Shown here piece by piece: positions 1 through 64,000 of a DNA stretch of 64,000 nt (within the stretch, counting starts at the first letter, position 1; each line of letters opens with the position of its first letter). The translations under genes were made by a program, and so were the position numbers. The notes below the pieces were generated by a model. The model worked only from the letters and a program-made list of their open reading frames with translations, was not told where the DNA came from and did no database searches. The stretch lies in NCBI RefSeq assembly GCF_001485535.1, contig NZ_BCMZ01000001.1:186001-250000 (forward strand). Direction: 5' to 3'. The DNA comes from Halobacterium sp. CBA1132 (GTDB lineage: Archaea; Halobacteriota; Halobacteria; Halobacteriales; Halobacteriaceae).

Positions 1-1472
1 AACAAGGCGTATTTCAAGATGCTACTGTTGACTCAATCATAGTCGTGGCGACAAAGGGAAGAGGAAACGATGATATCGACATCCTCGAATTAGGCGGGAC
101 AGGATACCAAGAAACCCAGCATACTGTTTCACTTAACCAGGAGAGAATTTTGGAGAGTGATACATGCCGGATAGAAGTGGAACAAACAGCGGAGACAAAG
201 GAGATATTTGATAAAATTCAGTCTGTATCAGTTCCGCTCCAAGACGTCGCCGAACTTGCTATTGGTGTACAGGCATATAATTCATCAAAGCATTCTAAAG
301 AACAGATCGAAAATAGAGTTTTCCACTCCGATATAAAGAAGTCGGAAGAATATCTACCGGAAATAGCGGGAAATGATGTTTCTAGATATAACATATCATT
401 TGACGGGAATAGTTGGATAAAATACGGAGATCACTTACACGACAAACGTGAATTCAGGTATCTTTCAGAGCCTAGGATATTGGTTCGCCAAATTCCCGGC
501 AGTGGACGATATAAGATTCATGCAACGTATACTGAGAAGACATACTGCAATTACAACACAATCCTCAACGTATTACAAGATGGGGAGTACGATCTAAAGT
601 ATATTTTAGCTTTGGTTAATTCTTCACTCATGTCTTGGGTATTTCCCAAGTTAGCGAATAGCGTTGTTAGCAATAACTTCCCAAAACTATCCGTAGTTGA
701 CTTAGAACGACTCCCAATCAGAAAAATTGATTTCCAAAAACGGAGTGTTGCTACGCACTCTAATATTGAGGGGCAACTCAAAAACGGAAATATCGACGCA
801 ACGAGAGATACGCATGAATCTCTTTCAAAATTGGCTGATAAGCGAATGGAGCTAGAAAGTCAACTGGGCAACTTAAACCTGTCTTTGAAAGATCACTTCG
901 GGAACTATTCAGAAGGTTCCACTCTCGCTACAGTTGGATTCACTCAACCTCCGAAGGATTTGGCAGACTCTATTCTCCAACAAACGACCAAGGAAAAGCC
1001 AAACCTCCGAGTGGGCGAGGCTACTGTCGAGCGTGAATCCCCAAACACAGTCGAAATTAGACTGACCGCGCGTTACAAGCCCGACGAGGAGGACAAATAC
1101 GAGACTGATCAGTGGGGGTACACAGAGACTGAGCCATTACCAGCGCTCCGCATCACCGACCTCACGGAGTCTGAAGCTGACCTTGCCGAGGTGTTTATTC
1201 CAGTGGCTGTTGACGAGGCTAACGGATTCGCAAACTTCCGTGAGACCGCGACAAAAACCAACTCGCTCGTGGATAGGCTGCGAAAGCTTACTCTCCCCCG
1301 TGTCGATGACATCCGTGAAGGTCTGGAAAGTTATACCGAGACGAAAGAACGCGCCGAAGACCTGAAGGAGAAAATCGAGCGTACGGACGACCTCATCGAT
1401 AAAACCGTCTATAATCTATACGAACTAACCGATGAAGAAATTGAAATAGTTGAGGAAACGTTTGCGGACTAG
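1..1472 (+). CDS. Eco57I/type IIG-like restriction methylase, C-terminal part (start outside window)
   Basis: The frame is open to the left edge, so the gene starts upstream of the window. The first visible residues (QDATVDSIIVV) resemble the end of an Eco57I-type adenine methyltransferase core. They are followed by a TaqI-like target-recognition domain (LVNSSLMSWVFPKL, then FPKLSVVDLERLPI) and a helical, charged tail of about 200 residues. The family methylates adenine in a specific site and often carries a nuclease in the same chain; that part is not visible. Codons are AT-rich and unlike the GC-rich chromosome to the right, which suggests transfer. Its last 91 residues recur, about 80% identical, in the fragment at 2.3 kb. 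Confident for family, not for specificity. Confidence 0.75.
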   Translation, partial: QGVFQDATVDSIIVVATKGRGNDDIDILELGGTGYQETQHTVSLNQERILESDTCRIEVEQTAETKEIFDKIQSVSVPLQDVAELAIGVQAYNSSKHSKEQIENRVFHSDIKKSEEYLPEIAGNDVSRYNISFDGNSWIKYGDHLHDKREFRYLSEPRILVRQIPGSGRYKIHATYTEKTYCNYNTILNVLQDGEYDLKYILALVNSSLMSWVFPKLANSVVSNNFPKLSVVDLERLPIRKIDFQKRSVATHSNIEGQLKNGNIDATRDTHESLSKLADKRMELESQLGNLNLSLKDHFGNYSEGSTLATVGFTQPPKDLADSILQQTTKEKPNLRVGEATVERESPNTVEIRLTARYKPDEEDKYETDQWGYTETEPLPALRITDLTESEADLAEVFIPVAVDEANGFANFRETATKTNSLVDRLRKLTLPRVDDIREGLESYTETKERAEDLKEKIERTDDLIDKTVYNLYELTDEEIEIVEETFAD

Positions 1473-1534
1473 CCCTAATTAGACATTTAGTAGTCGGTGA
1501 AAGAAGAACGAGCTTAGTTGTTGGTGGGGTAAAG

Positions 1535-2086
1535 TCACGCATATATGTTCGGGGTTTTTGATTCTTGGCAAAGGTGAATGATGGCAGATTTAGCGGTTTT
1601 CCGATCAGTTGTTCCCCCAATAGTGACTTTCCCGCTGGAAAATATTATGAGCGTAGTCTCGAATTGAGGAGGACGATAAATCAGACCTGGGAATTGTTCA
1701 GGTTCGTACTCTATGTTCTCAAGCCCAAGAGTGAGGGCTAGTTCCTCCAGGTTCACCTCACGACCGAGATCTTCTACAAATACAGAAGTGGCTTGTGTGA
1801 AGTTAGGTTCAGATACATCCAACCCTATATCAGCAAGTACTCTCTCAAATTGCTGGAAGGATTGCATCAAAGAAGTTCTATCCTCTGCACCTCGAATCTG
1901 AAAAGCACCCGTCCGATAAGTTGTATACGCCGGTCCGCCCTCTTCTAATCGAACCGTGACCATTCCGGAACCGTTGAAATCCGGTTCAACTACATCACCA
2001 AGATGGGATTTTAGCTCTGCAACGAGAGTTTCTAAATCAACTTCTTGCCCTAACGAGCCAGACCCCATAGTACTAACAATCTCCAT
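1535..2086 (-). CDS. tbp: Orphan TATA-box binding protein paralog
   Basis: The 183-residue product has the two direct repeats of the TBP saddle. Repeat 1 runs from about residue 20 (VVEPDFNGSGMVTVRLEEGG, then YRTGAFQIRGAEDR). Repeat 2 runs from about residue 110 (LENIEYEPEQFPGLIYR, then TLIIFSSGKVTIGGTTDR). TBP binds the promoter TATA element and recruits TFB and RNA polymerase. The sequence is divergent, moderately acidic and AT-rich, like the methylase fragment beside it and unlike core haloarchaeal TBPs, so it is probably one of the accessory TBPs that haloarchaea multiply. CTATAG lies 20-25 bases before the ATG. An internal ATG at codon 7 is an alternative start. The gene is convergent with the methylase fragment. 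Confidence 0.88.
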   Translation of the reverse strand: MEIVSTMGSGSLGQEVDLETLVAELKSHLGDVVEPDFNGSGMVTVRLEEGGPAYTTYRTGAFQIRGAEDRTSLMQSFQQFERVLADIGLDVSEPNFTQATSVFVEDLGREVNLEELALTLGLENIEYEPEQFPGLIYRPPQFETTLIIFSSGKVTIGGTTDRKTAKSAIIHLCQESKTPNIYA

Positions 2087-2255
2087 TCTCTGGCCAGGTC
2101 GTTGCTATAGTAACAATAGACTCGCGAATATAAGTTCCCGGTGTACCAAGCTGAGAGCGATTGAGAAGTTCCACGTCGGGGTAGAAGAGGTGTGCTGGTT
2201 TCTCACCGAGATCTTCGATAGCCTTCCGCAGAATTTCGATGCAGTCCTTTTTGGT
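2073..2255 (-). pseudogene. Gene fragment without start codon, possible homing-endonuclease-associated repeat
   Basis: Sixty codons are open between two stops and read like real protein (KKDCIEILRKAIEDLGEKP, then TPGTYIRESIVTIATTW), but there is no start codon in frame. The pattern loosely resembles the short helical repeat associated with homing endonucleases (a conserved Leu-Arg helix, then 'LG-x-P', then 'IR-x-S... W'). Its stop overlaps the first codons of the TBP gene by 14 bases. It looks like the 3' end of a gene whose front was removed when this joint formed. The family assignment is weak. Confidence 0.35.
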
Positions 2256-2280
2256 CTAGTTTCACCGTGGACCATGTTCC

Positions 2281-2577
2281 ATGTCAGCTCACCGGGAGTT
2301 CATCCTGGTCGCCGTCGACGAAGCCGGGGGGTTCGCGGGCTTCCGGGAGACCGCGACGAAGACGAACTCGCTCGTGGACCGCCTGCGCGCGCTCACGCTC
2401 CCCGCCGTCGACGACGTCCGCGAGGGACTGGAGAGCTACATCGAAACCAAGCAGCGCGCCGAGGAACTGGACGAGCGAATCGAGCGCACGGACGACCTCA
2501 TCGACGAAATCGTCTACGAACTCTACGGGCTCACCGACGACGAAATCGAAATCGTCGAGGAGACCGTCGCGGACTGA
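2281..2577 (+). pseudogene. Remnant: C-terminal tail of a second restriction methylase
   Basis: From about base 2297 the translation (FILVAVDEAGGFAGFRETAT... to the terminal IEIVEETVAD) matches the last 91 residues of the methylase at the left edge at about 80% identity, but with GC-rich native codon use. No catalytic or recognition domain precedes it. The ATG at 2281 is probably fortuitous, because homology begins about five codons later. The simplest reading is that an incoming AT-rich methylase and TBP segment displaced the front of a resident methylase gene and left this tail. A function for the 98-residue piece is unlikely. Confidence 0.75.
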
Positions 2578-2683
2578 CTCGCGGCGAGCGCGGGGCGGTG
2601 TGCGCCGCTCTCGCCGGGTTCGTGCTCGCTACCGGACTTCCACGAACCCAGCGCCTATTGGCGCGCGCGGCGTCCGTGGAGGC

Positions 2684-3328
2684 GTGCAGGTAGCTGTCGT
2701 CGGCGCGAACGGCGGTATCGGTCGTCGGGTAGTGGCTCGGCTCGCGGACGCCGGCCACGACCCGGTGGGAGTGGTACGGGAGCGAGCGCAGTTCGACGCG
2801 GTCCGCGAGCGCGGCGGGGAGCCGCGGCTCGGCGACCTCACGGGCGAGTTCGCGGGCGCGTTGGGCGGCGCGGACGCGGTGGTGTTCACGGCGGGGTCGG
2901 GCGGCGAAACTGGCTTCGACGCGACGCTGCTGGTGGACCTCTGGGGGGCGCGACGGGTCGTGGACGCGTGCGTCGAGCGCGGCGTCGACCGCTTCGTGAT
3001 GGTGAGTTCGCTGGGCGCGAGCGACCCGCTAGCGGGGCCGGAGGCGCTGGGGCCGTACCTCGTCGCGAAGCGGATGGCCGACGACTACCTCGCGGCGTCG
3101 CCGGTGGACGCGACGATTCTCCGGCCGACGGCGCTCACGGACGACGCGGGCACGGGGCGCGTGTTCGCGACGACCGACACCGACGAGGCGGGCGCCGACG
3201 AGATTCCGCGCGAGGACGTCGCAGCGGCTATCGTCGCAGCGCTGGAAGCGCCGCCGACGGTCGACGAGCCGCTCCGGCTCTTCGGCGGGGAGACGCCCGT
3301 GGAGCGAGCGATTCGACCCGAGAAGTGA
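2684..3328 (+). CDS. NAD(P)-binding atypical SDR family protein (NmrA/YwnB-like)
   Basis: The 214-residue product opens with a Rossmann glycine motif (VAVVGANGGIGRRVV). Further family landmarks are a 'VVFTAGSGG' loop, 'FVMVSSLGASDP', 'YLVAKRMADDYL' and 'ATILRPTALTDD'. It belongs to the atypical short-chain dehydrogenases that bind NAD(P)H, related to YwnB and biliverdin-reductase-like proteins; substrate unknown. The YxxxK pair is present as YLVAK. I chose the GTG at 2684 because the motif follows at once and the open frame upstream belongs to the methylase remnant region. It stands alone between the accessory joint and the metalloprotease gene. Confidence 0.72.
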   Translation: MQVAVVGANGGIGRRVVARLADAGHDPVGVVRERAQFDAVRERGGEPRLGDLTGEFAGALGGADAVVFTAGSGGETGFDATLLVDLWGARRVVDACVERGVDRFVMVSSLGASDPLAGPEALGPYLVAKRMADDYLAASPVDATILRPTALTDDAGTGRVFATTDTDEAGADEIPREDVAAAIVAALEAPPTVDEPLRLFGGETPVERAIRPEK

Positions 3329-3430
3329 ACGCGGCGTTCCCGGCAGCAACGCCTCCCAGCGACTGATTGCGGTCGGCGTCGTGGCGGGCGAGCGGTACGT
3401 TAATCCGGCGTACGCGCCAGTCGTGGGACG

Positions 3431-4588
3431 ATGGCACGCGCCGTGGCCGCCCTCGCGGTGCTCGCGCTCGTCGTGACAGCAGGGTGTCTCACGGCGGACT
3501 TCGCGCGGACGGAGCCAGTAGACGTCGAGGAGACAGCGGCGGCGCCGCCGGCCGCGATTTCGAACCGGACCGCCGCGGCGACGAGTCCGTGGGGCCGCGG
3601 ACCGATTACGGTCGCCGTCGACGACCTGACCGACCGGGCGCAAGACGTCCGACCAGAGGTTCGCGCGGCGCTTCAGTTCTGGGAGAACGCCGTTTACTCG
3701 GGGAACCGCTACCGGCCGGCGTTCGAACTCGCGGCGAACGGCAGCGACGCGGACGTGCGCGTCGAGGTGGTGGCGGCCGTCGACCGGTGCCGCGTCCACG
3801 AAGATGACGTCGCACTCGGGTGTGCGCCGGTCGTCCCGACGGACGCGACGGTGACCGAGACAGTGACGGTGCAGGTGCGGGCGGGGCACGCGCCCGCGAC
3901 GACGCGACGCATCCTGAAACACGAGTTCGGGCACGTGCTCGGATTCCGGCACGGCGAGAGACCGGGCGACGTGATGGCGCGCGACCTCTCGGCGGCCGCG
4001 CCCGACGACGTGGTGGACGCGGCCGACCGCACGTACCCGTGGACGACCGACGACCTCACGGTCGCCGTGGACGCCGACAGCGAGAGCGCGAAGATGGCCC
4101 GCGAGCGCGTGCGGACGGCGCTGGCGTACTACGAGCGCGGCGCGCGCGGCACGGTCGCCGACCCACCGACCGTAGAACTGGTCGCGGACGCGACAGAGGC
4201 CGACCTCGTGGTGGTGTTCCGGGAGTCCGTCGACTGCGACCTGTACGGCGCCGAACAGTCGTGTGCGGACTGGGACGGCCCGGACGTCGACGGTGACCGG
4301 ATTCCCGAGTACTACGCTGACGGCCGCGTCGTCGTCGCTGCAGACGCCCGCGAGCGCGTGGTAGAAATGAGTCGACTGCTCGGCGCTACGCTGCTTCCTC
4401 GTCGTCGTCCGGTTCGACGACTTCGACGCCGCGGTTGTTCACCGCGTCGGGGTCGAGACCGACCTCCTCGAGGAAGTTGCGGTACTCGCGTTCGGCGGAC
4501 TCGCCGGCTTTCTGCTGGTCGCTGGCGTGGTCGCAGAGTTCCACGAGGTTCTCGGGGACGTCGTTCTGGTAGACGATCCAGTGGTTGA
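3431..4588 (+). CDS. Secreted matrixin-like zinc metalloprotease, lipoprotein; C-terminus suspect
   Basis: The N-terminus is a lipoprotein signal (AVAALAVLALVVTAGC, Cys at about residue 19), so the protein is exported and lipid-anchored. The zinc site HEFGHVLGFRHGE near residue 160 fits the HExxHxxGxxH motif of matrixin/metzincin proteases. A second, similar half without a zinc motif follows (residues 195-315). The last roughly 65 codons lie antisense inside the 3' end of the convergent RNase R gene and read as Arg-rich nonsense, so the true protein probably ends near residue 310. A one-base shift before 4362 would stop it at TAG 4362-4364. A frameshift or deletion, natural or by sequencing error, is likely. 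Confidence 0.7.
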   Translation: MARAVAALAVLALVVTAGCLTADFARTEPVDVEETAAAPPAAISNRTAAATSPWGRGPITVAVDDLTDRAQDVRPEVRAALQFWENAVYSGNRYRPAFELAANGSDADVRVEVVAAVDRCRVHEDDVALGCAPVVPTDATVTETVTVQVRAGHAPATTRRILKHEFGHVLGFRHGERPGDVMARDLSAAAPDDVVDAADRTYPWTTDDLTVAVDADSESAKMARERVRTALAYYERGARGTVADPPTVELVADATEADLVVVFRESVDCDLYGAEQSCADWDGPDVDGDRIPEYYADGRVVVAADARERVVEMSRLLGATLLPRRRPVRRLRRRGCSPRRGRDRPPRGSCGTRVRRTRRLSAGRWRGRRVPRGSRGRRSGRRSSG

Positions 4589-5684
4589 CGAGGTCGCTCA
4601 TCCGGCGGATGGGGCTGGTGAAGTGGCCGTAGATTTCGAAGTTGAGCGCGTGGTGGCCGCCGAACGGGTCGTTCATGTAGCGGGCGCGCGGCATCACCTT
4701 CATCACCGCCCACTGAATCTTCCCGAGTTGGCGCTCGGGCGCCTGCTCTAAGGTGGCGTTGACGGCGTTCCGGGGGTCGTCCCACGAGTCGCCGGGGATG
4801 GAGACGCCGTCCAGCTCCTGAATCTCGCGGAGCGCGTCGTCCCACTCGTCGGGCGACGGCTGGGGGTGGACGCGGTAGACGGCCTCGACGCCGCGGTTCC
4901 ACATGAGTTCGTGCGTGACCGCCTTGTTCGCTTTCAGCATGCACTCCTCGATGATGGTGTGGGCGCGGTCGCGGCGCGGGTTCAACACGAGGCTACCCTC
5001 CTCTTTGCGCTGTTCGTGCATCTGGTCGGCGAGTTCGAAGACGAGCGAAATCTCGTCGTGCAGCGGCGCGTCCTCGTCGTCGAGGCGCGCTTCCGTCTCC
5101 TTGTACGTCAGGCGTTCGTCGCTGTGGATGACGGACTTGTATATCTCGATGTTCTGGTACGAGAGGTCGTCCTTGTCGAGGTGCATCTCGACGGTGTGCG
5201 CGAGGCGGTCCTCCTCGGGGACCAGCGAACAGACGGTCTCGGCGAGCACCGGCGGGAGCATGTGAATCGTGTACCCGGGGAGGTAGATGGTGTTCCCGCG
5301 GTCCATCGCGGCGTCCCACATCTCCGACCCGGGGTGGACGTAGTGCGTAACGTCGGCGATGTGGACCCAGACGACGTACTCGTCGTCGCGTTCGAGGACG
5401 CTGATGGCGTCGTCGAAGTCCTGGGCGTCCACGGGGTCGGTCGTCCACGTGGGGAGCGGGCGCATGTCCGCGCGCTCGTCGACTTCGTCCTGAATCTCGG
5501 CCTGCACGTCCTCGACGCGCTCCTCGGCCTCCTCGATGACTTCCGGCGCGAAGCCGTCGTGGAGTTCGAACTTCTCGAGGAGGTCGTCGCGTTTGTTCTC
5601 TATCTGTCGGTCGAGTTCCGGAGAAATCTCGACGGGGCCTTGGTCCTCGATGGACCCCTGCGCCGCTTCCGCGTCGTTTGACAT
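4386..5684 (-). CDS. rnr: RNase R family exoribonuclease (RNB domain)
   Basis: The 432-residue product consists almost entirely of the RNB catalytic domain; the cold-shock and S1 domains of bacterial RNase R are missing, as in other haloarchaea. The metal-binding acidic cluster TTDPVDAQDFDDA lies at residues 81-93. It is followed by 'VWVHIADVTHYV', 'GNTIYLPGYTIHMLPP' and the C-terminal 'GHFTSPIRRMSDLVNHW', all typical of RNB enzymes. The enzyme degrades RNA 3' to 5' in the cytoplasm and substitutes in haloarchaea for the archaeal exosome, which this lineage lacks (established knowledge). The ATG at 5684 gives an acidic lead of about 70 residues. Confidence 0.9.
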   Translation of the reverse strand: MSNDAEAAQGSIEDQGPVEISPELDRQIENKRDDLLEKFELHDGFAPEVIEEAEERVEDVQAEIQDEVDERADMRPLPTWTTDPVDAQDFDDAISVLERDDEYVVWVHIADVTHYVHPGSEMWDAAMDRGNTIYLPGYTIHMLPPVLAETVCSLVPEEDRLAHTVEMHLDKDDLSYQNIEIYKSVIHSDERLTYKETEARLDDEDAPLHDEISLVFELADQMHEQRKEEGSLVLNPRRDRAHTIIEECMLKANKAVTHELMWNRGVEAVYRVHPQPSPDEWDDALREIQELDGVSIPGDSWDDPRNAVNATLEQAPERQLGKIQWAVMKVMPRARYMNDPFGGHHALNFEIYGHFTSPIRRMSDLVNHWIVYQNDVPENLVELCDHASDQQKAGESAEREYRNFLEEVGLDPDAVNNRGVEVVEPDDDEEAA

Positions 5685-5727
5685 ACTACGGTGTAGCCGG
5701 CGTCCGCAGTTAGTCGTGTCGCCACGA

Positions 5728-6006
5728 CTACTCCCGGCCGGGTCGCTCCTCGCTGGCGGCGTCCAGCAGGCGCGCGACGAACTCGGCGTCGTCGACGCGG
5801 CCGGCGCCCGCGGCTTCGAGGCTGGCTTCGAGGCCGCGACGGGGCTGCTTGGCGAGGTCGCGGAAGCAGGGCTTGCAGAGGTACTCGAAGCGCTTGCCGT
5901 CGCGGTCCCAGCGGTCGCCGTGCTTGTCGTACTCGCGGGCGTCCTCGCGGGGGACGGACGCCCCGCAGGCGATACAGGACACGGATTCGTCCCCGGACCC
6001 CAGCAT
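5728..6006 (-). CDS. Small zinc-ribbon protein, uncharacterised haloarchaeal family
   Basis: This 92-residue protein has two Cys pairs, SCIACGAS near residue 10 and 'LCKPCFRDL' near residue 45, which would make one four-Cys zinc ribbon. A helical, positively charged tail follows. I placed the start at the ATG giving MLGSGDESV, since the longer frame upstream is antisense to the PUA gene. It sits just upstream of rnr on the same strand, 43 bases away, and may be co-transcribed with it. Function unknown; nucleic-acid binding is possible but unproven. Confidence 0.68.
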   Translation of the reverse strand: MLGSGDESVSCIACGASVPREDAREYDKHGDRWDRDGKRFEYLCKPCFRDLAKQPRRGLEASLEAAGAGRVDDAEFVARLLDAASEERPGRE

Positions 6007-6100
6007 ACGCGGTGGTTGCTCGGCCGCGCACTTAGCGGTTTGGCCCCGAGAGCCGCGACGGAGCGGCGGTTTTAAGCGTGGAGGCGCCCGAACCCACGGT

Positions 6101-6580
6101 ATGGAAGTAGCCTCTCGGCACCACCTGCGGAGCGACGCCGTGCGCGAGATCGCGGACGCGCTCCGGGCGGGCCTGAGCGTCGAACTGGACGCGGACTCGT
6201 TCGAACTCGTCGAGATCGCCGACGAGGACTTCGATGTCGTGCTCGTGGACGGCGAGCCGCTCGTCTGGTACCCCGAGGGCGAGCCGTTCGTCACCGTGCA
6301 GGGCGCAAACGAGTTCGACCCCGCGACGGGCGTCGTCACGGTGGACTCGGGCGCCATCTCGTTCGTCAGCGACGGCGCGGACATCATGCGGCCGGGCATC
6401 ACCGAGGCCGACGACGGCATCGAGTCCGGCGACCTCGTCGTGATCGAAGAGGAGACCCACGGGAAGGCGCTGGCGGTCGGGCGCGCGCTCACGAGCGGCG
6501 ACGACATGGTCGGGGACTCCGGGAAGGTCGTCGAGAACCTCCACCACGTCGGCGACGAACTCTACGAGTTCACCGTCTAG
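6101..6580 (+). CDS. PUA-domain RNA-binding protein
   Basis: The 159-residue product has a short N-terminal domain (residues 1-75) and a C-terminal PUA fold (about 75-155), recognisable from 'VDSGAISFVSDGADIMRPGI' and 'ESGDLVVIEEETHGKALAVGRAL'. PUA domains bind structured RNA and occur in tRNA/rRNA modifying enzymes and translation factors. Stand-alone archaeal proteins of this type are related to the MCT-1/DENR-like and Tgt-associated PUA proteins; which RNA is bound here is unknown. The ATG follows a TTTTAA stretch about 30 bases upstream. It is divergent from the zinc-ribbon gene and convergent with the next gene, its stop directly adjacent. Confidence 0.8.
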   Translation: MEVASRHHLRSDAVREIADALRAGLSVELDADSFELVEIADEDFDVVLVDGEPLVWYPEGEPFVTVQGANEFDPATGVVTVDSGAISFVSDGADIMRPGITEADDGIESGDLVVIEEETHGKALAVGRALTSGDDMVGDSGKVVENLHHVGDELYEFTV

Positions 6581-7297
6581 TCACGCGTCGCCGTCCTCGC
6601 CGTCCGCGCTGTCTGCTTCTTCGTCTTCTTCGTACCGTTCGAGCGCGTCCTCGTAGCCCTGTTTGGCGAGCCGGTAGGTCTCCCGCAGGTCGACGATGGG
6701 GTCCTCGCTGGCGTCCACGCGGAGGTCGTCGTAGTACGCGCGGTCGTCCTCGCCCGTGTCGACCACGTTGACGGCCGCGCTCTGCACCGTGAGGTCCTCG
6801 CGCTTGTCGCCGCCGGCGGCCTGCCCCGCGCCGAGCGCGTCGACGAGTCGCTTCGCGAGCGGTTCGTCGCCGAACGCGACGTCCTCGTACTGGTCGGCGG
6901 TGCGCTTGACGACCGCTTCGCCGGTGAGAAGGTTGCCCGCGACGGTGTAGTTCTCGCCGCTCGTGTGGCCGTACCAGTCGTTGCACTCGTCGCCCGAAAA
7001 CGTGAACTCGCCGTCCCGGGAGACGCCGTGGAGCTGTCGCGTCGGACTGCCGTCGTCGGCGTTCAGGAGACCCTGCAGGGCGTCCTCGATGCCGAGGCCG
7101 TCAGCGAGGTACTCGATTCCCTTCGACCCGAGGCGTTCGTTCGTGACGCTCTGCGTGGCGACGGCGCCGTGCTCGTTGACGTGCGGGCAGGGCACGCCGA
7201 CCGCGGGCAGCCGGGTCGTGACGGCGACGCCGAAGCGGTACTGCTGGTCGCCGTTCTCGTCCTCGTAGGGTTCGCGGACGCAGATACTGAAGGTCAC
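6581..7297 (-). CDS. DUF1028 family Ntn-hydrolase-like protein
   Basis: The translation begins with TFSICVREP and continues with 'RFGVAVTTRLPAVGVPCPHV', 'GAVATQSVTNERLGSKG' and 'HTSGENYTVAGNLLTGEAV', the pattern of the DUF1028 family (about 220-240 residues), which shares the N-terminal nucleophile hydrolase fold. No catalytic activity is well established for the family. The start is taken as the GTG at 7297, since the family begins with this TFSI strand; more upstream codons are low-complexity. The C-terminal 15 residues are an acidic haloarchaeal tail. Confidence 0.78.
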   Translation of the reverse strand: MTFSICVREPYEDENGDQQYRFGVAVTTRLPAVGVPCPHVNEHGAVATQSVTNERLGSKGIEYLADGLGIEDALQGLLNADDGSPTRQLHGVSRDGEFTFSGDECNDWYGHTSGENYTVAGNLLTGEAVVKRTADQYEDVAFGDEPLAKRLVDALGAGQAAGGDKREDLTVQSAAVNVVDTGEDDRAYYDDLRVDASEDPIVDLRETYRLAKQGYEDALERYEEDEEADSADGEDGDA

Positions 7298-7536
7298 ACG
7301 GGAGAGGAGTCGCGCCGGCGGAATAAGCCTCGGTCCTCCGGCAGGCCGGCCACCGACGCACGGAACCCGCGGTACTTGCCGTCGTTCCGGTCGCACCTGT
7401 GCCATCAGAACCCTCGTACCGCGCGAAATTAGCCCACGCAACGCCTCTTTGGCCGATTTGTCGGCGTCCGTCACGCGGGCAGTGATTCCCGATTCGGCGT
7501 GGGTTAACTTCGCCGAGGACGTGTACGTGAGACACC
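7298..7536. other. Intergenic region between DUF1028 and YeeE genes
   Basis: About 240 bases separate the two divergent genes. AT-rich patches (GCGGAATAAG, CGAAATTAGCC and GGGTTAACTT) could be promoter elements, but none can be assigned to a start with confidence. No coding sequence or palindrome was recognised. Confidence 0.4.
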
Positions 7537-8706
7537 GTGAACAGTCTACTCGTGGCAGCGGTCGTCGGACTCGGCCTCGGCGTCTTCCTCCAGAAGGGCC
7601 GGTTCTGCTTCGTGAACGCCTTCCGGGACTTCTTCGCGTACAAGGACTCCCGGGTGACGAAGGGCGTGCTCGCGGCGACCCTCCTCACGATGGTGTTCTG
7701 GGGCATCGCCTACCAACTAGGGTACTACCAGGGGCTCTGGACGCCAGCGTGGGGTCTCACCGGCCTCGTCGGCGGCTTCATCTTCGGCATCGGGATGACG
7801 TACGCCGGCGGCTGCGCGAGCGGGACGCTGTACCGCGCCGGCGAGGGCTACCTCCAGTTCTGGCTCACGCTCGTGTTCATGGGCGTCGGCTACGCGGTGT
7901 TCACCGCCGCGTTCCCGACGCTCCAGAGCACGTACTTCGGCCCGCTGCAGTTCGGTGAGGGCGTCAGCCTGTTCACCGTCTCGCCGATTCCCGCGGGGCT
8001 GCTCGCGCTGCTGGTCGCCGCCGGCGTCACCGTCGTGTACGCGACGCTGGTCGGCCGCGGCGCGACGAAGGGCGACCCCGGGGAGCGCGCGACCGTGGCG
8101 TCCGCCCAGCCGTCCGTGCTGCTCGCGCCCGCCGTCGGCGCCCGACAGTTCGTCCGCGGCACCCGCCAGTACTTCGCCGGTCTCGTGGAGTCGTGGCGGA
8201 CGCCCCTCGCGTCCAGCAAGCGCCCGTGGGACCCGCGAACGGCCGCGCTCGGCATCACCGCCGTCGCCGTCCTCTGGTTCACGCAGGTGTCCATCGTCGG
8301 CGTCACCGGCCCGGAAGCCCGCTGGACGGGGTACCTGCTCTCGCAGGTCGGCGTCGAGGCGGGGAGCTTCGAGTACTGGGGCGCAATCCTGTTCCGCGGG
8401 AACGGCGTCGGCGTCACCACCGACATGGTGATGATCGGGTTCGTCATCGTCGGCGCCGGCATCGCGGCCGCGTGGAGCGGCGACTTCTCGATTCGCGTGC
8501 CCAAGCGCCGCCGGCTCCCGAACGCCGTCGTTGGCGGCTTCATGATGGGCGCGGGCTCCCGGCTCGCCCCCGGCTGCAACATCGGGAACATCTACTCCGG
8601 CATCGCCGAACTGTCGGTCCACTCGTTCATCGCCGCGGCGGGCATCGTGCTCGGCGTCTACGTGATGACCCACTGGATCTACCGCGAAGTCGGCTGCGCC
8701 ATCTGA
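7537..8706 (+). CDS. YeeE/YedE (TsuA-like) sulfur-compound transporter
   Basis: The 389-residue integral membrane protein has about nine to ten hydrophobic segments in two related halves. Each half carries the family's conserved Cys-containing signatures: GRFCFVNAFRDF near residue 21 and GGCASGTLYRAGEG near 88 in the first, and 'GAGSRLAPGCNIGNIYSG' near 340 in the second. YeeE/TsuA proteins import thiosulfate or related sulfur compounds by passing them along these cysteines (established for TsuA). It is followed within 60 bases by TusA-like and rhodanese genes, so the three probably deliver sulfane sulfur from the membrane to the cytoplasm. The GTG start directly precedes the first membrane helix. 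Confidence 0.87.
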   Translation: MNSLLVAAVVGLGLGVFLQKGRFCFVNAFRDFFAYKDSRVTKGVLAATLLTMVFWGIAYQLGYYQGLWTPAWGLTGLVGGFIFGIGMTYAGGCASGTLYRAGEGYLQFWLTLVFMGVGYAVFTAAFPTLQSTYFGPLQFGEGVSLFTVSPIPAGLLALLVAAGVTVVYATLVGRGATKGDPGERATVASAQPSVLLAPAVGARQFVRGTRQYFAGLVESWRTPLASSKRPWDPRTAALGITAVAVLWFTQVSIVGVTGPEARWTGYLLSQVGVEAGSFEYWGAILFRGNGVGVTTDMVMIGFVIVGAGIAAAWSGDFSIRVPKRRRLPNAVVGGFMMGAGSRLAPGCNIGNIYSGIAELSVHSFIAAAGIVLGVYVMTHWIYREVGCAI

Positions 8707-8765
8707 AGCGTCCAAAACCACGCACACCAACGAACACTCGTACCACCGACACCAACGACACACTC

Positions 8766-9059
8766 ATGCCATCCATCGACGACGTCACCGACGCGCCCGA
8801 CGAACTGTCCGACGAGAGAGCCGACGCCCTGCTGGAGGACGCCGACGAAGTCCAGGACATGATGGGCGAGGTCTGCCCGTACCCGCAGGTCGAGGCCAAG
8901 AAAGGCCTGCAGGCCCTCAGTGAGGGCGACCTCCTCGTGCAGGAGACCGACCACGTTCCGTGTACGGAGAACGTCCCGCGCGCCGTCGGCGACGACGCCG
9001 ACGCCCGCGTGTGGCGCAGCGGCGACGGTGTCTACCGCATCTTCCTGGAGAAACGATGA
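8766..9059 (+). CDS. TusA/SirA-like sulfur carrier protein
   Basis: The 97-residue protein has the TusA active-site motif EVCPYPQVEAKKGL (CPxP, Cys near residue 39). After an acidic lead it continues with 'GDLLVQETDHVPCTENVPRAV' and ends 'VYRIFLEKR', as the two-layer alpha/beta TusA fold requires. TusA proteins carry persulfide sulfur between sulfurtransferases. It lies 59 bases after the transporter gene, and its stop overlaps the start of the rhodanese gene (ATGA), which implies translational coupling. The final acceptor (thiolated tRNA, molybdopterin, Fe-S or storage) cannot be read from the sequence. Confidence 0.86.
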   Translation: MPSIDDVTDAPDELSDERADALLEDADEVQDMMGEVCPYPQVEAKKGLQALSEGDLLVQETDHVPCTENVPRAVGDDADARVWRSGDGVYRIFLEKR

Positions 9060-9391
9060 GCGGGAACGTCGACACCGTCGACCCGGCGACCGTCCGCGAG
9101 CGCCTCGACGCCGGCGACGACGACTTCGACCTCGTGGACATCCGCGAGGGCGACGCCTACGAGGACGGCCACGTCCCGGGCGCCGAACACCTCACCGTCG
9201 AGGAACTCGAAGACGTGGTCGTCGAGCGCGACTGGAACGACGAGGTCGTCGTCTACTGTTACGTCGGCCAAACGTCGGTGCAGGCCGCGCGCCTCGTCGA
9301 GGAGTACGGGAACGCCGACGACGTCGCGAGCATGGCCGGCGGCTACGAGGCGTGGGCCGAGGACGTCGAACCGCTCGCGAACGCCGACTAG
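9056..9391 (+). CDS. Single-domain rhodanese sulfurtransferase
   Basis: This 111-residue protein is one rhodanese domain: 'DFDLVDIREGDAYEDGHVPGAEHL' with the substrate-binding Arg, the active-site loop 'VVYCYVGQTSVQAA' with Cys near residue 66, and the closing 'ASMAGGYEAW'. Rhodaneses move sulfane sulfur via a Cys persulfide. It overlaps the TusA-like gene by four bases and completes the YeeE-TusA-rhodanese set. The loop CYVGQTS is a minor variation of the common C-x-x-G-x-R/S-S loop. Confidence 0.88.
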   Translation: MSGNVDTVDPATVRERLDAGDDDFDLVDIREGDAYEDGHVPGAEHLTVEELEDVVVERDWNDEVVVYCYVGQTSVQAARLVEEYGNADDVASMAGGYEAWAEDVEPLANAD

Positions 9392-9450
9392 CTCGTTTCC
9401 CATCGCGTCTGACGCAAGAACTATGCCCGCGGCGACCCCCTCTTTCCGCC

Positions 9451-9807
9451 ATGGGCTTCATGGACAAGATTCTCGGCGGCCGCGGGAGCTCCACCGAGGA
9501 TTACGTCGAGCTAGACATCGAGGACTTCGACACGAACGGCGGCGAGGCCAGCGTCACCGTCCACATCGCCGAAATCGACGGCCAAGAGGACATCATCGCC
9601 ATCAAGGACGCCGTCTACGACGGCGACGTGGTCATCGCGGACATCACGCGCCTCCGCACGGAGGACCGCACGGTCGAACACGTCGTCGACGAACTCCGGC
9701 AGGTCGCCCAAGAGGTCGGCGGCGACATCGTCCAGAAGGGCGACGACCAACTCATCGTCGTGCCGAACGGCCTCGCCATCAGCCGGACGAAGCTCAACCG
9801 ACAGTAA
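9451..9807 (+). CDS. sepF: SepF-family cell division protein
   Basis: The 118-residue protein begins with a short amphipathic helix (MGFMDKILG) suited to membrane attachment, an acidic linker, then the SepF core: 'YVELDIEDFDTNGGEASVTVHIAEI', 'DGDVVIADITRLRTEDRTVEHVVDEL' and 'GDIVQKGDDQLIVVPNGLAIS'. In archaea with FtsZ, SepF is the membrane anchor and recruiter of the FtsZ ring at mid-cell (established). The start is the ATG directly before the amphipathic helix. It is separated from the sulfur cassette by about 60 bases. Confidence 0.88.
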   Translation: MGFMDKILGGRGSSTEDYVELDIEDFDTNGGEASVTVHIAEIDGQEDIIAIKDAVYDGDVVIADITRLRTEDRTVEHVVDELRQVAQEVGGDIVQKGDDQLIVVPNGLAISRTKLNRQ

Positions 9808-9867
9808 GCGGGCAGCTGTCCAGCGAATCGTCGGCGAGAATACAGTAGGACTGTTCTGAGCGTCGGC

Positions 9868-10263
9868 TTACGAGACGTCGTCGGGGGTGTCGGCGTCGTC
9901 CTCGACGGCGCGCTTCATCGAGTCGCGGCGGGACTTGGCGTCGCGACCGGTGGCTTCGAGGAGGAAGTCGTTTTTCGCGTCGACGGCGTCCGCGGCGGCC
10001 TCGGCGTCGCCCTCGGCGATGACTTCCTCGGCGGGGCGCTCCTCGAAGTCGACGGCGAGCTTGTCCTTCTTCCCCGAGTACTCGACGGCGCCGGCGGTGA
10101 TGCGCTCGAAGACCGGGTTGTCGGGGTCCTCGATGACGTAGAGGTCGCTGCCTTTGAACTCCTCGGTGCCCGAGACCTCGCCGAAGTAGTCCTCGATTTC
10201 GGCCTGCAGGTCGGGCATCCGCTCTTCGAGGTACTCGCCGCGTCGCATCTTGTACTCTTTCAT
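9868..10263 (-). CDS. DUF5611 family protein
   Basis: The 131-residue acidic protein begins MKEYKMRRGEYLEERMPDL and contains 'YFGEVSGTEEFKGSDLYVIEDPDNPVFERIT' split over its central sheet. This is a conserved euryarchaeal protein without known function (DUF5611 by memory of the family). The ATG at 10263 is chosen because conservation begins there; the frame upstream is antisense filler. It lies just downstream of the next gene on the same strand (37 bases). Confidence 0.62.
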   Translation of the reverse strand: MKEYKMRRGEYLEERMPDLQAEIEDYFGEVSGTEEFKGSDLYVIEDPDNPVFERITAGAVEYSGKKDKLAVDFEERPAEEVIAEGDAEAAADAVDAKNDFLLEATGRDAKSRRDSMKRAVEDDADTPDDVS

Positions 10264-10300
10264 GAACGCGAGAAGGACAGCGAGGGGTTTAACGGCTTCG

Positions 10301-11194
10301 TCACCGCTCTTCGGCGAGGTAGCCGCGCTGGCACTCCGGACAGATGTCGCCGGCTCGCAGACTCGACCCGGCGGCGTAGCGCTCGAAGCCACACTCCGGG
10401 CAGTACAGCGCGAAGTCGAGTTCGTCGGCGGGCTCGTCGGTCTCCAGCGGCCCCGCGCTCGTGAATCCGGTGTCGGCGTCGACGGCGCCCTCCTCGGCGC
10501 CGAACTCGAACGTCGACTCGTCGGTCTGAGTGGCGGTGACCTCCGCGTCGGCGTCGGCGGTCTCGGTGGCGTCGAAGCCCTCGTCCTCACCCTCGGCGTC
10601 CGGCCACTCGCCGCGGCCGCGGTCGCCCGCGGGCTCGGACTGCTGGTCGGCCTGCTGGGACTGCTGCTGGTCGACGTACTCGGTCTGCGCGGACGACTCG
10701 GTGTCGCTGGCCGGGCCGGCGTCGACGACTTCCGCGTCGTCCTCGACCGGCTCGGGCTCGGGTTCGGGGTCGGCCTCCGGTTCCGCGGGCTCGTCCCACT
10801 GGTCGCTGCCCGGTTCGTCGGCGGCGTCGTCGTCGAGGATGACCGCGTCGTCCGCGCCCGGGTCGCCCGCCATCGCGTCGTCGGTCTCCATGCCGGCTTC
10901 GGCCTGCTCGATGGCGTCCGACGCCGACGTGAACGCGCCGCTCGCCGCGGGTTCGCTCGTCGCGGCGGCCGGTTCGTCGGCCGTCGCGGGCTCCGGGGAG
11001 TCGGCGCTCTCGCCTCGCTCGGGCTCCAAGGACCGTACTTCGGTGTTCTCCGCGGTAACTTTCTCGGAGCCACACCGAGCGCACTCCTTGAGCTCGCGTT
11101 CGGTCACGACCACTTCGTCGCCGCGCTCCTCGCGGTCCCGCTCGACGAACGCCTCGCCGTAGTCGTGTCCGAGCAGGGAGCACCTGAGACCCAT
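10301..11194 (-). CDS. Two zinc ribbons joined by a long acidic disordered linker
   Basis: The N-terminus has a zinc-knuckle-like segment (MGLRCSLLGHDYGE and KECARCGSEKV near residue 40), and the C-terminus a second four-Cys ribbon (ALYCPECGFERYAAG and 'GDICPECQRGYL'). The roughly 200 residues between are rich in Asp, Glu, Ala, Ser and Gln, with no predicted fold. Haloarchaeal proteins with this layout are grouped as an uncharacterised family (DUF7093 from memory). The protein could be a scaffold that senses zinc or binds nucleic acid with its ends, but nothing proves this. It heads a two-gene unit with the DUF5611 gene. Confidence 0.65.
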   Translation of the reverse strand: MGLRCSLLGHDYGEAFVERDREERGDEVVVTERELKECARCGSEKVTAENTEVRSLEPERGESADSPEPATADEPAAATSEPAASGAFTSASDAIEQAEAGMETDDAMAGDPGADDAVILDDDAADEPGSDQWDEPAEPEADPEPEPEPVEDDAEVVDAGPASDTESSAQTEYVDQQQSQQADQQSEPAGDRGRGEWPDAEGEDEGFDATETADADAEVTATQTDESTFEFGAEEGAVDADTGFTSAGPLETDEPADELDFALYCPECGFERYAAGSSLRAGDICPECQRGYLAEER

Positions 11195-11275
11195 TAGGAC
11201 GGCAGTATCCGAGCCAGCGGCAAAAGACTACCGCTCGGGGATACTGCTAAGGCGCCGGCAGTCGTCGGTGTGCGT

Positions 11276-11569
11276 ATGCACGTCAAGCCGGAGTACCGCG
11301 ACCGCGAGGAGACGGAGGTGGCGGTGCTGGACGCGCTCGCCGACCGGCCGAACGAGGGGGCGACGCTGTTCGAGTTGCGCTCGCACGTCGACGCGGGCAT
11401 CGACGACTTGGAGGACGCGCTCGGGTCGCTGAAGGCCGACGGCCTCATCGACGCCGAGGAGAACGACGGCCGCACCGTCTTCCGCGCGGACGACCGCGTC
11501 TTCCCGGACGGCGACGAGCAGGCCGACGCGTCGCTTCTGGACGAGCTCCGGCGGCGCATCGGGCTGTAG
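11276..11569 (+). CDS. Small winged-helix protein (DUF6432-like)
   Basis: The 97-residue protein looks like one winged helix-turn-helix: 'TEVAVLDALADRPNEGATLFEL' (helix 1-2), 'SHVDAGIDDLEDALGSLKADGLI' (recognition helix) and 'RTVFRADDRVFP' (wing). No effector domain is present. It may be a DNA-binding regulator or a structural wHTH. A GTG two codons earlier is an alternative start. It is divergent from the zinc-ribbon gene, with 80 bases between. Confidence 0.68.
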   Translation: MHVKPEYRDREETEVAVLDALADRPNEGATLFELRSHVDAGIDDLEDALGSLKADGLIDAEENDGRTVFRADDRVFPDGDEQADASLLDELRRRIGL

Positions 11570-11624
11570 CAACTAATTCTGGAACCCGGTGGGTTTACCC
11601 GCGCGAGCACCGATTCTGCGCGTA

Positions 11625-12707
11625 ATGACAGTCGTCAGGGACAGCCACGAGGACCACGGCGCGTCGTTCCGCGAGGTCGCGGGGCGCGCGCTGCCCGAGG
11701 AGTACGGCCGCCCCGAGCGCACGCACCGCGCGGTGCGCAACATCGTCGGCATCACCGAGCACGCCTTCGACGTGGTCGTCGTCACGGGCGAGGACCGCCA
11801 CGAGTTCGTCGACGACACCGTCACCAACCGCGTCCCGACCGAGGACGGCGAGGGGGCGTACGCGCTGGTGTTGGACCCGCAGGGCCGGATTCGCGTGGAC
11901 TGCTACGTGTTCGCGACCGGAGACAGCCTGCTCGTGTTCTTCCCCGCCGGCGAGGGCGAGGCGGTCGCCGAGGAGTGGAGCGAGCGCACGTTCGTCCAAG
12001 ACGTGGACGTGGAGTACGCGACCGACCGCTTCGGCGTGTTCGGCGCGCACGGCCCGAAGGCGACCGAGAAGATAGCGAGCGTGCTCGGCGGCGCCAGCCC
12101 CCCGGAGGAGCCGCTGACGTTCGTGCGCGGGTCGATGGAGGAGGGCGTGACGGTCGTCCGCGACGACGACCTCGCGGGCGAGGAGGGCTACCTCGTCGTC
12201 TGCGCGGCCGCCGACGCCGGGCCGGTCTTCGAGACGCTCGTCGTCCGCGGGCTGAACGCCCCGCCGTTCGGCCGTCGGACGTGGGAGACGCTGACGCTGG
12301 AAGCCGGAACGCCGCTGTTCGAGACGGAACTGAAAGACCGCGTCCCGAACGTCCTCGGTCTCGGGAACGCCGTCGACTACGAGAAGGGCTGTTTCGTCGG
12401 GCAGGAGGTCGTCTCGAAGGTGAAGAACCGCGGGCGGCCGAGCAGCCGACTCGTCGGCGTCGTCGCCGACGAACTGCCGGCCGCGGGCGCGGCAGTGGCG
12501 CAGGACGGCGACGACGTGGGCGAGGTGACGCGCGCGGCCGTCAGCCCGATGCGCGAGGAGCCAATCGCGTTCGCGGAAGTGAACTACGACGTGACTGACG
12601 GCGACGTAACGGTAGAGACCGACGACGGCGATGTCGCTGGGGAGATTGCCGAGTTGCCGTTCGTGGACTGCACGGGAGAGTCGGCGCGACTCCCGACGTA
12701 CGAGTAG
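11625..12707 (+). CDS. YgfZ/GcvT-like folate-binding protein
   Basis: The 360-residue protein has the GcvT/YgfZ fold. The diagnostic sequence 'DYEKGCFVGQEVVSKVKNRG' near residue 255 matches the YgfZ signature KGC-x-x-GQE, with the conserved Cys. YgfZ uses tetrahydrofolate to help repair or assemble certain Fe-S enzymes. True GcvT aminomethyltransferases lack this Cys motif and normally sit with other gcv genes, absent here. The ATG at 11625 follows the family start. Its stop directly abuts the stop of the convergent reductase gene. Confidence 0.8.
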   Translation: MTVVRDSHEDHGASFREVAGRALPEEYGRPERTHRAVRNIVGITEHAFDVVVVTGEDRHEFVDDTVTNRVPTEDGEGAYALVLDPQGRIRVDCYVFATGDSLLVFFPAGEGEAVAEEWSERTFVQDVDVEYATDRFGVFGAHGPKATEKIASVLGGASPPEEPLTFVRGSMEEGVTVVRDDDLAGEEGYLVVCAAADAGPVFETLVVRGLNAPPFGRRTWETLTLEAGTPLFETELKDRVPNVLGLGNAVDYEKGCFVGQEVVSKVKNRGRPSSRLVGVVADELPAAGAAVAQDGDDVGEVTRAAVSPMREEPIAFAEVNYDVTDGDVTVETDDGDVAGEIAELPFVDCTGESARLPTYE

Positions 12708-13786
12708 TTATCGAAGCAGGGCTTTGAGCTGTTCTGCGGAGAAGATGCTCGTCGGCTGGTCCATGTGGACGCCGATTTCACCCTCGAACAGCCGCATCCC
12801 CGCGCGCTGAATCGGCTGGGGCGCGGAGTACCCCTTGCGGACGAGGTGGCCCAGTTGGATGTCGCGGCCGAGTTCCCCGCGCCACGCGTCCTCGTAGGCG
12901 GTGAGCGTCGTTGGTCGGTCGGGGTCGATTTCGCGCGCGGCGCAGTCCGCGGCCGTCATCCCGTAGAGGATGCCGCCACCTGTGAACGGCTTCGTCTGCC
13001 CCGCGGCGTCCCCGAGCAGGAATCCGCGCGTGCTCGTGACGGTGTCCGGGGGCCGATGGGGATGACGCCCGAGCAGCGGTGCTCGATGTCGACGCCGTAG
13101 TCCTCGACGAACGCGTCGAACAGCGCGGGGACGTCCTCGCCGGGTGCGGCTGCGAGCCCGTACTCGACGCCGCCTTCGCCGCGGGGGATGCGCCACGCGA
13201 AGAATTCGGGGACGGTGAGGTGGACGTCCACGAACGCCTCGTGGTCGGGGTCGGGGTCGAACGCGAGCGCGCCGTGCAAGAACTCGTCCGGTTCCGGGAG
13301 CCCCAGCGCGTCCCGCACGCGCGAGCGCGGACCGTCGCTGCCCGCGACCATCTTCGCGGTCACGTCGAACGTCTCCTCGGGTCCGCGCACGGTGAGTTCC
13401 ACGCGGTCGTTGAACTCCGCCACCTCGGTCACCGTGTGCTGCTCGCGGACGTCAGCGCCGGCGTCCCGGGCGGCGTCGGCGAGCACGTTGTCCAACTGCA
13501 CGCGGTCGACAGCGTTCGAAATCGGCTCGTCCTTGTAGAAGGGGTAGGCTTCGGAGTCGGCGCCGCCGAGGTGGAAGCGCGCGCCCCGAATCTCGTTCTG
13601 GAAGAGGTCCTCGCGGGCTTCATCTGGAACGTAGTCCCAGACATCGAGGCTGACGTGCCCCGAGCACGCCAGCGGCTTCCCGAGTTCGCCCTGCTCGAAG
13701 GCGACCACGTCGTAGCCGCGTTCGGCCGCGCGGCGCGCGAACCGCGCACCCGCGGGACCGACGCCGACGACCGCGAAGTCGTACAT
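12708..13786 (-). pseudogene. Geranylgeranyl reductase family flavoprotein, one-base frameshift
   Basis: The N-terminal frame carries the FAD motif VVGVGPAGARFARRAAERGYDVVAFE and continues to 'CSGVIPIGP' near residue 247. The protein then resumes in another frame with 'DTVTSTRGFLLGDAAGQTKPFTGGG', the second flavin-binding signature, and ends normally. Adding one G to the five-G run at 13048-13052 restores a single 359-residue protein. The family saturates isoprenoid chains of archaeal lipids or quinones, so an intact copy would be expected to matter. A homopolymer sequencing error is as likely as a real mutation. It is convergent with the YgfZ gene. Confidence 0.82.
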
Positions 13787-13825
13787 TACTGTCGCGTACG
13801 TCGCGAGACAGAAAAGAGGCTTCGC

Positions 13826-14485
13826 TTAGTAACCGAGCGTCTCCTCGACGAGCACGAGGGTCGTGCGGCCCTCGGTGCCCTCCTGCCGGTAGATGAGCTC
13901 CTTGGAGGGCGCGCTCTCGACGCCGTAGGCGTCCTGGGCGCGCTGGTTCTCGAACTCGTAGGCGTACTCGTGGAGGCGGTCACGGGCGGCCTCGACGTCG
14001 TCGACGACCTTGTTGACACCGGCGACGAGCAGGAGGTTCTTCGCGGCGAACGGGTACGCGCCGACGCGGCTCCCGGAGAGGTCGGCGGCGACGAGCGTGC
14101 CCTCCTCGCGGGCGATGCCGTTCGCGCTTCCGAGGAAGTAGTCGGCGGTCTGGGCGTCGCGGCGCGCGGCGTCGCGCTCCTCGTCGTCGTCGATGCTCCA
14201 GATTTCCGCGGCGAGGTTCTCCCAGTCGTGGTCGCCCTCGTTGAGGTAGTCGTCGAACCCGACTTCTTCGAGGGTCGTCGAGTGGCCGTTCATCACGGAC
14301 GCGCCACTCGGAATCTCGTCGACGAGCACGTCGAGGGCGGCCTCGGCGTCCTCGACGACTTCGACATCGAAGCCGCTGGCTTCGAGGTTCTCGACGGCTT
14401 CCGCGAGTTCGTCGGCTGTCGGGTGGCTGTCCCAGTCGTCGTCCACGTCGACGTCGTCGACGTAGTCTGCCTTCTGTTGGCTCAC
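13826..14485 (-). CDS. LUD-domain protein (LutC/DUF162-like)
   Basis: The 219-residue protein shows the LUD fold shared with LutC: 'PSGASVMNGHSTTLEEVGFDDYL' near residue 75, then 'DYFLGSANGIAREEGTLVAADLSGSRVGAYPFAAKNLLLVAG' spread over the nucleotide-like pocket. LutC belongs to the lactate utilisation complex; stand-alone archaeal LUD proteins are not assigned. The GTG giving MSQQKADYVDD is preferred to the upstream TTG. No lutA or lutB gene is nearby, so a lactate role is not supported by context. Confidence 0.8.
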   Translation of the reverse strand: MSQQKADYVDDVDVDDDWDSHPTADELAEAVENLEASGFDVEVVEDAEAALDVLVDEIPSGASVMNGHSTTLEEVGFDDYLNEGDHDWENLAAEIWSIDDDEERDAARRDAQTADYFLGSANGIAREEGTLVAADLSGSRVGAYPFAAKNLLLVAGVNKVVDDVEAARDRLHEYAYEFENQRAQDAYGVESAPSKELIYRQEGTEGRTTLVLVEETLGY

Positions 14486-14607
14486 ACTCGCGTACAATCG
14501 CTACCCGGAAAAGAGCCTGCGCCCACCGGCGAGTCGCGCCCAAACGAGTAACCCCCGTGTCACCGGGTTCGTAGCGTGCTACCGCCGCTACTCGACGGGC
14601 GTCGCGA

Positions 14608-17580
14608 TTAGTCGTCGTCCGGGGTAGGTGCGGCCCGTTCGTCCTTCGCAGGCTTCTTACGGTCGCTGCGGGGGCCTTCGAGGTCCACGCCCGGGAGTTT
14701 GTCGCGGAGGTAGCGCCCGGTGTGGCTGTCGTCGTTGCGCGCGACGTCCTCCGGAGTGCCGGCGGCCACGAGGTCGCCGCCGTGCTCGCCGCCCTCGGGA
14801 CCGAGGTCGACAACGTGGTCGGCGTTCTTCACGAGGTCGAGTTCGTGCTCGATGACGACGACGGTGTTGCCGCGGTCGGTGAGTCGCTGGAGGACTTCCA
14901 CGAGTTTGCGCTCGTCCGCGCTGTGGAGGCCGGTCGTCGGCTCGTCCAGCAGGTAGAGCGTGTCGCCGGCGTCCTTCTTCCCGAGTTCCTCCGCGAGCTT
15001 GACGCGCTGGGCCTCCCCGCCCGACAGCGTGGTCGAGGGCTGGCCGAGTTTCATGTAGTCGAGGCCGACGTCCATCAGGAGTTTGAGGCGGCGGCCCAGG
15101 CGGCTGTCCGCCTCGAAGAAGTCGTAGGCCTCCTCGACGCTCATGTCGAGGACGTCCGCGATGGTCGCGTCCTTGAACGTGACGTCCAGCGTCTCGTCGT
15201 TGTAGCGGGCGCCACCGCACTCCTCGCAGGGGACGTGGACGTCCGAGAGGAAGTTCATCTCGATCTTCTGGGTGCCCTGTCCGCCGCAGGCCTCACAGCG
15301 CCCGCCTTTGACGTTGAACGAGAATCGGCCCTTCTCGTAGCCGCGCTGCTTGGCGAGCTTCGTCTCGGCGAACTTCTCGCGGATGTAGTCGAAGATGCCG
15401 GTGTACGTCGCGGGATTGGAGCGGGGCGTGCGGCCGATGGGCGACTGGTCGATGAGCCGCACCGTCTCGACGTTGTCGACGCCGTCGATGGCGTCGTGCT
15501 CGCCGGGGTCGACGCTGGTGTTGTCGTTCATCTCGCGGGCGAGGCCCTTGTAGAGGATGTCGTGCATCAGCGTGGACTTCCCGGAGCCCGAGACGCCCGT
15601 AATCGCGGTGAACGCGCCGATGGGGAGGTCGACGTCGAGGTCGCGGAGGTTGTGCTGTCGCGCGCCTCGAATCGTCAGGGTGTCCGTCCAGTCGCGGCGC
15701 TCCTCGGGGACGGGAATCTGCTTGCGGCCCGCGAGGTAATCGCCGGTGATGGAGTCCTCGGCGGCCATGAGGTCCTCGACGTCGCCGTTCGCGACGACCT
15801 CGCCGCCGTGGCGGCCCGGCCCGGGACCCATGTCCACGACGTTGTCCGCGCGCCGCATCGTCTCCTCGTCGTGCTCGACGACGACGAGCGTGTTCCCGAG
15901 GTCGCGGAGCTCCTCTAAGGTGTTGAGGAGGCGGTCGTTGTCGCGCTGGTGGAGGCCAATCGAAGGCTCGTCGAGGACGTACAGCACGCCCACGAGCCCG
16001 GAGCCGATCTGGGTGGCGAGGCGGATGCGCTGGCTCTCGCCGCCCGAGAGCGTGGAGGCCTCGCGGTCGAGCGTGAGGTAGTCGAGTCCGACCTCGGTCA
16101 TGAAGCCGAGGCGCGCGCGAATCTCCTTGAGAATCTCCTCGGCGATTTTGCGGTCGCGGGCGTCGAGGTTGTCCTCCATCCCCTCGAAGTGTTCGAGGGC
16201 GTCCCCGATGCTCATGCGGTTGACGTCCGTGATGGGCGTGCCGTCCACGAGCACCGCGCGGGATTCGGGCTTGAGGCGCGTGCCGTCGCACGCCGGGCAC
16301 GTCGTGACGGACATGTACTCCTCGATGTGGTCGCGGGTGCTCTCGGAGTCGGTCTCGACGTAGCGGCGTTCGAGGTTCGGGATGACGCCCTCGAAGGGCT
16401 TCTCCTTGCGGCGGGTGCCGTTCTTCGTCTGTCGCTTGAACACCACGTCCTCGGTGGTGCCGTAGAGGAACGCCTGCTGGACGTCCTCGTCGAGTTCTTC
16501 GAACGGCGTGTCGAGGCTAATCCCGAAGTGCTCGGCCACCGAATCGAGGCGCGTCTGGTAGTACGAGCGGTTGTAACTCCACGCCTCGAAGACGTGCTTG
16601 ACGGGCTTGCTCTCGTCGACGACGACGAGGTCCTCGCTGACCTCCTTCGTGTTCCCGATGCCCTCGCACTCCGGGCACGCGCCGTGCGGGCTGTTGAAGG
16701 AGAACGAGCGCGTCTCGATTTCGCTGATGTCGATGCCGCAGTGCGTACAGGCGAGGTCCTCGCTGAACTCCACGACGAAGCGGTCCTCGTCGTCCTCATC
16801 CGCCAAGTCGCCGGTGCTCCGGGCGGTCGCCCCTCCGAGTTCGAGGTCCTCGTCGGCGTCGGGGACGATGACCTTCAGGACGCCGTCAGCCTCGTCTAAG
16901 GCGGTCTCGACGCTGTCGTTGATGCGCGAGCGGTTGTCCTCGCTGACGGCCACGCGGTCGACGACGACGTCGATCGTGTGGTCGTAGTTCTCGTCGAGGT
17001 CTGGGCGGTCGTACGCGAGGTCGTAGCTCTCACCGTCGACCTCCACACGTGAGTACCCCTCGCTGACGAGGTCGTCGAAGCGGTCCTCGAAGGCGCCCTT
17101 CTGGTCGCGGACGACCGGCGCCGCGATTTTCGCCTTCGTGCCCTCGGGGAGTTCGAGGATGCGGCGGACCATCTGCTGGGCGGACTGCTCGCCGACCTCG
17201 CGGCCGCACTCCGGACAGTGCGGGACGCCGACGCGGGCGTACAGCAGGCGCAGGTAGTCGTGGAGTTCGGTGACGGTGCCGACCGTCGACCGGGGGTTGT
17301 TCGCGGCGTTCTTCTGGTCGATGCTGATGGCGGGCGAGAGGCCCTCCACGGACTCGACCTGTGGCTTGTCCATCTGCCCGAGGAAGTTCCGGGCGTACGC
17401 AGAGAGGCTCTCGATGTAGCGGCGCTGGCCCTCCGCGTAAATCGTCTGGAAGGCCAGCGACGACTTCCCGGACCCGGAGAGGCCGGTCACCACGTTCAGC
17501 GCCTCGCGTGGAATCTGCACGTCGAGGTCGTCGAGGTTGTTCTCCTCGGCCCCTCGGACCTCGATGTAGTCATCGCTCAT
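14608..17580 (-). CDS. uvrA: UvrA, excinuclease ABC subunit A
   Basis: The 990-residue protein is a full UvrA with two ABC ATPase halves. Walker A motifs are [10 protein letters not shown] at residues 33-42 and [10 protein letters not shown] near residue 670. ABC signatures [12 protein letters not shown] and [12 protein letters not shown] are both present. Zinc fingers are seen as '[10 protein letters not shown]' with 'CPECEGIG', and 'CEACGGQG' with 'CEECGGARY'. UvrA scans DNA for bulky lesions and loads UvrB in nucleotide excision repair. The last 30 residues are a charged haloarchaeal extension. No uvrB or uvrC is in the window. Confidence 0.98.
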
Positions 17581-17632
17581 TAGGCGTCTAGTACCGGACG
17601 AGCCAGTGAAGGTCTGTCGGTCCCGGTGACGG

Positions 17633-18326
17633 TCGTGTTTAGTTAAGGCTGAAAAGTGAGGCGGAAGTGATTTTCAGCTGGTTCATGGCAGAAATCACCC
17701 GCCTCAGTGGCTGTAGCGACTGGCTTGAGTTAGATTTTGTGGAGCGAGAGCGGACACCGAGCGAGCTGATGCGTCTTGGTATTCGACTCCATCTGGCTGG
17801 ACTCTCACTTTCGAATACCGTCAAAGAACTTGAGAAGTTCGGTGTCAAACGCTCGCGGAAAGCCATCCATGACTGGGTGCAGAAAGCTGATCTACAGCCC
17901 GCCAGCGACGCTAGTCCGGATCAGGTTGCGGTTGACGAAACGGTGATCCGCATCGACGGCCAGCAGTACTGGCTGTACGCTGCCGTCAATCCTAATTCGA
18001 ACAGATTCCTGCACGTACGGCTGTTTCCGACGACAACAACGGCGTTGACTGAACGGTTTCTGCAGGAGTTACGCGAGAAACACGACGTTGAAGACGCAGT
18101 GTTTCTGGTTGATCACGCCCAGCATCTCAAAACAGCACTCCAACGAGTCGGGCTTCGATTCCAGACCGTTCGTCATGGGAATCGGAATGCTGTCGAACGT
18201 GTTTTTAGAGAGATAAAACGTCGAACTTCCTCGTTCAGTAATAGTTTCAGCCACGTCGAGCCAACAACAGCGGAATCGTGGTTGCAAGCCTTCGCCGTCT
18301 GGTGGAACTCGCTAAACTAAACACGA
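17633..18326 (+). mobile_element. IS6-family insertion sequence (haloarchaeal ISH type)
   Basis: Perfect 12-base terminal inverted repeats (TCGTGTTTAGTT at the left, AACTAAACACGA at the right) bound a single transposase gene whose stop lies inside the right repeat. The length of about 0.7 kb and the repeat sequence fit IS6-like elements of haloarchaea, which move by replicative transposition. The 8-base flanks do not match, so no target duplication is visible. That fits an old insertion or a rearrangement between copies. Confidence 0.82.
17685..18320 (+). CDS. IS6-family DDE transposase
   Basis: The 211-residue protein carries the DDE catalytic triad of the IS6 family. The first Asp is in 'QVAVDETVIRIDGQQYWLYAAV', the second in 'AVFLVDHAQHLKTAL', and the Glu in 'RNAVERVFREIKRRTSSFSN'. 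The N-terminal third has the helix-turn-helix expected for terminal-repeat binding. The ATG at 17685 gives MAEITRLSG. Codon use is lower in GC than the neighbours, as usual for such elements. The gene looks intact. Confidence 0.88.
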   Translation: MAEITRLSGCSDWLELDFVERERTPSELMRLGIRLHLAGLSLSNTVKELEKFGVKRSRKAIHDWVQKADLQPASDASPDQVAVDETVIRIDGQQYWLYAAVNPNSNRFLHVRLFPTTTTALTERFLQELREKHDVEDAVFLVDHAQHLKTALQRVGLRFQTVRHGNRNAVERVFREIKRRTSSFSNSFSHVEPTTAESWLQAFAVWWNSLN

Positions 18327-18355
18327 TGCTCTGACGACGCTTCCTCGAAAGCCCC

Positions 18356-18442
18356 GGCGCGGTCGCCGAACCCCGGCGACGCAAGCACCGTAGCGAACGC
18401 AGTGAGCGAGGAGCGCAGCGAGCCGCGGGAGGCGACCGCGCC
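18356..18442. repeat. Large palindrome with GNA-loop cores beside the IS6 element
   Basis: Perfect 12-base inverted repeats (GGCGCGGTCGCC and GGCGACCGCGCC) enclose 63 bases. Inside are two cores of the palindrome family described in the findings: GAACGCAGTGA at 18395 and GAGCGCAGCGA at 18411. The inner arms are less regular than at other sites. It lies between the IS6 right end and the aminopeptidase 3' end, so it could also act as a terminator. Confidence 0.65.
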
Positions 18443-18483
18443 GCCCCTTTCGTTCCTCCCATGACCGGTTGGTCAGTCCGGAG

Positions 18484-19428
18484 TTACGGACTCGGCAGGT
18501 CGACTTCGCTTCCATCAGCAAAGACCGTGGGCTCTCGGATGATGCCGTCGAGGTGCAGCGGCGCGTCCGTGTCGCCGCCGATGCCGGCGTCGTCGCCGAT
18601 GGCGATGTGGACCGTCCCCGCAGCTTTCTCGTCGAGGAGGACGCTCCCGACGAGTTCGGTGACGGCGACGTTCGTGCCGATGCCGAGCTCCGCGAGGTTG
18701 TAGGCGTCCCGGCCGACCTGGTCGCTGGCGGCCTCGACCTGCTCGCGGACGCCCCGGTCGGAGATGTCCGTGACGTAGCCGTCCTCGACCTCGAAGCGGA
18801 GCTGTTCGTCGTCGTCGAGTTTCCCGTGGGGCATCATCGTGCCGTCCACGACGTACGTACCGTTGGCATCCTCCGGGGAGACGAACACTTCCCCCGCGGG
18901 GAGGTTCGAGAAGTCGCCGGGCTCGTGGACGATGCCGGTGTCGTCGCGCCACTCGCGGTCCCCGGGCTCGAACGTGATGTCGGTGCCCGCGGGCGTCGTA
19001 ACGCGGAGTTCGTCGGCACCCTCCACTTGCGCGAGCACGTCCTCGCAGTGCCGGGCGATGGTCTCGTAGTCGGCGTCGAGCCCGGTCGTGAACACGTCCT
19101 CCGTGATACCGGGGAGAGTGGCGCCCCGGGCGCCGGCGTCGTTGGCGGCCCCGCGAGCGCGCGTGTGACTCAGGCTCTTCGTCGTCGGCGCGAGGAACAC
19201 GTCCGCGTCCAGCATCGCCGCGGCGACGGGACTCGGCGGCTCCTCGCCGTGCTGGTCGCCCGGCGGGTACCGGAGCAGCGTCGCGTCCGTAATCTCGCTG
19301 GCGACGTCGTACAGCGCCTCGCCGATGGGTTGGCGTTTGTCGTCTGTGACGACGACGCAGGACTCGTCGGTTTGGAGGCCGAGGCACTGTTCGACGGCGG
19401 TCTCGGCGGCCGCTCGCAGGTCGGTCAT
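18484..19428 (-). CDS. M29-like aminopeptidase (leucyl aminopeptidase/AmpS type)
   Basis: The 314-residue protein aligns by eye with short archaeal relatives of thermophilic M29 metallo-aminopeptidases. Landmarks are 'FEPGDREWRDDTGIVHEPGDFSNLPAGEVFVSPED', which holds the first metal-binding Glu in 'LPAGEV', then 'NLAELGIGTNVAV' and 'DEKAAGTVHIAIGDDAGIGG' with the His cluster near the C-terminus. The family removes N-terminal residues from peptides in the cytoplasm. The ATG start is clear. Metal dependence and substrate preference cannot be read here. Confidence 0.75.
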   Translation of the reverse strand: MTDLRAAAETAVEQCLGLQTDESCVVVTDDKRQPIGEALYDVASEITDATLLRYPPGDQHGEEPPSPVAAAMLDADVFLAPTTKSLSHTRARGAANDAGARGATLPGITEDVFTTGLDADYETIARHCEDVLAQVEGADELRVTTPAGTDITFEPGDREWRDDTGIVHEPGDFSNLPAGEVFVSPEDANGTYVVDGTMMPHGKLDDDEQLRFEVEDGYVTDISDRGVREQVEAASDQVGRDAYNLAELGIGTNVAVTELVGSVLLDEKAAGTVHIAIGDDAGIGGDTDAPLHLDGIIREPTVFADGSEVDLPSP

Positions 19429-19547
19429 ACTCGGGCCTTCTCGCGGCGCCGCGTTAGGTCTTGTTGCTCGGCCCCGCCGGATTCACTCGATTCGCGGTAA
19501 ATCGGTGCTGCGAAACGATTAACCGCTGTCGCGTGGCACTCTCCGGT

Positions 19548-20555
19548 ATGATTCGCGTCGGCATCAACGGCTACGGCACCATCGGCAAGCGCGTCGCGGA
19601 CGCGGTCCGCGACCAGCCCGACATGGACGTCGTCGGCGTCGCCAAGACCAGTCCGAACTACGAGGCCGAACAGGCAGTCGAGCGCGGCTACGACCTCTAC
19701 GCCGCCATCGAGGACCGCGCGCACAAGTTCGCGGAAGCCGGTATCGAGACCGCCGGCCTCGTCGACGACCTCGTCGCGCAGAGCGACGTCGTCGTGGACG
19801 CCACGCCCTCCGGCGTGGGCGCGCAGAACCGCGCGCTCTACGAGGAGTACGACACGCCCGCAATCTATCAGGGCGGCGAGGACGCCGACATCGCGGACGT
19901 GTCGTTCAACGCGCGCTCGAACTACGACGAGGCGGTCGACGCCGACCACGTCCGCGTCGTCTCCTGCAACACCACCGGGCTCTCCCGGCTCCTCGCACCG
20001 CTGCGCGAGGCGTACGGCGTCGAGAAGGTGCGCGCGACGCTCGTGCGCCGCGGCGGCGACCCCGGCCAGTCCGACCGCGGCCCTATCAACGACACGCTCC
20101 CGGACCCCATCTCGATTCCGAGCCACCACGGCCCGGACGTCAACACCATCTTCCCGGACCTCGACATCGACACGCTCGGCCTGAAGGTGCCGACGACGCT
20201 GATGCACGTGCATGCCATCAACGTCACGCTCGCCGCCGAACCCGACGCCGGAGAGGTCCGCGACCTGCTCGCCGAGCAGTCCCGCATCACGGTCGTCGAC
20301 GAGTCCCTCGGCATCGACGGCACCGGCCAGCTCAAGGAGTGGGCGCTCGACCGCGGCCGCCCCCGCGGCGACCTCTGGGAGAACTGCCTCTGGGGAGAAT
20401 CCGTCACGACGGAGGGCAGCGACTTCTACTGCTTCCAGGCCATCCACCAGGAGTCCGACGTCGTCCCCGAGAACGTCGACGCCGTCCGCGCGGTCACCGA
20501 CAGCGCCGACGCCGCCGAGTCCGTCGCCACCACCAACGAAACGCTCGGTATCTGA
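19548..20555 (+). CDS. gap: Archaeal type II glyceraldehyde-3-phosphate dehydrogenase
   Basis: The 335-residue enzyme begins with [19 protein letters not shown], the NAD(P)-binding fold of archaeal GAPDH. The catalytic Cys is in '[14 protein letters not shown]' near residue 140, and '[14 protein letters not shown]' follows. It converts glyceraldehyde-3-phosphate to 1,3-bisphosphoglycerate and back. In haloarchaea the archaeal-type enzyme serves mainly gluconeogenesis, while a bacterial-type enzyme serves glycolysis (known for Haloferax). The ATG at 19548 is preceded by an AT-rich CGATTAAC patch. The Hsp20 gene follows after 43 bases. Confidence 0.95.
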
Positions 20556-20598
20556 GACAGTCCGAACGCTTTTCGGTCGGCCGGCCTTAGCTCGGGGT

Positions 20599-20982
20599 AT
20601 GAGACGCGACGACCGCGACGACCCATTCGACGACATCTTCCGCGAGATCGAGCGGATGATGGACGACATGATGGACGGCGCGAGCGGCTTCGACGGCGAC
20701 CAGTCCGGGTTCTCGACGGACACGCACGTCGACGTCCACGAAACCGACGACGAGATGCGCGTCATCGCGGACCTCCCCGGCGTCGAGAAAGACGACATCT
20801 CCGTGCAGTGCGACGGCGAGCAGGTCACCATCAGCGCGCACGGCGACACCCGCGAGTACGACGAACGCATCACACTTCCCGGCCCAGTCGACCCGCGCTC
20901 GGGCGCCGCGAGCTACAACAACGGTATCCTCGAAATCACGTTCGAGCGCACCGGCGAGTCGACGAACATCGACGTCGAGTAA
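20599..20982 (+). CDS. Hsp20/alpha-crystallin small heat-shock protein
   Basis: The 127-residue protein has a short Asp- and Met-rich N-terminal arm and one alpha-crystallin domain: 'THVDVHETDDEMRVIADLPGVEKDDISVQCDGEQVTISA' in broken strands, then 'RITLPGPVDPRSGAASYNNGILEITFERTG', which contains the usual A-x-x-x-NG-I/V-L motif. Small heat-shock proteins hold unfolding proteins in a refoldable state as oligomers. The C-terminal I-x-V anchor is reduced to 'NIDVE'. It stops immediately before the stop of the convergent ATP-grasp gene. Confidence 0.9.
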   Translation: MRRDDRDDPFDDIFREIERMMDDMMDGASGFDGDQSGFSTDTHVDVHETDDEMRVIADLPGVEKDDISVQCDGEQVTISAHGDTREYDERITLPGPVDPRSGAASYNNGILEITFERTGESTNIDVE

Positions 20983-21834
20983 CTACGCCTCCGCGGTCCG
21001 CTCGACGAGCGCCGCGAACGCGTCGTAGAACCCCGCTTCGTACTTTTCCTCGTCGTCGACGGTCGGGCGCGCGTTCGTCTCGTTGACCACCGCCCGGTCC
21101 TCGGTCACGAGCACATCCACACCGAGGAAGTCGACGTCGAGTGCGTCCGCGGCGTCCACCGCGAGTTCTCGGAGTTCGTCCGGCAGTTCGACGCCCGCGG
21201 CGCTCGCGCCCCGGTGGACGTTGTGCTTCCAGCCGTCCGGCGCCGCCCGCTGGACTGCTCCCACTACGTCGCCGTCCAGCACCATCACGCGGTAGTCCGC
21301 GGCGTCGGGCAGGAACTCCTGAATCAGGTAGGACTTGTCGCCGGTCGCGCGGTAGTCGTGGACCAGTTCGAGGTAGTCCGTCACCCCGGAGAGGGAGTCG
21401 GCGTCGTGGATTTTCGTCACGCCGACGCCGCGCGTCGTCGAGTTCGGCTTCACCACGACCGGCGCGTCGAAGCGCTCGAACGCCGCGCGCACCTCGTCCT
21501 CGTCGGCGGGATTCGAGACGTAGACGGTCTCGGGGACCGGAACCCCGGCGTCCGCGAGCGTCGCGAGCGCGCCGGCCTTGTTTCGCGAGCAAAGCACGGC
21601 CGCGCGGTCGTTCACCCACGGCACGCCGAGGAGCGCGTCCACTACGCCGCCCTCCATCAACCGCCCCGGGAACACGAACCCAGCGTCGAAGCGCTCCGGG
21701 TCGAACGGCGACTCCGACAGCGGCGTCACCGCCTCGCGGACGGAGACGTGTTCGGCGCGAATCCCGCGGTCCGCGAGCGGCCCGCGAATCCGCTCGAACG
21801 TCTCCGTGTCGTTGGCGACCGCCAGCCCGAGCAT
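20983..21834 (-). CDS. RimK-like ATP-grasp ligase
   Basis: The 283-residue enzyme has the ATP-grasp fold: 'RNKAGALATLADAGVPVPETVYV', then 'PVVVKPNSTTRGVGVTKI' for nucleotide binding, 'SYLIQEFLPDAADYRVMVLDGDVVGAVQR' and the metal-binding 'VVNETNARPTVDDEEKY'. Relatives add glutamate or other amino acids to proteins or small molecules (RimK, LysX, CofF). The substrate here is unknown. The ATG start gives LGLAVANDTETFERI, a typical N-terminal lobe. Confidence 0.85.
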   Translation of the reverse strand: MLGLAVANDTETFERIRGPLADRGIRAEHVSVREAVTPLSESPFDPERFDAGFVFPGRLMEGGVVDALLGVPWVNDRAAVLCSRNKAGALATLADAGVPVPETVYVSNPADEDEVRAAFERFDAPVVVKPNSTTRGVGVTKIHDADSLSGVTDYLELVHDYRATGDKSYLIQEFLPDAADYRVMVLDGDVVGAVQRAAPDGWKHNVHRGASAAGVELPDELRELAVDAADALDVDFLGVDVLVTEDRAVVNETNARPTVDDEEKYEAGFYDAFAALVERTAEA

Positions 21835-22199
21835 ACCCCGAAGTCGTCGCTGTGGGACTAAAAACCGCCGGGAGAGAAGCCGGACAGCGCGGTCGCTACG
21901 CGGTCGCGAAACCGGAGAGAAGCGGCCGGGTTACAGCGTAGTGAGGTGAAATCCCGCGGATTTGGCCATGAGATGAAGAGGCGAACAGGAAACCCACGCT
22001 CGTAGCTTACGTGGATATCCTACTGTTAAATCGCGTCGTCACCCTCCATTCGCCGTGGTCCCTGCAACAGCACTCTTTTCCACGTCAACCCATGTTTTTC
22101 TTGATTCGCTGTAGTTCCCTGTACTGCTCGCCGTCGTCCATTTCGACGTATATCTTATTCGCCTCACCCGTAATTCTCTATTTCTAACCAAATTATATA
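21835..22199. other. Gene-poor stretch left of the TnpB element
   Basis: These 365 bases turn AT-rich toward the right (AAATTATATATTGG just before 22203), which marks the left part of the IS1341-type element. The only coding-like sequence is the broken small gene on the minus strand. TATA-like sequences near 22190 lie between it and tnpB and could serve both directions. Nothing recognisable was found in 21835-22020. Confidence 0.5.
22026..22177 (-). pseudogene. Broken small gene divergent from tnpB
   Basis: Read on the minus strand, codons give ITGEANKIYVEMDDGEQYRE, then LQRIKKNMG, a stop, and, after a one-base shift, LTWKRVLLQGPRRMEGDDAI and stop. Together they look like one small protein of about 50 residues. 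A stop (TAG) stands where a start would be expected. The protein type is not recognised; a short beta segment followed by a helix and 'LTWK' is reminiscent of small haloarchaeal DNA-binding or antitoxin-like proteins, but that is a guess. Confidence 0.45.
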
Positions 22200-22229
22200 T
22201 TGGATCGGGAGGTACGTGGGGATGCAGCG

Positions 22230-23555
22230 ATGAAGCGCGTCAACGAGTTCGAGGTACGCCCACGCACCCCCGGACAGCGTGAGGTGCTTCTTGAACTCCT
22301 CGACGCGTCAGCCGCACTCTGGAACGAACTCACCTACAACCGCAGACAAGCCTTCTTCGACGACAATCCGGTGTGGCACGCTACCAACCCCAGCGACCGC
22401 TACAAGGACGTACTTGGCAGCGCAACCGCCCAACAAATCCCCCGCAAGAATAGCGAGGCGTGGCGGTCGTTCTTCGCCCTCAACGAAAAATACCACGACG
22501 GCGACCATGACGAGAAACCCAATCCGCCCGGCTACTGGGGTAACGAGGAGGACGGTCGAGAACGGCGGACGTACATCCGTAACGACCAATATACCCTCCA
22601 GTGGGGCGACCGCAGCCGTCTCGAAATTCCCGTCGGGAAGGCGTTGAAAGACGAGTACGACATTACCGGTCGACTCCGCCTCGAAGCCTGCGGCACCCCG
22701 ACTTGGGACGGTGAACAGGGGCGGTTGGAGCTGATATACGACGAGACCGACGACACGTTCAGGGCACTGCAACCCGTCACTATCCCCGATTTTCGACGGG
22801 ATTCACCACTGGCCTCCGAGGAGGCCGCCTTGGACGTGGGCGCGAACAATCTCGTTGCCTGTACCACCACAACTGGGACCCAATTCCTCTACGAGGGCCG
22901 CAGTCTCTTCAAGCGGTTCCACGAAACAACCGAGAAGATCGCGCACTATCAGTCCCAGCTGGACGATCAGCGGCGCACAAGCAGACGTATCGACCGACTG
23001 TACCGTCAGCGGACAGCACGTCGGAATCACGCACAGGACGCACTGGTGCGTGACCTCGTTGAACAGCTGTACAAGGATGGTGTCTCGCGTGTGTACGTTG
23101 GTAACCTTGAGGACGTGTTGGAGACGCACTGGAAGTGCGTAGTGAACGAAAAGACGCACAACTTCTGGGCGTTCTCACGGTTCATCGACCGCCTCGAGTG
23201 TGTTTGCGAGGAGTACGGCATCGACGTCGTTGAGACGTCGGAGGCGTGGACGACCCAAGAGTGTCCGGAGTGCGGGGAGCAAGAGAAAACGTATCGAAAC
23301 GTGGACGTGTTTCGATGCGGTGCATGTGGGTTCGAAGGACATGCGGATTTGAAGGCAAGCCGGGTGTTCCTCGACCGTGAGACCGGTGGTGAAGGTGGGT
23401 CGATGGCTCGGCCCGTGTGCCTCAAGTGGGACAATCACGAGTGGCGGCCCGCCACAACCGCCCCGCCTATGAGGCGGACAAACATCAAAGAGGATCGCAC
23501 AGACCAGAGTACCCGCCCTAAGGTGGGGAAAATTGCCTCTGGGGAAGCAGCATAG
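22230..23555 (+). CDS. tnpB: TnpB-family RNA-guided nuclease homolog (IS1341 type), RuvC-II Glu missing
   Basis: The 441-residue protein has the TnpB plan: an N-terminal helical domain ([20 protein letters not shown]), a RuvC fold and a four-Cys ribbon ([12 protein letters not shown] and '[11 protein letters not shown]') inserted before the last RuvC motif. RuvC-I Asp is present in [14 protein letters not shown] and RuvC-III Asp in '[12 protein letters not shown]'. At the RuvC-II position the sequence is [11 protein letters not shown], with Gly where active TnpBs have Glu (V-x-V-E-D-L). TnpB cuts DNA guided by an RNA made from the element's right end, so this copy may bind but not cut. The start is the ATG giving MKRVNEF. 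Confidence 0.85.
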
Positions 23556-23607
23556 CCGGAATCTCCACCGGAGGAATTCCACTCCTTCAGGGGTGGGAGG
23601 AGGTCAA
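23556..23607 (+). ncRNA. Candidate omega-RNA 3' part and right-end hairpins of the TnpB element
   Basis: In IS200/IS605 elements the 3' end of the tnpB transcript runs into the right end and forms the guide scaffold; the bases beyond the element are the guide. Here two stem-loops follow the stop codon, and the scaffold would end at GTCAA. The guide would then be antisense to the 3' end of the L10e gene. The transcript itself is inferred, not seen. Confidence 0.45.
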
Positions 23608-24134
23608 CGGACGAGCAGTTCTTCGCCGCGCTCGACGTTGATCTTGCACGGCGGCGTGATCTTGTTGTACGCGCGACGGAAGGCCTCCTTGACGGCTTCG
23701 GCCTGCTCGACGTCGCAGTACGCGGTCATCAGCTGCTCGCCGGGGTAGATGCGGGCCGCGGTCCCGACCGGGACGCCGAACGCCTGGCGCATTCCGTCGG
23801 AGACACGGTCCGCACCCGCGCCGGTCGCCTGCTTGTTCTCTCGGATGATCTGGTGGGGGAACTTGCGGAGGCTCATCTTGTAGTTGCCCTCGCCGAGTTC
23901 CTTGATGAGGTGACGGTTCGCGGACAGGCGCGCAGCCTCCAGCGAGCCGTGGCGGAGCTGGCACTCCTCCTGGGGAACGAGGCTGATCTGGACGGCGAAG
24001 TCTTCGGCGTCCGCCTGCAGGTCGCCCATCTGGTGCTGTGCAATCTTCGAGCCCGGAATACCCGTGACGTAGTCGCGACGGGTGTACGACGGCTTGTCGA
24101 TTTTCCGGTACATGGAGGCCGGCTTCTCGGACAT
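23604..24134 (-). CDS. rpl10e: Ribosomal protein L10e/uL16
   Basis: The 176-residue protein is a complete archaeal L10e (bacterial L16 homolog): '[28 protein letters not shown]' at the N-terminus, '[27 protein letters not shown]' in the centre, and '[29 protein letters not shown]'. It sits in the large subunit near the peptidyl-transferase centre and tRNA acceptor arms. The stop codon overlaps the right end of the TnpB element, so the insertion just spared this essential gene. It is a lone ribosomal gene here, not in an operon. Confidence 0.97.
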
Positions 24135-24296
24135 AGTTACTACTGGTGCCTGACGGCCAGCGCGCGAATAAAGGCTTCGAACCCGTTCCGTCGACGTGCC
24201 CGCCGCTGCGCCGCTGACGGCCCCAGCCTGTCCCGGATACCGGCGGCCCGCCCCCGGAACCAGATTGCTTTAGCCGCAGTGACCACAAACCGGCCC

Positions 24297-25520
24297 ATGA
24301 CCTTCCACGAGTTCGAGGACCTGCGGGCCGCGCTCGCGGCCGCCGACTTCGACCGACCGCCCGCGTTCGTCGCGAACGCCCACGTCACGGGCGTCTCCGT
24401 CGCTCGCGCGCTCGACGTCCACGGCGTCCCCGTCGTGGCGCTCGACCGCTCCGGAGACGGCGCCGCACCCCCGTCCGACGCCGTCGACTACGCGGGCCGC
24501 GTCACGTACCCGCTGGACGACGAGGGCGGCTTCCGCGAGGACGTCGAAGCACTCGCCGCCGAACTCGACCACGAGCCGGTGGCGTTCGGCTGCATGGACG
24601 AGTGGGCGCTGGCGTTCGCCGAAACCGAACCCGAGGGCGTCCGCCTACCGTTCGCGGACAGCGAGACGATGGACGCCGTCCTCGACAAGAGTTCGCTGTA
24701 CGAGACGTGCGAGGACCTCGGCGTCCCCTACCCCGAGACGCACCGGCTCTCCGAGGTCGACGCCGACGAGGCCGCCGACGAACTCGGCTTCCCCCTCGTA
24801 ATCAAGCCGGCGCGCAAACGCGAGTTCGAGGAGGCCGTCGGCACGAACGTCATCGAGGTCGGTGACCGCGAGGAGTACCTCGACGTCGTGGAGATGGCCC
24901 GCGAAACGGGCATCGAAATCATGGCCCAAGAAAAAGTCCCGGTCGCGCGCGGCGAGGACCACTCGCTGGCGTCCTACGTTCCCGAGGACGGCGACCCGCT
25001 CGGAGTTGTCGGGAACGCCCGCGTTCGCGCGCCGCTCGGCTACGGCACCTCCTGTGTCGTCGAGCGCGTCGAACAGCCCGAAATCCACGAGCGCGCGCTC
25101 GCAGTCATCGAGGACGCGGGCTACCACGGCATCAGCGAGGCGGAGTTCGTCTACGACCGCGACCGCGACGACTTCGTCCTGCTCGACGTGAACACGCGCC
25201 CGTGGAAGTGGATTAGCATGCCCGTGCAGGCCGGCGCGAACCTCCCGATGGCCGCCTACGCCGACGCCACCGACGCCGACTACGACCCCGACCCGACGAA
25301 CGACGCGCGCTGGCTCTCGCTCGAAGACTACCTTCCGCTGCTCGCCGGCGGCGACCTCGCGGACGTGCTCTCCACGGCGGACTGGGAAGCGCTCGTCTCC
25401 GGCGACTTCGAGACCAGCGGCGACCTCACGACCGCCGTCTACCGGCCCAGCGACCCCGCGCCAATCGCGCACCGCCTCGACGTCGAGTTCGGCGGTCGCG
25501 ACTACTACTGCTCCTGCTGA
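24297..25520 (+). CDS. ATP-grasp carboxylate-amine ligase-like protein
   Basis: The 407-residue protein has an N-terminal Rossmann-like domain (PPAFVANAHVTGVSVARAL), then an ATP-grasp domain: 'LDKSSLYETCEDLGVPYPETHRL', 'GFPLVIKPARKREFEEAVGTNV', 'EIMAQEKVPVARGEDHSLASYV' and 'FVLLDVNTRPWKWISMPVQAG' with the metal-binding Asn and Asp. Such enzymes join a carboxylate to an amine with ATP; relatives include carbamoyl-phosphate synthase-like and D-aspartate ligase-like proteins. Substrate unknown. The ATG is followed at once by family sequence, and a GCTTTAG patch lies about 25 bases upstream. Confidence 0.78.
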   Translation: MTFHEFEDLRAALAAADFDRPPAFVANAHVTGVSVARALDVHGVPVVALDRSGDGAAPPSDAVDYAGRVTYPLDDEGGFREDVEALAAELDHEPVAFGCMDEWALAFAETEPEGVRLPFADSETMDAVLDKSSLYETCEDLGVPYPETHRLSEVDADEAADELGFPLVIKPARKREFEEAVGTNVIEVGDREEYLDVVEMARETGIEIMAQEKVPVARGEDHSLASYVPEDGDPLGVVGNARVRAPLGYGTSCVVERVEQPEIHERALAVIEDAGYHGISEAEFVYDRDRDDFVLLDVNTRPWKWISMPVQAGANLPMAAYADATDADYDPDPTNDARWLSLEDYLPLLAGGDLADVLSTADWEALVSGDFETSGDLTTAVYRPSDPAPIAHRLDVEFGGRDYYCSC

Positions 25521-25723
25521 CATTCAAGTGCGAAGCCGGGGCCAACCCGGCGCGTGACCTGACCGCTACCCGGCGTGGTTCCGCGGGAGTGCGACGCGCC
25601 GCGTCGGCGCCGACTCGTCGCCTGTCAGCCCCCGAATCGGTGAGCGTTGCCGCCGTCAGTGACAACACTACGCGAGCGTCGTGACCGGCCGAGTTAAACG
25701 CGACATTCCCCTACGCGGGTGTA

Positions 25724-27070
25724 ATGACCGACCGGATGCGGCTGAACCTCTTCACGATGAACTCCGTGGAGCACGTCTCCGTGGGGTCGTGGCAACTCCC
25801 CGGCGACCAGTCCCACCGCTACAGCGACCGCGAGTACTGGACCGACATCGCGCGCATCGCCGAGCGCGGCGGCTTCGACGCCGTCTTCTTCGCGGACGTC
25901 CGCGGCATCTACGACGTCTACGACGACTCCCGAGAGCCCGCCGTCGAGAAGGCCGTCCAGACGCCGTCGAACGACCCCGCGTACGTCGTGCCCGCAATGG
26001 CCGAAGTCACGGACGACCTCGGATTCGCGGTCACGAAGTCGACGTCGTACAACCACCCCTACCAGCTCGCCCGCGAGTTCTCCACGCTCGACCACGTCAC
26101 GGACGGCCGCGTCGCGTTCAACATCGTCACCTCCTACCTCGAATCCGCTGCGGACAACCTCGGCTACGACGACCGGATGGACCACGACGAGCGCTACGAC
26201 CGCGCCGACGAGTTCATGGACGTCCTCTACGCGCTCTGGGAGGACTCGTGGGACGACGACGCGGTCGTCCGCGACAGCGAGCGCGGCGTCTACACCGACC
26301 CCGAGAGCGTCTCGGCAATTGACCACGAGGGCGAGCACTTCGACGTTCCCGGCCCGCATGGCGCCGAGCCGTCCCCGCAGCGCACGCCTGTCCTCTACCA
26401 AGCCGGGTCCTCGGACCGCGGCCGCGAGTTCGCCGCCGAGCACGCCGAAGCCGTCTTCGTCAGCCAGCCATCCGAGGCGGCCGTCGAGGACTACATTACG
26501 GACCTCCGCGAGCGCGCGGCCTCTCACGGCCGCGACCCCGACAGCCTCGCGTTCTTCCCCGGTATCGTCCCAATCGTCGGCGAGACCGAAGCCGTCGCGG
26601 AGGCCAAGTACGACGCGTACACGGACGCCATCGACACCGAGGGCGTGCTCGCGTTGCTCTCCGGGTTCGTGGACATGGACCTCTCCGAACTCGACCCCAA
26701 CCAGCACCTCGAACACATCGAGACGGAGGCGATTCAGGGCGTCGTGAACGCGTTCACGTCGAACGACGACCGCGACTGGACGGTCCGCGAGGTCGCGGAG
26801 TTCGCGGGACTGGGCACCACCTCGCCGGTCGTGGTGGGGACGCCCGAGCAGGTCGCCGACGAGTTCCAGCACTACTTCGAGGACGTGGGCGTCGACGGCT
26901 TCAACGTCAAGGAGGTCGCGCGCCCGGACAGCCTCCGGGACTTCGTCGACCTCGTCGTCCCCGAACTCCGCGAGCGCGGACTGCTCCGCGACGAGTACGA
27001 AGGTGAGACGCTGCGCGAGACGACGTTCGGCCGTCGCGGCCTCCCCGACGGCCACCCCGGCAGTCGGTAG
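25724..27070 (+). CDS. LLM-class flavin-dependent monooxygenase (NtaA/SnaA/DszA subgroup)
   Basis: The 448-residue protein shows the bacterial luciferase-like TIM barrel in its NtaA/SnaA/DszA form: 'MRLNLFTMNSVEHVSVGSW', 'ARIAERGGFDAVFFADVRGIYDVY', 'SYNHPYQLAREFSTLDHVTDGRVAFNIVTSY' and 'LYQAGSSDRGREFAAEHAEAVFVSQ'. This subgroup oxidises nitrilotriacetate, pristinamycin or sulfur heterocycles using FMNH2 from a separate reductase. The true substrate is unknown and no flavin reductase is adjacent. Length fits the subgroup. Confidence 0.9.
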   Translation: MTDRMRLNLFTMNSVEHVSVGSWQLPGDQSHRYSDREYWTDIARIAERGGFDAVFFADVRGIYDVYDDSREPAVEKAVQTPSNDPAYVVPAMAEVTDDLGFAVTKSTSYNHPYQLAREFSTLDHVTDGRVAFNIVTSYLESAADNLGYDDRMDHDERYDRADEFMDVLYALWEDSWDDDAVVRDSERGVYTDPESVSAIDHEGEHFDVPGPHGAEPSPQRTPVLYQAGSSDRGREFAAEHAEAVFVSQPSEAAVEDYITDLRERAASHGRDPDSLAFFPGIVPIVGETEAVAEAKYDAYTDAIDTEGVLALLSGFVDMDLSELDPNQHLEHIETEAIQGVVNAFTSNDDRDWTVREVAEFAGLGTTSPVVVGTPEQVADEFQHYFEDVGVDGFNVKEVARPDSLRDFVDLVVPELRERGLLRDEYEGETLRETTFGRRGLPDGHPGSR

Positions 27071-27117
27071 GCCAGCGAGGACAACGGTTTTCTCCCCGGC
27101 TCGTGTGGCTCAGCCTA

Positions 27118-30114
27118 ATGGCAGATTCCGGCGAGGACGACGTGCAGCGGATTCACGTGGGGGAGACCGCGGACGGTGAGCCGTTGGAATTTCCCACGGT
27201 AGAGGTGTTAACGGGGCGCGCGTTCATCACCGGGAAAAGCGGGTCCGGAAAGAGTATCCTTGGAGGGACGCCGGTTCATACTGAGAACGGGCGGAAGCCA
27301 ATCGAAGACGTATCCGAGGGCGAACAAGTGCTTTCGCTCAACAAGCACACCTACGAACAGGAGTTCCAGCCCGTTCAAGCTGTTATTGAACACGAAGCCG
27401 ACGACCTGTTGCAAATCACCCTTGAGGATGGTACTGAAATCATCGGAACCGAGGACCACAGCTTTCTCACCATTGACGACCTCGAAATCGTTCCGGTACA
27501 GGGAAGCGATGTCGAGGAGGGGACCTGGTTTCCGCTTGCCCGAGAGTTACCGAGTGCGGAGGACGTAACGGACGTCGATCTCGCGGAGTATGTCCCCGAA
27601 ACGGCCAATCTCACAATTCGGGACGATGAAATTCAGAGCGGTCCGAGAACGGACGACCGGTATTTGGACCTAGATCTCGAGACCGGGAAAGTGCTCGGCC
27701 TGTATCTCGCTGAAGGGTCGTTCGACGCGCGTGACACGTTACAGATTTCCAATATCGATGACGGTGTTCGGTCGTTCCTCGACGGTCAGGGATTCAACGT
27801 CTACGAGCGGACCTGCAACAAGGGGTTCAAGCCGTTCGCGAAGTTCCTACAGTCCGAATTCGGTGTGGGTGCTGGCGGAAAGTCACTGCCAGTTTGGGCC
27901 TTCGATACACCCGCGGCATTCCGCAAGGGCGTGATTTCTGGATACTTTGACGGCGACGGTACGATTAACGACGAAAGCGCGTCTGTAATGTCGAAATCTC
28001 CCGAGTTGCTCGACGGGATGAAAGAGCTCCTTCGACAGTTCGGCATCTCAACGACGTTGCGGGACAAACTCACGATGTACAATGGGGAGAAGCGACAGTA
28101 CAAACGGCTGACCGTCGATTCCTTCAGCCTCGCAACGTTCGCGGAGGTCGTTGACCTCGAGATGGTCCAGAAGGCCGAGCAACTCGAAACCGCTACAGCT
28201 GGCATCGCCGATGGCGGGACGTACAATTCAAAAGACATGATTCCGGGGTTCGGCCCCGTACTGAATGTTGCTGCGCGAGAGCAGGGGTGGACGCTCCGAG
28301 ACAGTGATAACCGAGTCTCGGGAGCATCGGTCCATAACCTCACAAGACAACAGAAGGCGGGACGGCAGACGTTCAATCAACTCGTCGACGACCTCGACAT
28401 CGAGGGTCGGACTGCGGCTCTCGGCCAGTCTGATATCCAGTGGAAGCGCGTCGTCGACGTTAGTCCTGTCTCCGGAACTCGAACCGTCTACGACCTCGAC
28501 GTCGCGCTCAACGACAACTTCGTCGCGAACGGTGTCTTCGTTCACAACTCGAACTCCACGAGCGTCGTCGTCGAGGAACTCCTCGAAGCCGGCTACCCCG
28601 TACTCATCGTGGACACGGACGGCGAGTACTACGGGCTCAAAGAGGAGTACGAGCTCCTACACGCGGGCGCCGACGAGGAGTGCGACATCCAGGTGAGCGT
28701 CGAGCACGCCGAGAAGCTCGCGCATCTCGCCTTAGAGGAGAACGTCCCCATCATTCTGGACGTCTCCGGCTACCTCGACGACGAGGAGGCCGACGAACTT
28801 CTGCGGGAGACGGTCCGGCACCTCTTCGCCAAGGAGAAGAAACTGAAGAAGCCGTTCCTGCTCGTCGTCGAGGAGTGCCACGAGTACATCCCGGAGGGCG
28901 GCGGCGTCGGTGAGACGGGCAACCTCCTCATCAAGGTAGGCAAGCGCGGGCGCAAGCACGGCCTCGGCGTCGTCGGCATCAGCCAGCGCCCCGCCGACGT
29001 GAAGAAGGACTTCATCACGCAGGCGAACTGGCTGGTGTGGCACCGGCTCACGTGGGAGAACGACACGAAGGTCGTGGGCCGCATCGTCGGCAGCGAGTAC
29101 GCCGACGACGTCGTTGACTTGGGGGACGGCGAGGCGTTCATCCAGACGGACTGGAGCGACGAGATGGTGCGCCGCGTGCAGTTCAAGCGCAAGCGCACGT
29201 TCGACGCGGGCGCCACCCCGGGCCTCGACGACTTCGAGCGCCCCGACCTGAAGTCCGTCAGCGGGTCGCTGATGGAGGACCTCGGCGACATCACCGACCG
29301 CAAGGAACAGGAGCAGAACCGCGTCGCGGAACTGGAGTCGAAACTGGAGAACCGCGAGCAGCGCATCGCCGAACTGGAGTCCGAACTGGAGACCGCTCGG
29401 GACGTCTCGGCGGCCGCCCGGAAGATGGCGAACGCGCTCGCGCACGGCGACGGCTCCCCGCCGGACGGCTACCAGTCGACGCTCCAGACGAAGAACGAAC
29501 ACATCGACCAGTTGGCCGAGCGCGTCGCCGAACTCGAAGCGAAAGTCGAGGACGACGCCGGCGCTACCGACGACAGCACCAGCGATACTGCCGAGGCCGC
29601 GACCAGCGACGACGCCCCCGATGCGACGCTTGACACGACGGTTGGCAGTGATGTTGACGACGATTCGCGGGACGCGCTCGTGGACGCGGTCCAAGACCGG
29701 CTACGGCGCCGCGGTGAACGCAGCCAACTCCAAGACGGGAGCGAGAATGAGAGTGCGACACCCGACGAATCCACGGCGTCGCCGACCGAGACGGTCGTCG
29801 ACCTCCTGCAGGCGCCGCCCGTCGTCACGCGTGTGAACGCCGCGCGCCGCGACTCGAAGTGCAACGACGAGGCCGCCTGGCAGGTCGTCTCCGAACTCGC
29901 GACCAACCCCGGCGCGAGCGCCCACGACCTTGCGGCGGCCGCGGGCATCGATGTCGAACCCGTACACACGCTGCTGCGCGAACTCCGCACCCACGACCTC
30001 GTCGCTCGCGACGACCGCACGTACGCGTTCAACGTCGACCAGATGCGAACGCTCGTCGAACACGACGACCCCTCGAAGCCGCGCACGGAACTGCGCGACC
30101 AGTGGGAGCCCTGA
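27118..30114 (+). CDS. HerA-like DNA-translocating ATPase interrupted by an intein
   Basis: The 998-codon gene encodes a host protein of 566 residues and an intein of 432. Host landmarks are the Walker A motif GKSGSGKS (split by the intein), 'PVLIVDTDGEYYGL', Walker B 'FLLVVEECHEYIPE', sensor 'GVVGISQRPADVKKDFITQANWLVWHRL', a coiled coil (two runs of Leu/Glu heptads), an acidic linker, and a C-terminal winged-helix-like segment ('VVSELATNPGASAHDLAAAAGID'). HerA-type hexamers pump DNA, usually with NurA in end resection; the coiled coil and wHTH make this a haloarchaeal HerA relative rather than canonical HerA. The GTG five codons upstream is an alternative start. Without splicing the ATPase cannot bind nucleotide. 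Confidence 0.9.
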   Translation: MADSGEDDVQRIHVGETADGEPLEFPTVEVLTGRAFITGKSGSGKSILGGTPVHTENGRKPIEDVSEGEQVLSLNKHTYEQEFQPVQAVIEHEADDLLQITLEDGTEIIGTEDHSFLTIDDLEIVPVQGSDVEEGTWFPLARELPSAEDVTDVDLAEYVPETANLTIRDDEIQSGPRTDDRYLDLDLETGKVLGLYLAEGSFDARDTLQISNIDDGVRSFLDGQGFNVYERTCNKGFKPFAKFLQSEFGVGAGGKSLPVWAFDTPAAFRKGVISGYFDGDGTINDESASVMSKSPELLDGMKELLRQFGISTTLRDKLTMYNGEKRQYKRLTVDSFSLATFAEVVDLEMVQKAEQLETATAGIADGGTYNSKDMIPGFGPVLNVAAREQGWTLRDSDNRVSGASVHNLTRQQKAGRQTFNQLVDDLDIEGRTAALGQSDIQWKRVVDVSPVSGTRTVYDLDVALNDNFVANGVFVHNSNSTSVVVEELLEAGYPVLIVDTDGEYYGLKEEYELLHAGADEECDIQVSVEHAEKLAHLALEENVPIILDVSGYLDDEEADELLRETVRHLFAKEKKLKKPFLLVVEECHEYIPEGGGVGETGNLLIKVGKRGRKHGLGVVGISQRPADVKKDFITQANWLVWHRLTWENDTKVVGRIVGSEYADDVVDLGDGEAFIQTDWSDEMVRRVQFKRKRTFDAGATPGLDDFERPDLKSVSGSLMEDLGDITDRKEQEQNRVAELESKLENREQRIAELESELETARDVSAAARKMANALAHGDGSPPDGYQSTLQTKNEHIDQLAERVAELEAKVEDDAGATDDSTSDTAEAATSDDAPDATLDTTVGSDVDDDSRDALVDAVQDRLRRRGERSQLQDGSENESATPDESTASPTETVVDLLQAPPVVTRVNAARRDSKCNDEAAWQVVSELATNPGASAHDLAAAAGIDVEPVHTLLRELRTHDLVARDDRTYAFNVDQMRTLVEHDDPSKPRTELRDQWEP
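27253..28548 (+). other. Intein with LAGLIDADG homing endonuclease, in the Walker A motif
   Basis: The insertion starts at the Ser after GKSGSGK and ends at 'VFVHN' before 'SNSTSVVVEE', so splicing rebuilds GKSGSGKS. Blocks seen are A (SILGGTPVHTENGRKPIEDV), B (GTEDHSFLT), the two endonuclease motifs LGLYLAEGS and 'ISGYFDGDGT', F (RTVYDLDVALNDNFVANG) and G (VFVHN). The nucleophile is Ser rather than Cys on both sides. Base composition is noticeably lower in GC than the host gene. All catalytic blocks look intact, so it is probably active in splicing and possibly in homing. Confidence 0.93.
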
Positions 30115-30173
30115 CTCCGGCGGGCGAATCCGTTTCACCAACACCTAAGCGACCGGACGTTACACGCTGGGGT

Positions 30174-31013
30174 ATGGCAACGGAGAACGACAGCGACACC
30201 TTCGACATCGGCGGCGAACTGACTGTCCACCGGCTCGGCTTCGGCGCGATGCGCGTCACCGGCCCGGACGTCATCGGGTCGCCCGACGACGAAGCCAACG
30301 CCCGCGACGTGCTCCAGCACGCCGTCGACCTCGGCGTCGACTTCGTCGACACCGCCGACTCCTACGGCCCCGGCGTCAGCGAGCGCTTCATCCGCGAATC
30401 CGGCATCGCCGACGACGCCGTCGTCGCCACCAAGGCCGGCCTCCTGCGGAACGCGACCGGCGACTGGATTCCCCACGGCGACCCAGACTACATCAAGAAT
30501 CAGGCGCTGGCGTCCATCGACCGCCTCGGCGTCGACTCCATCGACCTCTACCAGTACCACCGCCCCGACCCCGACACGGACTTCGAGGACGCCGTCCACG
30601 CGTTCGCGGAACTCAAAGACGACGGACTCGTCGACCACGTCGGCCTCAGCAACGTCTCCGTCGACCAACTGGAGACCGCCCGCGAGGTCGTCGATGTCGC
30701 CACCGTCCAGAACGCGTACAACGTCGTCGACCGCGAGTACGAGGACGTCCTCGAAGCCTGCGAGGACTACGACATCGGCTTCATTCCGTACTTCCCGATG
30801 GGCGGTGGCGACCTCGGCGAGCAACGCAGTGGCCTTGAAGCCGTCGCCGACGACCACGACGCCACCGTCCGGCAGGTCGCGCTCGCGTGGCTGCTCGACC
30901 ACTCGCCGGTGACGCTCCCGATTCCCGGGACGTCCAGCCTCGACCACCTCGAATCGAACGTCGCGGCGAGCCACCTCGACCTCACGGACGAGGACCGCGC
31001 GCGACTCGAATAG
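30174..31013 (+). CDS. Aldo/keto reductase
   Basis: The 279-residue protein is a TIM-barrel aldo/keto reductase with the tetrad in place: Asp and Tyr in 'DFVDTADSYGPGVSERFI', Lys in 'VVATKAGLLR', and His in 'DLYQYHRPDPDTDF'. The C-terminal 'TLPIPGTSSLDHLESNVAA' binds the NADPH phosphate. It reduces aldehydes or ketones; the natural substrate is unknown. The ATG is preceded by a TAAGCG patch about 30 bases upstream. It is followed by the microprotein gene on the other strand after ten bases. Confidence 0.92.
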   Translation: MATENDSDTFDIGGELTVHRLGFGAMRVTGPDVIGSPDDEANARDVLQHAVDLGVDFVDTADSYGPGVSERFIRESGIADDAVVATKAGLLRNATGDWIPHGDPDYIKNQALASIDRLGVDSIDLYQYHRPDPDTDFEDAVHAFAELKDDGLVDHVGLSNVSVDQLETAREVVDVATVQNAYNVVDREYEDVLEACEDYDIGFIPYFPMGGGDLGEQRSGLEAVADDHDATVRQVALAWLLDHSPVTLPIPGTSSLDHLESNVAASHLDLTDEDRARLE

Positions 31014-31023
31014 GCCCGGCCGC

Positions 31024-31143
31024 TCACCGATACCGCGCGATTGCCGCGGCAGCGAGCACGAGTGCGCCGGTCACGAACGTGCCGGGAATCGGGAGGACGA
31101 ACAGGAACGCGCCGACCACGAACGCGATTGTGGACGTTCGCAC
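31024..31143 (-). CDS. 39-residue hydrophobic membrane microprotein
   Basis: A GTG-started frame encodes MRTSTIAFVVGAFLFVLPIP then GTFVTGALVLAAAAIARYR. This forms two hydrophobic segments separated by the turn 'PIPGT', ending in positive residues, as in a small hairpin membrane protein. Codon third positions are GC-rich as in real genes here. Similar short membrane proteins are common beside haloarchaeal genes, but no function is known to me. It would be missed by length cut-offs. Confidence 0.58.
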   Translation of the reverse strand: MRTSTIAFVVGAFLFVLPIPGTFVTGALVLAAAAIARYR

Positions 31144-31264
31144 GCCTCACTAGTCGGACTGCTCACTGGTACACGTGGCGGCCGACGCCGTCGCTACGTA
31201 GTTCGTGAATAGTCGAAAAACGATTCGTCCTGTCCAGCGTCAGCGACGCTGGGCTATCACCGAA

Positions 31265-31459
31265 TTACAGCCGAGTGAGGTTCGTCGCGCGGGGGCCTTT
31301 GTCGGCCTCCTCGATGTCGAACTCGACTTCCTGACCTTCCTCGAGGTCCGGGCCGCCGATGTCTTCCATGTGGAAGAACACGTCCTCGTCCGCGTCGTCC
31401 GTCTCGATGAAACCGTAGCCGCCAGTGTCGTTGAAGAAGTCAACCGTACCTTCTGCCAT
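31265..31459 (-). CDS. cspA: Cold-shock protein CspA family
   Basis: The 64-residue protein is a single cold-shock OB fold. RNP1 reads GYGFIE and RNP2 DVFFHM; the end is 'GPRATNLTRL'. Cold-shock proteins bind single-stranded RNA and DNA and prevent RNA folding. It is more acidic than bacterial CspA, as expected for high salt. The start ATG gives MAEGTVDFF. It stands alone between the microprotein and the HAD gene. Confidence 0.95.
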   Translation of the reverse strand: MAEGTVDFFNDTGGYGFIETDDADEDVFFHMEDIGGPDLEEGQEVEFDIEEADKGPRATNLTRL

Positions 31460-31556
31460 TGCGACCGTAGAGAGGCGCTGCTACATCATAATTGTTGTGG
31501 GTGTCGTCGACGGACGACGCACCCGCTCTCCGCCGTCGAGAGCAGCGCTGCGGGCG

Positions 31557-32216
31557 TTAGAGCTCGCAGATGTCGTGGAGGTCGTCGAGGCCGTCGATCT
31601 CCCACGTCGGCCACACGTTCAACTCCCAGTCGCGGCGGTGGGGCCGCCGGATGAACGCCGAGTCGATGCCCGCGTTCTCCGCGGCGCGCACGTCGGACTC
31701 GTTGTCCCCCACGAACAGCGCCGAATCCGCGTCCAAGTCCGCGAGCGCCTGGTCGATGTAGTGGGAGTTGGGCTTGCGCCGCCGCAGACTCTCCACGGTC
31801 GGCTCGCGGCCGTACGCCGCGCCGAACAGGTCGTCGACGCCGAAGTGCTCCAGCACGAAGTCGACGGTCGCCTGCTGGTTCGAACTCACGATACCCATCG
31901 AGACATCCAAGTCGTGGAGTTCGTGGAGGTCGTCGTAGAGGGTCTTGCGGCCCTCCCGGACTTCCTCGTACTGTGCTTCCGCAGCGGTCTGGTCCCGCGT
32001 CGGCCAGAACTCTGCCGGCTTGAGGCCGTAGCGGCTACAGACGTCGCTGACGGTCTTCGGCGTCGCGCCGATGGTCATCTCCTCGATATCGTCGGGGTCG
32101 GGGTCGGTGACGCCGAACTGCTCGAACGTGTCCTCGGTCGCCGCCTGCAGCACGTCGTACCGCGTGCGGCCGACGAGGACGCCGTCGTTGTCGAACACGA
32201 CGGTGTCGTAGGTCAT
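31557..32216 (-). CDS. HAD-superfamily hydrolase (phosphoglycolate phosphatase-like)
   Basis: The 219-residue enzyme has HAD motif I as 'TVVFDNDGVLVGR' (Asn-Asp-Gly in place of Leu-Asp-Gly), a helical cap, motif II 'MGIVSSNQQ', motif III near 'RRRKPNSHYI' and motif IV 'ALFVGDNESDVRAAENAG'. It is a phosphohydrolase of the Gph/beta-phosphoglucomutase branch; the substrate is unknown. I prefer the ATG giving MTYDTVVF, seven codons inside the longest frame, because motif I follows at once. Confidence 0.88.
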   Translation of the reverse strand: MTYDTVVFDNDGVLVGRTRYDVLQAATEDTFEQFGVTDPDPDDIEEMTIGATPKTVSDVCSRYGLKPAEFWPTRDQTAAEAQYEEVREGRKTLYDDLHELHDLDVSMGIVSSNQQATVDFVLEHFGVDDLFGAAYGREPTVESLRRRKPNSHYIDQALADLDADSALFVGDNESDVRAAENAGIDSAFIRRPHRRDWELNVWPTWEIDGLDDLHDICEL

Positions 32217-32353
32217 ACCTCCTCTTTGGGGCGACACACAGATAAACGTTTCAGCGCTGGGATTGCGCGCTCGCCCGGAAAATCGCCGGTGTAGCGCCTA
32301 TCCTTGGACGACTGTCCGGGTCTCGGTCCCCGAGCGTCCCGCCGACCGCCCGC

Positions 32354-32779
32354 TCACACCCCTGACTCGGCGTCGGGCTTCGAGTGCCACCACGCCCACA
32401 GCACCAGCACGCCCTGCAGCGGAAGCCGCACCCACGCCGCCACGCGCGCCACGCGCTCCATCCCCTCGGGCACTAGCTCGTCGGCCACGTTGTCGGTCGC
32501 CATGTAGACGTTCGCCGGGAAGACCGCCACGAGCAGCGCCACGATTCCCCACGCCGACAGCCGCCGCGTCCGCTCGAACAACACGCCCACGCCGAACACG
32601 ACCTCCGCGACCCCCGACACGTAGACGAGCGCCCGCGGCCGCGGCAGCGACGGCGGCACCACGCGCTCGAAGGCCGCTGGCGTCCTGAAGTGTAGGACGC
32701 CAGCGACCACGTAGATCGTCCCCATCACGTACCGCAGCGGCCGCTCGAACAGAGCCAGCGTCCGTCGGAGACTGCTCAT
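32354..32779 (-). CDS. DoxX-like four-helix membrane protein
   Basis: The 141-residue protein has four hydrophobic helices: 'YVMGTIYVVAGVLHF', 'LVYVSGVAEVVFGVGVLF', 'AWGIVALLVAVFPANVYM' and 'LPLQGVLVLWAWW'. The segment 'AGVLHFRTPAAFERVVPP' is the typical entry of DoxX/DoxD-like membrane proteins. The family includes subunits of quinone-linked oxidoreductases, but most members are unassigned. The start is the ATG giving MSSLRRTLAL. Confidence 0.82.
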   Translation of the reverse strand: MSSLRRTLALFERPLRYVMGTIYVVAGVLHFRTPAAFERVVPPSLPRPRALVYVSGVAEVVFGVGVLFERTRRLSAWGIVALLVAVFPANVYMATDNVADELVPEGMERVARVAAWVRLPLQGVLVLWAWWHSKPDAESGV

Positions 32780-32906
32780 GGGTCTCGCGACGACGACCAG
32801 CCACATAGTGTTGTCCCGGACGCTGCTGGCTCACCGAGGACGGCACCCTATCGGCAGACGACGAACCTACTTCGCGCGAAAGCAGGTGTCGGCGTCGTTT
32901 CTGCGG

Positions 32907-33059
32907 CTCCTCGCTGTCGCTCGGAGTCTTAGAATATGCCGCCTCCCCGATTTGAACAGCGGAAGACATTCCTGCTCGCTACGCTTCGCGGGCTGTGACT
33001 TCCGTGCTCGAATCGTGTCGGCGCCCTTGCTGTGGCTGCTCACTTCGTTCGCAGCCACA
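32907..33059 (-). repeat. Palindromes and partial tRNA-Phe 3' copy downstream of tRNA-Phe
   Basis: Read on the tRNA strand: first a perfect 9-base stem (TGTGGCTGC with GCAGCCACA) around GAACGAAGTGA at 33031-33059. Then comes an antisense T-arm-like arm (32999-33015) and, after a loop, a 26-base exact copy of the end of tRNA-Phe plus its trailer (32932-32957, matching 33060-33085). Last is a hairpin CTCC/GGAG around GAGCGACAGCGA (32907-32926). The copy has only the 3' T-arm half and acceptor strand, so it cannot be a tRNA. Confidence 0.85.
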
Positions 33060-33065
33060 GAATAT

Positions 33066-33138
33066 GCCGCCTCCCCGATTTGAACGGGGGACAGCTCGAT
33101 CTTCAGTCGAGTGCTCTCCCAGTCTGAGCTAAGGCGGC
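33066..33138 (-). tRNA. tRNA-Phe (GAA)
   Basis: The 73-base gene folds fully: acceptor GCCGCCT with AGGCGGC, a D-arm with 'TAGCTCAG', anticodon stem CTCGA/TCGAG around the loop CTGAAGA (anticodon GAA), and T-loop GTTCAAATC. CCA is not encoded. A partial 3' copy lies about 130 bases downstream. Confidence 0.97.
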
Positions 33139-33259
33139 GCGTACCCGAACGGAAGTGCACGACCGAAAAAAGGATTTCGAATCGTTCGCCGGACAGTTCC
33201 GCCCTCGGCGTTCCGGAGCCGTATACTATTTCCGTCTGTATTCGTGACTTCCCCGTATC

Positions 33260-34894
33260 ATGACAGACAGTAGCAACCAACCGACGGCGTCTCGCCGGAA
33301 GTTCCTCACCGCTGCGGGAAGTACTGCGGTGACCGCACTCGTCGCCGGCTGCTCGTCGAACAGCGACTCGAACTCCACGGAAGCAGCGACGGGGACGAGC
33401 CCGGAAGCGACGACGAGCGAACAGACGGAGTCAGGGCCGCCCGAGGAGTTCCAGGTCACGATTACGCAGGGGACGATGCCGACGACTCTCGACCCCCACG
33501 ACCACCGGGACATCCCCACCGACATCACGATGCTCCAGAGCTACGAGGGGCTGTTGAGTCGGACCGCCGAGGGGGAGATTACGGCGATGCTGGCGACCGA
33601 CTGGGAGCGCGTCGAAGCGGGCCACGTCCGGTTCTCCATCCGGGAGGGGCCGACGTTCCACAAGACCGGCAACGAGGTGACGCCCGAGGACGTCGCGTAC
33701 ACCATCAACCGCATCGTCGACGATAGCGTCGGGTTCACGAGCCCGCAGTCCGGCCAACTCGCGGGCGTCACCGGCGCGGAGGTCGCCGACGACGGTCGCG
33801 CGGTCGACGTCTACTCGGACGGCTTCAACCCCATCGTGTTCTCGGAGTTCGCCATCTACTGCGACGTCGTCGAGAAGGCGTGGGTGAAAGACCACGAGAA
33901 GTCCTACGTCGCCCAGAACATGAACGGCACCGGGCCGTTCGAGCAGACCGAGTACGCACAGAACCAGTCCGTCGAGTTCGAGCGCTACGACGACTACTGG
34001 CGGGAGCCGGCCGACGTCAGCCACCTCACCATCGAGAGCGCGTCGGACTCCGGCGTCCGCGTCAACCAACTGGTCGCCGGCGAGACCGACCTCGTCGTCA
34101 ACGTCCCGCCGGAGTCGTTCTCCCGCGTGGAGGACTCCGAAGCGTCCGTCGAGGCGGTCGGCAGCACCCGCGTCATCTACAACGCGATGAAGGCGACCGT
34201 CGAGCCGTTCTCCTCGCCGAAGTTCCGGCGGGCGATGAACTACGCAATCGACCTCGAAGCCATCATCGACAGCGCGCTCCAGGGCGCCGGCGGACAGACG
34301 GGCCAGCCGACGCTGGAGCCGTTCTTCGGGTACAACGACGAGGCCGACCCGTACCCCCACGACCCCGACGAGGCCGAACGGCTCGTCGAGGAGAGCGGCC
34401 ACGCCGGTGTCTCCATCGAACTCCACACGCCCGTCGGCCGCTACCTGAAGGACCTTCAAATCGCGCGCCTCGTCGCGAACATGATCGACGAACTCCCCAA
34501 CGTCTCCTGTGAGGTCAACCAGCGGACGTTCTCGACGCTCGCGGGCGAACTCACGGACTCAGACATCACTACGGGCCCGGACTTCTACCTCATCGGGTGG
34601 GGGAACGCCACCTTCGACGCGAGCCAGACAATCAACCCGACGCTGACCAGCGACGGGTCGCTGACGTCGTGGAAGAACGACGAACTCGACCAGCTCATCG
34701 AGGACGCGAACAGCACGACCGACACCGACGAACGCGAGCAGCTGCTCCGGGAAGCCAACCAGCTGTGCCACGACGAGGCACCGTGGATCTTCCTGAACCG
34801 CCAGTACAGCGTCTACGGCACTTCGGACCGTATCGAGTGGGCGGCAAGGAACGACGAGCGAATCGACGCGTACGCTATCAGTCCCGCACAGTGA
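33260..34894 (+). CDS. Peptide/nickel-type ABC transporter substrate-binding lipoprotein (DppA/OppA family)
   Basis: The 544-residue protein begins with a Tat lipoprotein signal: twin Arg in SRRKFLTAAG and lipobox 'TALVAGC' near residue 31. A Ser/Thr/Glu-rich linker precedes the family-5 binding fold: 'GTMPTTLDPHDHRDIPTDITMLQSYEGLL', 'VRFSIREGPTFHKTGNEVTPEDVAYTINR' and 'NGTGPFEQTEYAQNQSVEFERYDDYW'. It captures peptides or similar solutes outside the membrane and passes them to the two permeases encoded next. The first of five consecutive genes, it starts 120 bases after tRNA-Phe. Confidence 0.93.
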   Translation: MTDSSNQPTASRRKFLTAAGSTAVTALVAGCSSNSDSNSTEAATGTSPEATTSEQTESGPPEEFQVTITQGTMPTTLDPHDHRDIPTDITMLQSYEGLLSRTAEGEITAMLATDWERVEAGHVRFSIREGPTFHKTGNEVTPEDVAYTINRIVDDSVGFTSPQSGQLAGVTGAEVADDGRAVDVYSDGFNPIVFSEFAIYCDVVEKAWVKDHEKSYVAQNMNGTGPFEQTEYAQNQSVEFERYDDYWREPADVSHLTIESASDSGVRVNQLVAGETDLVVNVPPESFSRVEDSEASVEAVGSTRVIYNAMKATVEPFSSPKFRRAMNYAIDLEAIIDSALQGAGGQTGQPTLEPFFGYNDEADPYPHDPDEAERLVEESGHAGVSIELHTPVGRYLKDLQIARLVANMIDELPNVSCEVNQRTFSTLAGELTDSDITTGPDFYLIGWGNATFDASQTINPTLTSDGSLTSWKNDELDQLIEDANSTTDTDEREQLLREANQLCHDEAPWIFLNRQYSVYGTSDRIEWAARNDERIDAYAISPAQ

Positions 34895-34900
34895 CCGCCA

Positions 34901-35905
34901 ATGGGGTACGCACGGTTCCTCGCGAAGCGCGGCCTGCAGGGCGTGTTCGTCGTCTGGGCGGTCGTCACCGTGGTGTTCGCGCTCCGGTATATCACGCCCG
35001 GCAGCCCGGTCGCGTTCATCGCGCCGCTGGACGCCGGCCCGGAGCTTCGGCAGGCTATCGCGGAGTCCTACGGGCTGAACCAGCCGCTGTACGTCCAGTA
35101 CGGCCAGTACCTCTGGGACCTCGCCCGCCTCGACATGGGGCAGTCGTACGCCCGGGGAACCAGCGTCTCCGCGGAGGTCTTCGCGGCGCTGCCGGTGAGC
35201 CTCGAACTGGCGGTCGCATCGACGGTCGTCGCGATTATCATCTCCATCCCGCTGGGCGTCGTGAGCGCCGTGAACCACCGGCAGCCGTCGGACTACGTGG
35301 CGACGTCGCTGTCGCTGGTCGGCATCTCCACGCCGAACTTCTGGCTCGGCGTGATGCTCGTGCTGTTGTTGTCCGTTCAGTTCAACGTCTTCCCGACGAG
35401 CGGGCTCGCGGAAATCGACGGGCAGACCGTCATGTTCGTCGACGCCCTCCGGCACCTCCTGCAGGGAGAGACCCGGTGGATGGTGGAGTGGCTCGCGCAC
35501 ATCACGCTCCCCGCGGTCACGCTCGGGACGTACTTCACCGCGCTCGTGACGCGGCTCACGCGCTCGGGGATGCTCGAGGAACTCGGGGAGAGCTACGTCA
35601 CTGCGCTGCGCGCGAAAGGACTGCCGGAGGCGCTCGTCCGCTACCGGCACGTGCTGAAGAACACGCTCATCCCCGTCATCACCGTGCTCGGACTCCAACT
35701 CGGCACACTCGTCGGCGGCGCGGTCATCACGGAACGCGTCTTCGACCTGCCGGGGCTGGGGAGCCTGCTCATCGACGCCATCAACCAACAGCAGTGGATG
35801 ATACTCCAAGGCTGTCTCATCGTCGTCAGCGCGGGGTTCGTCATCGTGAACACGACTGTCGACGCGCTGTACGCGTACGTCAGCCCGGAGGTGTCCGCGG
35901 AGTGA
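34901..35905 (+). CDS. Peptide ABC transporter permease 1 (DppB-like)
   Basis: The 334-residue membrane protein has six hydrophobic segments and the typical DppB N-terminus 'FLAKRGLQGVFVVWAVVTVVFALRYITPGSP'. The cytoplasmic coupling (EAA) loop is 'EELGESYVTALRAKGLPEALVRYRHVLKNTLIP'. It forms the channel together with the DppC-like subunit. The start follows the binding-protein stop by six bases, so the two are in one operon. Confidence 0.92.
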   Translation: MGYARFLAKRGLQGVFVVWAVVTVVFALRYITPGSPVAFIAPLDAGPELRQAIAESYGLNQPLYVQYGQYLWDLARLDMGQSYARGTSVSAEVFAALPVSLELAVASTVVAIIISIPLGVVSAVNHRQPSDYVATSLSLVGISTPNFWLGVMLVLLLSVQFNVFPTSGLAEIDGQTVMFVDALRHLLQGETRWMVEWLAHITLPAVTLGTYFTALVTRLTRSGMLEELGESYVTALRAKGLPEALVRYRHVLKNTLIPVITVLGLQLGTLVGGAVITERVFDLPGLGSLLIDAINQQQWMILQGCLIVVSAGFVIVNTTVDALYAYVSPEVSAE

Positions 35906-35936
35906 CCGCGACCGCGCTCGCGGGGTGGTCGCCGTG

Positions 35937-36947
35937 ATGTCGCCGCGCACGTGGCGGAACCTCAAGCGCGAGTTCCGCCGGAGCGCGCTCGCGAAGGTCG
36001 GCGTCGTGCTGTTCGGCGTCGTCGTGCTCGTGGCGGTGTTCGCGCCGCTCATCGCCCCCCACAATCCGACCGCCCAGCACCTCGAGTTGGAGTTCCTGCC
36101 GCCGCTGGGGTTCAGCGCGACGCGCACGGTGTCGACGACCCAGATGATCAACGGCTCCGTCGAGACCGTCCAGAACACGACGTACGTCTCGGCGTCGCCG
36201 GCGTACCCGCTCGGCACGAACGGACTCGGACAGGACGTCCTCTCGCGGGTCATCTACGGCGCGCGAACGTCGCTGCTCGTCGGGCTGCTGGGCGTGCTCG
36301 TCGCTGCGACTATCGGCGTGCCGGTCGGCCTCGTCGCGGGGTTCTACGGCGGCAACGTCGACGACGCGCTGATGCGCGCGGCGGACGTGATGCTGGCGTT
36401 CCCGTCGCTCGTGCTCGCGGTGTCACTCGTCGGCCTGTTCGGCACCGCGACCATCCAAGTGCCCGACCCGTGGGTGGCGCTCGGCCTCGCACCGAACATG
36501 CCCGCGACGTTCACAATTCCGGGGACGGTCGTGCTCGTCGTCGGCCTCGTGAACTGGGTGTGGCTCGCGCGCATCGCCCGCGGCGAAGCCCTCACCGTCT
36601 CCGAGGAGGAGTACGTGAAGGCCGCGCGGAGCATCGGCGCGAGCGACGTCCACCTCCTCCGCAAACACGTCTTCCCGAACGCGCTCACGCCGATTCTCGT
36701 GCTGGCGACGACGCAAGTCGCCGCAATCATCCTCCTGGAGAGTTCGCTGTCCTTCCTCGGGTTCTCGGGGACGACGCTCTCGTGGGGGTTCAACATCCAG
36801 AACGGGCAGAGCTTCCTCGCGCAAGCGTGGTGGGTGGCGACGTTCTCCGGCATCGGCATCGTGCTCGCCGTGATGAGCGTGAACTTCCTCGGCGACTGGT
36901 TCCGTGACGCCCTCGACCCCGGTGTCGAGGGGGAGGGTGGCGTGTGA
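35937..36947 (+). CDS. Peptide ABC transporter permease 2 (DppC-like)
   Basis: The 336-residue protein has the DppC layout: N-terminal 'LKREFRRSALAKVGVVLFGVVVLVAVFAPLIAPHNP', an extended extracellular segment, 'YPLGTNGLGQDVLSRVIYGARTSL', and the coupling loop 'EEYVKAARSIGASDVHLLRKHVFPNALTPI'. It pairs with the DppB-like permease. The ATG at 35937 is preferred; a GTG four codons earlier is possible. Its last codons overlap the next start (GTGTGA). Confidence 0.92.
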   Translation: MSPRTWRNLKREFRRSALAKVGVVLFGVVVLVAVFAPLIAPHNPTAQHLELEFLPPLGFSATRTVSTTQMINGSVETVQNTTYVSASPAYPLGTNGLGQDVLSRVIYGARTSLLVGLLGVLVAATIGVPVGLVAGFYGGNVDDALMRAADVMLAFPSLVLAVSLVGLFGTATIQVPDPWVALGLAPNMPATFTIPGTVVLVVGLVNWVWLARIARGEALTVSEEEYVKAARSIGASDVHLLRKHVFPNALTPILVLATTQVAAIILLESSLSFLGFSGTTLSWGFNIQNGQSFLAQAWWVATFSGIGIVLAVMSVNFLGDWFRDALDPGVEGEGGV

Positions 36948-38116
36948 CCGACGAACTCCTCCGCGTCCGGAACCTCTCGACGCGCTTCTTCACCGAGGAG
37001 GGGCAAGTGAACGCCGTCGAGGACGTCTCCTTCACCGTCCACGACGGCGAAGTGTTCGGCGTCGTCGGGGAGTCCGGCTCCGGGAAGAGCGTCACCGCGC
37101 TCTCGCTGTTGGACCTCGTCGACTCCCCGGGCCGCATCACGGACGGTGAAATCTGGTACCGGAACCCCGACCTCGCCGACCAGTACAGCGGCGAGTTCGT
37201 CGACGGCGACTTCGTCGACGTCGTTCGTTTGCCCGAGCGCGCGCGGCGCGCGCTCCGCGGGCCGTCGTTCTCGATGATATTCCAGGACCCGATGACGAGC
37301 ATGGACCCGTCGGTGACCGTCGGCGAGCAGATCGCGGAAGCCGTCGAGGTCCAGCGCCGCGCGAGCGCGAACCCGCGGTCGACGCGCTCCCGGACACAGG
37401 GCTACGGCCTCGGGTCGCTCCTCCTCGACTCCGTCGTCCCCACCCGGAACTACGTCTCCGAGGAGTCGTGGGACCGCGCTATCTCCCTGCTCGAAGACGT
37501 CGGCATCCCGGACGCCGCGGACCGCGCCCGCGAGTACCCCCACGAGTTCTCCGGGGGGATGCTCCAGCGCGCGATGGTCGCGCAAGCGCTCGCCGGCGAG
37601 CCCGACCTCTTGGTCGCCGACGAGCCGACGACGGCGCTGGACGTGACCATCCAAGCCCAGATTCTGGACCTCCTCCGGGACATTCAGGACGAGCGCGACA
37701 CGAGCATCGTCCTCATCACGCACAACCTCGGCGTCATCGCGCGCATGGCCGACCGCATCGGCGTGATGTACGCCGGCGAACTCGTCGAACGCGGGACGCT
37801 CGCGGACATCTTCGACGGCCACGTCCACCCGTACACGCGCGGACTCGTCGAGAGCATCCCCGACCTCGACGACCCCGACGACCGCCTCGACCCCATCGAG
37901 GGCAGCGTCCCGAGCCTCCTCGACAGCGAGATGGACGACCGCTGTTACTTCGCGGACCGCTGCCCGAAGGCCATGGAGGAGTGCTTGGAGAAACCGCCGG
38001 AGTTCGACGCCGGCGACGACCACGCCGCGAAGTGCTACCTCGCGGACCGCGAGTACGACGAGTCACGCGCGCTCGCGGACGGCCACTTCGACGAGGAGGT
38101 GACCAGCAGTGAGTGA
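36944..38116 (+). CDS. Peptide ABC transporter ATP-binding protein 1 (DppD-like)
   Basis: The 390-residue ATPase has Walker [10 protein letters not shown] near residue 44, signature '[16 protein letters not shown]' and Walker B '[13 protein letters not shown]'. The C-terminal oligopeptide-binding extension contains the Cys cluster '[15 protein letters not shown]' with a later Cys, which in relatives can bind a [4Fe-4S] cluster. The insert of about 60 residues between Walker A and the Q-loop is longer than usual. It overlaps the permease stop by four bases and the next start by eight. Confidence 0.92.
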
Positions 38117-39320
38117 CCCGCTACTGGAAGTCGAGGACCTCCAGAAGTACTACTACGAGCAGGACTCCCTCCTCGACACCGTGCTCCGCCGGGACCCGAC
38201 CGCGGTCCGCGCGGTCGACGGCGTGAGCTTCGACGTCAACGAGGGCGAGACGCTCGGGCTGGTCGGCGAGTCCGGCTGCGGGAAGTCGACGACGGGCGAG
38301 ACGGTGCTCCGACTGCGCGAGCCCACTGGTGGAACCGTCACCTTCGACGGCGACGACGTCAGCGACCTCTCCGGGGACGACCTGACCGCGTTCCGGAAGC
38401 GCGCCGGCATCGTCTTCCAGGACCCCTACGGCAGCCTCGACCCCCGGATGACCGCGGGCGAAATCGTCCGCGAACCCCTCGACATCCACGACGTCGGCAC
38501 GCAGACGGACCGCGAGGAGCGCGTCCGCGAACTCCTCGAACGCGTCGGCCTCTCCGCCGACCAGTTCGACCGCTACCCCCACGAGTTCTCCGGCGGCCAA
38601 CAGCAGCGCGTCGGCATCGCTCGCGCGCTCGCGCTCGAACCGGACTTCCTCGTACTCGACGAACCCGTCTCCGCGCTGGACGTGAGCGTGCAGGCCCAGA
38701 TTCTGAACCTCCTCGACGACCTCCAGGAGGAGTTCGGCCTCACCTACCTCCTCATCGCCCACGACCTCTCGGTCGTCCGGCACATCTGCGACCGCGTCGC
38801 CGTGATGTATCTCGGCGAACTCGTCGAGACGGGCCGCGTCGACGACATCTTCGAGCGCCCCCAGCACCCGTACACGAAGGCGCTCCTCGACAGCGTTCCG
38901 CGCCCCGAGACCGCGGAAGCCGACCGTGAGATTCGCACGCTCTCCGGGGACGTCCCCTCGCCCCGAGACCCGCCCTCGGGATGTCGCTTCCGTACGCGCT
39001 GCCCCGCCGTGATTCCGCCCGACGACCTCGACGTCGACCAGGAAGCGTTCCGCGCTATCATGGACATCCGCGACCGCCTCGACCGCGGCGACCTCGACGC
39101 CGCGGACGTCGCGGCCGCCGACGAGTGGCGCGAGTACGTCCCCGAGGACGTCCCTAGCGAGGCCGCCGACGCACTCAGTGACGCGTTCGCGTCGCTCGCG
39201 GACGGCGACGAAGCCGACGCCCGCGACCGCCTCCGCGAGACGTTCGAGACTGTCTGCGAGCGCGACAACCCCGCGCTCGGCGACGGCGAACGCGGGGCCG
39301 CCTGCCACCTCGTCGACTGA
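38109..39320 (+). CDS. Peptide ABC transporter ATP-binding protein 2 (DppF-like)
   Basis: The 403-residue ATPase has Walker [10 protein letters not shown], signature '[18 protein letters not shown]' and Walker B '[13 protein letters not shown]', followed by the C-terminal '[16 protein letters not shown]'. Beyond the usual family end, about 100 acidic residues follow and finish '[21 protein letters not shown]', which restores the closing Cys. It forms the ATPase pair with the DppD-like subunit. It is the last gene of the transporter operon and ends just before the tRNA-Val-associated repeats. Confidence 0.92.
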
Positions 39321-39338
39321 CCCGCCGCAGAAAGTGAG

Positions 39339-39581
39339 TGGGTTCGGGCGGATTGTGAACCGAAGGAAGACGTGCTCGCTCACTGCGTTCGCTGCGCGCG
39401 ACTTCCAGCGTTCAAATCCTTCCTCACGCATTCATACACGCGGCGCTCGCAACGGAGCGCCCCGAGAAGTGCATGGGTTCGGGCGGATTTGAACCGAAGC
39501 CACTTCGCTTCGCTCGTGGCAGGGTTCAAATCGCCCTCCCTCATCGATTTCCTCCTCACCTACGTTCGTCGCAAAATCGAG
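39339..39581 (-). repeat. Two tandem T-arm palindromes copied from tRNA-Val
   Basis: Downstream of tRNA-Val on its strand lie two partial copies of its 3' end (39474-39494 exact over 21 bases; 39339-39360 with one extra base). Each is preceded by an antisense T-arm copy (GGGTTCAAATCGCCC at 39522-39536; GTTCAAATCC at 39410-39419). The loops contain GAGCGAAGCGA, flanked by GCCAC/GTGGC, and GAACGCAGTGA. Other simple palindromes fill the gaps: GGCGCTC/GAGCGCC at 39442, and TCGATTT/AAATCGA at 39543-39581. Confidence 0.88.
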
Positions 39582-39655
39582 TGGGTTCGGGCGGATTTGA
39601 ACCACCGACCTCGGCCTTGTAAAGGCCGCGTCATGACCAACTAGACCACGAACCC
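39582..39655 (-). tRNA. tRNA-Val (TAC)
   Basis: The 74-base gene folds as a tRNA: acceptor GGGTTCG with CGAACCC and discriminator A, anticodon arm CGGCC/GGCCG around the loop TTTACAA (anticodon TAC), and T-arm CGGTGGTTCAAATCCGCC with a regular loop. No intron. Two partial 3' copies lie downstream. Confidence 0.96.
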
Positions 39656-39737
39656 GCGTTTCGAGGGAGTCGTGCCGCGGCCTAAACGGTTTCCTTTCGG
39701 CGGAACGTCCAAACCGTGGGCGGTCGTAGCCGTCGGT

Positions 39738-40214
39738 ATGCTCGGGCGCACGCTCGCGGTCGTCTGTCTGCTCGTCGTCGCCGGCTGCGCGGGACTCCCC
39801 GGTGCGTCGACGCCGGCTGCCACGACCGACGCGGGGAACGGAACGCAGGTGTTCGTCGAGAGCGCGGACGGCGACTCGCTCGGGAACGTCACCGTTGAGG
39901 TTTCCGACACCTGGCAAGAGCGAAGAACGGGGTTGAGCGAGCACGAGTCCCTCGGCGCGAACGAGGGGATGTTGTTCGTCTACGGCGAGGAGAGCCACCA
40001 CACGTACGTGATGCGGTCGATGGCCTTCCCCATCGACATCGTCTACATCGGGGCGAACGGCCGCATCACGTCGATTCACCACGCCGAAGTCGAGGCCGAC
40101 AACGATGACCTCACCGGCTACAGCGGCGTCGGGAAGTGGGTGCTGGAGGTGCCGTACGACTGGACGACCGAACACGGCGTCGAGGTCGGCGACCGAATCC
40201 GCATCGAGCGGTAG
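39738..40214 (+). CDS. DUF192 family lipoprotein
   Basis: The 158-residue protein has a lipoprotein signal (RTLAVVCLLVVAGC, Cys at about residue 17), a short Thr/Ala linker and the DUF192 domain: 'SDTWQERRTGLSEHESLGANEGMLFVYGEE', 'YVMRSMAFPIDIVYIGANGRI' and 'GKWVLEVPYDWTTEHGVEVGDRI'. DUF192 proteins are small extracellular beta domains of unknown role. The ATG directly before the signal is chosen over longer frames. Confidence 0.88.
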   Translation: MLGRTLAVVCLLVVAGCAGLPGASTPAATTDAGNGTQVFVESADGDSLGNVTVEVSDTWQERRTGLSEHESLGANEGMLFVYGEESHHTYVMRSMAFPIDIVYIGANGRITSIHHAEVEADNDDLTGYSGVGKWVLEVPYDWTTEHGVEVGDRIRIER

Positions 40215-40288
40215 GGACGCCGCGAGAACCGGCGTGTTTCGAATCGTAGGGAAGTGCTTTTGTCGAGCCGTCACTTCTGCCAACGAGA

Positions 40289-42205
40289 ATGAGTACAGCG
40301 ACAGAAGACGACGACCCCTTCGAGGAACAACGCGAGGAGGTCGACAACGCGATGTACCGCCTGTTCGACGAGTACGGGCGGGACAACTGGCTGGCCGCGC
40401 TGGTCGGCGTGGTCGCCAGCATCTTCGCTCGCGTGCTCGACCTCATCCCGGCTATCATGCTGGGGTACGCCGTCGACGCGTTGACGCAGGGGCGGACGTT
40501 CCTCCCGTTCCTCCCGGCATCGCTGCGGCCCGCGACGAGAACCGAAGAGCTCTACGCCGCGGTCGCGATAATCGCGGGCGCGTTCCTCGTCGGCGCGGTC
40601 TTCCACTGGTTCCGCAACTGGGGATGGAACTCCTTCTCCCAGCACATCCAGCACGCGGTCCGCACGGACACCTACAACAAGATGCAGCGCCTGAACATGG
40701 ACTTCTTCGCCACGAAGCAGACCGGCGAGATGATGTCCATCCTGTCGAACGACGTCAACCGCCTCGAGCGGTTCCTCAACGACGGGATGAACTCCGTGTT
40801 CCGGCTCTCCGTGATGGTCGTCGCCATCGGCGTCGTCCTGTTCACGTACAACTGGCAGCTCGCGCTCATCACGATGCTGCCGGTCCCGCTCATCGCGTGG
40901 TTCACGTACCGGTTCGTGAAGTCGATTCAGCCGAAGTACGCCGACGTGCGCTCGTCGGTCGGCCACCTCAACTCCCGGCTGGAGAACAACCTCGGCGGGA
41001 TTCAGGTCATCAAGACGTCGAACACGGAGTCCTACGAGTCCGAGCGCGTCGAGGGCGTCTCGCAGGAGTACTTCGACGCGAACTGGGGCGCCATCACCAT
41101 CCGCATCAAGTTCTTCCCGGCGCTGCGCATCATCTCCGGCACCGGCTTCGTGTTGACGTTCCTCGCGGGCGGCTACTGGGTGCTGGTCGGCCCGCCGCCG
41201 CTGATGTCCGGGTCGCTGTCCGCGGGTGAGTTCGTCGTGTTCATCCAGCTCAGCCAGCAGTTCGTCTGGCCGATGGCGCAGTTCGGGCAGATCATCAACA
41301 TGTACCAGCGCGCTCGCGCGTCCAGCGAGCGCATCTTCGGGCTGATGGACGAACCGGCGCGCATCGAGGAGAACCCCGAGGCGCGCGAACTCGACGTCGA
41401 CGACGGCGAAGTCGTCTACGACGACGTGGCGTTCGGCTACGACGACGAGGCCATCGTCGAGGACGTCGACTTCGAAGTCGAGGGCGGGAACACGCTCGCG
41501 CTCGTCGGGCCGACGGGCGCCGGGAAGTCTACGGTTCTCAAACTCCTGTTGCGGATGTACGACGTCGACGAGGGCGAAATCCGTATCGACGGACAGGACA
41601 TCTCGGACGTGACGCTGCCGAGTCTCCGCCGGCACATCGGCTACGTGAGCCAGGACACGTTCCTGTTCTACGGCACCGTCATGGAGAACATCCAGTACGG
41701 CACGTTCGACGCCGAGCGCGAGGAAGTCGTCGAGGCCGCGAAGGCCGCGGAAGCCCACGAATTCATCACGAACCTCCCGGAGGGATACGACACGAAGGTC
41801 GGCGAGCGCGGCGTGAAACTCTCCGGCGGGCAGCGCCAGCGCATCGACATCGCGCGGGCCATCCTCAAAGACCCCGAGATTCTCGTCCTCGACGAGGCCA
41901 CCTCGGACGTCGACACGGAGACGGAGATGCTGATTCAGCGCAGCCTCGACCGGCTCACCGAGGACCGCACGACGTTCTCCATCGCGCACCGCCTCTCGAC
42001 CATCAAGGACGCCGACAAAATCGTCGTCCTCGAAGGCGGCCGCATCGTCGAGCGCGGCACCCACGACGAACTGCTCGCGGAGGACGGCCTCTACGCGAAC
42101 CTCTGGGGCGTGCAGGCGGGCGAAATCGACGAACTCCCGGACGAGTTCATCGAGCGCGCGGCCGAGCGCACCGCCGATGTCGACGTCGACGAGTCCGAGG
42201 ACTGA
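40289..42205 (+). CDS. ABC exporter, fused permease and ATPase (MsbA/multidrug type)
   Basis: The 638-residue protein has six membrane helices (about residues 30-330; for example 'ALVGVVASIFARVLDLIPAIMLGYA' and 'LALITMLPVPLIAWFTYRF') followed by an ABC ATPase. The ATPase shows Walker A GPTGAGKST, Q-loop 'YVSQDTFLFYGTVMENI', signature 'VKLSGGQRQRIDIARAIL' and Walker B 'EILVLDEATSDVD'. Such half-transporters work as dimers and export lipids, drugs or peptides. Substrate unknown. The ATG gives an acidic cytoplasmic N-terminus. Confidence 0.94.
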   Translation: MSTATEDDDPFEEQREEVDNAMYRLFDEYGRDNWLAALVGVVASIFARVLDLIPAIMLGYAVDALTQGRTFLPFLPASLRPATRTEELYAAVAIIAGAFLVGAVFHWFRNWGWNSFSQHIQHAVRTDTYNKMQRLNMDFFATKQTGEMMSILSNDVNRLERFLNDGMNSVFRLSVMVVAIGVVLFTYNWQLALITMLPVPLIAWFTYRFVKSIQPKYADVRSSVGHLNSRLENNLGGIQVIKTSNTESYESERVEGVSQEYFDANWGAITIRIKFFPALRIISGTGFVLTFLAGGYWVLVGPPPLMSGSLSAGEFVVFIQLSQQFVWPMAQFGQIINMYQRARASSERIFGLMDEPARIEENPEARELDVDDGEVVYDDVAFGYDDEAIVEDVDFEVEGGNTLALVGPTGAGKSTVLKLLLRMYDVDEGEIRIDGQDISDVTLPSLRRHIGYVSQDTFLFYGTVMENIQYGTFDAEREEVVEAAKAAEAHEFITNLPEGYDTKVGERGVKLSGGQRQRIDIARAILKDPEILVLDEATSDVDTETEMLIQRSLDRLTEDRTTFSIAHRLSTIKDADKIVVLEGGRIVERGTHDELLAEDGLYANLWGVQAGEIDELPDEFIERAAERTADVDVDESED

Positions 42206-42242
42206 CGCGACACCGACTCGACCGCCCCGCTGGTCGTTCTTC

Positions 42243-42530
42243 TCAGAAGCTCTCGCCGCCGCCTTCCCCGGCGGACGCGCCGCGGTCCGTGTAGTCCCGT
42301 CGTCCGACGGCTTCGCCGCCGACGCCGCCCTCGATGGTCGCGAGGAGGTCGGCGTGGCTCTCGAAGCCGTCGCCGCCGACGCGTGCGAGCACGTCCGCGA
42401 CGGACTCCTCGCCGCCCGGCAGGTCGAGATCGTAGTCACCGTACTCCTCGACGACGGCTTCCCGGTCGAGCGGGTACGATTCGTCCCGTAGTTCGGCTTC
42501 CAGTTCGTCGAGAGTGACCGTCGTTCCCAT
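42243..42530 (-). CDS. Small acidic protein, DUF5789/DUF2795-like
   Basis: The 95-residue protein reads 'VTLDELEAELRDESYPLDREAVVEEYGDYDLDLPGGEESVADVLARVGGDGFES', a pattern shared by short haloarchaeal proteins of the DUF5789/DUF2795 type, which may form a small helical fold. The C-terminal 25 residues are Gly-rich. Function unknown. It is convergent with the exporter and divergent from the creatininase-family gene. Confidence 0.6.
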   Translation of the reverse strand: MGTTVTLDELEAELRDESYPLDREAVVEEYGDYDLDLPGGEESVADVLARVGGDGFESHADLLATIEGGVGGEAVGRRDYTDRGASAGEGGGESF

Positions 42531-42631
42531 ATTTGTTCGTGTGGGCGGCCGCCGTCAAGCCCGTTGTGGCGGCTGTCGTCTCGCTCGCCGGAGGGGCAGA
42601 CTACAAACCCGGGGCGTGCGTTGGGCCGCGT

Positions 42632-43369
42632 ATGCGACTCGCGGACGCGACTTGGACGGACGCCGACGGCCTCGACACGAATCTCGCGCTCCTCCCGGTC
42701 GGCAGCACCGAACAGCACGGCCCGCACGCGCCCCTCGGGACGGACCACGTGACCGCCGAGACGGTCGCGGAGACGGCGGCGTCGAACTACGACGACGAGG
42801 TGGTGGTCGCGCCGCCGCTGACCGTCGGCGTCTCCGAGGAACACCGCCAGTTCACGGGGACGCTCTGGGTCTCCCCGGAGACGTTCCGCGCGAACGTTCG
42901 CGAAGTGACCGAGAGCCTCGCGAGCCACGGCTGGGACCGCGTCGTCGTCGTGAACGGTCACGGTGGCAACGTCCCCGCGCTCGGCGAGGTCTGCCAGCGC
43001 GTCACCCGTGGTGGCGACGCGTACGCGGTGCCGTTCACGTGGTTCGACGCGGTCGGCGACCACGGCGACGACATGGGTCACGCCGGCCCGCTCGAAACCG
43101 CGTTCCTCCGGCACGCTCACCCGACGCTCGTGCGCGAGGACCGGCTGGACGACGCCCGTGATGGCGCCAGCGACCACTGGGGGGACTGGCAGTCACACGC
43201 GAACCTCGCCGTCGACAGCGCCGAGTTCACCGAGAACGGCGTCGTCGGCGACCCAACTGACGGCGACGCCGAGCGCGGGGAGGAACTGCTGTCGCTGGCT
43301 GCGGACGCGCTCTGCGATCTGCTGGACGCGGTCGGGGACCGCGACCCGACCCGGCCGCCGCACAAGTAG
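42632..43369 (+). CDS. Creatininase-family amidohydrolase (possibly ArfB-like)
   Basis: The 245-residue enzyme has the metal-binding motifs of the creatininase family: 'LPVGSTEQHGPHAPLGTDHV' near residue 22, 'PPLTVGVSEEHRQFTGTL', 'VVVNGHGGNVPAL' near 105 and 'HAGPLETAFLRH'. In archaea the family includes ArfB, the formamide hydrolase of riboflavin and F420 synthesis, and this protein is a candidate, but creatininase-like enzymes of other function exist. The ATG giving MRLADATWTD is preferred. Confidence 0.82.
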   Translation: MRLADATWTDADGLDTNLALLPVGSTEQHGPHAPLGTDHVTAETVAETAASNYDDEVVVAPPLTVGVSEEHRQFTGTLWVSPETFRANVREVTESLASHGWDRVVVVNGHGGNVPALGEVCQRVTRGGDAYAVPFTWFDAVGDHGDDMGHAGPLETAFLRHAHPTLVREDRLDDARDGASDHWGDWQSHANLAVDSAEFTENGVVGDPTDGDAERGEELLSLAADALCDLLDAVGDRDPTRPPHK

Positions 43370-43371
43370 CG

Positions 43372-43821
43372 CTACTCTTCGGCTTCCTCGTCGCTCTCCT
43401 CCTCGTCCGCATCTTCGCCGCCGTCGCTGCCCTCGTGTGCGTCTTCGAGTGCGGAGCGCAGCGCCGGCACCGTGGACGCGAGTTCGCCGACCTGCTCGCG
43501 CGCGGTCTCGATGTCGTCGAGGACGTCCTCGACGGCGCTGATTTCGGCGTCGAGTTCGTCGGCGTCCTCGAAGGCGTCCGCGCGCTCGCCCACGACGAAC
43601 GCCTTCTTCGCGTCTCGGAGGTGGGATTCGACATCCTCGGCGTCGAGCGCCGACCGGAGCGCGTTCAGCACGCCGAGCGTGTTGTCCGCTTCGACCTCCC
43701 AGACGTCGTCGGCCTCGGGCAGTTCCGCGCGAGCGGCGTCGAGGTGTTCCTCCACGTCCGCGCGCATCTCCTCGGCGGCCTCGCCGAACAGTTCGTCGTC
43801 GTCCAGGGATGACTGACTCAT
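43372..43821 (-). CDS. Acidic helical protein, DUF5790-like
   Basis: The 149-residue protein is mostly alpha-helical by pattern, with heptad-like stretches ('AEEMRADVEEHLDAARAEL', then 'AEISAVEDVLDDIETAREQVGELAS'), and ends in a run of Asp and Glu. Haloarchaeal homologs are known as DUF5790 (from memory). The central 'WEVEADNTLGVLNALRSALD' is the most protein-like conserved part. Function unknown. Its stop lies two bases from the stop of the convergent creatininase-family gene. Confidence 0.62.
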   Translation of the reverse strand: MSQSSLDDDELFGEAAEEMRADVEEHLDAARAELPEADDVWEVEADNTLGVLNALRSALDAEDVESHLRDAKKAFVVGERADAFEDADELDAEISAVEDVLDDIETAREQVGELASTVPALRSALEDAHEGSDGGEDADEEESDEEAEE

Positions 43822-43881
43822 GTCCCGTGATTCGCCCGCATCCGGTTTAAAAGCACGCCTCGTGGTGGACGTGAACGCGGC

Positions 43882-44208
43882 TCACTCGACGCTCTCGAGC
43901 TCCATCAGCGGGTAGCCGTCCTGCATCGCCATCTCCGCGACGACCTCGCGGCCCTCGTAGTCGACGACGATTTCGACTTCCATGTACTCGCCCGTCAACT
44001 CCGTGTAGCCGTGGTCCGTGTCCAGTTTCTCCGTGAGGACATCAACTCTCACAGACTCGCAGAACGGCTGGTTCTCGATGGACTCCTCGATAGCGGCTTC
44101 GAGGCTGGTCGCGCTCTCGGGGCTCACCGGCGTCCCCGCGAACTGGTGGTAGAGCGCGCCGAACTTGATGCCCGCCTCGAAACACGCCTGCTGGGCGTCG
44201 GTTGCCAT
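43882..44208 (-). CDS. mptD: Archaeal dihydroneopterin aldolase, MptD family
   Basis: The 108-residue protein matches the archaeal MptD family: 'CFEAGIKFGALYHQFAGTPVSP' near the N-terminus, 'LEAAIEESIENQPFCESVRVDV', 'YTELTGEYMEVEIVVDYEG' and 'QDGYPLMELESV'. MptD cleaves dihydroneopterin in pterin (folate/methanopterin-type) synthesis and is unrelated to bacterial FolB. Haloarchaea use it for folates. The ATG at 44208 begins MATDAQQACFEAG. No other pterin gene is adjacent. Confidence 0.85.
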   Translation of the reverse strand: MATDAQQACFEAGIKFGALYHQFAGTPVSPESATSLEAAIEESIENQPFCESVRVDVLTEKLDTDHGYTELTGEYMEVEIVVDYEGREVVAEMAMQDGYPLMELESVE

Positions 44209-44325
44209 ACCGGGTCGTCGGCCGGCCGCGGCTAATCGTTGTCGCCTCGGTGCTGTCGGCGCTGCGAGGGCTCGGACGGGCGAACCGCATCTTTCATTTC
44301 GGTGGTCGCCGAGACTCTCAATCGA

Positions 44326-45093
44326 ATGGACGAGCCGGTTCTCCTCACGGGTGCCGCGGGGCGCGTCGGGCAGGCAATCCTCGACGGCATCGGCGACGAC
44401 TACGACTGGCGGCTGTTCGACCGCGAACCCCCCACCGGGGACACCGACCACGAGGTCGTCGTCGGGGACGTCACCGACGAGGACGCCGTCCGCGAAGCCG
44501 TCGCTGGCGTCGGCGCCGTCGTCCACCTCGCGGGCGACCCGCGTCCCGAAGCGCCGTGGGAGAGCGTCCTCCGGAACAACATCGACGGGGCGCAGACCAT
44601 TCTCGAAACCGCCGTCGAGGAGGACGTCGAGAAGTTCGTGTTCGCGTCCTCGAACCACGCCGTCGGCCACTACGAGACCGACCGCAAGCCCGACCTCTAC
44701 CGCGCGGACGACGACTTCCGCCTCGACGGCGAGGAACTCCCGCGCCCCAGCAACCTCTACGGCGTCTCGAAGGCCGCCGGTGAGACGCTCGGCCGGTACT
44801 ACCACGACGAACACGACCTCTCGTTCGTCGCCGTCCGCATCGGCAACCTCACCGAGGGTCACCCGCCCATCGACTACGAGCGCGGGCAAGCGATGTGGCT
44901 CTCCCACCGCGACTGCGCGCACCTCTTCGACTGCTGTCTGTCCGCCGACTACGACTACGAAATCGTCTACGGCATCTCGGACAACGACCGGAAGTACTAC
45001 AGCCTGGAGCCCGCCCGCGAGGTCTTGGGTTACGACCCGCAGGACAACTCTGCGGAGTGGGACGGCGACGAACGGGTCACCGACGCGGAGTAG
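44326..45093 (+). CDS. NAD-dependent epimerase/dehydratase (uronate dehydrogenase-like)
   Basis: The 255-residue extended SDR protein has the NAD motif LLTGAAGRVGQAI, 'VVHLAGDPRPEAPWESVLRNNIDG', 'FVFASSNHAVGHYE' and the catalytic 'NLYGVSKAAGETL' (YxxxK). The pattern SSNHAVG is characteristic of uronate dehydrogenases and close relatives, which oxidise hexuronic acids. The C-terminal 45 residues are repeated just downstream in damaged form. The ATG giving MDEPVLLTG is preferred over an upstream GTG. Confidence 0.85.
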   Translation: MDEPVLLTGAAGRVGQAILDGIGDDYDWRLFDREPPTGDTDHEVVVGDVTDEDAVREAVAGVGAVVHLAGDPRPEAPWESVLRNNIDGAQTILETAVEEDVEKFVFASSNHAVGHYETDRKPDLYRADDDFRLDGEELPRPSNLYGVSKAAGETLGRYYHDEHDLSFVAVRIGNLTEGHPPIDYERGQAMWLSHRDCAHLFDCCLSADYDYEIVYGISDNDRKYYSLEPAREVLGYDPQDNSAEWDGDERVTDAE

Positions 45094-45116
45094 TTCGGCT
45101 TTTTCTCCTCGACCGG

Positions 45117-45303
45117 CTACGAAATCGTCTACGGCATCCTCGCGAGCGGAGCGAGCGAGGGCTCGACAGGCGAGCGAAGCGAGCCTGTCGGTGTCTCGGA
45201 CAACGACCGGAAGTACTACAGCCTGGAGCCCGCCCGCGAAGTGCTGGGCTACGACCCGCGGGACAACTCCGCGGAGTGGGACGGCGACGAGCAGGTCGCC
45301 TGA
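45117..45303 (+). pseudogene. Duplicated 3' end of the epimerase gene carrying an inserted palindrome pair
   Basis: The sequence repeats codons for YEIVYGI, then SDNDRKYYSLEPAREVLGY and DPRDNSAEWDGDEQVA, about 95% identical in DNA to the end of the preceding gene, and ends in its own stop. Between 'YGI' and 'SDND', 57 bases were inserted that keep the frame (LASGASEGSTGERSEPVGV). Synonymous differences suggest a paralog's tail rather than a very recent copy. It has no start and no catalytic part. Confidence 0.82.
45138..45190. repeat. Pair of GNA-loop palindromes inserted in coding sequence
   Basis: The first palindrome has arms CCTCGC and GCGAGG around GAGCGGAGCGA; the second has arms CGACAGGC and GCCTGTCG around GAGCGAAGCGA. 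Both are perfect. The inserted segment is 57 bases (about 45139-45195), a multiple of three, with TC present at both ends. Confidence 0.9.
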
Positions 45304-45387
45304 CCCGCGCCGACAGCGACTTGTGACGAGGATACGACCGTAACCGCCGGAAAGCAGCCGATTCGGCGCGTGACACGTTGAGATGGA

Positions 45388-45393
45388 TTTATA
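45388..45393 (+). promoter_or_regulatory. TATA element for htpX
   Basis: TTTATA is centred about 27 bases before the ATG at 45418, the spacing expected between TATA box and transcription start. Transcription would thus begin at the ATG itself (a leaderless mRNA, common in haloarchaea). This supports the ATG over the GTG at 45397. Confidence 0.55.
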
Positions 45394-45417
45394 CGTGTGA
45401 GTGAACAAATCTCCCGT

Positions 45418-46254
45418 ATGCGACACATCGGCCTCAAAGTACGGATGGCCATCGTCGGCGCCATCCTCTTCGCGTTCTACTCGGTGGCAGTGGCCGCCGC
45501 GTGGTTCTTCTTCGGTCAATCCACTACCATCCTCGGTATCGCCATCGTCGGCAGCATCCTCCTCGTCGGCGTCCAGTACAAGATCGGGAAGTGGGCGGCG
45601 CTCAGGAGCGTCGGCGCGGAGGACATGTCCGAACAGGAGTACCCACAGATTCACCAGTTCGTGGACAAGGTCTGCCGCGAGCGGAATCTGAAGAAGCCGA
45701 CCCTGAAGGTCGCGAGCATGGGCGTCCCGAACGCGTTCGCGGTCGGCCGCCGCGGCGACGGCACCGTCGTCGTCTCCCGTGAACTCATCCAGCTGCTCGA
45801 CCGCGACGAACTCGAAGGCGTCATCGCCCACGAACTCGCGCACATCGACAACCGCGACGTCGTCATGATGGTCGTCGGGCAGGGCATCGCCTCCGTCGTC
45901 GGTATCGTCGCCCAGTACATCGTGCTGTTCACGGGCGACAACGACCTCGCGGACTTCTTCCTTGCCATCGTCGTCGGCAACCTCGTGCAGTTCTTCGTGA
46001 TGCTGTTCGTGCTCGCCATCAGCCGCTACCGAGAGTACGTCGCCGACGCCGACGCCAAACGCACCATCAACGGCGGCGACCCGCTCGCCCGCGCCCTCGA
46101 GAAGATTCAGCAGGGCAACCAGCGCTCGCAGGACTCGAAAATCGACGAGAACGTGAACGCGCTGTGCATCTTCGGCGAGGACCGCGGCCTCCTCCAGAAA
46201 CTCGTCTCCACGCACCCGCCGACGGAGAAGCGCATCCAGCGACTCCGCTCGTAG
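45418..46254 (+). CDS. htpX: HtpX-family membrane zinc metalloprotease
   Basis: The 278-residue protein has two N-terminal membrane helices ('MAIVGAILFAFYSVAVAAAWFFF' and 'LGIAIVGSILLVGVQY'), then the M48 zinc site 'GVIAHELAHIDNRDV' near residue 145, two more helices, and the third zinc ligand region 'YREYVADADAKR'. HtpX degrades misfolded membrane proteins. The TATA element and spacing support the ATG at 45418 as a leaderless start. The next gene begins directly after its stop. Confidence 0.93.
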   Translation: MRHIGLKVRMAIVGAILFAFYSVAVAAAWFFFGQSTTILGIAIVGSILLVGVQYKIGKWAALRSVGAEDMSEQEYPQIHQFVDKVCRERNLKKPTLKVASMGVPNAFAVGRRGDGTVVVSRELIQLLDRDELEGVIAHELAHIDNRDVVMMVVGQGIASVVGIVAQYIVLFTGDNDLADFFLAIVVGNLVQFFVMLFVLAISRYREYVADADAKRTINGGDPLARALEKIQQGNQRSQDSKIDENVNALCIFGEDRGLLQKLVSTHPPTEKRIQRLRS

Positions 46255-46491
46255 ATGGCCGGGATTCGCGACCTCCTCGCGGTCGTGCTCGGCGTTCTGC
46301 TCGGCGCCGCGATGATTCTCGCGCCGCGAGCGGCGCTCCGTCTCTCCGTATTCATGGGGCCGAACCGCCGCCGCCGCGGCGACTACGGTACTGACGAAGC
46401 CATCCCCGACTGGTGGGCGTGGCTGGTGCGCGCGCTCGGCGTCGTGTGTCTCGCCGTCGCCGGCGTCGTCGCGTACCAGACGTACGCCTAA
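46255..46491 (+). CDS. Small two-helix membrane protein after htpX
   Basis: The 78-residue protein has two hydrophobic segments ('LLAVVLGVLLGAAMILAP' and 'WLVRALGVVCLAVAGVVAYQTY') around a basic loop 'GPNRRRRGDYG'. The start ATG abuts the htpX stop (TAGATG), so the two are surely co-transcribed and probably coupled. It could be an HtpX partner, but the only evidence is position. Unassigned family. Confidence 0.7.
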   Translation: MAGIRDLLAVVLGVLLGAAMILAPRAALRLSVFMGPNRRRRGDYGTDEAIPDWWAWLVRALGVVCLAVAGVVAYQTYA

Positions 46492-47099
46492 TCGAACAGT
46501 CCCGCGACGTCGTCTTCTCTGCGCTGTCGCCGCTGGACGTGCTGTCGCAGCCGCGTCGCCACGAGCGCGCGCTGCTCGGTCTCGGTGACGAAGTCACAGA
46601 GCAACACCCCGAACTCGTTCAGTTCGCCGTCAGCCAGTCCCTCGCGGGCGTACTCCGCGCCCTTCTCGACGAACGCCTCGTCGTACCCGAGGTCCTCGGC
46701 GAGCGCGACTGCGGCCTCCACGCCCGCCGGCGCATCCAGGTCGTCGAGCGAGAGCGCGCTCCCCTCGTAGGTCAGCGACGGCGGCCTCGTGCGCTCGACG
46801 CGCTCCGGGTCGCTCCCGAGCGCGTCCACGTACGCCCGCACTGCGGCGACGTTCACGCCGCGGTAGTCTGCGGGCAGGTCGGCGAGGTACTCGCTTGCGC
46901 TCTCGCAGAGGCCGACTGCGCCAGTCCAGTTCCGGTCGCGGGCGTGGTGGACCGCCGCCGATAACTGGATGAGACCGTGGAGCAGTCGCTCGTCATCTCC
47001 GTCGTCGAGCGCCAGCCACTCGTCCTCCCACGCGTCGTGGGCGGCGTGGTAGTGGCCGGCGTTGTAGACCGCGATTCCCGCGCGAAGCGCCGCGTCCAT
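46488..47099 (-). CDS. DUF309 family protein
   Basis: The 203-residue protein carries the DUF309 core at its N-terminus: 'GIAVYNAGHYHAAHDAWEDEWLALDDGDDERLLHGLIQLSAAVHHARDRNWTGAVGL'. The helical domain has conserved His and Glu residues (H-x-x-HD-x-WE), suggestive of metal binding, but no activity is established. The C-terminal 90 residues are acidic and poorly conserved. The ATG giving MDAALRAG is chosen because the domain starts there. It may be co-transcribed with the PHP gene upstream on the same strand (45 bases). Confidence 0.8.
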   Translation of the reverse strand: MDAALRAGIAVYNAGHYHAAHDAWEDEWLALDDGDDERLLHGLIQLSAAVHHARDRNWTGAVGLCESASEYLADLPADYRGVNVAAVRAYVDALGSDPERVERTRPPSLTYEGSALSLDDLDAPAGVEAAVALAEDLGYDEAFVEKGAEYAREGLADGELNEFGVLLCDFVTETEQRALVATRLRQHVQRRQRREDDVAGLFD

Positions 47100-47144
47100 A
47101 CGCCCGCTTCGCCCGCGACGCGCAAACGCGTTTCGTCCCCGCAC

Positions 47145-47900
47145 TCAGGCGTTGTTCATCGACGCCGGCCACGGGCTGACGTACGGCAACCGCGCCGTCA
47201 AGAGGTACGCGCTCTTCCGCACCGCGCCCTTCGCGTACTGGCGCGTGCTCCGGTGAATCGGCGTCCGCTTCCCGCGGATGTCCGTCTCGCCCTCGCGAAG
47301 CGCCGCCAGCACGGTCTCGGTCGGAATCTCGCTGGGCGGCGTCTCCGGGTCGACCTCCGGCAGCGCGACCTCCGTGTACGCCCGCCCGACGTTCCGAATC
47401 GAGTGCGCGTCGCTCGCGCCGAACCGCGGGTAGTCGTGGCGCTGCGCGAACGTCCGCGCGCGCCGATTCCGGTACCCCGTGAACACCATCGAGTTGTACA
47501 CCTCGATGCCGTCGCACTCCCCGAGATTCCGGCGCCGAACCCCGTGACGGCTCCGCTGGAACGGATGCGGGACGACAGCCACCCCGCCCTGTTCGCGGAT
47601 TCCCTGCACTGTCGCCTCGAACGACTGCCCGCGCTCCGGGCACTCCTCGACACCGATAGCCAGCACGTGCCCCGCCGCCGTCGACACCTCCACGCCCGGA
47701 ATCCCGACCAGCCCGTACTCGGGCGCCAACTCCGCCGCGCGCAGCGACTCCTCGATTTCGTCGTGGTCCGTTATCACGACGCCGTCGAGTTCGATGTCGC
47801 TGGCGTGTTCGAGGATGAGCTCCACGGGCTCGTTCCCGTCGTACGAGCCCTCCGAGTGGACGTGCGGGTCGATTGCCAGCACCGGCCGGTCCTCGCTCAT
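47145..47900 (-). CDS. PHP-domain metal-dependent phosphoesterase
   Basis: The 251-residue protein starts with PHP motif I, 'LAIDPHVHSEGSYDGNEPVELIL', and continues 'DGVVITDHDEIEES', 'LVGIPGVEVSTAAGHVLAIG', 'VVPHPFQRSRHG' and 'RFGASDAHSIRNVG', which supply the His and Asp metal ligands. PHP proteins hydrolyse phosphoesters such as 3',5'-bisphosphonucleotides or histidinol phosphate; this branch (PHP-associated, YciV/TrpH-like) is not assigned to a substrate here. Confidence 0.87.
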   Translation of the reverse strand: MSEDRPVLAIDPHVHSEGSYDGNEPVELILEHASDIELDGVVITDHDEIEESLRAAELAPEYGLVGIPGVEVSTAAGHVLAIGVEECPERGQSFEATVQGIREQGGVAVVPHPFQRSRHGVRRRNLGECDGIEVYNSMVFTGYRNRRARTFAQRHDYPRFGASDAHSIRNVGRAYTEVALPEVDPETPPSEIPTETVLAALREGETDIRGKRTPIHRSTRQYAKGAVRKSAYLLTARLPYVSPWPASMNNA

Positions 47901-48497
47901 TACGTTCCCTTACTCGGTCCACTGCTAAGAACTTCGTGCCCGATTACCCCCACGCCGGTGACTTCGCAGTCGCTCGCAGCCGTGACGTCCAGAGAACTTG
48001 CGTCCGGACGGAGTCCGCGCGAGCGACGTGAGGCGCGAAGCGCCTCAGGATGTGCGAACGGTGAGCGAAGCGAACCGTGAGCAGCGAGCGCGGGCCCGTT
48101 GGACGTGACGAACGTAGTGAGGAACGTCTCGACGGCGACTTGAACTCGGAGAGACGGTCGCTCCCTGCGGTCGCGCTGCGACTCACGGGTTCAAATCTCC
48201 TAACGGTAACTACGGACCTGCACGACGCGAGAGCCACAGAGGTCTCTCGTGGTCGTGGCAACGGTAGAAGTTACGTCCGGACGGAGTCCGCGTGAACGAA
48301 GTGAACGCGGGCACGTCCGGGCGTTTTGAGCGAGCGCTAGCGAGTGAAAAACGCCCGGACGGAGATTTGAACGTCGTGAGACGGTCGCCTCACTCCGTTC
48401 GGCGCTGCGACTCACGGGTTCAAATCTCCTGACGTTATCACGGCGTCACGCCGTGAGCGACACGAGCGTCGCTCACGGGCGTAGTGTGAAGAGAGAA
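47901..48497 (-). repeat. Gene-free block of palindromes and T-arm copies downstream of tRNA-Arg
   Basis: No gene was found in these 597 bases. On the tRNA strand, two partial tRNA-Arg 3' copies (48351-48372 and the degenerate 48132-48144) are each preceded by an antisense T-arm (GGGTTCAAATCTCC on the plus strand at 48416-48429 and 48187-48200). Further palindromes with the family core lie at 48058-48078 (ACGGT/ACCGT), 48102-48128 (GACGT/ACGTC, nested GA pairs), 48288-48310 (CCGCGT/ACGCGG) and 48315-48360 (13-base arms GTCCGGGCGTTTT/AAAACGCCCGGAC). Simple ones, CACGGCG/CGCCGTG and GAGCGAC/GTCGCTC, lie at 48439-48476. Confidence 0.88.
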
Positions 48498-48570
48498 CGT
48501 CCGGACGGAGATTTGAACTCCGGTCCCTGGCTCCGCAAGCCAAGAGGATAGTCCACTACCCTACCCGGAC
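48498..48570 (-). tRNA. tRNA-Arg (GCG)
   Basis: The 73-base gene has acceptor GTCCGGG pairing with TCCGGAC, discriminator G, an anticodon arm TTGGC/GCCAG with loop TTGCGGA (anticodon GCG), and T-arm CGGAGTTCAAATCTCCG. No intron and no encoded CCA. Confidence 0.95.
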
Positions 48571-48754
48571 TCATTCTGTCGTAGCCCGGACTGACGTAAA
48601 GCGGTTACGATTCGGGGTGCCGGAACCGGGCCGTAGATTCAAACCCGAGGGCGCGCCACTCCCCTGCGTGCCACTGACAAATGGCGGACGGAGACGGCGT
48701 AATTCGGCAAGGACAACGCTTATGCGCGACTCGCGTCTGGAGTGAACTACGATT

Positions 48755-50164
48755 ATGGGCGACGACATCGAGGACGTCTACGGGGACCTCGACACCGACG
48801 TGTCCCTCGAGGAGTTCCGGGACGCCGTCGAGTCGAAGGTCGAACAGATGGGTGGACTGGCCGACGAGGAGACGGCCGCTATGCTCATCGCCCACGAGCT
48901 CGAAGACGGCGAGGTCAACGGCGTCACGGACGTCGAACCGGAGATGGACGAGGTGAAGTTCATCGCGAAGGTGACCAGCATCGGCGACGTGCGCACGTTC
49001 GAGCGCGAGGACGACGACAACCCAGAAGGGCGCGTGGTGAACGTCGACGTCGCCGACGAGACTGGCAGTGTCCGGCTGTCGCTGTGGGACGAGCAGGCCG
49101 AGGGCGCGAAAGACGAACTCGAAGTCGGGGACGTGCTTCGCGTGAAGGGCCGGCCGAAGGACGGCTACAACGGCATCGAGGTCAGCGCCGACCAAATCGA
49201 GGTGGACAACGAGGAGGACGTCGACGTGCAGGTCCAAGACGAGTACCGCGTCGAAGACCTCTCGCTTGGCATCTCGGACGTGAATCTCACGGGCGAAGTG
49301 CTGGGCACCGAGGACGTGCGGACGTTCGACCGCGACGACGGCAGCGAGGGGAAGGTGTCGAATCTCGTGCTCGGCGACGAGACGGGGCGCGTGCGTATCA
49401 CGCTCTGGGACGACCGAGCCGAGACCGCGACCGAACTCTCGCAGGGCGAGGTCGTCGAGGTCGTTGACGGTTACGTCCGCGAGCGCGACGGCAGTCTCGA
49501 ACTCCACGTCGGCGACCGCGGCGCGGTCGAACCCGTCGACGCGGACGTCGCCTTCGTGCCGGACACCACGTCCATCGAGAACCTCGAACTCGAAGACGTA
49601 GCCGACATTTCGGGCGTCATTCGTTCCGCGGACCCCAAGCGCACGTTCGACCGCGACGACGGCAGCGAGGGACAAGTCCGGAACGTCCGCGTGCAGGACG
49701 ACACGGGCGACATCCGCGTGGCGCTGTGGGGCGACAAGGCCGACCTCGACATCGGACCGGGCGACGAAGTCGCGTTCGTCGACGTCGAGGTTCAAGACGG
49801 CTGGCAGGACGACATCGAGGCGTCCGCCGGCTGGCAGTCCTCGGTCATTCCGCTCGCGGACGGCGCGACCACCGGCGACGACGGCGACGACTCGGATAGC
49901 GGTCCCACTGGCCTGTCGGCGTTCGAGGACGGCAACGACGCCGAACCCACTGCCGACACGGACGCCGACGACTCCTCGGAAGACGAGGACGGCGAGGAAG
50001 TCGAGTTCACCGGTGTCGTCGTACAGGCCCAGAATCCCGTGATTCTGGACGACGGTGAGGAAACCATGAGCGTGGAGACCGACGCGGACGTCACGCTCGG
50101 CCAGGAAGTGACCGTTCGGGGACTGCTCCAAGACGGTCGCCTCCGCGCCGAAGAACTACACTAG
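48755..50164 (+). CDS. rpa2: Replication protein A, multi-OB-fold single-strand DNA-binding protein (RpaC/Rpa2 type)
   Basis: The 469-residue protein has an N-terminal helical segment, then three clear OB folds in tandem: 'VKFIAKVTSIGDVRTFEREDD... GSVRLSLWDEQAE' (about 70-175), 'VNLTGEVLGTEDVRTFDRDDG... GRVRITLWDDRAE' (about 180-275) and 'DISGVIRSADPKRTFDRDDG... GDIRVALWGDKAD' (about 285-390). An acidic linker and a fourth, short OB-like end ('VEFTGVVVQAQNPVILDDG') follow. No zinc finger is present. It coats single-stranded DNA in replication and repair. The related Haloferax protein is essential (from memory). Confidence 0.92.
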   Translation: MGDDIEDVYGDLDTDVSLEEFRDAVESKVEQMGGLADEETAAMLIAHELEDGEVNGVTDVEPEMDEVKFIAKVTSIGDVRTFEREDDDNPEGRVVNVDVADETGSVRLSLWDEQAEGAKDELEVGDVLRVKGRPKDGYNGIEVSADQIEVDNEEDVDVQVQDEYRVEDLSLGISDVNLTGEVLGTEDVRTFDRDDGSEGKVSNLVLGDETGRVRITLWDDRAETATELSQGEVVEVVDGYVRERDGSLELHVGDRGAVEPVDADVAFVPDTTSIENLELEDVADISGVIRSADPKRTFDRDDGSEGQVRNVRVQDDTGDIRVALWGDKADLDIGPGDEVAFVDVEVQDGWQDDIEASAGWQSSVIPLADGATTGDDGDDSDSGPTGLSAFEDGNDAEPTADTDADDSSEDEDGEEVEFTGVVVQAQNPVILDDGEETMSVETDADVTLGQEVTVRGLLQDGRLRAEELH

Positions 50165-50382
50165 TCCCACTCGGCGTCGTCCGGGTGGTTGTCCGCGTTC
50201 GTCGCCTCGCGGGCTTCCTGATGGCGCTCCTCGTCCTCGTGTTCGATCTCCTCCGTGAGCTGTTCCTCCCGGTACTCCTCGTCGGCTTCCCGGCGTTCCT
50301 CGACGGCCTCCTCGGCTTCCGCCTCGTTGGCGTCGACCTCTTGGTCGGCGACCGCTTCGGCGTTCGACTGAAGCGGTAGCGC
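50161..50382 (-). pseudogene. Acidic small protein gene beheaded by the TnpB element
   Basis: On the minus strand the frame SALPLQSNAEAVADQEVDAN, then a long Glu/Asp/Arg helix (EAEEAVEERREADEEYREEQ) and the end 'REATNADNHPDDAEWD' is clearly protein-like. Yet there is no ATG, GTG or TTG in frame, and the frame runs straight into the left-end hairpin of the adjacent element. The original start was evidently removed by the insertion. The family is not recognised. Its stop overlaps the RPA stop region (convergent). Confidence 0.65.
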
Positions 50383-50387
50383 GGAGT

Positions 50388-50430
50388 CCCCTTCCTCAAG
50401 GAGCGACCGTAGGGAGCGAGTAGGGAGGGG
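50388..50430. repeat. Left-end hairpin of the second TnpB element, nested tandem-GA core
   Basis: Arms CCCCTTCCT and AGGGAGGGG (one G.T pair) enclose GAGCGACCGTAGGGAGCGA. This core pairs as GA.GA, GC/GC, GA.GA and CC/GG around a GTA triloop. It lies about 65 bases before the tnpB start. The design equals that of the dispersed palindromes. Confidence 0.85.
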
Positions 50431-50494
50431 AGGAGCGCGTTCGTATCTGTCACAAACACCGCTCTATAAGTAGCCACCCATTTACATTGAATAC

Positions 50495-51751
50495 GTGGCA
50501 GACGACTACGTGCGTCGGACGGCAATCACCCGCCTCTCGGTAGATGGCGAGCAACGCGAGTTGCTTGAGGAAACTATCTCTGAGTGGAAGCGTGGTTGCC
50601 AGATTGCCACCGACATGGCGTGGGGCAAGTGCAACGCCAAGAGCGACGTACAACCCTTGGCCTACGACACCGTGCGCGAGGAAACCGACCTCGGGAGTCA
50701 ACACGCGATTCTCGCCACTCACCAAGCCGCACAAGCCATCACTGGCTGTACCGAACGCCGCTCGAACGGCAAAACGGTCAGCAAACCCACGTTCACCGCA
50801 CCCACGGTGAAGTACGATACCCGGACCATGACGCTGTTTGACGACGAAACGGTGTCGCTCTCCACCACAGAGAGCCGCGTCCGATGTGACCTTGCTTTAC
50901 CTGACGCCGACGATGGCTACCAACGGCAGTACCTCGACTCTGAGGAGTGGAGCGTCACGGAAAGCACGCTCACTGCCCGTGATGGCAACTACTTCTTGCA
51001 CATCGGCTTCCGCCGTCACAAGACCGATACCGAGCGCAACACCGCCGAGGACGGAACGGTCCTCGGGGTTGACCTCGGTATCGAAAACCTCGCCGTCACC
51101 AGCACCGCCACCTTTGTCAGCGGACGAGAATTAACTCACGACCTCCGCGAGTTTGAGAAGGTACGTGCTGGACTCCAACAGACCGGCACGCGAAGCGCCC
51201 ACCGAACGCTCGAACAGTCGAGTGGCCGTGAACTTCGCTACGTCCGCGACGTACTCCACCGAGCGTCGAATGTCATCGTAGATGAAGCACTTCGATACGA
51301 CTGTGACGTGATCGCATTCGAAGACCTGACCCACATTCGCGACCACACGGGTGCGTCGTGGGGGCACAAGTGGGCGTTCCGAACGCTCTACGAACAGGTA
51401 GAATACAAAGCCGAAGCGGTCGGCGTCTCAGTGAAGCAAGTCGAGTCGGCGTACACGTCGAAACGGTGCGCCAAGTGTGGATTCACGGCTGACGAAAATC
51501 GCCCGAATAGAAGCGATTTCTACTGTCAGAAGTGCGAGTCGGAAGCGAGCGCAGACTACAACGCGGCGAAGAACATCGGATTGCGGTATGTCCGTCGGGG
51601 CCAACAGTCGTCTCGGCGGACGGGCAACAGTCAGCTTGCCCTGAAGTCTGGAACGGTGACGCCGAGTGGCGGATTTACCGCCTACCCGGACGGGTTCGAG
51701 GCCGAGTTCATGGACAAGCCCCACCCTCAACGAGCGAACCCCTCAGGGTGA
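50495..51751 (+). CDS. tnpB: TnpB RNA-guided nuclease homolog with intact RuvC residues
   Basis: The 418-residue protein has all three RuvC acidic residues: Asp in 'GTVLGVDLGIENLAVTS', Glu in 'DCDVIAFEDLTHIRDH' and Asp in 'EASADYNAAKNIGLRY'. The four-Cys ribbon reads 'RCAKCGFTADENR' and 'FYCQKCESE'. TnpB uses an RNA from the element's right end to find and cut DNA next to a short motif, which favours retention of the element. The start GTG gives MADDYVRRTAITRL. It belongs to a different TnpB subgroup from the copy at 22 kb. Confidence 0.92.
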   Translation: MADDYVRRTAITRLSVDGEQRELLEETISEWKRGCQIATDMAWGKCNAKSDVQPLAYDTVREETDLGSQHAILATHQAAQAITGCTERRSNGKTVSKPTFTAPTVKYDTRTMTLFDDETVSLSTTESRVRCDLALPDADDGYQRQYLDSEEWSVTESTLTARDGNYFLHIGFRRHKTDTERNTAEDGTVLGVDLGIENLAVTSTATFVSGRELTHDLREFEKVRAGLQQTGTRSAHRTLEQSSGRELRYVRDVLHRASNVIVDEALRYDCDVIAFEDLTHIRDHTGASWGHKWAFRTLYEQVEYKAEAVGVSVKQVESAYTSKRCAKCGFTADENRPNRSDFYCQKCESEASADYNAAKNIGLRYVRRGQQSSRRTGNSQLALKSGTVTPSGGFTAYPDGFEAEFMDKPHPQRANPSG

Positions 51752-51767
51752 GCGAAGTAGGGTGGGG
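51719..51767 (+). ncRNA. Right-end hairpin and probable omega-RNA 3' scaffold of the second TnpB element
   Basis: Perfect 9-base arms CCCCACCCT and AGGGTGGGG enclose an inner hairpin ACCC/GGGT around CTCA, itself bracketed by GAGCGA on both sides. The two GAGCGA copies pair as GA.GA, GC/GC, GA.GA. The tnpB stop lies in this hairpin. The RNA role is inferred from the family. Confidence 0.6.
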
Positions 51768-51839
51768 TCGTTGACATGCGTGGTGGCGGATTCCGTCCCA
51801 ACGGAAACAGTTAAGCGTTCGACAGCCACGCCTTGACGC

Positions 51840-52271
51840 ATGAGCGTCGAACTCCCGTTCGCGCCGGTCGACACGATTATCCGGCGACACGCGGGTGACT
51901 TGCGGGTGAGCGCTGACGCGGCCGAGGAACTCGCACGGCGCATTCAGCGCCGCGGCGCGTCGCTCGCGCGGGACGCCGCCGAACGCGCGGCCGACGACGG
52001 CCGGAAGACACTGATGGCGGCGGACTTCGGCGTCACCGAGGTGCCCGACGCGGACGCGCTCGCGCTGCCGGTCGCACCCATCGACCGCATCGCGCGCCTC
52101 GACCTCGACGCCCGATTCCGCGTCTCCAAGGACGCGCGGGTCGCGCTCGCGGATCTCTTGGAGACGTACGCCGCGGACGCCGCCGACGGCGCCGCCGTGC
52201 TCGCCGAGCACGCTGGACGACGCACTGTACAGGCCGAGGACGTCCAGACGTACTTCGACCTCGTGGAATGA
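51840..52271 (+). CDS. hpyA: Archaeal histone, double histone fold
   Basis: The 143-residue protein contains two histone folds in one chain. The first ('LPFAPVDTIIRRHAGDLRVSADAAEELARRIQRRG' to 'AADFGVTEV') ends near residue 68. The second ('LPVAPIDRIARLDLDARFRVSKDARVALADLLETYAADAADG' to 'VQTYFDLVE') ends the protein. Such fused haloarchaeal histones are acidic, and in Halobacterium the homolog acts more as a gene regulator than as a general DNA packer. Its stop overlaps the start of the deacetylase gene (ATGA). Confidence 0.94.
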   Translation: MSVELPFAPVDTIIRRHAGDLRVSADAAEELARRIQRRGASLARDAAERAADDGRKTLMAADFGVTEVPDADALALPVAPIDRIARLDLDARFRVSKDARVALADLLETYAADAADGAAVLAEHAGRRTVQAEDVQTYFDLVE

Positions 52272-53275
52272 GATTCGGGTTCAGCGAGACGTGTCTCGCA
52301 CACGACCCCGGCCCGCGCCACCCGGAGAGCCCGGACCGACTGCGCGCCATCAAGCGCGGGCTCGCAAAGCGCCACAGCGTCTCCTACGAGGGCGCCACGC
52401 CCGCCACCGAGGCCGACGCCGCGGCGGTCCACGACGCCGACTACGTCGACGAGATTCGGGAGTTCTGTGAGTCCGGCGGCGGTGACTGGGACCCCGACAC
52501 GACCGCCTCCGAGGAGACGTGGCCCGCCGCGCTCGCCAGCGCCGGCCTCGCGATGGACGCCACGCGCGCGGCGGTCAACGGCGCCGACGGCCGGAACACG
52601 CCGTTCGCGCTCGGGCGGCCGCCGGGCCACCACGCCGTCTCCGACGACGCGATGGGCTTCTGTTTCGTCAACAACGCCGCCGTCGCCGCCCAGTACGCGC
52701 TCGACGACCTCGGCGCCGACCGCGTCGCCATCTTCGACTGGGACGTCCACCACGGCAACGGCACGCAGGACATCTTCTACGACCGAAGCGACGTCTTCTA
52801 CGCGTCCATTCACGAGGACGGCCTCTACCCGGGCACCGGCGACGCCGACGAGTTCGGCGAGGGAGACGGCGCCGGCACGACGCTGAACGCGCCGTTCCCG
52901 GCTGGCTCCGGGGACGCGGACTTCTGCGCGGCGTTCGACGAACTGCTCGAACCCGCAATCGAGGACTTCGACCCGGACGTCTTCCTCGTGAGCGCGGGCT
53001 TCGACGCCCACCGCCACGACCCCATCTCGCGGATGCACGTCACCACGGAGGGCTACGGCCTGCTCGCCGACCGCGTTCGCACGCTCGCCGACGCGACCGA
53101 CGCGGCGCTGGCGTTCGTTCTGGAGGGCGGCTACAGCCTCGATACGCTCGCGGACGGCATCGGCATGGTCCACGAGACGTTCGACGGCCGCGAACCCGTC
53201 GGCCCCGACGACGAGGTCAGCGACGACGTGCGCGACCTCCTCGACGACATTCTCGACTCCCACCCCGCGTTCTGA
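52268..53275 (+). CDS. Histone deacetylase/acetylpolyamine amidohydrolase family protein
   Basis: The 335-residue enzyme has the class II HDAC pattern: 'DPGPRHPESPDRLRAIKRGL', 'GRPPGHHAVSDDAMGFCFVNNAAVAAQYA' with the catalytic His pair, 'VAIFDWDVHHGNGTQDIF' with zinc ligands Asp and His, and 'DVFLVSAGFDAHRHDP' and 'LEGGYSLDTLADG'. It removes acetyl groups from lysines or small amines. Overlap with the histone gene suggests coupled expression; whether histone is the substrate is unknown. Confidence 0.93.
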   Translation: MRFGFSETCLAHDPGPRHPESPDRLRAIKRGLAKRHSVSYEGATPATEADAAAVHDADYVDEIREFCESGGGDWDPDTTASEETWPAALASAGLAMDATRAAVNGADGRNTPFALGRPPGHHAVSDDAMGFCFVNNAAVAAQYALDDLGADRVAIFDWDVHHGNGTQDIFYDRSDVFYASIHEDGLYPGTGDADEFGEGDGAGTTLNAPFPAGSGDADFCAAFDELLEPAIEDFDPDVFLVSAGFDAHRHDPISRMHVTTEGYGLLADRVRTLADATDAALAFVLEGGYSLDTLADGIGMVHETFDGREPVGPDDEVSDDVRDLLDDILDSHPAF

Positions 53276-53284
53276 CTCGGGGCC

Positions 53285-54634
53285 TCAGACGGTCGGCTCG
53301 AAGTACGACGCGAGTTCTACACCGAACCCGTCAGCGAGCCGTGCGACTTCCTCGCCCGCGAGCACCTCGTAGTCACCGCTGTCGACGACTGACTCGACGT
53401 GCGCGCCGAGCGCGACCTCGGAGAGCCGGCTCTCCGCGAACTCGCGGGCGGTCCGCACGTCGCGCTCGCGCTCGACGACGTACCGGTCCCCGTCGAGGAA
53501 CGGGCCGGCGGCGTCGCCGTCGGCGTACTTCTCGTAGAACCCCTGCGCGTGGCCGCCGACGTGGACGGGCGGCCCCTCGTGGCGTTCGACCGCTGGCAGT
53601 TCGCTTACCGCCAACTCCGCGAACAGCACCGCGCGGTCGTCCGCCCACGTCGCCGCGCGCAGCACCTCGAACCCCTCGATTTCGAGTCCGCGAACGAGGC
53701 CGTCCCGCGAGCGGTACAACTGCGGGTAGAGTTGGTCCTCGACGAGATCCGGCGCGTCGAAAACCACCGCCAGCGGCGTCGTCCCGCGTGCGTCGACGTG
53801 TTCGCGGACCGCTGCCTCGCCCAGCGGGTCGGGGGTCGTCGGCTCGAAGACGGCCTCGTCCGGGTCAGCGAGGAACTCGCGGGCGTGGTGTTGGACGCGC
53901 GCCACGTTCTCCGCCGACACCACGGCGGCGACGTTGCGCTCGGGGTCCGTCGGGTCGACGACCACCAGCGGGTCGTCGAACTCCGCTTCGGCGTGGTCTT
54001 CGGGGTCGAGGACGACCGGCGGCTTCCAGTCCCGAATCGCGTCCAGCGTCTCGCGGAACCCGCCGTACGTCAGCACGAGTAGCTCCGTGAGGTAGCCCGA
54101 GAACCCCTGCGTGCGGAGGTCGCTGCCGTACGCACCGACACCTTTCAGGAACTGCTTGAACAGCCGCACGTCGCCGGCGTCCGCGTCGCTCAGGCGCGCT
54201 TCGAGGTACGCGTTGTGGAACGGCGTGCGGTCGACCGCCGACTGGATGTCCGTCGCGGACTCCAAGCGGTAGCACGGCACGAGGTCCACGTCGTACCCCT
54301 CGAAGGACCCCTTCACGTAGGGGTGTTCGGCGTACTCCTCGCGGCCGTCCGGCAGCACCGCGTTCCCGACTTCGAGACCGTACTCCTGTAGCTCCTCTCG
54401 CGGGAGGTCCGACGAGAACCGCACGAACAGGTCGATGTCGCGGTCGCCCGCGACCCACGTCCCGCGCGCCGTACTCCCGACCTGCATCACGTCCGCGTCG
54501 ACCGGCAACTCCGCGATAGCGTCCCGCGCGCGGTCGGCGAGTCGCTCGGCCGCTGCCGCGAGCGCGCGCTGCTCCGACGGCGTCGGGTCCACGCGCTCGC
54601 GGACGGCGTCGACGACCGACTCGTAGTCGCTCAT
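53285..54634 (-). CDS. cca: CCA tRNA nucleotidyltransferase, archaeal class I
   Basis: The 449-residue enzyme has the class I nucleotidyltransferase motif 'VMQVGSTARGTWVAGDRDIDLFVRF' near residue 50 and the class-specific 'HPYVKGSFEGYDVDLVPCYRL' near 105, with 'RLFKQFLKGVGAYGSDLRTQGFSGYLTELLVL' downstream. It adds or repairs the CCA end of tRNAs, which is needed here because none of the tRNA genes encodes CCA. The gene lies beside a tRNA cluster. Confidence 0.95.
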   Translation of the reverse strand: MSDYESVVDAVRERVDPTPSEQRALAAAAERLADRARDAIAELPVDADVMQVGSTARGTWVAGDRDIDLFVRFSSDLPREELQEYGLEVGNAVLPDGREEYAEHPYVKGSFEGYDVDLVPCYRLESATDIQSAVDRTPFHNAYLEARLSDADAGDVRLFKQFLKGVGAYGSDLRTQGFSGYLTELLVLTYGGFRETLDAIRDWKPPVVLDPEDHAEAEFDDPLVVVDPTDPERNVAAVVSAENVARVQHHAREFLADPDEAVFEPTTPDPLGEAAVREHVDARGTTPLAVVFDAPDLVEDQLYPQLYRSRDGLVRGLEIEGFEVLRAATWADDRAVLFAELAVSELPAVERHEGPPVHVGGHAQGFYEKYADGDAAGPFLDGDRYVVERERDVRTAREFAESRLSEVALGAHVESVVDSGDYEVLAGEEVARLADGFGVELASYFEPTV

Positions 54635-54734
54635 GCCGGCGAATTCACGGGGCCGCGCCTAAGCCGTGTCGATGCCCGAGCCTGCTGGCGAAACGAAAGC
54701 CATTTCAAAATGCACCGGGTAGAAGCAGGTGCGA

Positions 54735-54807
54735 GCCGCCATAGCTCAGTTGGTAGAGCACGTGGTTGTTACCCACGTTGTCCCAGGTTCGAGCCCTGGT
54801 GGTGGCG
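54735..54807 (+). tRNA. tRNA-Asn (GTT)
   Basis: The 73-base gene folds fully: acceptor GCCGCCA/TGGTGGC with discriminator G, D-arm 'TAGCTCAGTTGGTAGAGCA', anticodon arm CGTGG/CCACG with the loop TTGTTAC (anticodon GTT), and T-arm CCAGGTTCGAGCCCTGG. CCA is not encoded. Confidence 0.97.
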
Positions 54808-55001
54808 TGAATTTCTGCGAAATTCACGGCCCGAGAGACGTAGTCTCTCGACGGCGTACTTCTCTCGCCGGCTGCTCGCGCAGCGACGGCTGCGCGACAG
54901 CCGTAATCGTAGTTTCCGCAAGGGCTCGTGCCCGAGAGTCGCAGCCCGCGCAGCGACAGCGAGCAGGACCGTCTCTCGACGTTCGAGCCCTGGTGGTGGC
55001 G
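54808..55001 (+). repeat. Palindromes and partial tRNA-Asn 3' copy downstream of tRNA-Asn
   Basis: Directly after the tRNA stands GTGAATTT/AAATTCAC (loop CTGCG), then CGAGAGAC/GTCTCTCG around the triloop GTA, then a nested palindrome CGCGCAGC/GCTGCGCG. An antisense T-arm arm follows (AGGGCTCG 54921-54928, with CGAGAG), a loop with AGCGACAGCGA, and the matching sense arm CTCTCG/CGAGCCCT. The sense arm continues as an exact 21-base copy of the tRNA-Asn 3' end (54981-55001). Confidence 0.88.
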
Positions 55002-55089
55002 CTTCTAAAGCAGTTACTCGCGGAGCGTTGGCGACGCCATCGTGGAATCCCGACAGGCTAAAGGTTCGGCCACGGGAAGCCGTGTGCGA

Positions 55090-55196
55090 GGGGCCTTAGC
55101 TTAGTCTGGTTCAAAGCCCCCGGCTCATATCGGCGCTCGTTCCGGCGAGTGTCGTGGGACACCGGGTGAGCGGTGGTTCAAATCCGCCAGGCCCCA
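55090..55196 (+). tRNA. Elongator tRNA-Met (CAT) with 31-base intron
   Basis: Exons fold as a tRNA: acceptor GGGGCCT/AGGCCCC with discriminator A, D-stem GCTT/AAGC, anticodon stem CCCGG/CCGGG with anticodon CAT at 55126-55128, and T-arm GGTGG/CCGCC around TTCAAAT. The intron occupies 55130-55160, between positions 37 and 38, the standard archaeal site cut at a bulge-helix-bulge. It is much shorter than the roughly 75-base intron of the Haloferax tRNA-Met (from memory). Confidence 0.9.
55130..55160 (+). other. tRNA-Met intron
   Basis: The 31 bases start with TCGGCGCTCG and end with GTGGGAC. Their removal joins A37 to A38 and restores a regular seven-base anticodon loop. Partial self-complementarity (CGGCGCTCG with CGGCGAGTG) fits a small intron stem. 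Confidence 0.82.
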
Positions 55197-55200
55197 CGTT

Positions 55201-55325
55201 TCTGTATCGATGCCGCGCAGCGACGCGTGTGTCGCTGCGCGCATCGGCTGTAACTGGGGAAGGATTTGAACCCGGGAGCGCGAGCGTCAGCGAGTCTCCC
55301 TCCGGTTCAAATCCGCCAGGCTCCA
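55201..55325 (+). repeat. Palindromes and partial tRNA-Met 3' copy downstream of tRNA-Met
   Basis: A near-perfect 16-base palindrome (GCGCAGCGAC/GTCGCTGCGC at its centre, 55209-55248) comes first. Then an antisense T-arm GGATTTGAACC (55262-55272), arms GGGAG/CTCCC around GAGCGTCAGCGA (55282-55293), and the sense GGTTCAAATCC, which continues as the tRNA-Met 3' end to 55325 with one change (AGGCTCCA for AGGCCCCA). Beyond it lies GTCGCTCGC/GCGAGCGAC. Confidence 0.88.
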
Positions 55326-55416
55326 TGGTGTCGCTCGCTGCGGCGAGCGACGACGAATCGGCTGGCGGATTCGAGTAGGGACGGGCACCGAGACCAATAT
55401 AGTCCTCCTAGCAGTC

Positions 55417-55424
55417 TTCTATAC
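55417..55424 (+). promoter_or_regulatory. Probable TATA element of the following gene
   Basis: TTCTATAC is centred about 27 bases before the ATG at 55447, consistent with a leaderless transcript. No other promoter candidate is closer. Confidence 0.42.
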
Positions 55425-55446
55425 GAGCGCCGCCGAACCCACGGCT

Positions 55447-56271
55447 ATGCCACAGTCTGCCACTCGGGGGCCCGGGACCGCCGCGACCGCGAGCTTCGAG
55501 GAGTGCATTCCCGACGCGCGTCGCGCGCTCCGTAGCGAGCGCGACATTCTCCGGACGGAAGCGGACGCATTCGGGCGGTTCTGCCGGCGCGTTCAGTCGG
55601 TCGATGCCGACCCCGAACCGACCGACTCGGCGCCCGGCCAGTCGGCCGCGACGGTCACGCTCGCCGCCCGAACCGAACACGCCGCAAGCGCCGCCATTCG
55701 GGAGGCGTACGTCGAGACGGTCATGGACACCCCGCACTACGCGGCCGAGTACGGGGACACCTACTGGGAGAGCGTCGCCTCGGAGTTCGGCGCCGAGTTG
55801 GCGATGGCGCTCCGGCAAGCCGCGTGTGTGACGCCGCTCCTGCGCGACCAAGTGCTCGCGGCGGCCCGCGAGTCCAAGCGCAGCCGCAAGCAGTTGCTCG
55901 CCGACCTCGACGACGAAGCCGACGCGCTCGACGCCGCCGAGCGGACGCTCCGCGCCGTCCACGAGGACTTGGTGGCGATTCGCTCGCGACCGTTCTACGG
56001 CTGTCCGCCGCACGAGCTCCGGCAGCTCCTCGCGGACCTCGACGCCCTCGAAGCCGACTGTCAGGACCTCGCCGTCCGTCGCCAGACTGGCGACCTCGAA
56101 CCGAAGACGGTCCACGTGCCGTCGGCGGACGCGCGCCCGCTCAACGAGTACCTCTACCAGTCGATTGGGTCCTCGCATCCGCTGTTGAGTGCGGTCGGGC
56201 GCGCCAGCGACGACGTCGTCACGACGGCCCGGCGAATCCGCCAGGTGCTGGCCGCCGAAACCGGGGAGTAG
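55447..56271 (+). CDS. Helical haloarchaeal protein, DUF7260-like
   Basis: The 274-residue protein is largely alpha-helical. Landmarks are 'FEECIPDARRALRSERDILRTEADAFGRFCRRV', 'AAIREAYVETVMDTPHYAAEYGDTYWESVASEFGAELAMALRQ' and 'RDQVLAAARESKRSRKQLLADLDDEADALDAAERTL', the last being coiled-coil-like. Haloarchaeal genomes hold many such proteins without assigned function. No signal peptide or membrane segment was seen. Third-position GC bias supports a real gene. Confidence 0.68.
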   Translation: MPQSATRGPGTAATASFEECIPDARRALRSERDILRTEADAFGRFCRRVQSVDADPEPTDSAPGQSAATVTLAARTEHAASAAIREAYVETVMDTPHYAAEYGDTYWESVASEFGAELAMALRQAACVTPLLRDQVLAAARESKRSRKQLLADLDDEADALDAAERTLRAVHEDLVAIRSRPFYGCPPHELRQLLADLDALEADCQDLAVRRQTGDLEPKTVHVPSADARPLNEYLYQSIGSSHPLLSAVGRASDDVVTTARRIRQVLAAETGE

Positions 56272-56457
56272 GCCCGCCCTCGGCGCGCTCGCTTCCCGTC
56301 GCCGCTCGCGCTTCGACCTGACAAGACATTTACCGGGGGAGTCGGTATGAGCCACTGCCGGGTAGGGGTACCCGTAGTTCTTTCGTCGCCGCGTTCGCCA
56401 GCGGCGGCGCCGTCCGGCGAGGAAACGCTTACCCGAGCGCACGCCGTCTCCTCGGGT

Positions 56458-57273
56458 ATGTCCGGGCTGAATCTCGACCCGGTGCAGCTCGACCGCTACT
56501 CGCGGCACATCATTATGGACGACGTCGGCGCCGACGGGCAGCAGCGGCTGCTCGACGGCGACGTGCTCGTGGTGGGTGCGGGCGGTCTGGGCGCGCCGGT
56601 CATCCAGTATCTCGCGGCCGCGGGAGTCGGCCGGCTCCGTATCGTCGACCACGACGACGTCGAGCGCTCGAACCTCCAGCGCCAAATCATCCACGCGGAC
56701 GCCGATGTCGGCCGCCCGAAGGCCGAGAGCGCCCGCGAGTACGTCGAGGACCTCAACCCCGACGTGGATGTCGACGCCCACGTCGAACGCCTCGACCAGT
56801 CCAACGTCGATGAGTTCCTCGACGGCGTCGACTACGTGGTGGACTGTTCGGACAACTTCGCGACGCGCTACCTCGTCAACGACGCCTGCGTGCTCCGCGA
56901 GATTCCGTTCAGCCACGCCGCCATCTACCGCTTCGAGGGCCAGGCTATCACGTACGAACCCGGGAACGCCTGCTACCGCTGCCTGTTCCCGGAAGCGCCG
57001 CCCGAGGGGACGATTCCCGACTGTGCGACCGCGGGCGTGCTCGGTATCCTCCCCGGGACGATGGGCTGCATCCAGGCGACGGAGTGCGTGAAAGGCTTGC
57101 TGGACTACGGCGAGCGCCTCACCGGCCGCTTGCTGTTCTACGACGCCAGCGATATGTCCTTCGAGACGGTGCCGGTCGCGAAGAACCCCGACTGTCCCGT
57201 CTGCGGCGACGACCCCGCCATCGACTCCGTGGCGGACGTCGAGTACGTCGAAGGCTGTTCCGTGCCGTCGTAG
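56458..57273 (+). CDS. ubaA: UbaA-type E1-like activating enzyme (MoeB/ThiF family)
   Basis: The 271-residue enzyme has the adenylation fold: 'YSRHIIMDDVGADGQQRLLDGDVLVVGAGGLGAPVIQYLAAAGVG', 'VERSNLQRQIIHADADVGRPKAE' (with the Arg finger), the catalytic loop 'IPDCATAGVLGILPG' and zinc Cys pairs 'CYRCLF' and 'CPVCGD'. UbaA of Haloferax activates the small archaeal modifier proteins (SAMPs) for protein conjugation and for sulfur transfer to tRNA and molybdopterin. The ATG at 56458 is chosen at the family start. Confidence 0.9.
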   Translation: MSGLNLDPVQLDRYSRHIIMDDVGADGQQRLLDGDVLVVGAGGLGAPVIQYLAAAGVGRLRIVDHDDVERSNLQRQIIHADADVGRPKAESAREYVEDLNPDVDVDAHVERLDQSNVDEFLDGVDYVVDCSDNFATRYLVNDACVLREIPFSHAAIYRFEGQAITYEPGNACYRCLFPEAPPEGTIPDCATAGVLGILPGTMGCIQATECVKGLLDYGERLTGRLLFYDASDMSFETVPVAKNPDCPVCGDDPAIDSVADVEYVEGCSVPS

Positions 57274-57274
57274 C

Positions 57275-58339
57275 TCAGTACTCGTTGAGTTCCACGAGGC
57301 GCGCGGCGATGCGGTGCGCGCCAGTCGCGGCCGCCGTCGCCGGGTCGTCGGCGGTCGTCGCTTCGACCTCGCGTTCGAGTTCCTCGCTGAGTCGCCGCTC
57401 GAACTCCTCGACGACGCCGGGGATACAGGCCATCCCGCCCGTGAGCACGACCGGGTTGTCGAGGGCCTGCTGGTAGATTTTCATGTAGTCGTTGGCGAGT
57501 TCGGGCATGAAGACGTTCGCCACCTCGTCGACCGCGTCGTCGACGTACTCGTCGACGGCGTCCATCACGCTCTCCTCGATGGTGAACTCGTAGGTGCCGC
57601 CGCCGGGCTGCTGGATGATGTCGCTGAACGGCTCGTAGTCCACGAAGTCGGCGTGGGTCTCCTTGTACTCGCGGGCGGTCGTGAGGTCGATGTTCACGCG
57701 GCCCTGCGTCTCCTCCTCGACGTAGTTCGCGATGCGGCGGTCGACCTCGGTCCCGGTGATGGCGCCCGTCGAGAACGGCGCGAGCTGCTCGCCGCGTCGG
57801 TACGCGCACGCTTCGAGGTTCGTCGACCCCATGTTCACCGCGACGAACGTCTCCTCGATGGCTTCGAGGCCGTCGCCGAGCGCGGGCACCGCGCCGCACA
57901 GCGACTCGGGGTACGACCGCACCAACCGCCCGCCGATCGGGCCGTTCTCGATAATCTCGGAGAGCCGCTCCAGTCCGGTGTCGTTGTCGATGGTGGGGAT
58001 GGCGTAGACGACGACCGAATCCTCGGGGAGGCTGTTCGAATGCGCGAACTCCTCGAGGAACGTCGTCGCGAGCTCGGTCGTCTCCTCGTCCTCGGGCAGC
58101 CCCGACCGGAGCATGTACCGAACGCGGTCGGGGTACTCGGTCGCGGCTTCCTCGCCGTAGAGGACGTGTTCTTCGCCGGTGAGCGCGTCCTCGTAGGTGG
58201 CCAGACACGTCAGCGTCCGGAGGACGTTCGGGTCGGCGGCGTCGCCGGTCGAGACCACGGTGCGCGTGCTACCGACTTTCACGCCGAGCGCGGCCGGCTG
58301 TTCGTCGAACTCGGTGTCGCTGCTCTCGGACTCGGACAT
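57275..58339 (-). CDS. Salactin-like actin-family ATPase
   Basis: The 354-residue protein resembles haloarchaeal actin homologs: N-terminal 'AALGVKVGSTRTVVSTGDAA' (phosphate 1-like loop), 'SVVVYAIPTIDNDTGLERLSEIIENGPIGGRLVRSYPESLCGAVPALGDG', phosphate 2 'TFVAVNMGSTNLEACAYRRGE' and the adenosine motif 'PVVLTGGMACIPGVVEEFERRLSE'. Halobacterium salactin forms dynamic filaments that grow from the poles and help partition DNA when phosphate is low. Placement beside ubaA and a small unknown gene fits memory of Halobacterium, but identity is by pattern only. Confidence 0.75.
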   Translation of the reverse strand: MSESESSDTEFDEQPAALGVKVGSTRTVVSTGDAADPNVLRTLTCLATYEDALTGEEHVLYGEEAATEYPDRVRYMLRSGLPEDEETTELATTFLEEFAHSNSLPEDSVVVYAIPTIDNDTGLERLSEIIENGPIGGRLVRSYPESLCGAVPALGDGLEAIEETFVAVNMGSTNLEACAYRRGEQLAPFSTGAITGTEVDRRIANYVEEETQGRVNIDLTTAREYKETHADFVDYEPFSDIIQQPGGGTYEFTIEESVMDAVDEYVDDAVDEVANVFMPELANDYMKIYQQALDNPVVLTGGMACIPGVVEEFERRLSEELEREVEATTADDPATAAATGAHRIAARLVELNEY

Positions 58340-58441
58340 GTGTCGCCGTACTAACGGAGCGCGTAAAACTCTTGTAGGCTCGCCTCCCGAGCAGTCGGAG
58401 GCCGCCCGTGGTTTTTTGCGGGCGCTCCCCGGAGACCCCGT

Positions 58442-58846
58442 ATGGGCAACGACGGCAATCTCGACGAGGAGTTCGTGGACGAACTGATTAGCACGTGCCG
58501 CACGACCGTCGGTGACCGCCTCCGCAGCGTCACGTACTTCGACACGACCCACGAGGAGCAAATCTACCTCCGGGACGACCTCGAGTCCGGCGCGAACATC
58601 GTCGGGTTCGCGAACACCGAGCGCAACGGCTTCCAGTCCAAGCGCATCTACGAAGAGACCGAACTCGGCGACTACCAGTTCACCATCCGCGCGTTCGAGC
58701 ACGGTTACCTCACGCGCGTCATCCACGGCTACCACGGCGCGTTCGTCACCACCGACCGCCTGCCGACGGAGCGCTTCGAGGACCTCGCGAGCGCCGTCGA
58801 CAGCGTGCTCGGCGAGTACGACACCGCGTGGCTGCGCCCCGACTGA
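58442..58846 (+). CDS. Conserved haloarchaeal protein, DUF7522-like
   Basis: The 134-residue protein alternates strands and helices: 'FVDELISTCRTTVGDRLRSVTYFDTTHEEQIYLRDDL', 'GDYQFTIRAFEHGYLTRVIHGYHGAFVTTDRLPTERFEDLASAV'. It resembles small sensor-like or roadblock-like haloarchaeal proteins, without a firm match. It is divergent from the salactin-like gene (102 bases) and convergent with the flavoprotein gene. Function unknown. Confidence 0.62.
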   Translation: MGNDGNLDEEFVDELISTCRTTVGDRLRSVTYFDTTHEEQIYLRDDLESGANIVGFANTERNGFQSKRIYEETELGDYQFTIRAFEHGYLTRVIHGYHGAFVTTDRLPTERFEDLASAVDSVLGEYDTAWLRPD

Positions 58847-58847
58847 G

Positions 58848-60233
58848 CTACAACTGCGCTGCGGTCTCCCGGAACAAGCCGTCCAGAATTTCGGGCGTCG
58901 TCGGGTGGTACGCGCGGTCCGGTAGCTCCCGGACGTCCATTTCGGCCTCCAGCACCACCTGCATCGTCTTCGCCATCGCGTCCGCGTCGTAGTGGAGGCC
59001 GTGGTAGCCGAGCGCCGTGCCGTCGTCGGCGTCGACGACCAGCCGCGCCGTCCCGCGCGACGCCACTTTCGCCGCGAACACGCCGTCGTCGCTGGCGTCC
59101 CGCTGCGCGGTCACGACATCGTGGCCCGCCTCGCGCGCCTCGTCAGCAGTCAGTCCCAGCGACGCGAACGGGTAGACGCCCGCGCCCGAGAACAATACCT
59201 TGTGCGAGAGCGGGTCGTACGTCTCCAGTTCCTCGCCGGCCTCGCGGTGTGCGATGTTCCGGCCCGCGAGGTAGCCCTCCTCTTTCGCGTTGTGCAGCAG
59301 CATCCGCTCGCCGTTGGCGTCCCCGACGACGAACACGCGGTCGTCGTCGCGGGTCTGCATCGTGTCCCCGACCCAGTCCGGAACCGGGGAGAGACCCGCC
59401 GCCTCGGTGCCGCCGGGGAACGACGGCTTGCGACCCGTGAACAGGAACAACTGGTCGGCTTCCGCGACGGAGCCGTCGTCGAGGTGGACGCGCACGCCGT
59501 CGCCGGTCGCTTCGACGCGCTCCTCGCGGACCTCCGTGCGAATCTCGACGCCGAACTCCTCGCGGTACATATCGAGCAGTTCCTCGCCGAACGACGGGTG
59601 GTAGTCGTCCAGCGGCCGGTCGTCGTGCTCGACGACCGTGATGTCCATGCCCGCGGCCTCCGTGAGGTACGGGACGAGTTCGAGGCCGACGTACCCGAAC
59701 CCCATCACCACCCCGGAGTCCGGGAACTCGGTCGCATCCAGCACGTCCCGGCTCCCCATCCAGTCCACGTTGTCCATGCCTGGGAGAGCGGGGACGTGCA
59801 GGCTGGAACCGGTCGCCAGCACCACGTATTCGGCTTCGATGCGCTCGCCGCCGACGTCCAGCACGCGGTCGTCGACGAACTCGGCGGTCTCGTGGTAGAA
59901 GGTGACGTGCTCGCGCTCCGCGAGGTCGTGGACCGCGCCCCGGCGGTGTTCGGCGTACCCGAGCACGTTGTCGTCTTTCCGCTCGACGACCGCCGACAGG
60001 TCCACGTCCGGGAGGTCGCCCACGAGTCGGTCGTCGTGGCGCGCCTGATAGCGGTGGGCGGCCGCCGACAGCACCTCCTTGGAGGGCATGCAGCCGCGGA
60101 GGATGCAGAGACCGCCTCCGGGGTCGCCGTCGTCGACGAGTGTCAGTTCCACGTCCGCCTCGGCCAGCGCCTCGGCGGCCGCGACGCCAGCGCTCCCGTA
60201 CGCTCCGACGACGACGACGTGCGGTCGCGTCAT
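58848..60233 (-). CDS. Flavin pyridine-nucleotide disulfide oxidoreductase (Lpd/MerA-like)
   Basis: The 461-residue enzyme has the FAD motif VVVGAYGSAGVAAAEALAEA (Ala-Tyr-Gly in place of the usual Gly pair), the redox Cys pair in 'GGLCILRGCMPSKEVL' near residue 45, the NAD motif 'GVVMGFGYVGLELVPYL', 'DRVFVVGDANGERMLLHNAKEEGYLAG' and the dimer domain 'GYHGLHYDADAMAKTMQVVL'. The C-terminal His-Glu pair of Lpd is absent or changed ('RAYHPTTPEILDG' keeps the HP-x-x-x-E form). Its partner substrate is unknown, and no 2-oxoacid dehydrogenase genes are nearby. Confidence 0.88.
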   Translation of the reverse strand: MTRPHVVVVGAYGSAGVAAAEALAEADVELTLVDDGDPGGGLCILRGCMPSKEVLSAAAHRYQARHDDRLVGDLPDVDLSAVVERKDDNVLGYAEHRRGAVHDLAEREHVTFYHETAEFVDDRVLDVGGERIEAEYVVLATGSSLHVPALPGMDNVDWMGSRDVLDATEFPDSGVVMGFGYVGLELVPYLTEAAGMDITVVEHDDRPLDDYHPSFGEELLDMYREEFGVEIRTEVREERVEATGDGVRVHLDDGSVAEADQLFLFTGRKPSFPGGTEAAGLSPVPDWVGDTMQTRDDDRVFVVGDANGERMLLHNAKEEGYLAGRNIAHREAGEELETYDPLSHKVLFSGAGVYPFASLGLTADEAREAGHDVVTAQRDASDDGVFAAKVASRGTARLVVDADDGTALGYHGLHYDADAMAKTMQVVLEAEMDVRELPDRAYHPTTPEILDGLFRETAAQL

Positions 60234-60313
60234 ACAGTGACGGACGGCCGCCTGCGAGAAAGAGTTTCGGCCCGTCGCGGCGCTCGCTCCTACCCTGCGG
60301 TGCGCCAGGGGCG

Positions 60314-61264
60314 CTACCGGTTTATCTCGCTCCCGTCGCCCGCCAGCACGCCCTCGACCTCCTCGCGCGTGACCAGCGCGGTGTCGCCGGGCATCGTGCG
60401 CTTCAGCGCCGCGGTCGCCGCCCCCCACTCCAGTGCGTCCTGCACGTCGCCGCCCTCTATGCGGCGCGCGAGGAAGCCGCCGACGAACGCGTCGCCGGTG
60501 CCGACCGCGTCGTGCGTGTCCGCCTCGAACGCCGACTGCTCGTAGACGTCCTCGTCGTGGACCGCGAGCGCGCCGTCCGCGCCCAGCGTCACGACCACTG
60601 TCTCGAAGCCGAACTCCTCGGCCAGCCCGCGCCCGATCTCCTCGGCGCTCCCCTCGCGAGCGAGCACGTGGCGCGCGTCGCGCTCCGCGACGACGAGCAC
60701 GTCCACGTCGGGGAACAGCGTCTCCAGCACCTCTCGGGCTTCCTCGGGTTCCCAGAGCTTCGCGCGGTAGTTCACGTCCAGCGCCGTCGTCGTGCCCGCA
60801 GCCTTCGCTCGCTCCAGCAGCGAAGCGGTGGTCTCTGCGAGCGTCGCCGAGAGCGCGGGCGTGATGCCGCTCGTGTAGAAGTAGTCCGCCGACTCGACGC
60901 GCTCGGTCGCAAGTTCGTCGGGAGTCGCCGTCGTCACCGCGGCGTTCGCGCGGTCGTAGACGACGTTCGTCCCACGGGGCTCGCCCGCCTGTTCGAGATA
61001 GTACGTTCCCTGTCGCCCTGTCTCGCTCCACGCCACCTCGGGTTCGGTGCCCTGCGCGCGCAGCGTCGCGGTCACCTTCCGGCCGAGCGGCGACTCCGGG
61101 AGCTTCGACAGCCACGCGGTGTCCGCGCCCAATCGGCCGGCGTTCACCGCGACGTTGCTCTCCGCGCCCGCCGCGCGGAATTCGAGTTCGGTGGCGTCCT
61201 CCAGTCGCTGCTGTCCCGGCGGCGAGAGCCGGAGCATCGTCTCGCCGAACGTCACGAGGTCCAT
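60314..61264 (-). CDS. kdgK: 2-keto-3-deoxygluconate kinase, PfkB family
   Basis: The 316-residue sugar kinase begins MDLVTFGETMLRLSPPGQQ and has 'FRAAGAESNVAVNAGRLGADTAWLSKL', 'YYLEQAGEPRGTNVVYDRANAAV', 'TALDVNYRAKLW' and the PfkB C-terminal signature 'DTHDAVGTGDAFVGGFLA' with the catalytic Asp. Haloarchaea degrade glucose and galactose by a semi-phosphorylative Entner-Doudoroff route, in which this enzyme phosphorylates KDG and KDGal. The sequence agrees well with haloarchaeal KdgK. Confidence 0.9.
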   Translation of the reverse strand: MDLVTFGETMLRLSPPGQQRLEDATELEFRAAGAESNVAVNAGRLGADTAWLSKLPESPLGRKVTATLRAQGTEPEVAWSETGRQGTYYLEQAGEPRGTNVVYDRANAAVTTATPDELATERVESADYFYTSGITPALSATLAETTASLLERAKAAGTTTALDVNYRAKLWEPEEAREVLETLFPDVDVLVVAERDARHVLAREGSAEEIGRGLAEEFGFETVVVTLGADGALAVHDEDVYEQSAFEADTHDAVGTGDAFVGGFLARRIEGGDVQDALEWGAATAALKRTMPGDTALVTREEVEGVLAGDGSEINR

Positions 61265-61288
61265 ACGCCGCGGTACGGTAGCCGGGGT

Positions 61289-63307
61289 TTAGTTCCCGCC
61301 GTCTTCGCGGCGCCGCCCACCGTGCCCGGGGTAGTCCCGCTCGAAGCGCGTCGCGAGTTCGTCGGCGTCCACGCGAATCAGCGTCGGCCGACCGTGCGGG
61401 CACGCGTAGGGGTTCTCACAGTCGTCGAGCGCGTCCAACAGCGCCACCACCGACCCCTCCGTCAGCGACGTGTTCCCGGTGACTGCCGGCCGGCACGCCA
61501 AGTCCGCGAGCAGTTCGTCCGCCGCGTCGCTCGCCGGGTCGCCGCCCGCGTCCGCGAGGAAGTCCGCGAGCACGTCCCGCGCCAACTCCGGTTCGAGCGC
61601 GTCCGCAAGCACCGCCGGTACCGCCGTCACGCGCGCCGTGCGCCCGGACAACTCGGCGTCGAACCCGAGGTCCCGGAGGTCTTCGACGGCCGCGTCGAAG
61701 ACGGCTGCCTCGCCCGCCGTCAACTCCAACTCGACGGGCGACACGAGCGCCTGCGACGCGCCACCGACCTGTTCCTGTAGGCGTTCGTAGTGGACGCGCT
61801 CGTCGGCGGCGTGCTGGTCGACGAGCACGAGGCCGTCCTCGGTCTCCGCGACCACGTACGTCCCCGCCAACTGGCCGAGCACGCGCAGCGACGGCAGCGA
61901 GTCGAAGCCGTCGCCGGCGTCGTCGCTGTCCGCTCGGTCGGTCTCCGTGAGCTGCGCGTTCTCCGTCGGCGCGTCGAACGACGACCGAGTGGTCGTGCGC
62001 TCGCTTTCGTCCTTTGCGCCGCTGTCGTCGCTTTCGTCGCTGTCGTCCGCCGCCGCGATCGCGTCCGACTCCCTGTCGGGCCCGCTCGGTTTCCGCTCGG
62101 TCGAGTCAGGTTCGCTGTCGGCCAGCGAGTCCGTCGCGCGACTCCGGTGTTCGGCGCTTTCGACAGCGACGTCGGCCGCCGCGTTCGACGACCCTTCCTC
62201 GCGTGTCGTCTGTGGCGCTCCACGCTCGTCACCGTCCTCGCTCTCTGGGGAAATCGTCGCGTCCCCGGGCTTCGACGCGCCCCGCGGTGCCTGCGAGCGC
62301 ACGATACCGGCGTCCAGTAGCGCGTCCCGGACCGCGTCCTCGACCGCCGCCTGCACGCCGTCCTCGTCCTCGAAGCGCACCTCCATCTTCCGCGGGTGGA
62401 CGTTCGCGTCCACGCCCTCCGTCTCCACGAACAGCACCGTGAACGGGTAGCGGTCAGCCGCTAGCTGGCCGCCGTAGGCGTCGAGGACCGCCTCGCGGAG
62501 CACTCCGTCCCGCACGGACCGGCCGTTCACGTACGTCGCGAGGTACTCGCGCGTCGAGCGCGTCGTCTCCGGGTCCGAGACGTAGCCGTGAACGCGCTCG
62601 ACTGGGCCCTCGGGTGTCGCGTCCACTGGGACGAGCGATTGGGCGACCTCGCGGCCGTACACCGACAGCGCCGCGTCCCGCACGTCCCCGGTGCCGGTCG
62701 TCGCGAACACCTCGCGGCCGTCGTGCGTTAGCGACACCGCCACGTCGGAGTTCGCCAGCGCGTACCGCGTCACCGCGCGGTTGACGTGCGCGAACTCCGT
62801 CGCCGGGCGCTTGAGGTACTTCCGCCGCGCCGGCGTCTCCGCGAACAACTCCGCGACCTCGACGGTCGTTCCGGCCGGCCGACCGGCGGGCCGCAGGTCG
62901 CCCACGTCGCCGTGGTCGACCGTGAGTGTCGCGCCCGAGTCGCCCGCGTCCTTCGCGCGCGTCGTCACCGTCATCCGCGAGACGGAGCCGACCGTGTACA
63001 GCGCCTCTCCGCGGAACCCGAGCGTCGCCACCGCGTCCAGTTCGCTGGCGTCGCTGAGCTTGCTCGTCGTGTGCTGGCGAACCGCCGCCCGCAAGTCCTC
63101 GCGGGTCATCCCGTGGCCGTCGTCCGCGACGACGATTCGGTCGCGGCCGCCGCCCTCGACGGTCACGTCGATGCTCGCGGCGCCCGCGTCGAGGCTGTTC
63201 TCCACGAGCTCCTTGACCACGCTCGCGGGCCGCTCGACGACCTCGCCCGCCGCAATCTGGGCCACGGTCGCGTCGTCCAGCTCCCGGATGCGGTCGCCGT
63301 CAGTCAT
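61289..63307 (-). CDS. mutL: DNA mismatch repair protein MutL
   Basis: The 672-residue protein has the GHKL ATPase N-terminus: 'VAQIAAGEVVERPASVVKELVENSLDAGA', 'IVVADDGHGMTREDL', 'ATLGFRGEALYTVGSVSRMTVTTRA' and 'VEVAELFAETPARRKYLKRPATEF'. A long acidic linker (about 365-470) precedes the C-terminal dimer domain ('QHAADERVHYERLQEQ', 'ACRPAVTGNTSL', 'ENPYACPHGRPTLIRVD'). The metal-binding QHAADER and CPHGRP motifs suggest an endonuclease-competent MutL. The ATG at 63307 is preferred. It follows mutS by 40 bases. Confidence 0.96.
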   Translation of the reverse strand: MTDGDRIRELDDATVAQIAAGEVVERPASVVKELVENSLDAGAASIDVTVEGGGRDRIVVADDGHGMTREDLRAAVRQHTTSKLSDASELDAVATLGFRGEALYTVGSVSRMTVTTRAKDAGDSGATLTVDHGDVGDLRPAGRPAGTTVEVAELFAETPARRKYLKRPATEFAHVNRAVTRYALANSDVAVSLTHDGREVFATTGTGDVRDAALSVYGREVAQSLVPVDATPEGPVERVHGYVSDPETTRSTREYLATYVNGRSVRDGVLREAVLDAYGGQLAADRYPFTVLFVETEGVDANVHPRKMEVRFEDEDGVQAAVEDAVRDALLDAGIVRSQAPRGASKPGDATISPESEDGDERGAPQTTREEGSSNAAADVAVESAEHRSRATDSLADSEPDSTERKPSGPDRESDAIAAADDSDESDDSGAKDESERTTTRSSFDAPTENAQLTETDRADSDDAGDGFDSLPSLRVLGQLAGTYVVAETEDGLVLVDQHAADERVHYERLQEQVGGASQALVSPVELELTAGEAAVFDAAVEDLRDLGFDAELSGRTARVTAVPAVLADALEPELARDVLADFLADAGGDPASDAADELLADLACRPAVTGNTSLTEGSVVALLDALDDCENPYACPHGRPTLIRVDADELATRFERDYPGHGGRRREDGGN

Positions 63308-63347
63308 ACTCGCCGGCAGGCGGCCCGCGCGTATCAATCCCGCGCTG

Positions 63348-64000
63348 CTACTCGTCCAGTCGCTCCTGCCACTCCTGCACGCGCGAGAGCAGTTCGACGG
63401 GCGGCGTCTCGTTCACGTCCACGTCCCGGAGGTCGTCCAGTACTTCGCGCGCTTCCGGGTCGAGTGCGTCCGCGTCGCCGCCATCCGCCGCGCTCTCGCT
63501 CTCCACAGAACCATCGCCCGCCGTGAACTCGCCGGAATCGACGTCGAACACCGCCTGCACGGGTTCGCTCGCAGAACCCCGTGCTTCGACGGCTTTCTCC
63601 TCGCGAAGGCGGTCCAGTACCTCTCGCGAGCGGTCCACGACGGGAGCCGGAACCCCGGCCAAATCCGCGACGTGAACGCCGTACGAACGGTCGGTCGCGC
63701 CGTCGCGCACCGTCCGCAGGAACGTCACGTCACCGTCGCGTTCCTCCGCGGCGACGTGGACGTTCGCGACATCTGCGAGGTGGTCCGCGAGCGCGGTCAA
63801 CTCGTGGTAGTGGGTCGCGAACAACGTCTTCGCGCGGACCTCGTTGTGCAGGTACTCGGTGGCCGCCCACGCGATAGAGATGCCGTCGTAGGTCGCGGTG
63901 CCCCGGCCCACTTCGTCCAGAATGACGAGCGAGCGCTCGGTCGCGGCGTGGAGGATGCGGCTCAACTCCTGCATCTCCACCATGAACGTCGAGCGCCCCT
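63348..64000 (-). CDS. mutS: DNA mismatch repair protein MutS, C-terminal part (start outside window)
   Basis: The frame is open to the window edge; the first visible residues [20 protein letters not shown] belong to the ABC ATPase of MutS. Walker B '[23 protein letters not shown]', '[11 protein letters not shown]' and the C-terminal helix-turn-helix '[24 protein letters not shown]' follow. MutS recognises mismatches and recruits MutL, encoded directly downstream on the same strand; the two form one operon. An acidic linker precedes the last conserved helix. Confidence 0.96.

Follow-up and report, generated by a model that had tools for sequence, protein, structure and literature searches.

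The window, a 64,000-nt stretch of the 3.01-Mb genome of Halobacterium sp. CBA1132 (G000), contains an NAD-dependent epimerase/dehydratase gene whose last part is present twice (Table 1). The epimerase tail at 44970-45081 is repeated at 45189-45300 with 90% identity over 112 nt, and a second repeat matches 44952-44976 with 45114-45138 at 96% identity. The intact, empty-form tail (T1) lies 219 nt upstream of the copy that is filled by a pair of palindromes (T2). As the first-pass annotation of this DNA had described, the downstream repeat holds exactly 57 extra bases with two perfect stems, the empty and filled forms can be compared as GGCATC/TCGG, and the added length is a multiple of three and free of stops. 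The placement of these bases at 45139-45195 was nearly right, with the family consensus shifting the borders to 45137-45193 (TCCTCGC...CGGTG). Because the consensus sets the element there, the TC at both junctions, which could have been taken for a target duplication, reflects placement ambiguity, and no duplication is seen. The linker between the tails is homologous among Halobacterium species and drifts between genera. The downstream tail copy has no ATG, GTG, or TTG in its own frame, and in 3/5 Halobacterium genomes its frame is shifted relative to the gene, the spacing between the tails not being a multiple of three; T2 is therefore treated as untranslated, with no protein evident.

Table 1. 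Features of the epimerase locus and its second gene tail in the window
Feature	Position	Strand	Remark
NAD-dependent epimerase/dehydratase gene (PF01370), 255 aa	44326..45093	+	Pfam E 1.6e-25
T1, tail copy at the epimerase gene's own end; empty site GGCA^TCTCGG	about 44974 (site)	+	Empty in all parsed relatives
New C-terminal codons (xDAE*) and linker between T1 and T2	45082..45113	+	
T2a, left part of the second gene-tail copy, ending in CGGCA (target flank)	45114..45136	+	
57-nt double-hairpin element (T...CGGTG)	45137..45193	+	Borders from family consensus
Hairpin 1, CCTCGC-GAGCGGAGCGA-GCGAGG	45138..45160	+	
Hairpin 2, CGACAGGC-GAGCGAAGCGA-GCCTGTCG	45164..45190	+	
T2b, remainder of the second tail, which has the native-type stop and 3' context	45194..45303	+	Held similar to T1 via concerted evolution

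The element consists of two hairpins that form a defined, dispersed unit; the stems covary strongly, and the loops are constant across copies. A full copy of 57 nt reads T-(6-bp stem)-GCT-(8-bp stem)-GTG, with GAGCGNAGCGA as both loops. Each loop contains a GCGNAGC mini-hairpin between GA/GA steps, which are conserved in 68/72 and 70/72 cases and may form sheared pairs. GC-GNA-GC is an extraordinarily stable DNA mini-hairpin (PMC4686876). Such GNA-loop mini-hairpins are known from chemistry and aptamers, and here the motif forms the core conserved in a naturally occurring element. The outer GC pair inside the loop covaries with its partner to AT, with the flanking GA/GA kept. Among aligned rows that were partly chosen for pairing, 97.8% of the paired cells are complementary versus 79.9% in shuffles, double-sided changes number 225 versus 65, and covariation is 0.539 versus 0.058 to 0.099 when the pairing is slid; 14 of the 18 proposed pairs change on both sides. 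Because these rows were filtered for complementary stems, the fair test is an unfiltered one, in which contexts were found by the conserved parts alone and three free stem positions were scored. In this test, 58 of 67 contexts were fully complementary at all three positions, with about 1 expected.

An order-wide search with the filled site returned many unrelated loci, with matches covering just the 57-mer. A family census used the element's second half as the pattern and the reversed pattern as the control. The pattern was found in 96 of the 392 sampled Halobacteriales genomes, with up to 23 matches per genome, and the control gave 0 matches in every genome; the recurrence of the 57-mer at unrelated loci, with the backwards control silent everywhere, indicates that the palindrome pair is not due to chance. 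None of the 312 other genomes of the phylum matched the pattern. Two Haloarcula plasmids carry the element, whereas it was absent from the phage records searched, and no viral contig searched contained the exact pattern. A simple count of the core in the window genome gave 78 sites versus 39 for the control, which is weak on its own. Some copies are arranged head to tail with a spacing of 57 nt, and neighboring copies can differ in sequence (L308). The open-access literature, searched also for the exact core sequence, yielded no description of this element, which is apparently undescribed.

Other palindromic repeats were also observed. At 48314-48361 of the window lies a palindrome with a 14-bp stem and a 20-nt center rich in GAGCG/AGCGAG motifs, which is probably another composite hairpin. 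A 246-nt nested-palindrome block of the same genome (L153; G000:C1:513600-514950) stands where a relative (L216) has 8 nt, and intergenic regions of G000 hold many similar composite blocks. At L179, positions 523 to 738, a tandem duplication in the form of a perfect 124-nt direct repeat (spacing, 92 nt) contains a hairpin with the loop of the 57-nt element. Apparent rearrangement boundaries between G000 and G011 (L151 and L154 versus L216/L217) coincide with these palindromic repeats, and GGTTCAAATCC-like inverted segments, resembling the tRNA T-arm, recur in intergenic palindromes (L163, L172, L196, and L198).

Insertion of the element is precise, leaves no target duplication, and occurs 3' of sites resembling the element's own 3' end, CGGYG. 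Another filled and empty pair, of the kind that the first-pass annotation had proposed to align, allows a clean test. In a radical-SAM gene of one genus, 28 genomes align to the joined flanks with no gap, and two genomes have exactly 57 nt more at the same site, so that the joined flanks equal the empty site; this second gene bears out the earlier view that the palindrome pair was inserted as a unit. At most one base is ambiguous at this site, which leaves no room for a target duplication. One genome has a 48-nt insertion here, with the second loop shortened, and MoeA holds shortened remnants in frame, which suggests that the element decays by small deletions in this gene. A two-base target preference, TC, as had been considered, is not supported; instead, the 5' flank CGG(C/G)(G/A) predominates at 47 independent sites, and CGGCG itself occurs at 15. 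This flank is of the same pentamer type as the element's own 3' end, and it belongs to the target, because the empty site of the epimerase gene already holds CGGCA. The similarity between target and end may also arise from microhomology-driven insertion.

Within enzyme genes, the element is retained in frame and always in one acidic reading frame, of the VSGSEATGGSSDERSESDG type. Sixteen copies at 13 independent gene sites, with open frames and coding composition on both sides, all use one strand and one frame, for which the random expectation is about 5e-10. The host genes include those for a GST, a large helicase, MoeA, a class-I glutamine amidotransferase, phosphomannomutase, biotin ligase, LarA, a histidine kinase, and hydantoinase B, and the insertions fall in or between conserved Pfam domains. 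The GST copy corresponds to a clean 19-residue gap relative to the solved GST 6gzf. Since one acidic frame is used even though the window copy is open in all six frames, selection on the protein is indicated, and insertions in other frames would be removed by it. Two more apparent in-gene copies in other frames (L263 and L282) were set aside, as their reading frames looked weak or spurious on inspection. The class-I glutamine amidotransferase carries the element at an identical or equivalent loop in genomes that belong to three families (L253, L260, and L338).

The palindrome pair is best explained as a copy of a non-autonomous, palindromic 57-nt element that belongs to Halobacteriales (probability, about 0.82). 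Its moving form would be single-stranded hairpin DNA, which an HUH-type nickase acting in trans may cut and join after CGGYG-like pentamers, with IS200/IS605-like or IS91-like logic. The lack of target duplication, the hairpins on one strand, the target that is like the element's own 3' end, and the head-to-tail arrays are consistent with a reaction of the HUH type on single strands, and the similarity of the CGG(C/G)(G/A) flank to the CGGYG end is shared with IS91/Helitron-like rolling-circle elements. The HUH-type step is nevertheless put at about one in three, because no Y1 or TnpB partner emerged from direct tests. No shared ends with an autonomous Y1/TnpB element were detected, as element-like hairpins flanked none of 17 Y1 and 30 TnpB loci, except that in G117 an IS200-type Y1 transposase gene (L413; G117:C2:540032-540352) is found about 1 kb away from the locus with the duplicated tail. 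These results make it doubtful that the element derives from an IS200/IS605-type transposon of which it keeps only the termini, and that it is moved by the Y1 transposase of that transposon, even though its two hairpins, its insertion without duplication, and its one-sided target preference agree with such an origin and a haloarchaeal palindromic element (PATE) is known to shrink to a 52-bp terminal-only form (PMC3119063). Two carriers also argue against it, namely, G061, with 15 pattern matches and no Y1 match, and G146, with 6 pattern matches and neither the Y1 nor the TnpB family. The PATEs of Haloquadratum walsbyi, which are transposase-free, have palindromes near both ends, and cause no target duplication (PMC3119063), are the nearest haloarchaeal elements, sharing the near-terminal palindromes and the lack of duplication. 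Unlike the PATEs, the element described here is found in frame inside genes and is present in a genome without Y1 and TnpB.

In three Halobacterium species, the element of the epimerase tail is identical at 57/57 positions, whereas the gene bodies differ at 13 to 14% of fourfold sites; the chance of such identity is about 2-4e-4 per species pair, and thus the element is constrained or exchanged. This identity, together with a very stable predicted RNA fold (-32.7 kcal/mol; z, -3.3), is also what would be expected of a host-selected RNA or DNA hairpin, such as a signal for processing or termination in the 3' UTR, that was copied by recombination and is not a mobile element. Such a role as the whole explanation is improbable in view of the many copies in frame inside enzyme domains and the precise 57-nt insertion at an unrelated target, and a search of the element against Rfam gave no match. 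For the non-autonomous element, spread between species by homologous recombination is possible.

The layout of T1, linker, T2a, element, and T2b is found in 11 genomes of three families. It is present in 5/13 Halobacterium species and in four genomes of another family (G079, G117, G174, and G208); Halosimplex salinum has the layout with an extra nested insert, Halobellus rarus has it with the element's second loop shortened, and G117 carries the filled tail twice, in tandem. Being common to three families, the epimerase-tail insertion is old. The locus, earlier considered the cleanest evidence in the window of movement or insertion, thus does not record a recent jump, and it is the rest of the family that provides evidence for movement. 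In 11/11 genomes, the element is confined to the downstream tail and never lies in the gene proper, and all 80 parsed haloarchaeal epimerase gene ends lack the insert and have exactly two residues in its place, which indicates that the empty form is ancestral. The opposite case, which the first-pass annotation had named as the one that would speak against it, namely, an ancestral insert-bearing tail from which the clean gene end arose by palindrome deletion, would explain why T2 keeps the native-type stop and 3' flank while T1 has new C-terminal codons and a linker, and it is very improbable given these 80 empty ends and an element that is dispersed, with empty sites elsewhere.

At this locus, Halobacterium sp. 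KA-4, the nearest named relative, equals the window genome minus the 219-nt unit. On a gene tree of 13 rows, the layout requires at least four gains or losses, two of which are forced by well-supported branches; therefore, repeated loss or transfer of the layout must have occurred. Over 93 nt, T1 and T2 of the same genome have a mean identity of 94%, compared with 82% among the T1s and 81% among the T2s of different genomes, and an R-to-P change in LEPAREV that is private to the window genome is present in both tails. The simplest reading of this pattern is that gene conversion between T1 and T2 keeps the tails alike, which would hold both to the host's own version. The clean upstream tail now serves the epimerase gene, and the filled tail stays as a 3' spare. 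The epimerase-tail element has the same codon phase and strand as the in-gene copies elsewhere (1 in 6 by chance), a hint that it may have entered the tail while the tail was coding. The two-tail cassette could even be a maintained system, in which the element is costly in a real gene end and kept only behind a duplicate clean tail, and in which tail gene conversion and cross-species recombination spread the cassette as a gene-end homing element; we consider this rather unlikely.

Several known classes of short repeats share features with the element. Fungal mitochondrial double-hairpin elements consist of two adjacent hairpins with variable stems and differ from the haloarchaeal element in genome, size, and sequence. 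Assignment to the MITEs was rejected, as the ends (T...CGGYG) are not inverted copies of each other and the joined flanks equal the empty sites, so that there is no target-site duplication. REP/REPIN sequences, which carry GTAG or CGTC tags, are short hairpins that are dispersed and often occur in pairs (PMC3733652). The element resembles them in being short, dispersed, and often paired, but no invariant GTAG or CGTC tag is present in 67 aligned copies, and it differs in being not only extragenic, in combining free stems with a fixed loop, and in occurring in some carriers that lack Y1 genes. Rickettsia palindromic elements (RPEs) are short palindromic repeats found in frame in unrelated protein genes (PMC10969869). 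By this description, the element resembles RPEs in how it works, without known kinship, with in-frame insertion at 13 independent sites in unrelated protein genes. RPEs are about 100 to 150 bp long, in contrast to 57 nt, and the haloarchaeal element is further distinguished by its two covarying hairpins, fixed GAGCGNAGCGA loops, archaeal host, and CGGYG-like target flank.

To our knowledge, palindromic elements that lie in frame in protein genes have been described mainly in Rickettsia and its relatives, and the element of Halobacteriales is a second, apparently unrelated case, in archaea. Its fixed GNA mini-hairpin loop and freely covarying stems also make it a strong natural case of an unusual hairpin under selection. 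The many empty and filled orthologous sites, together with the workable genetics of Haloferax and Halobacterium, would make both the movement of the element and its tolerance by proteins testable. The element may also account for some of the acidic peptide insertions in haloarchaeal enzymes.
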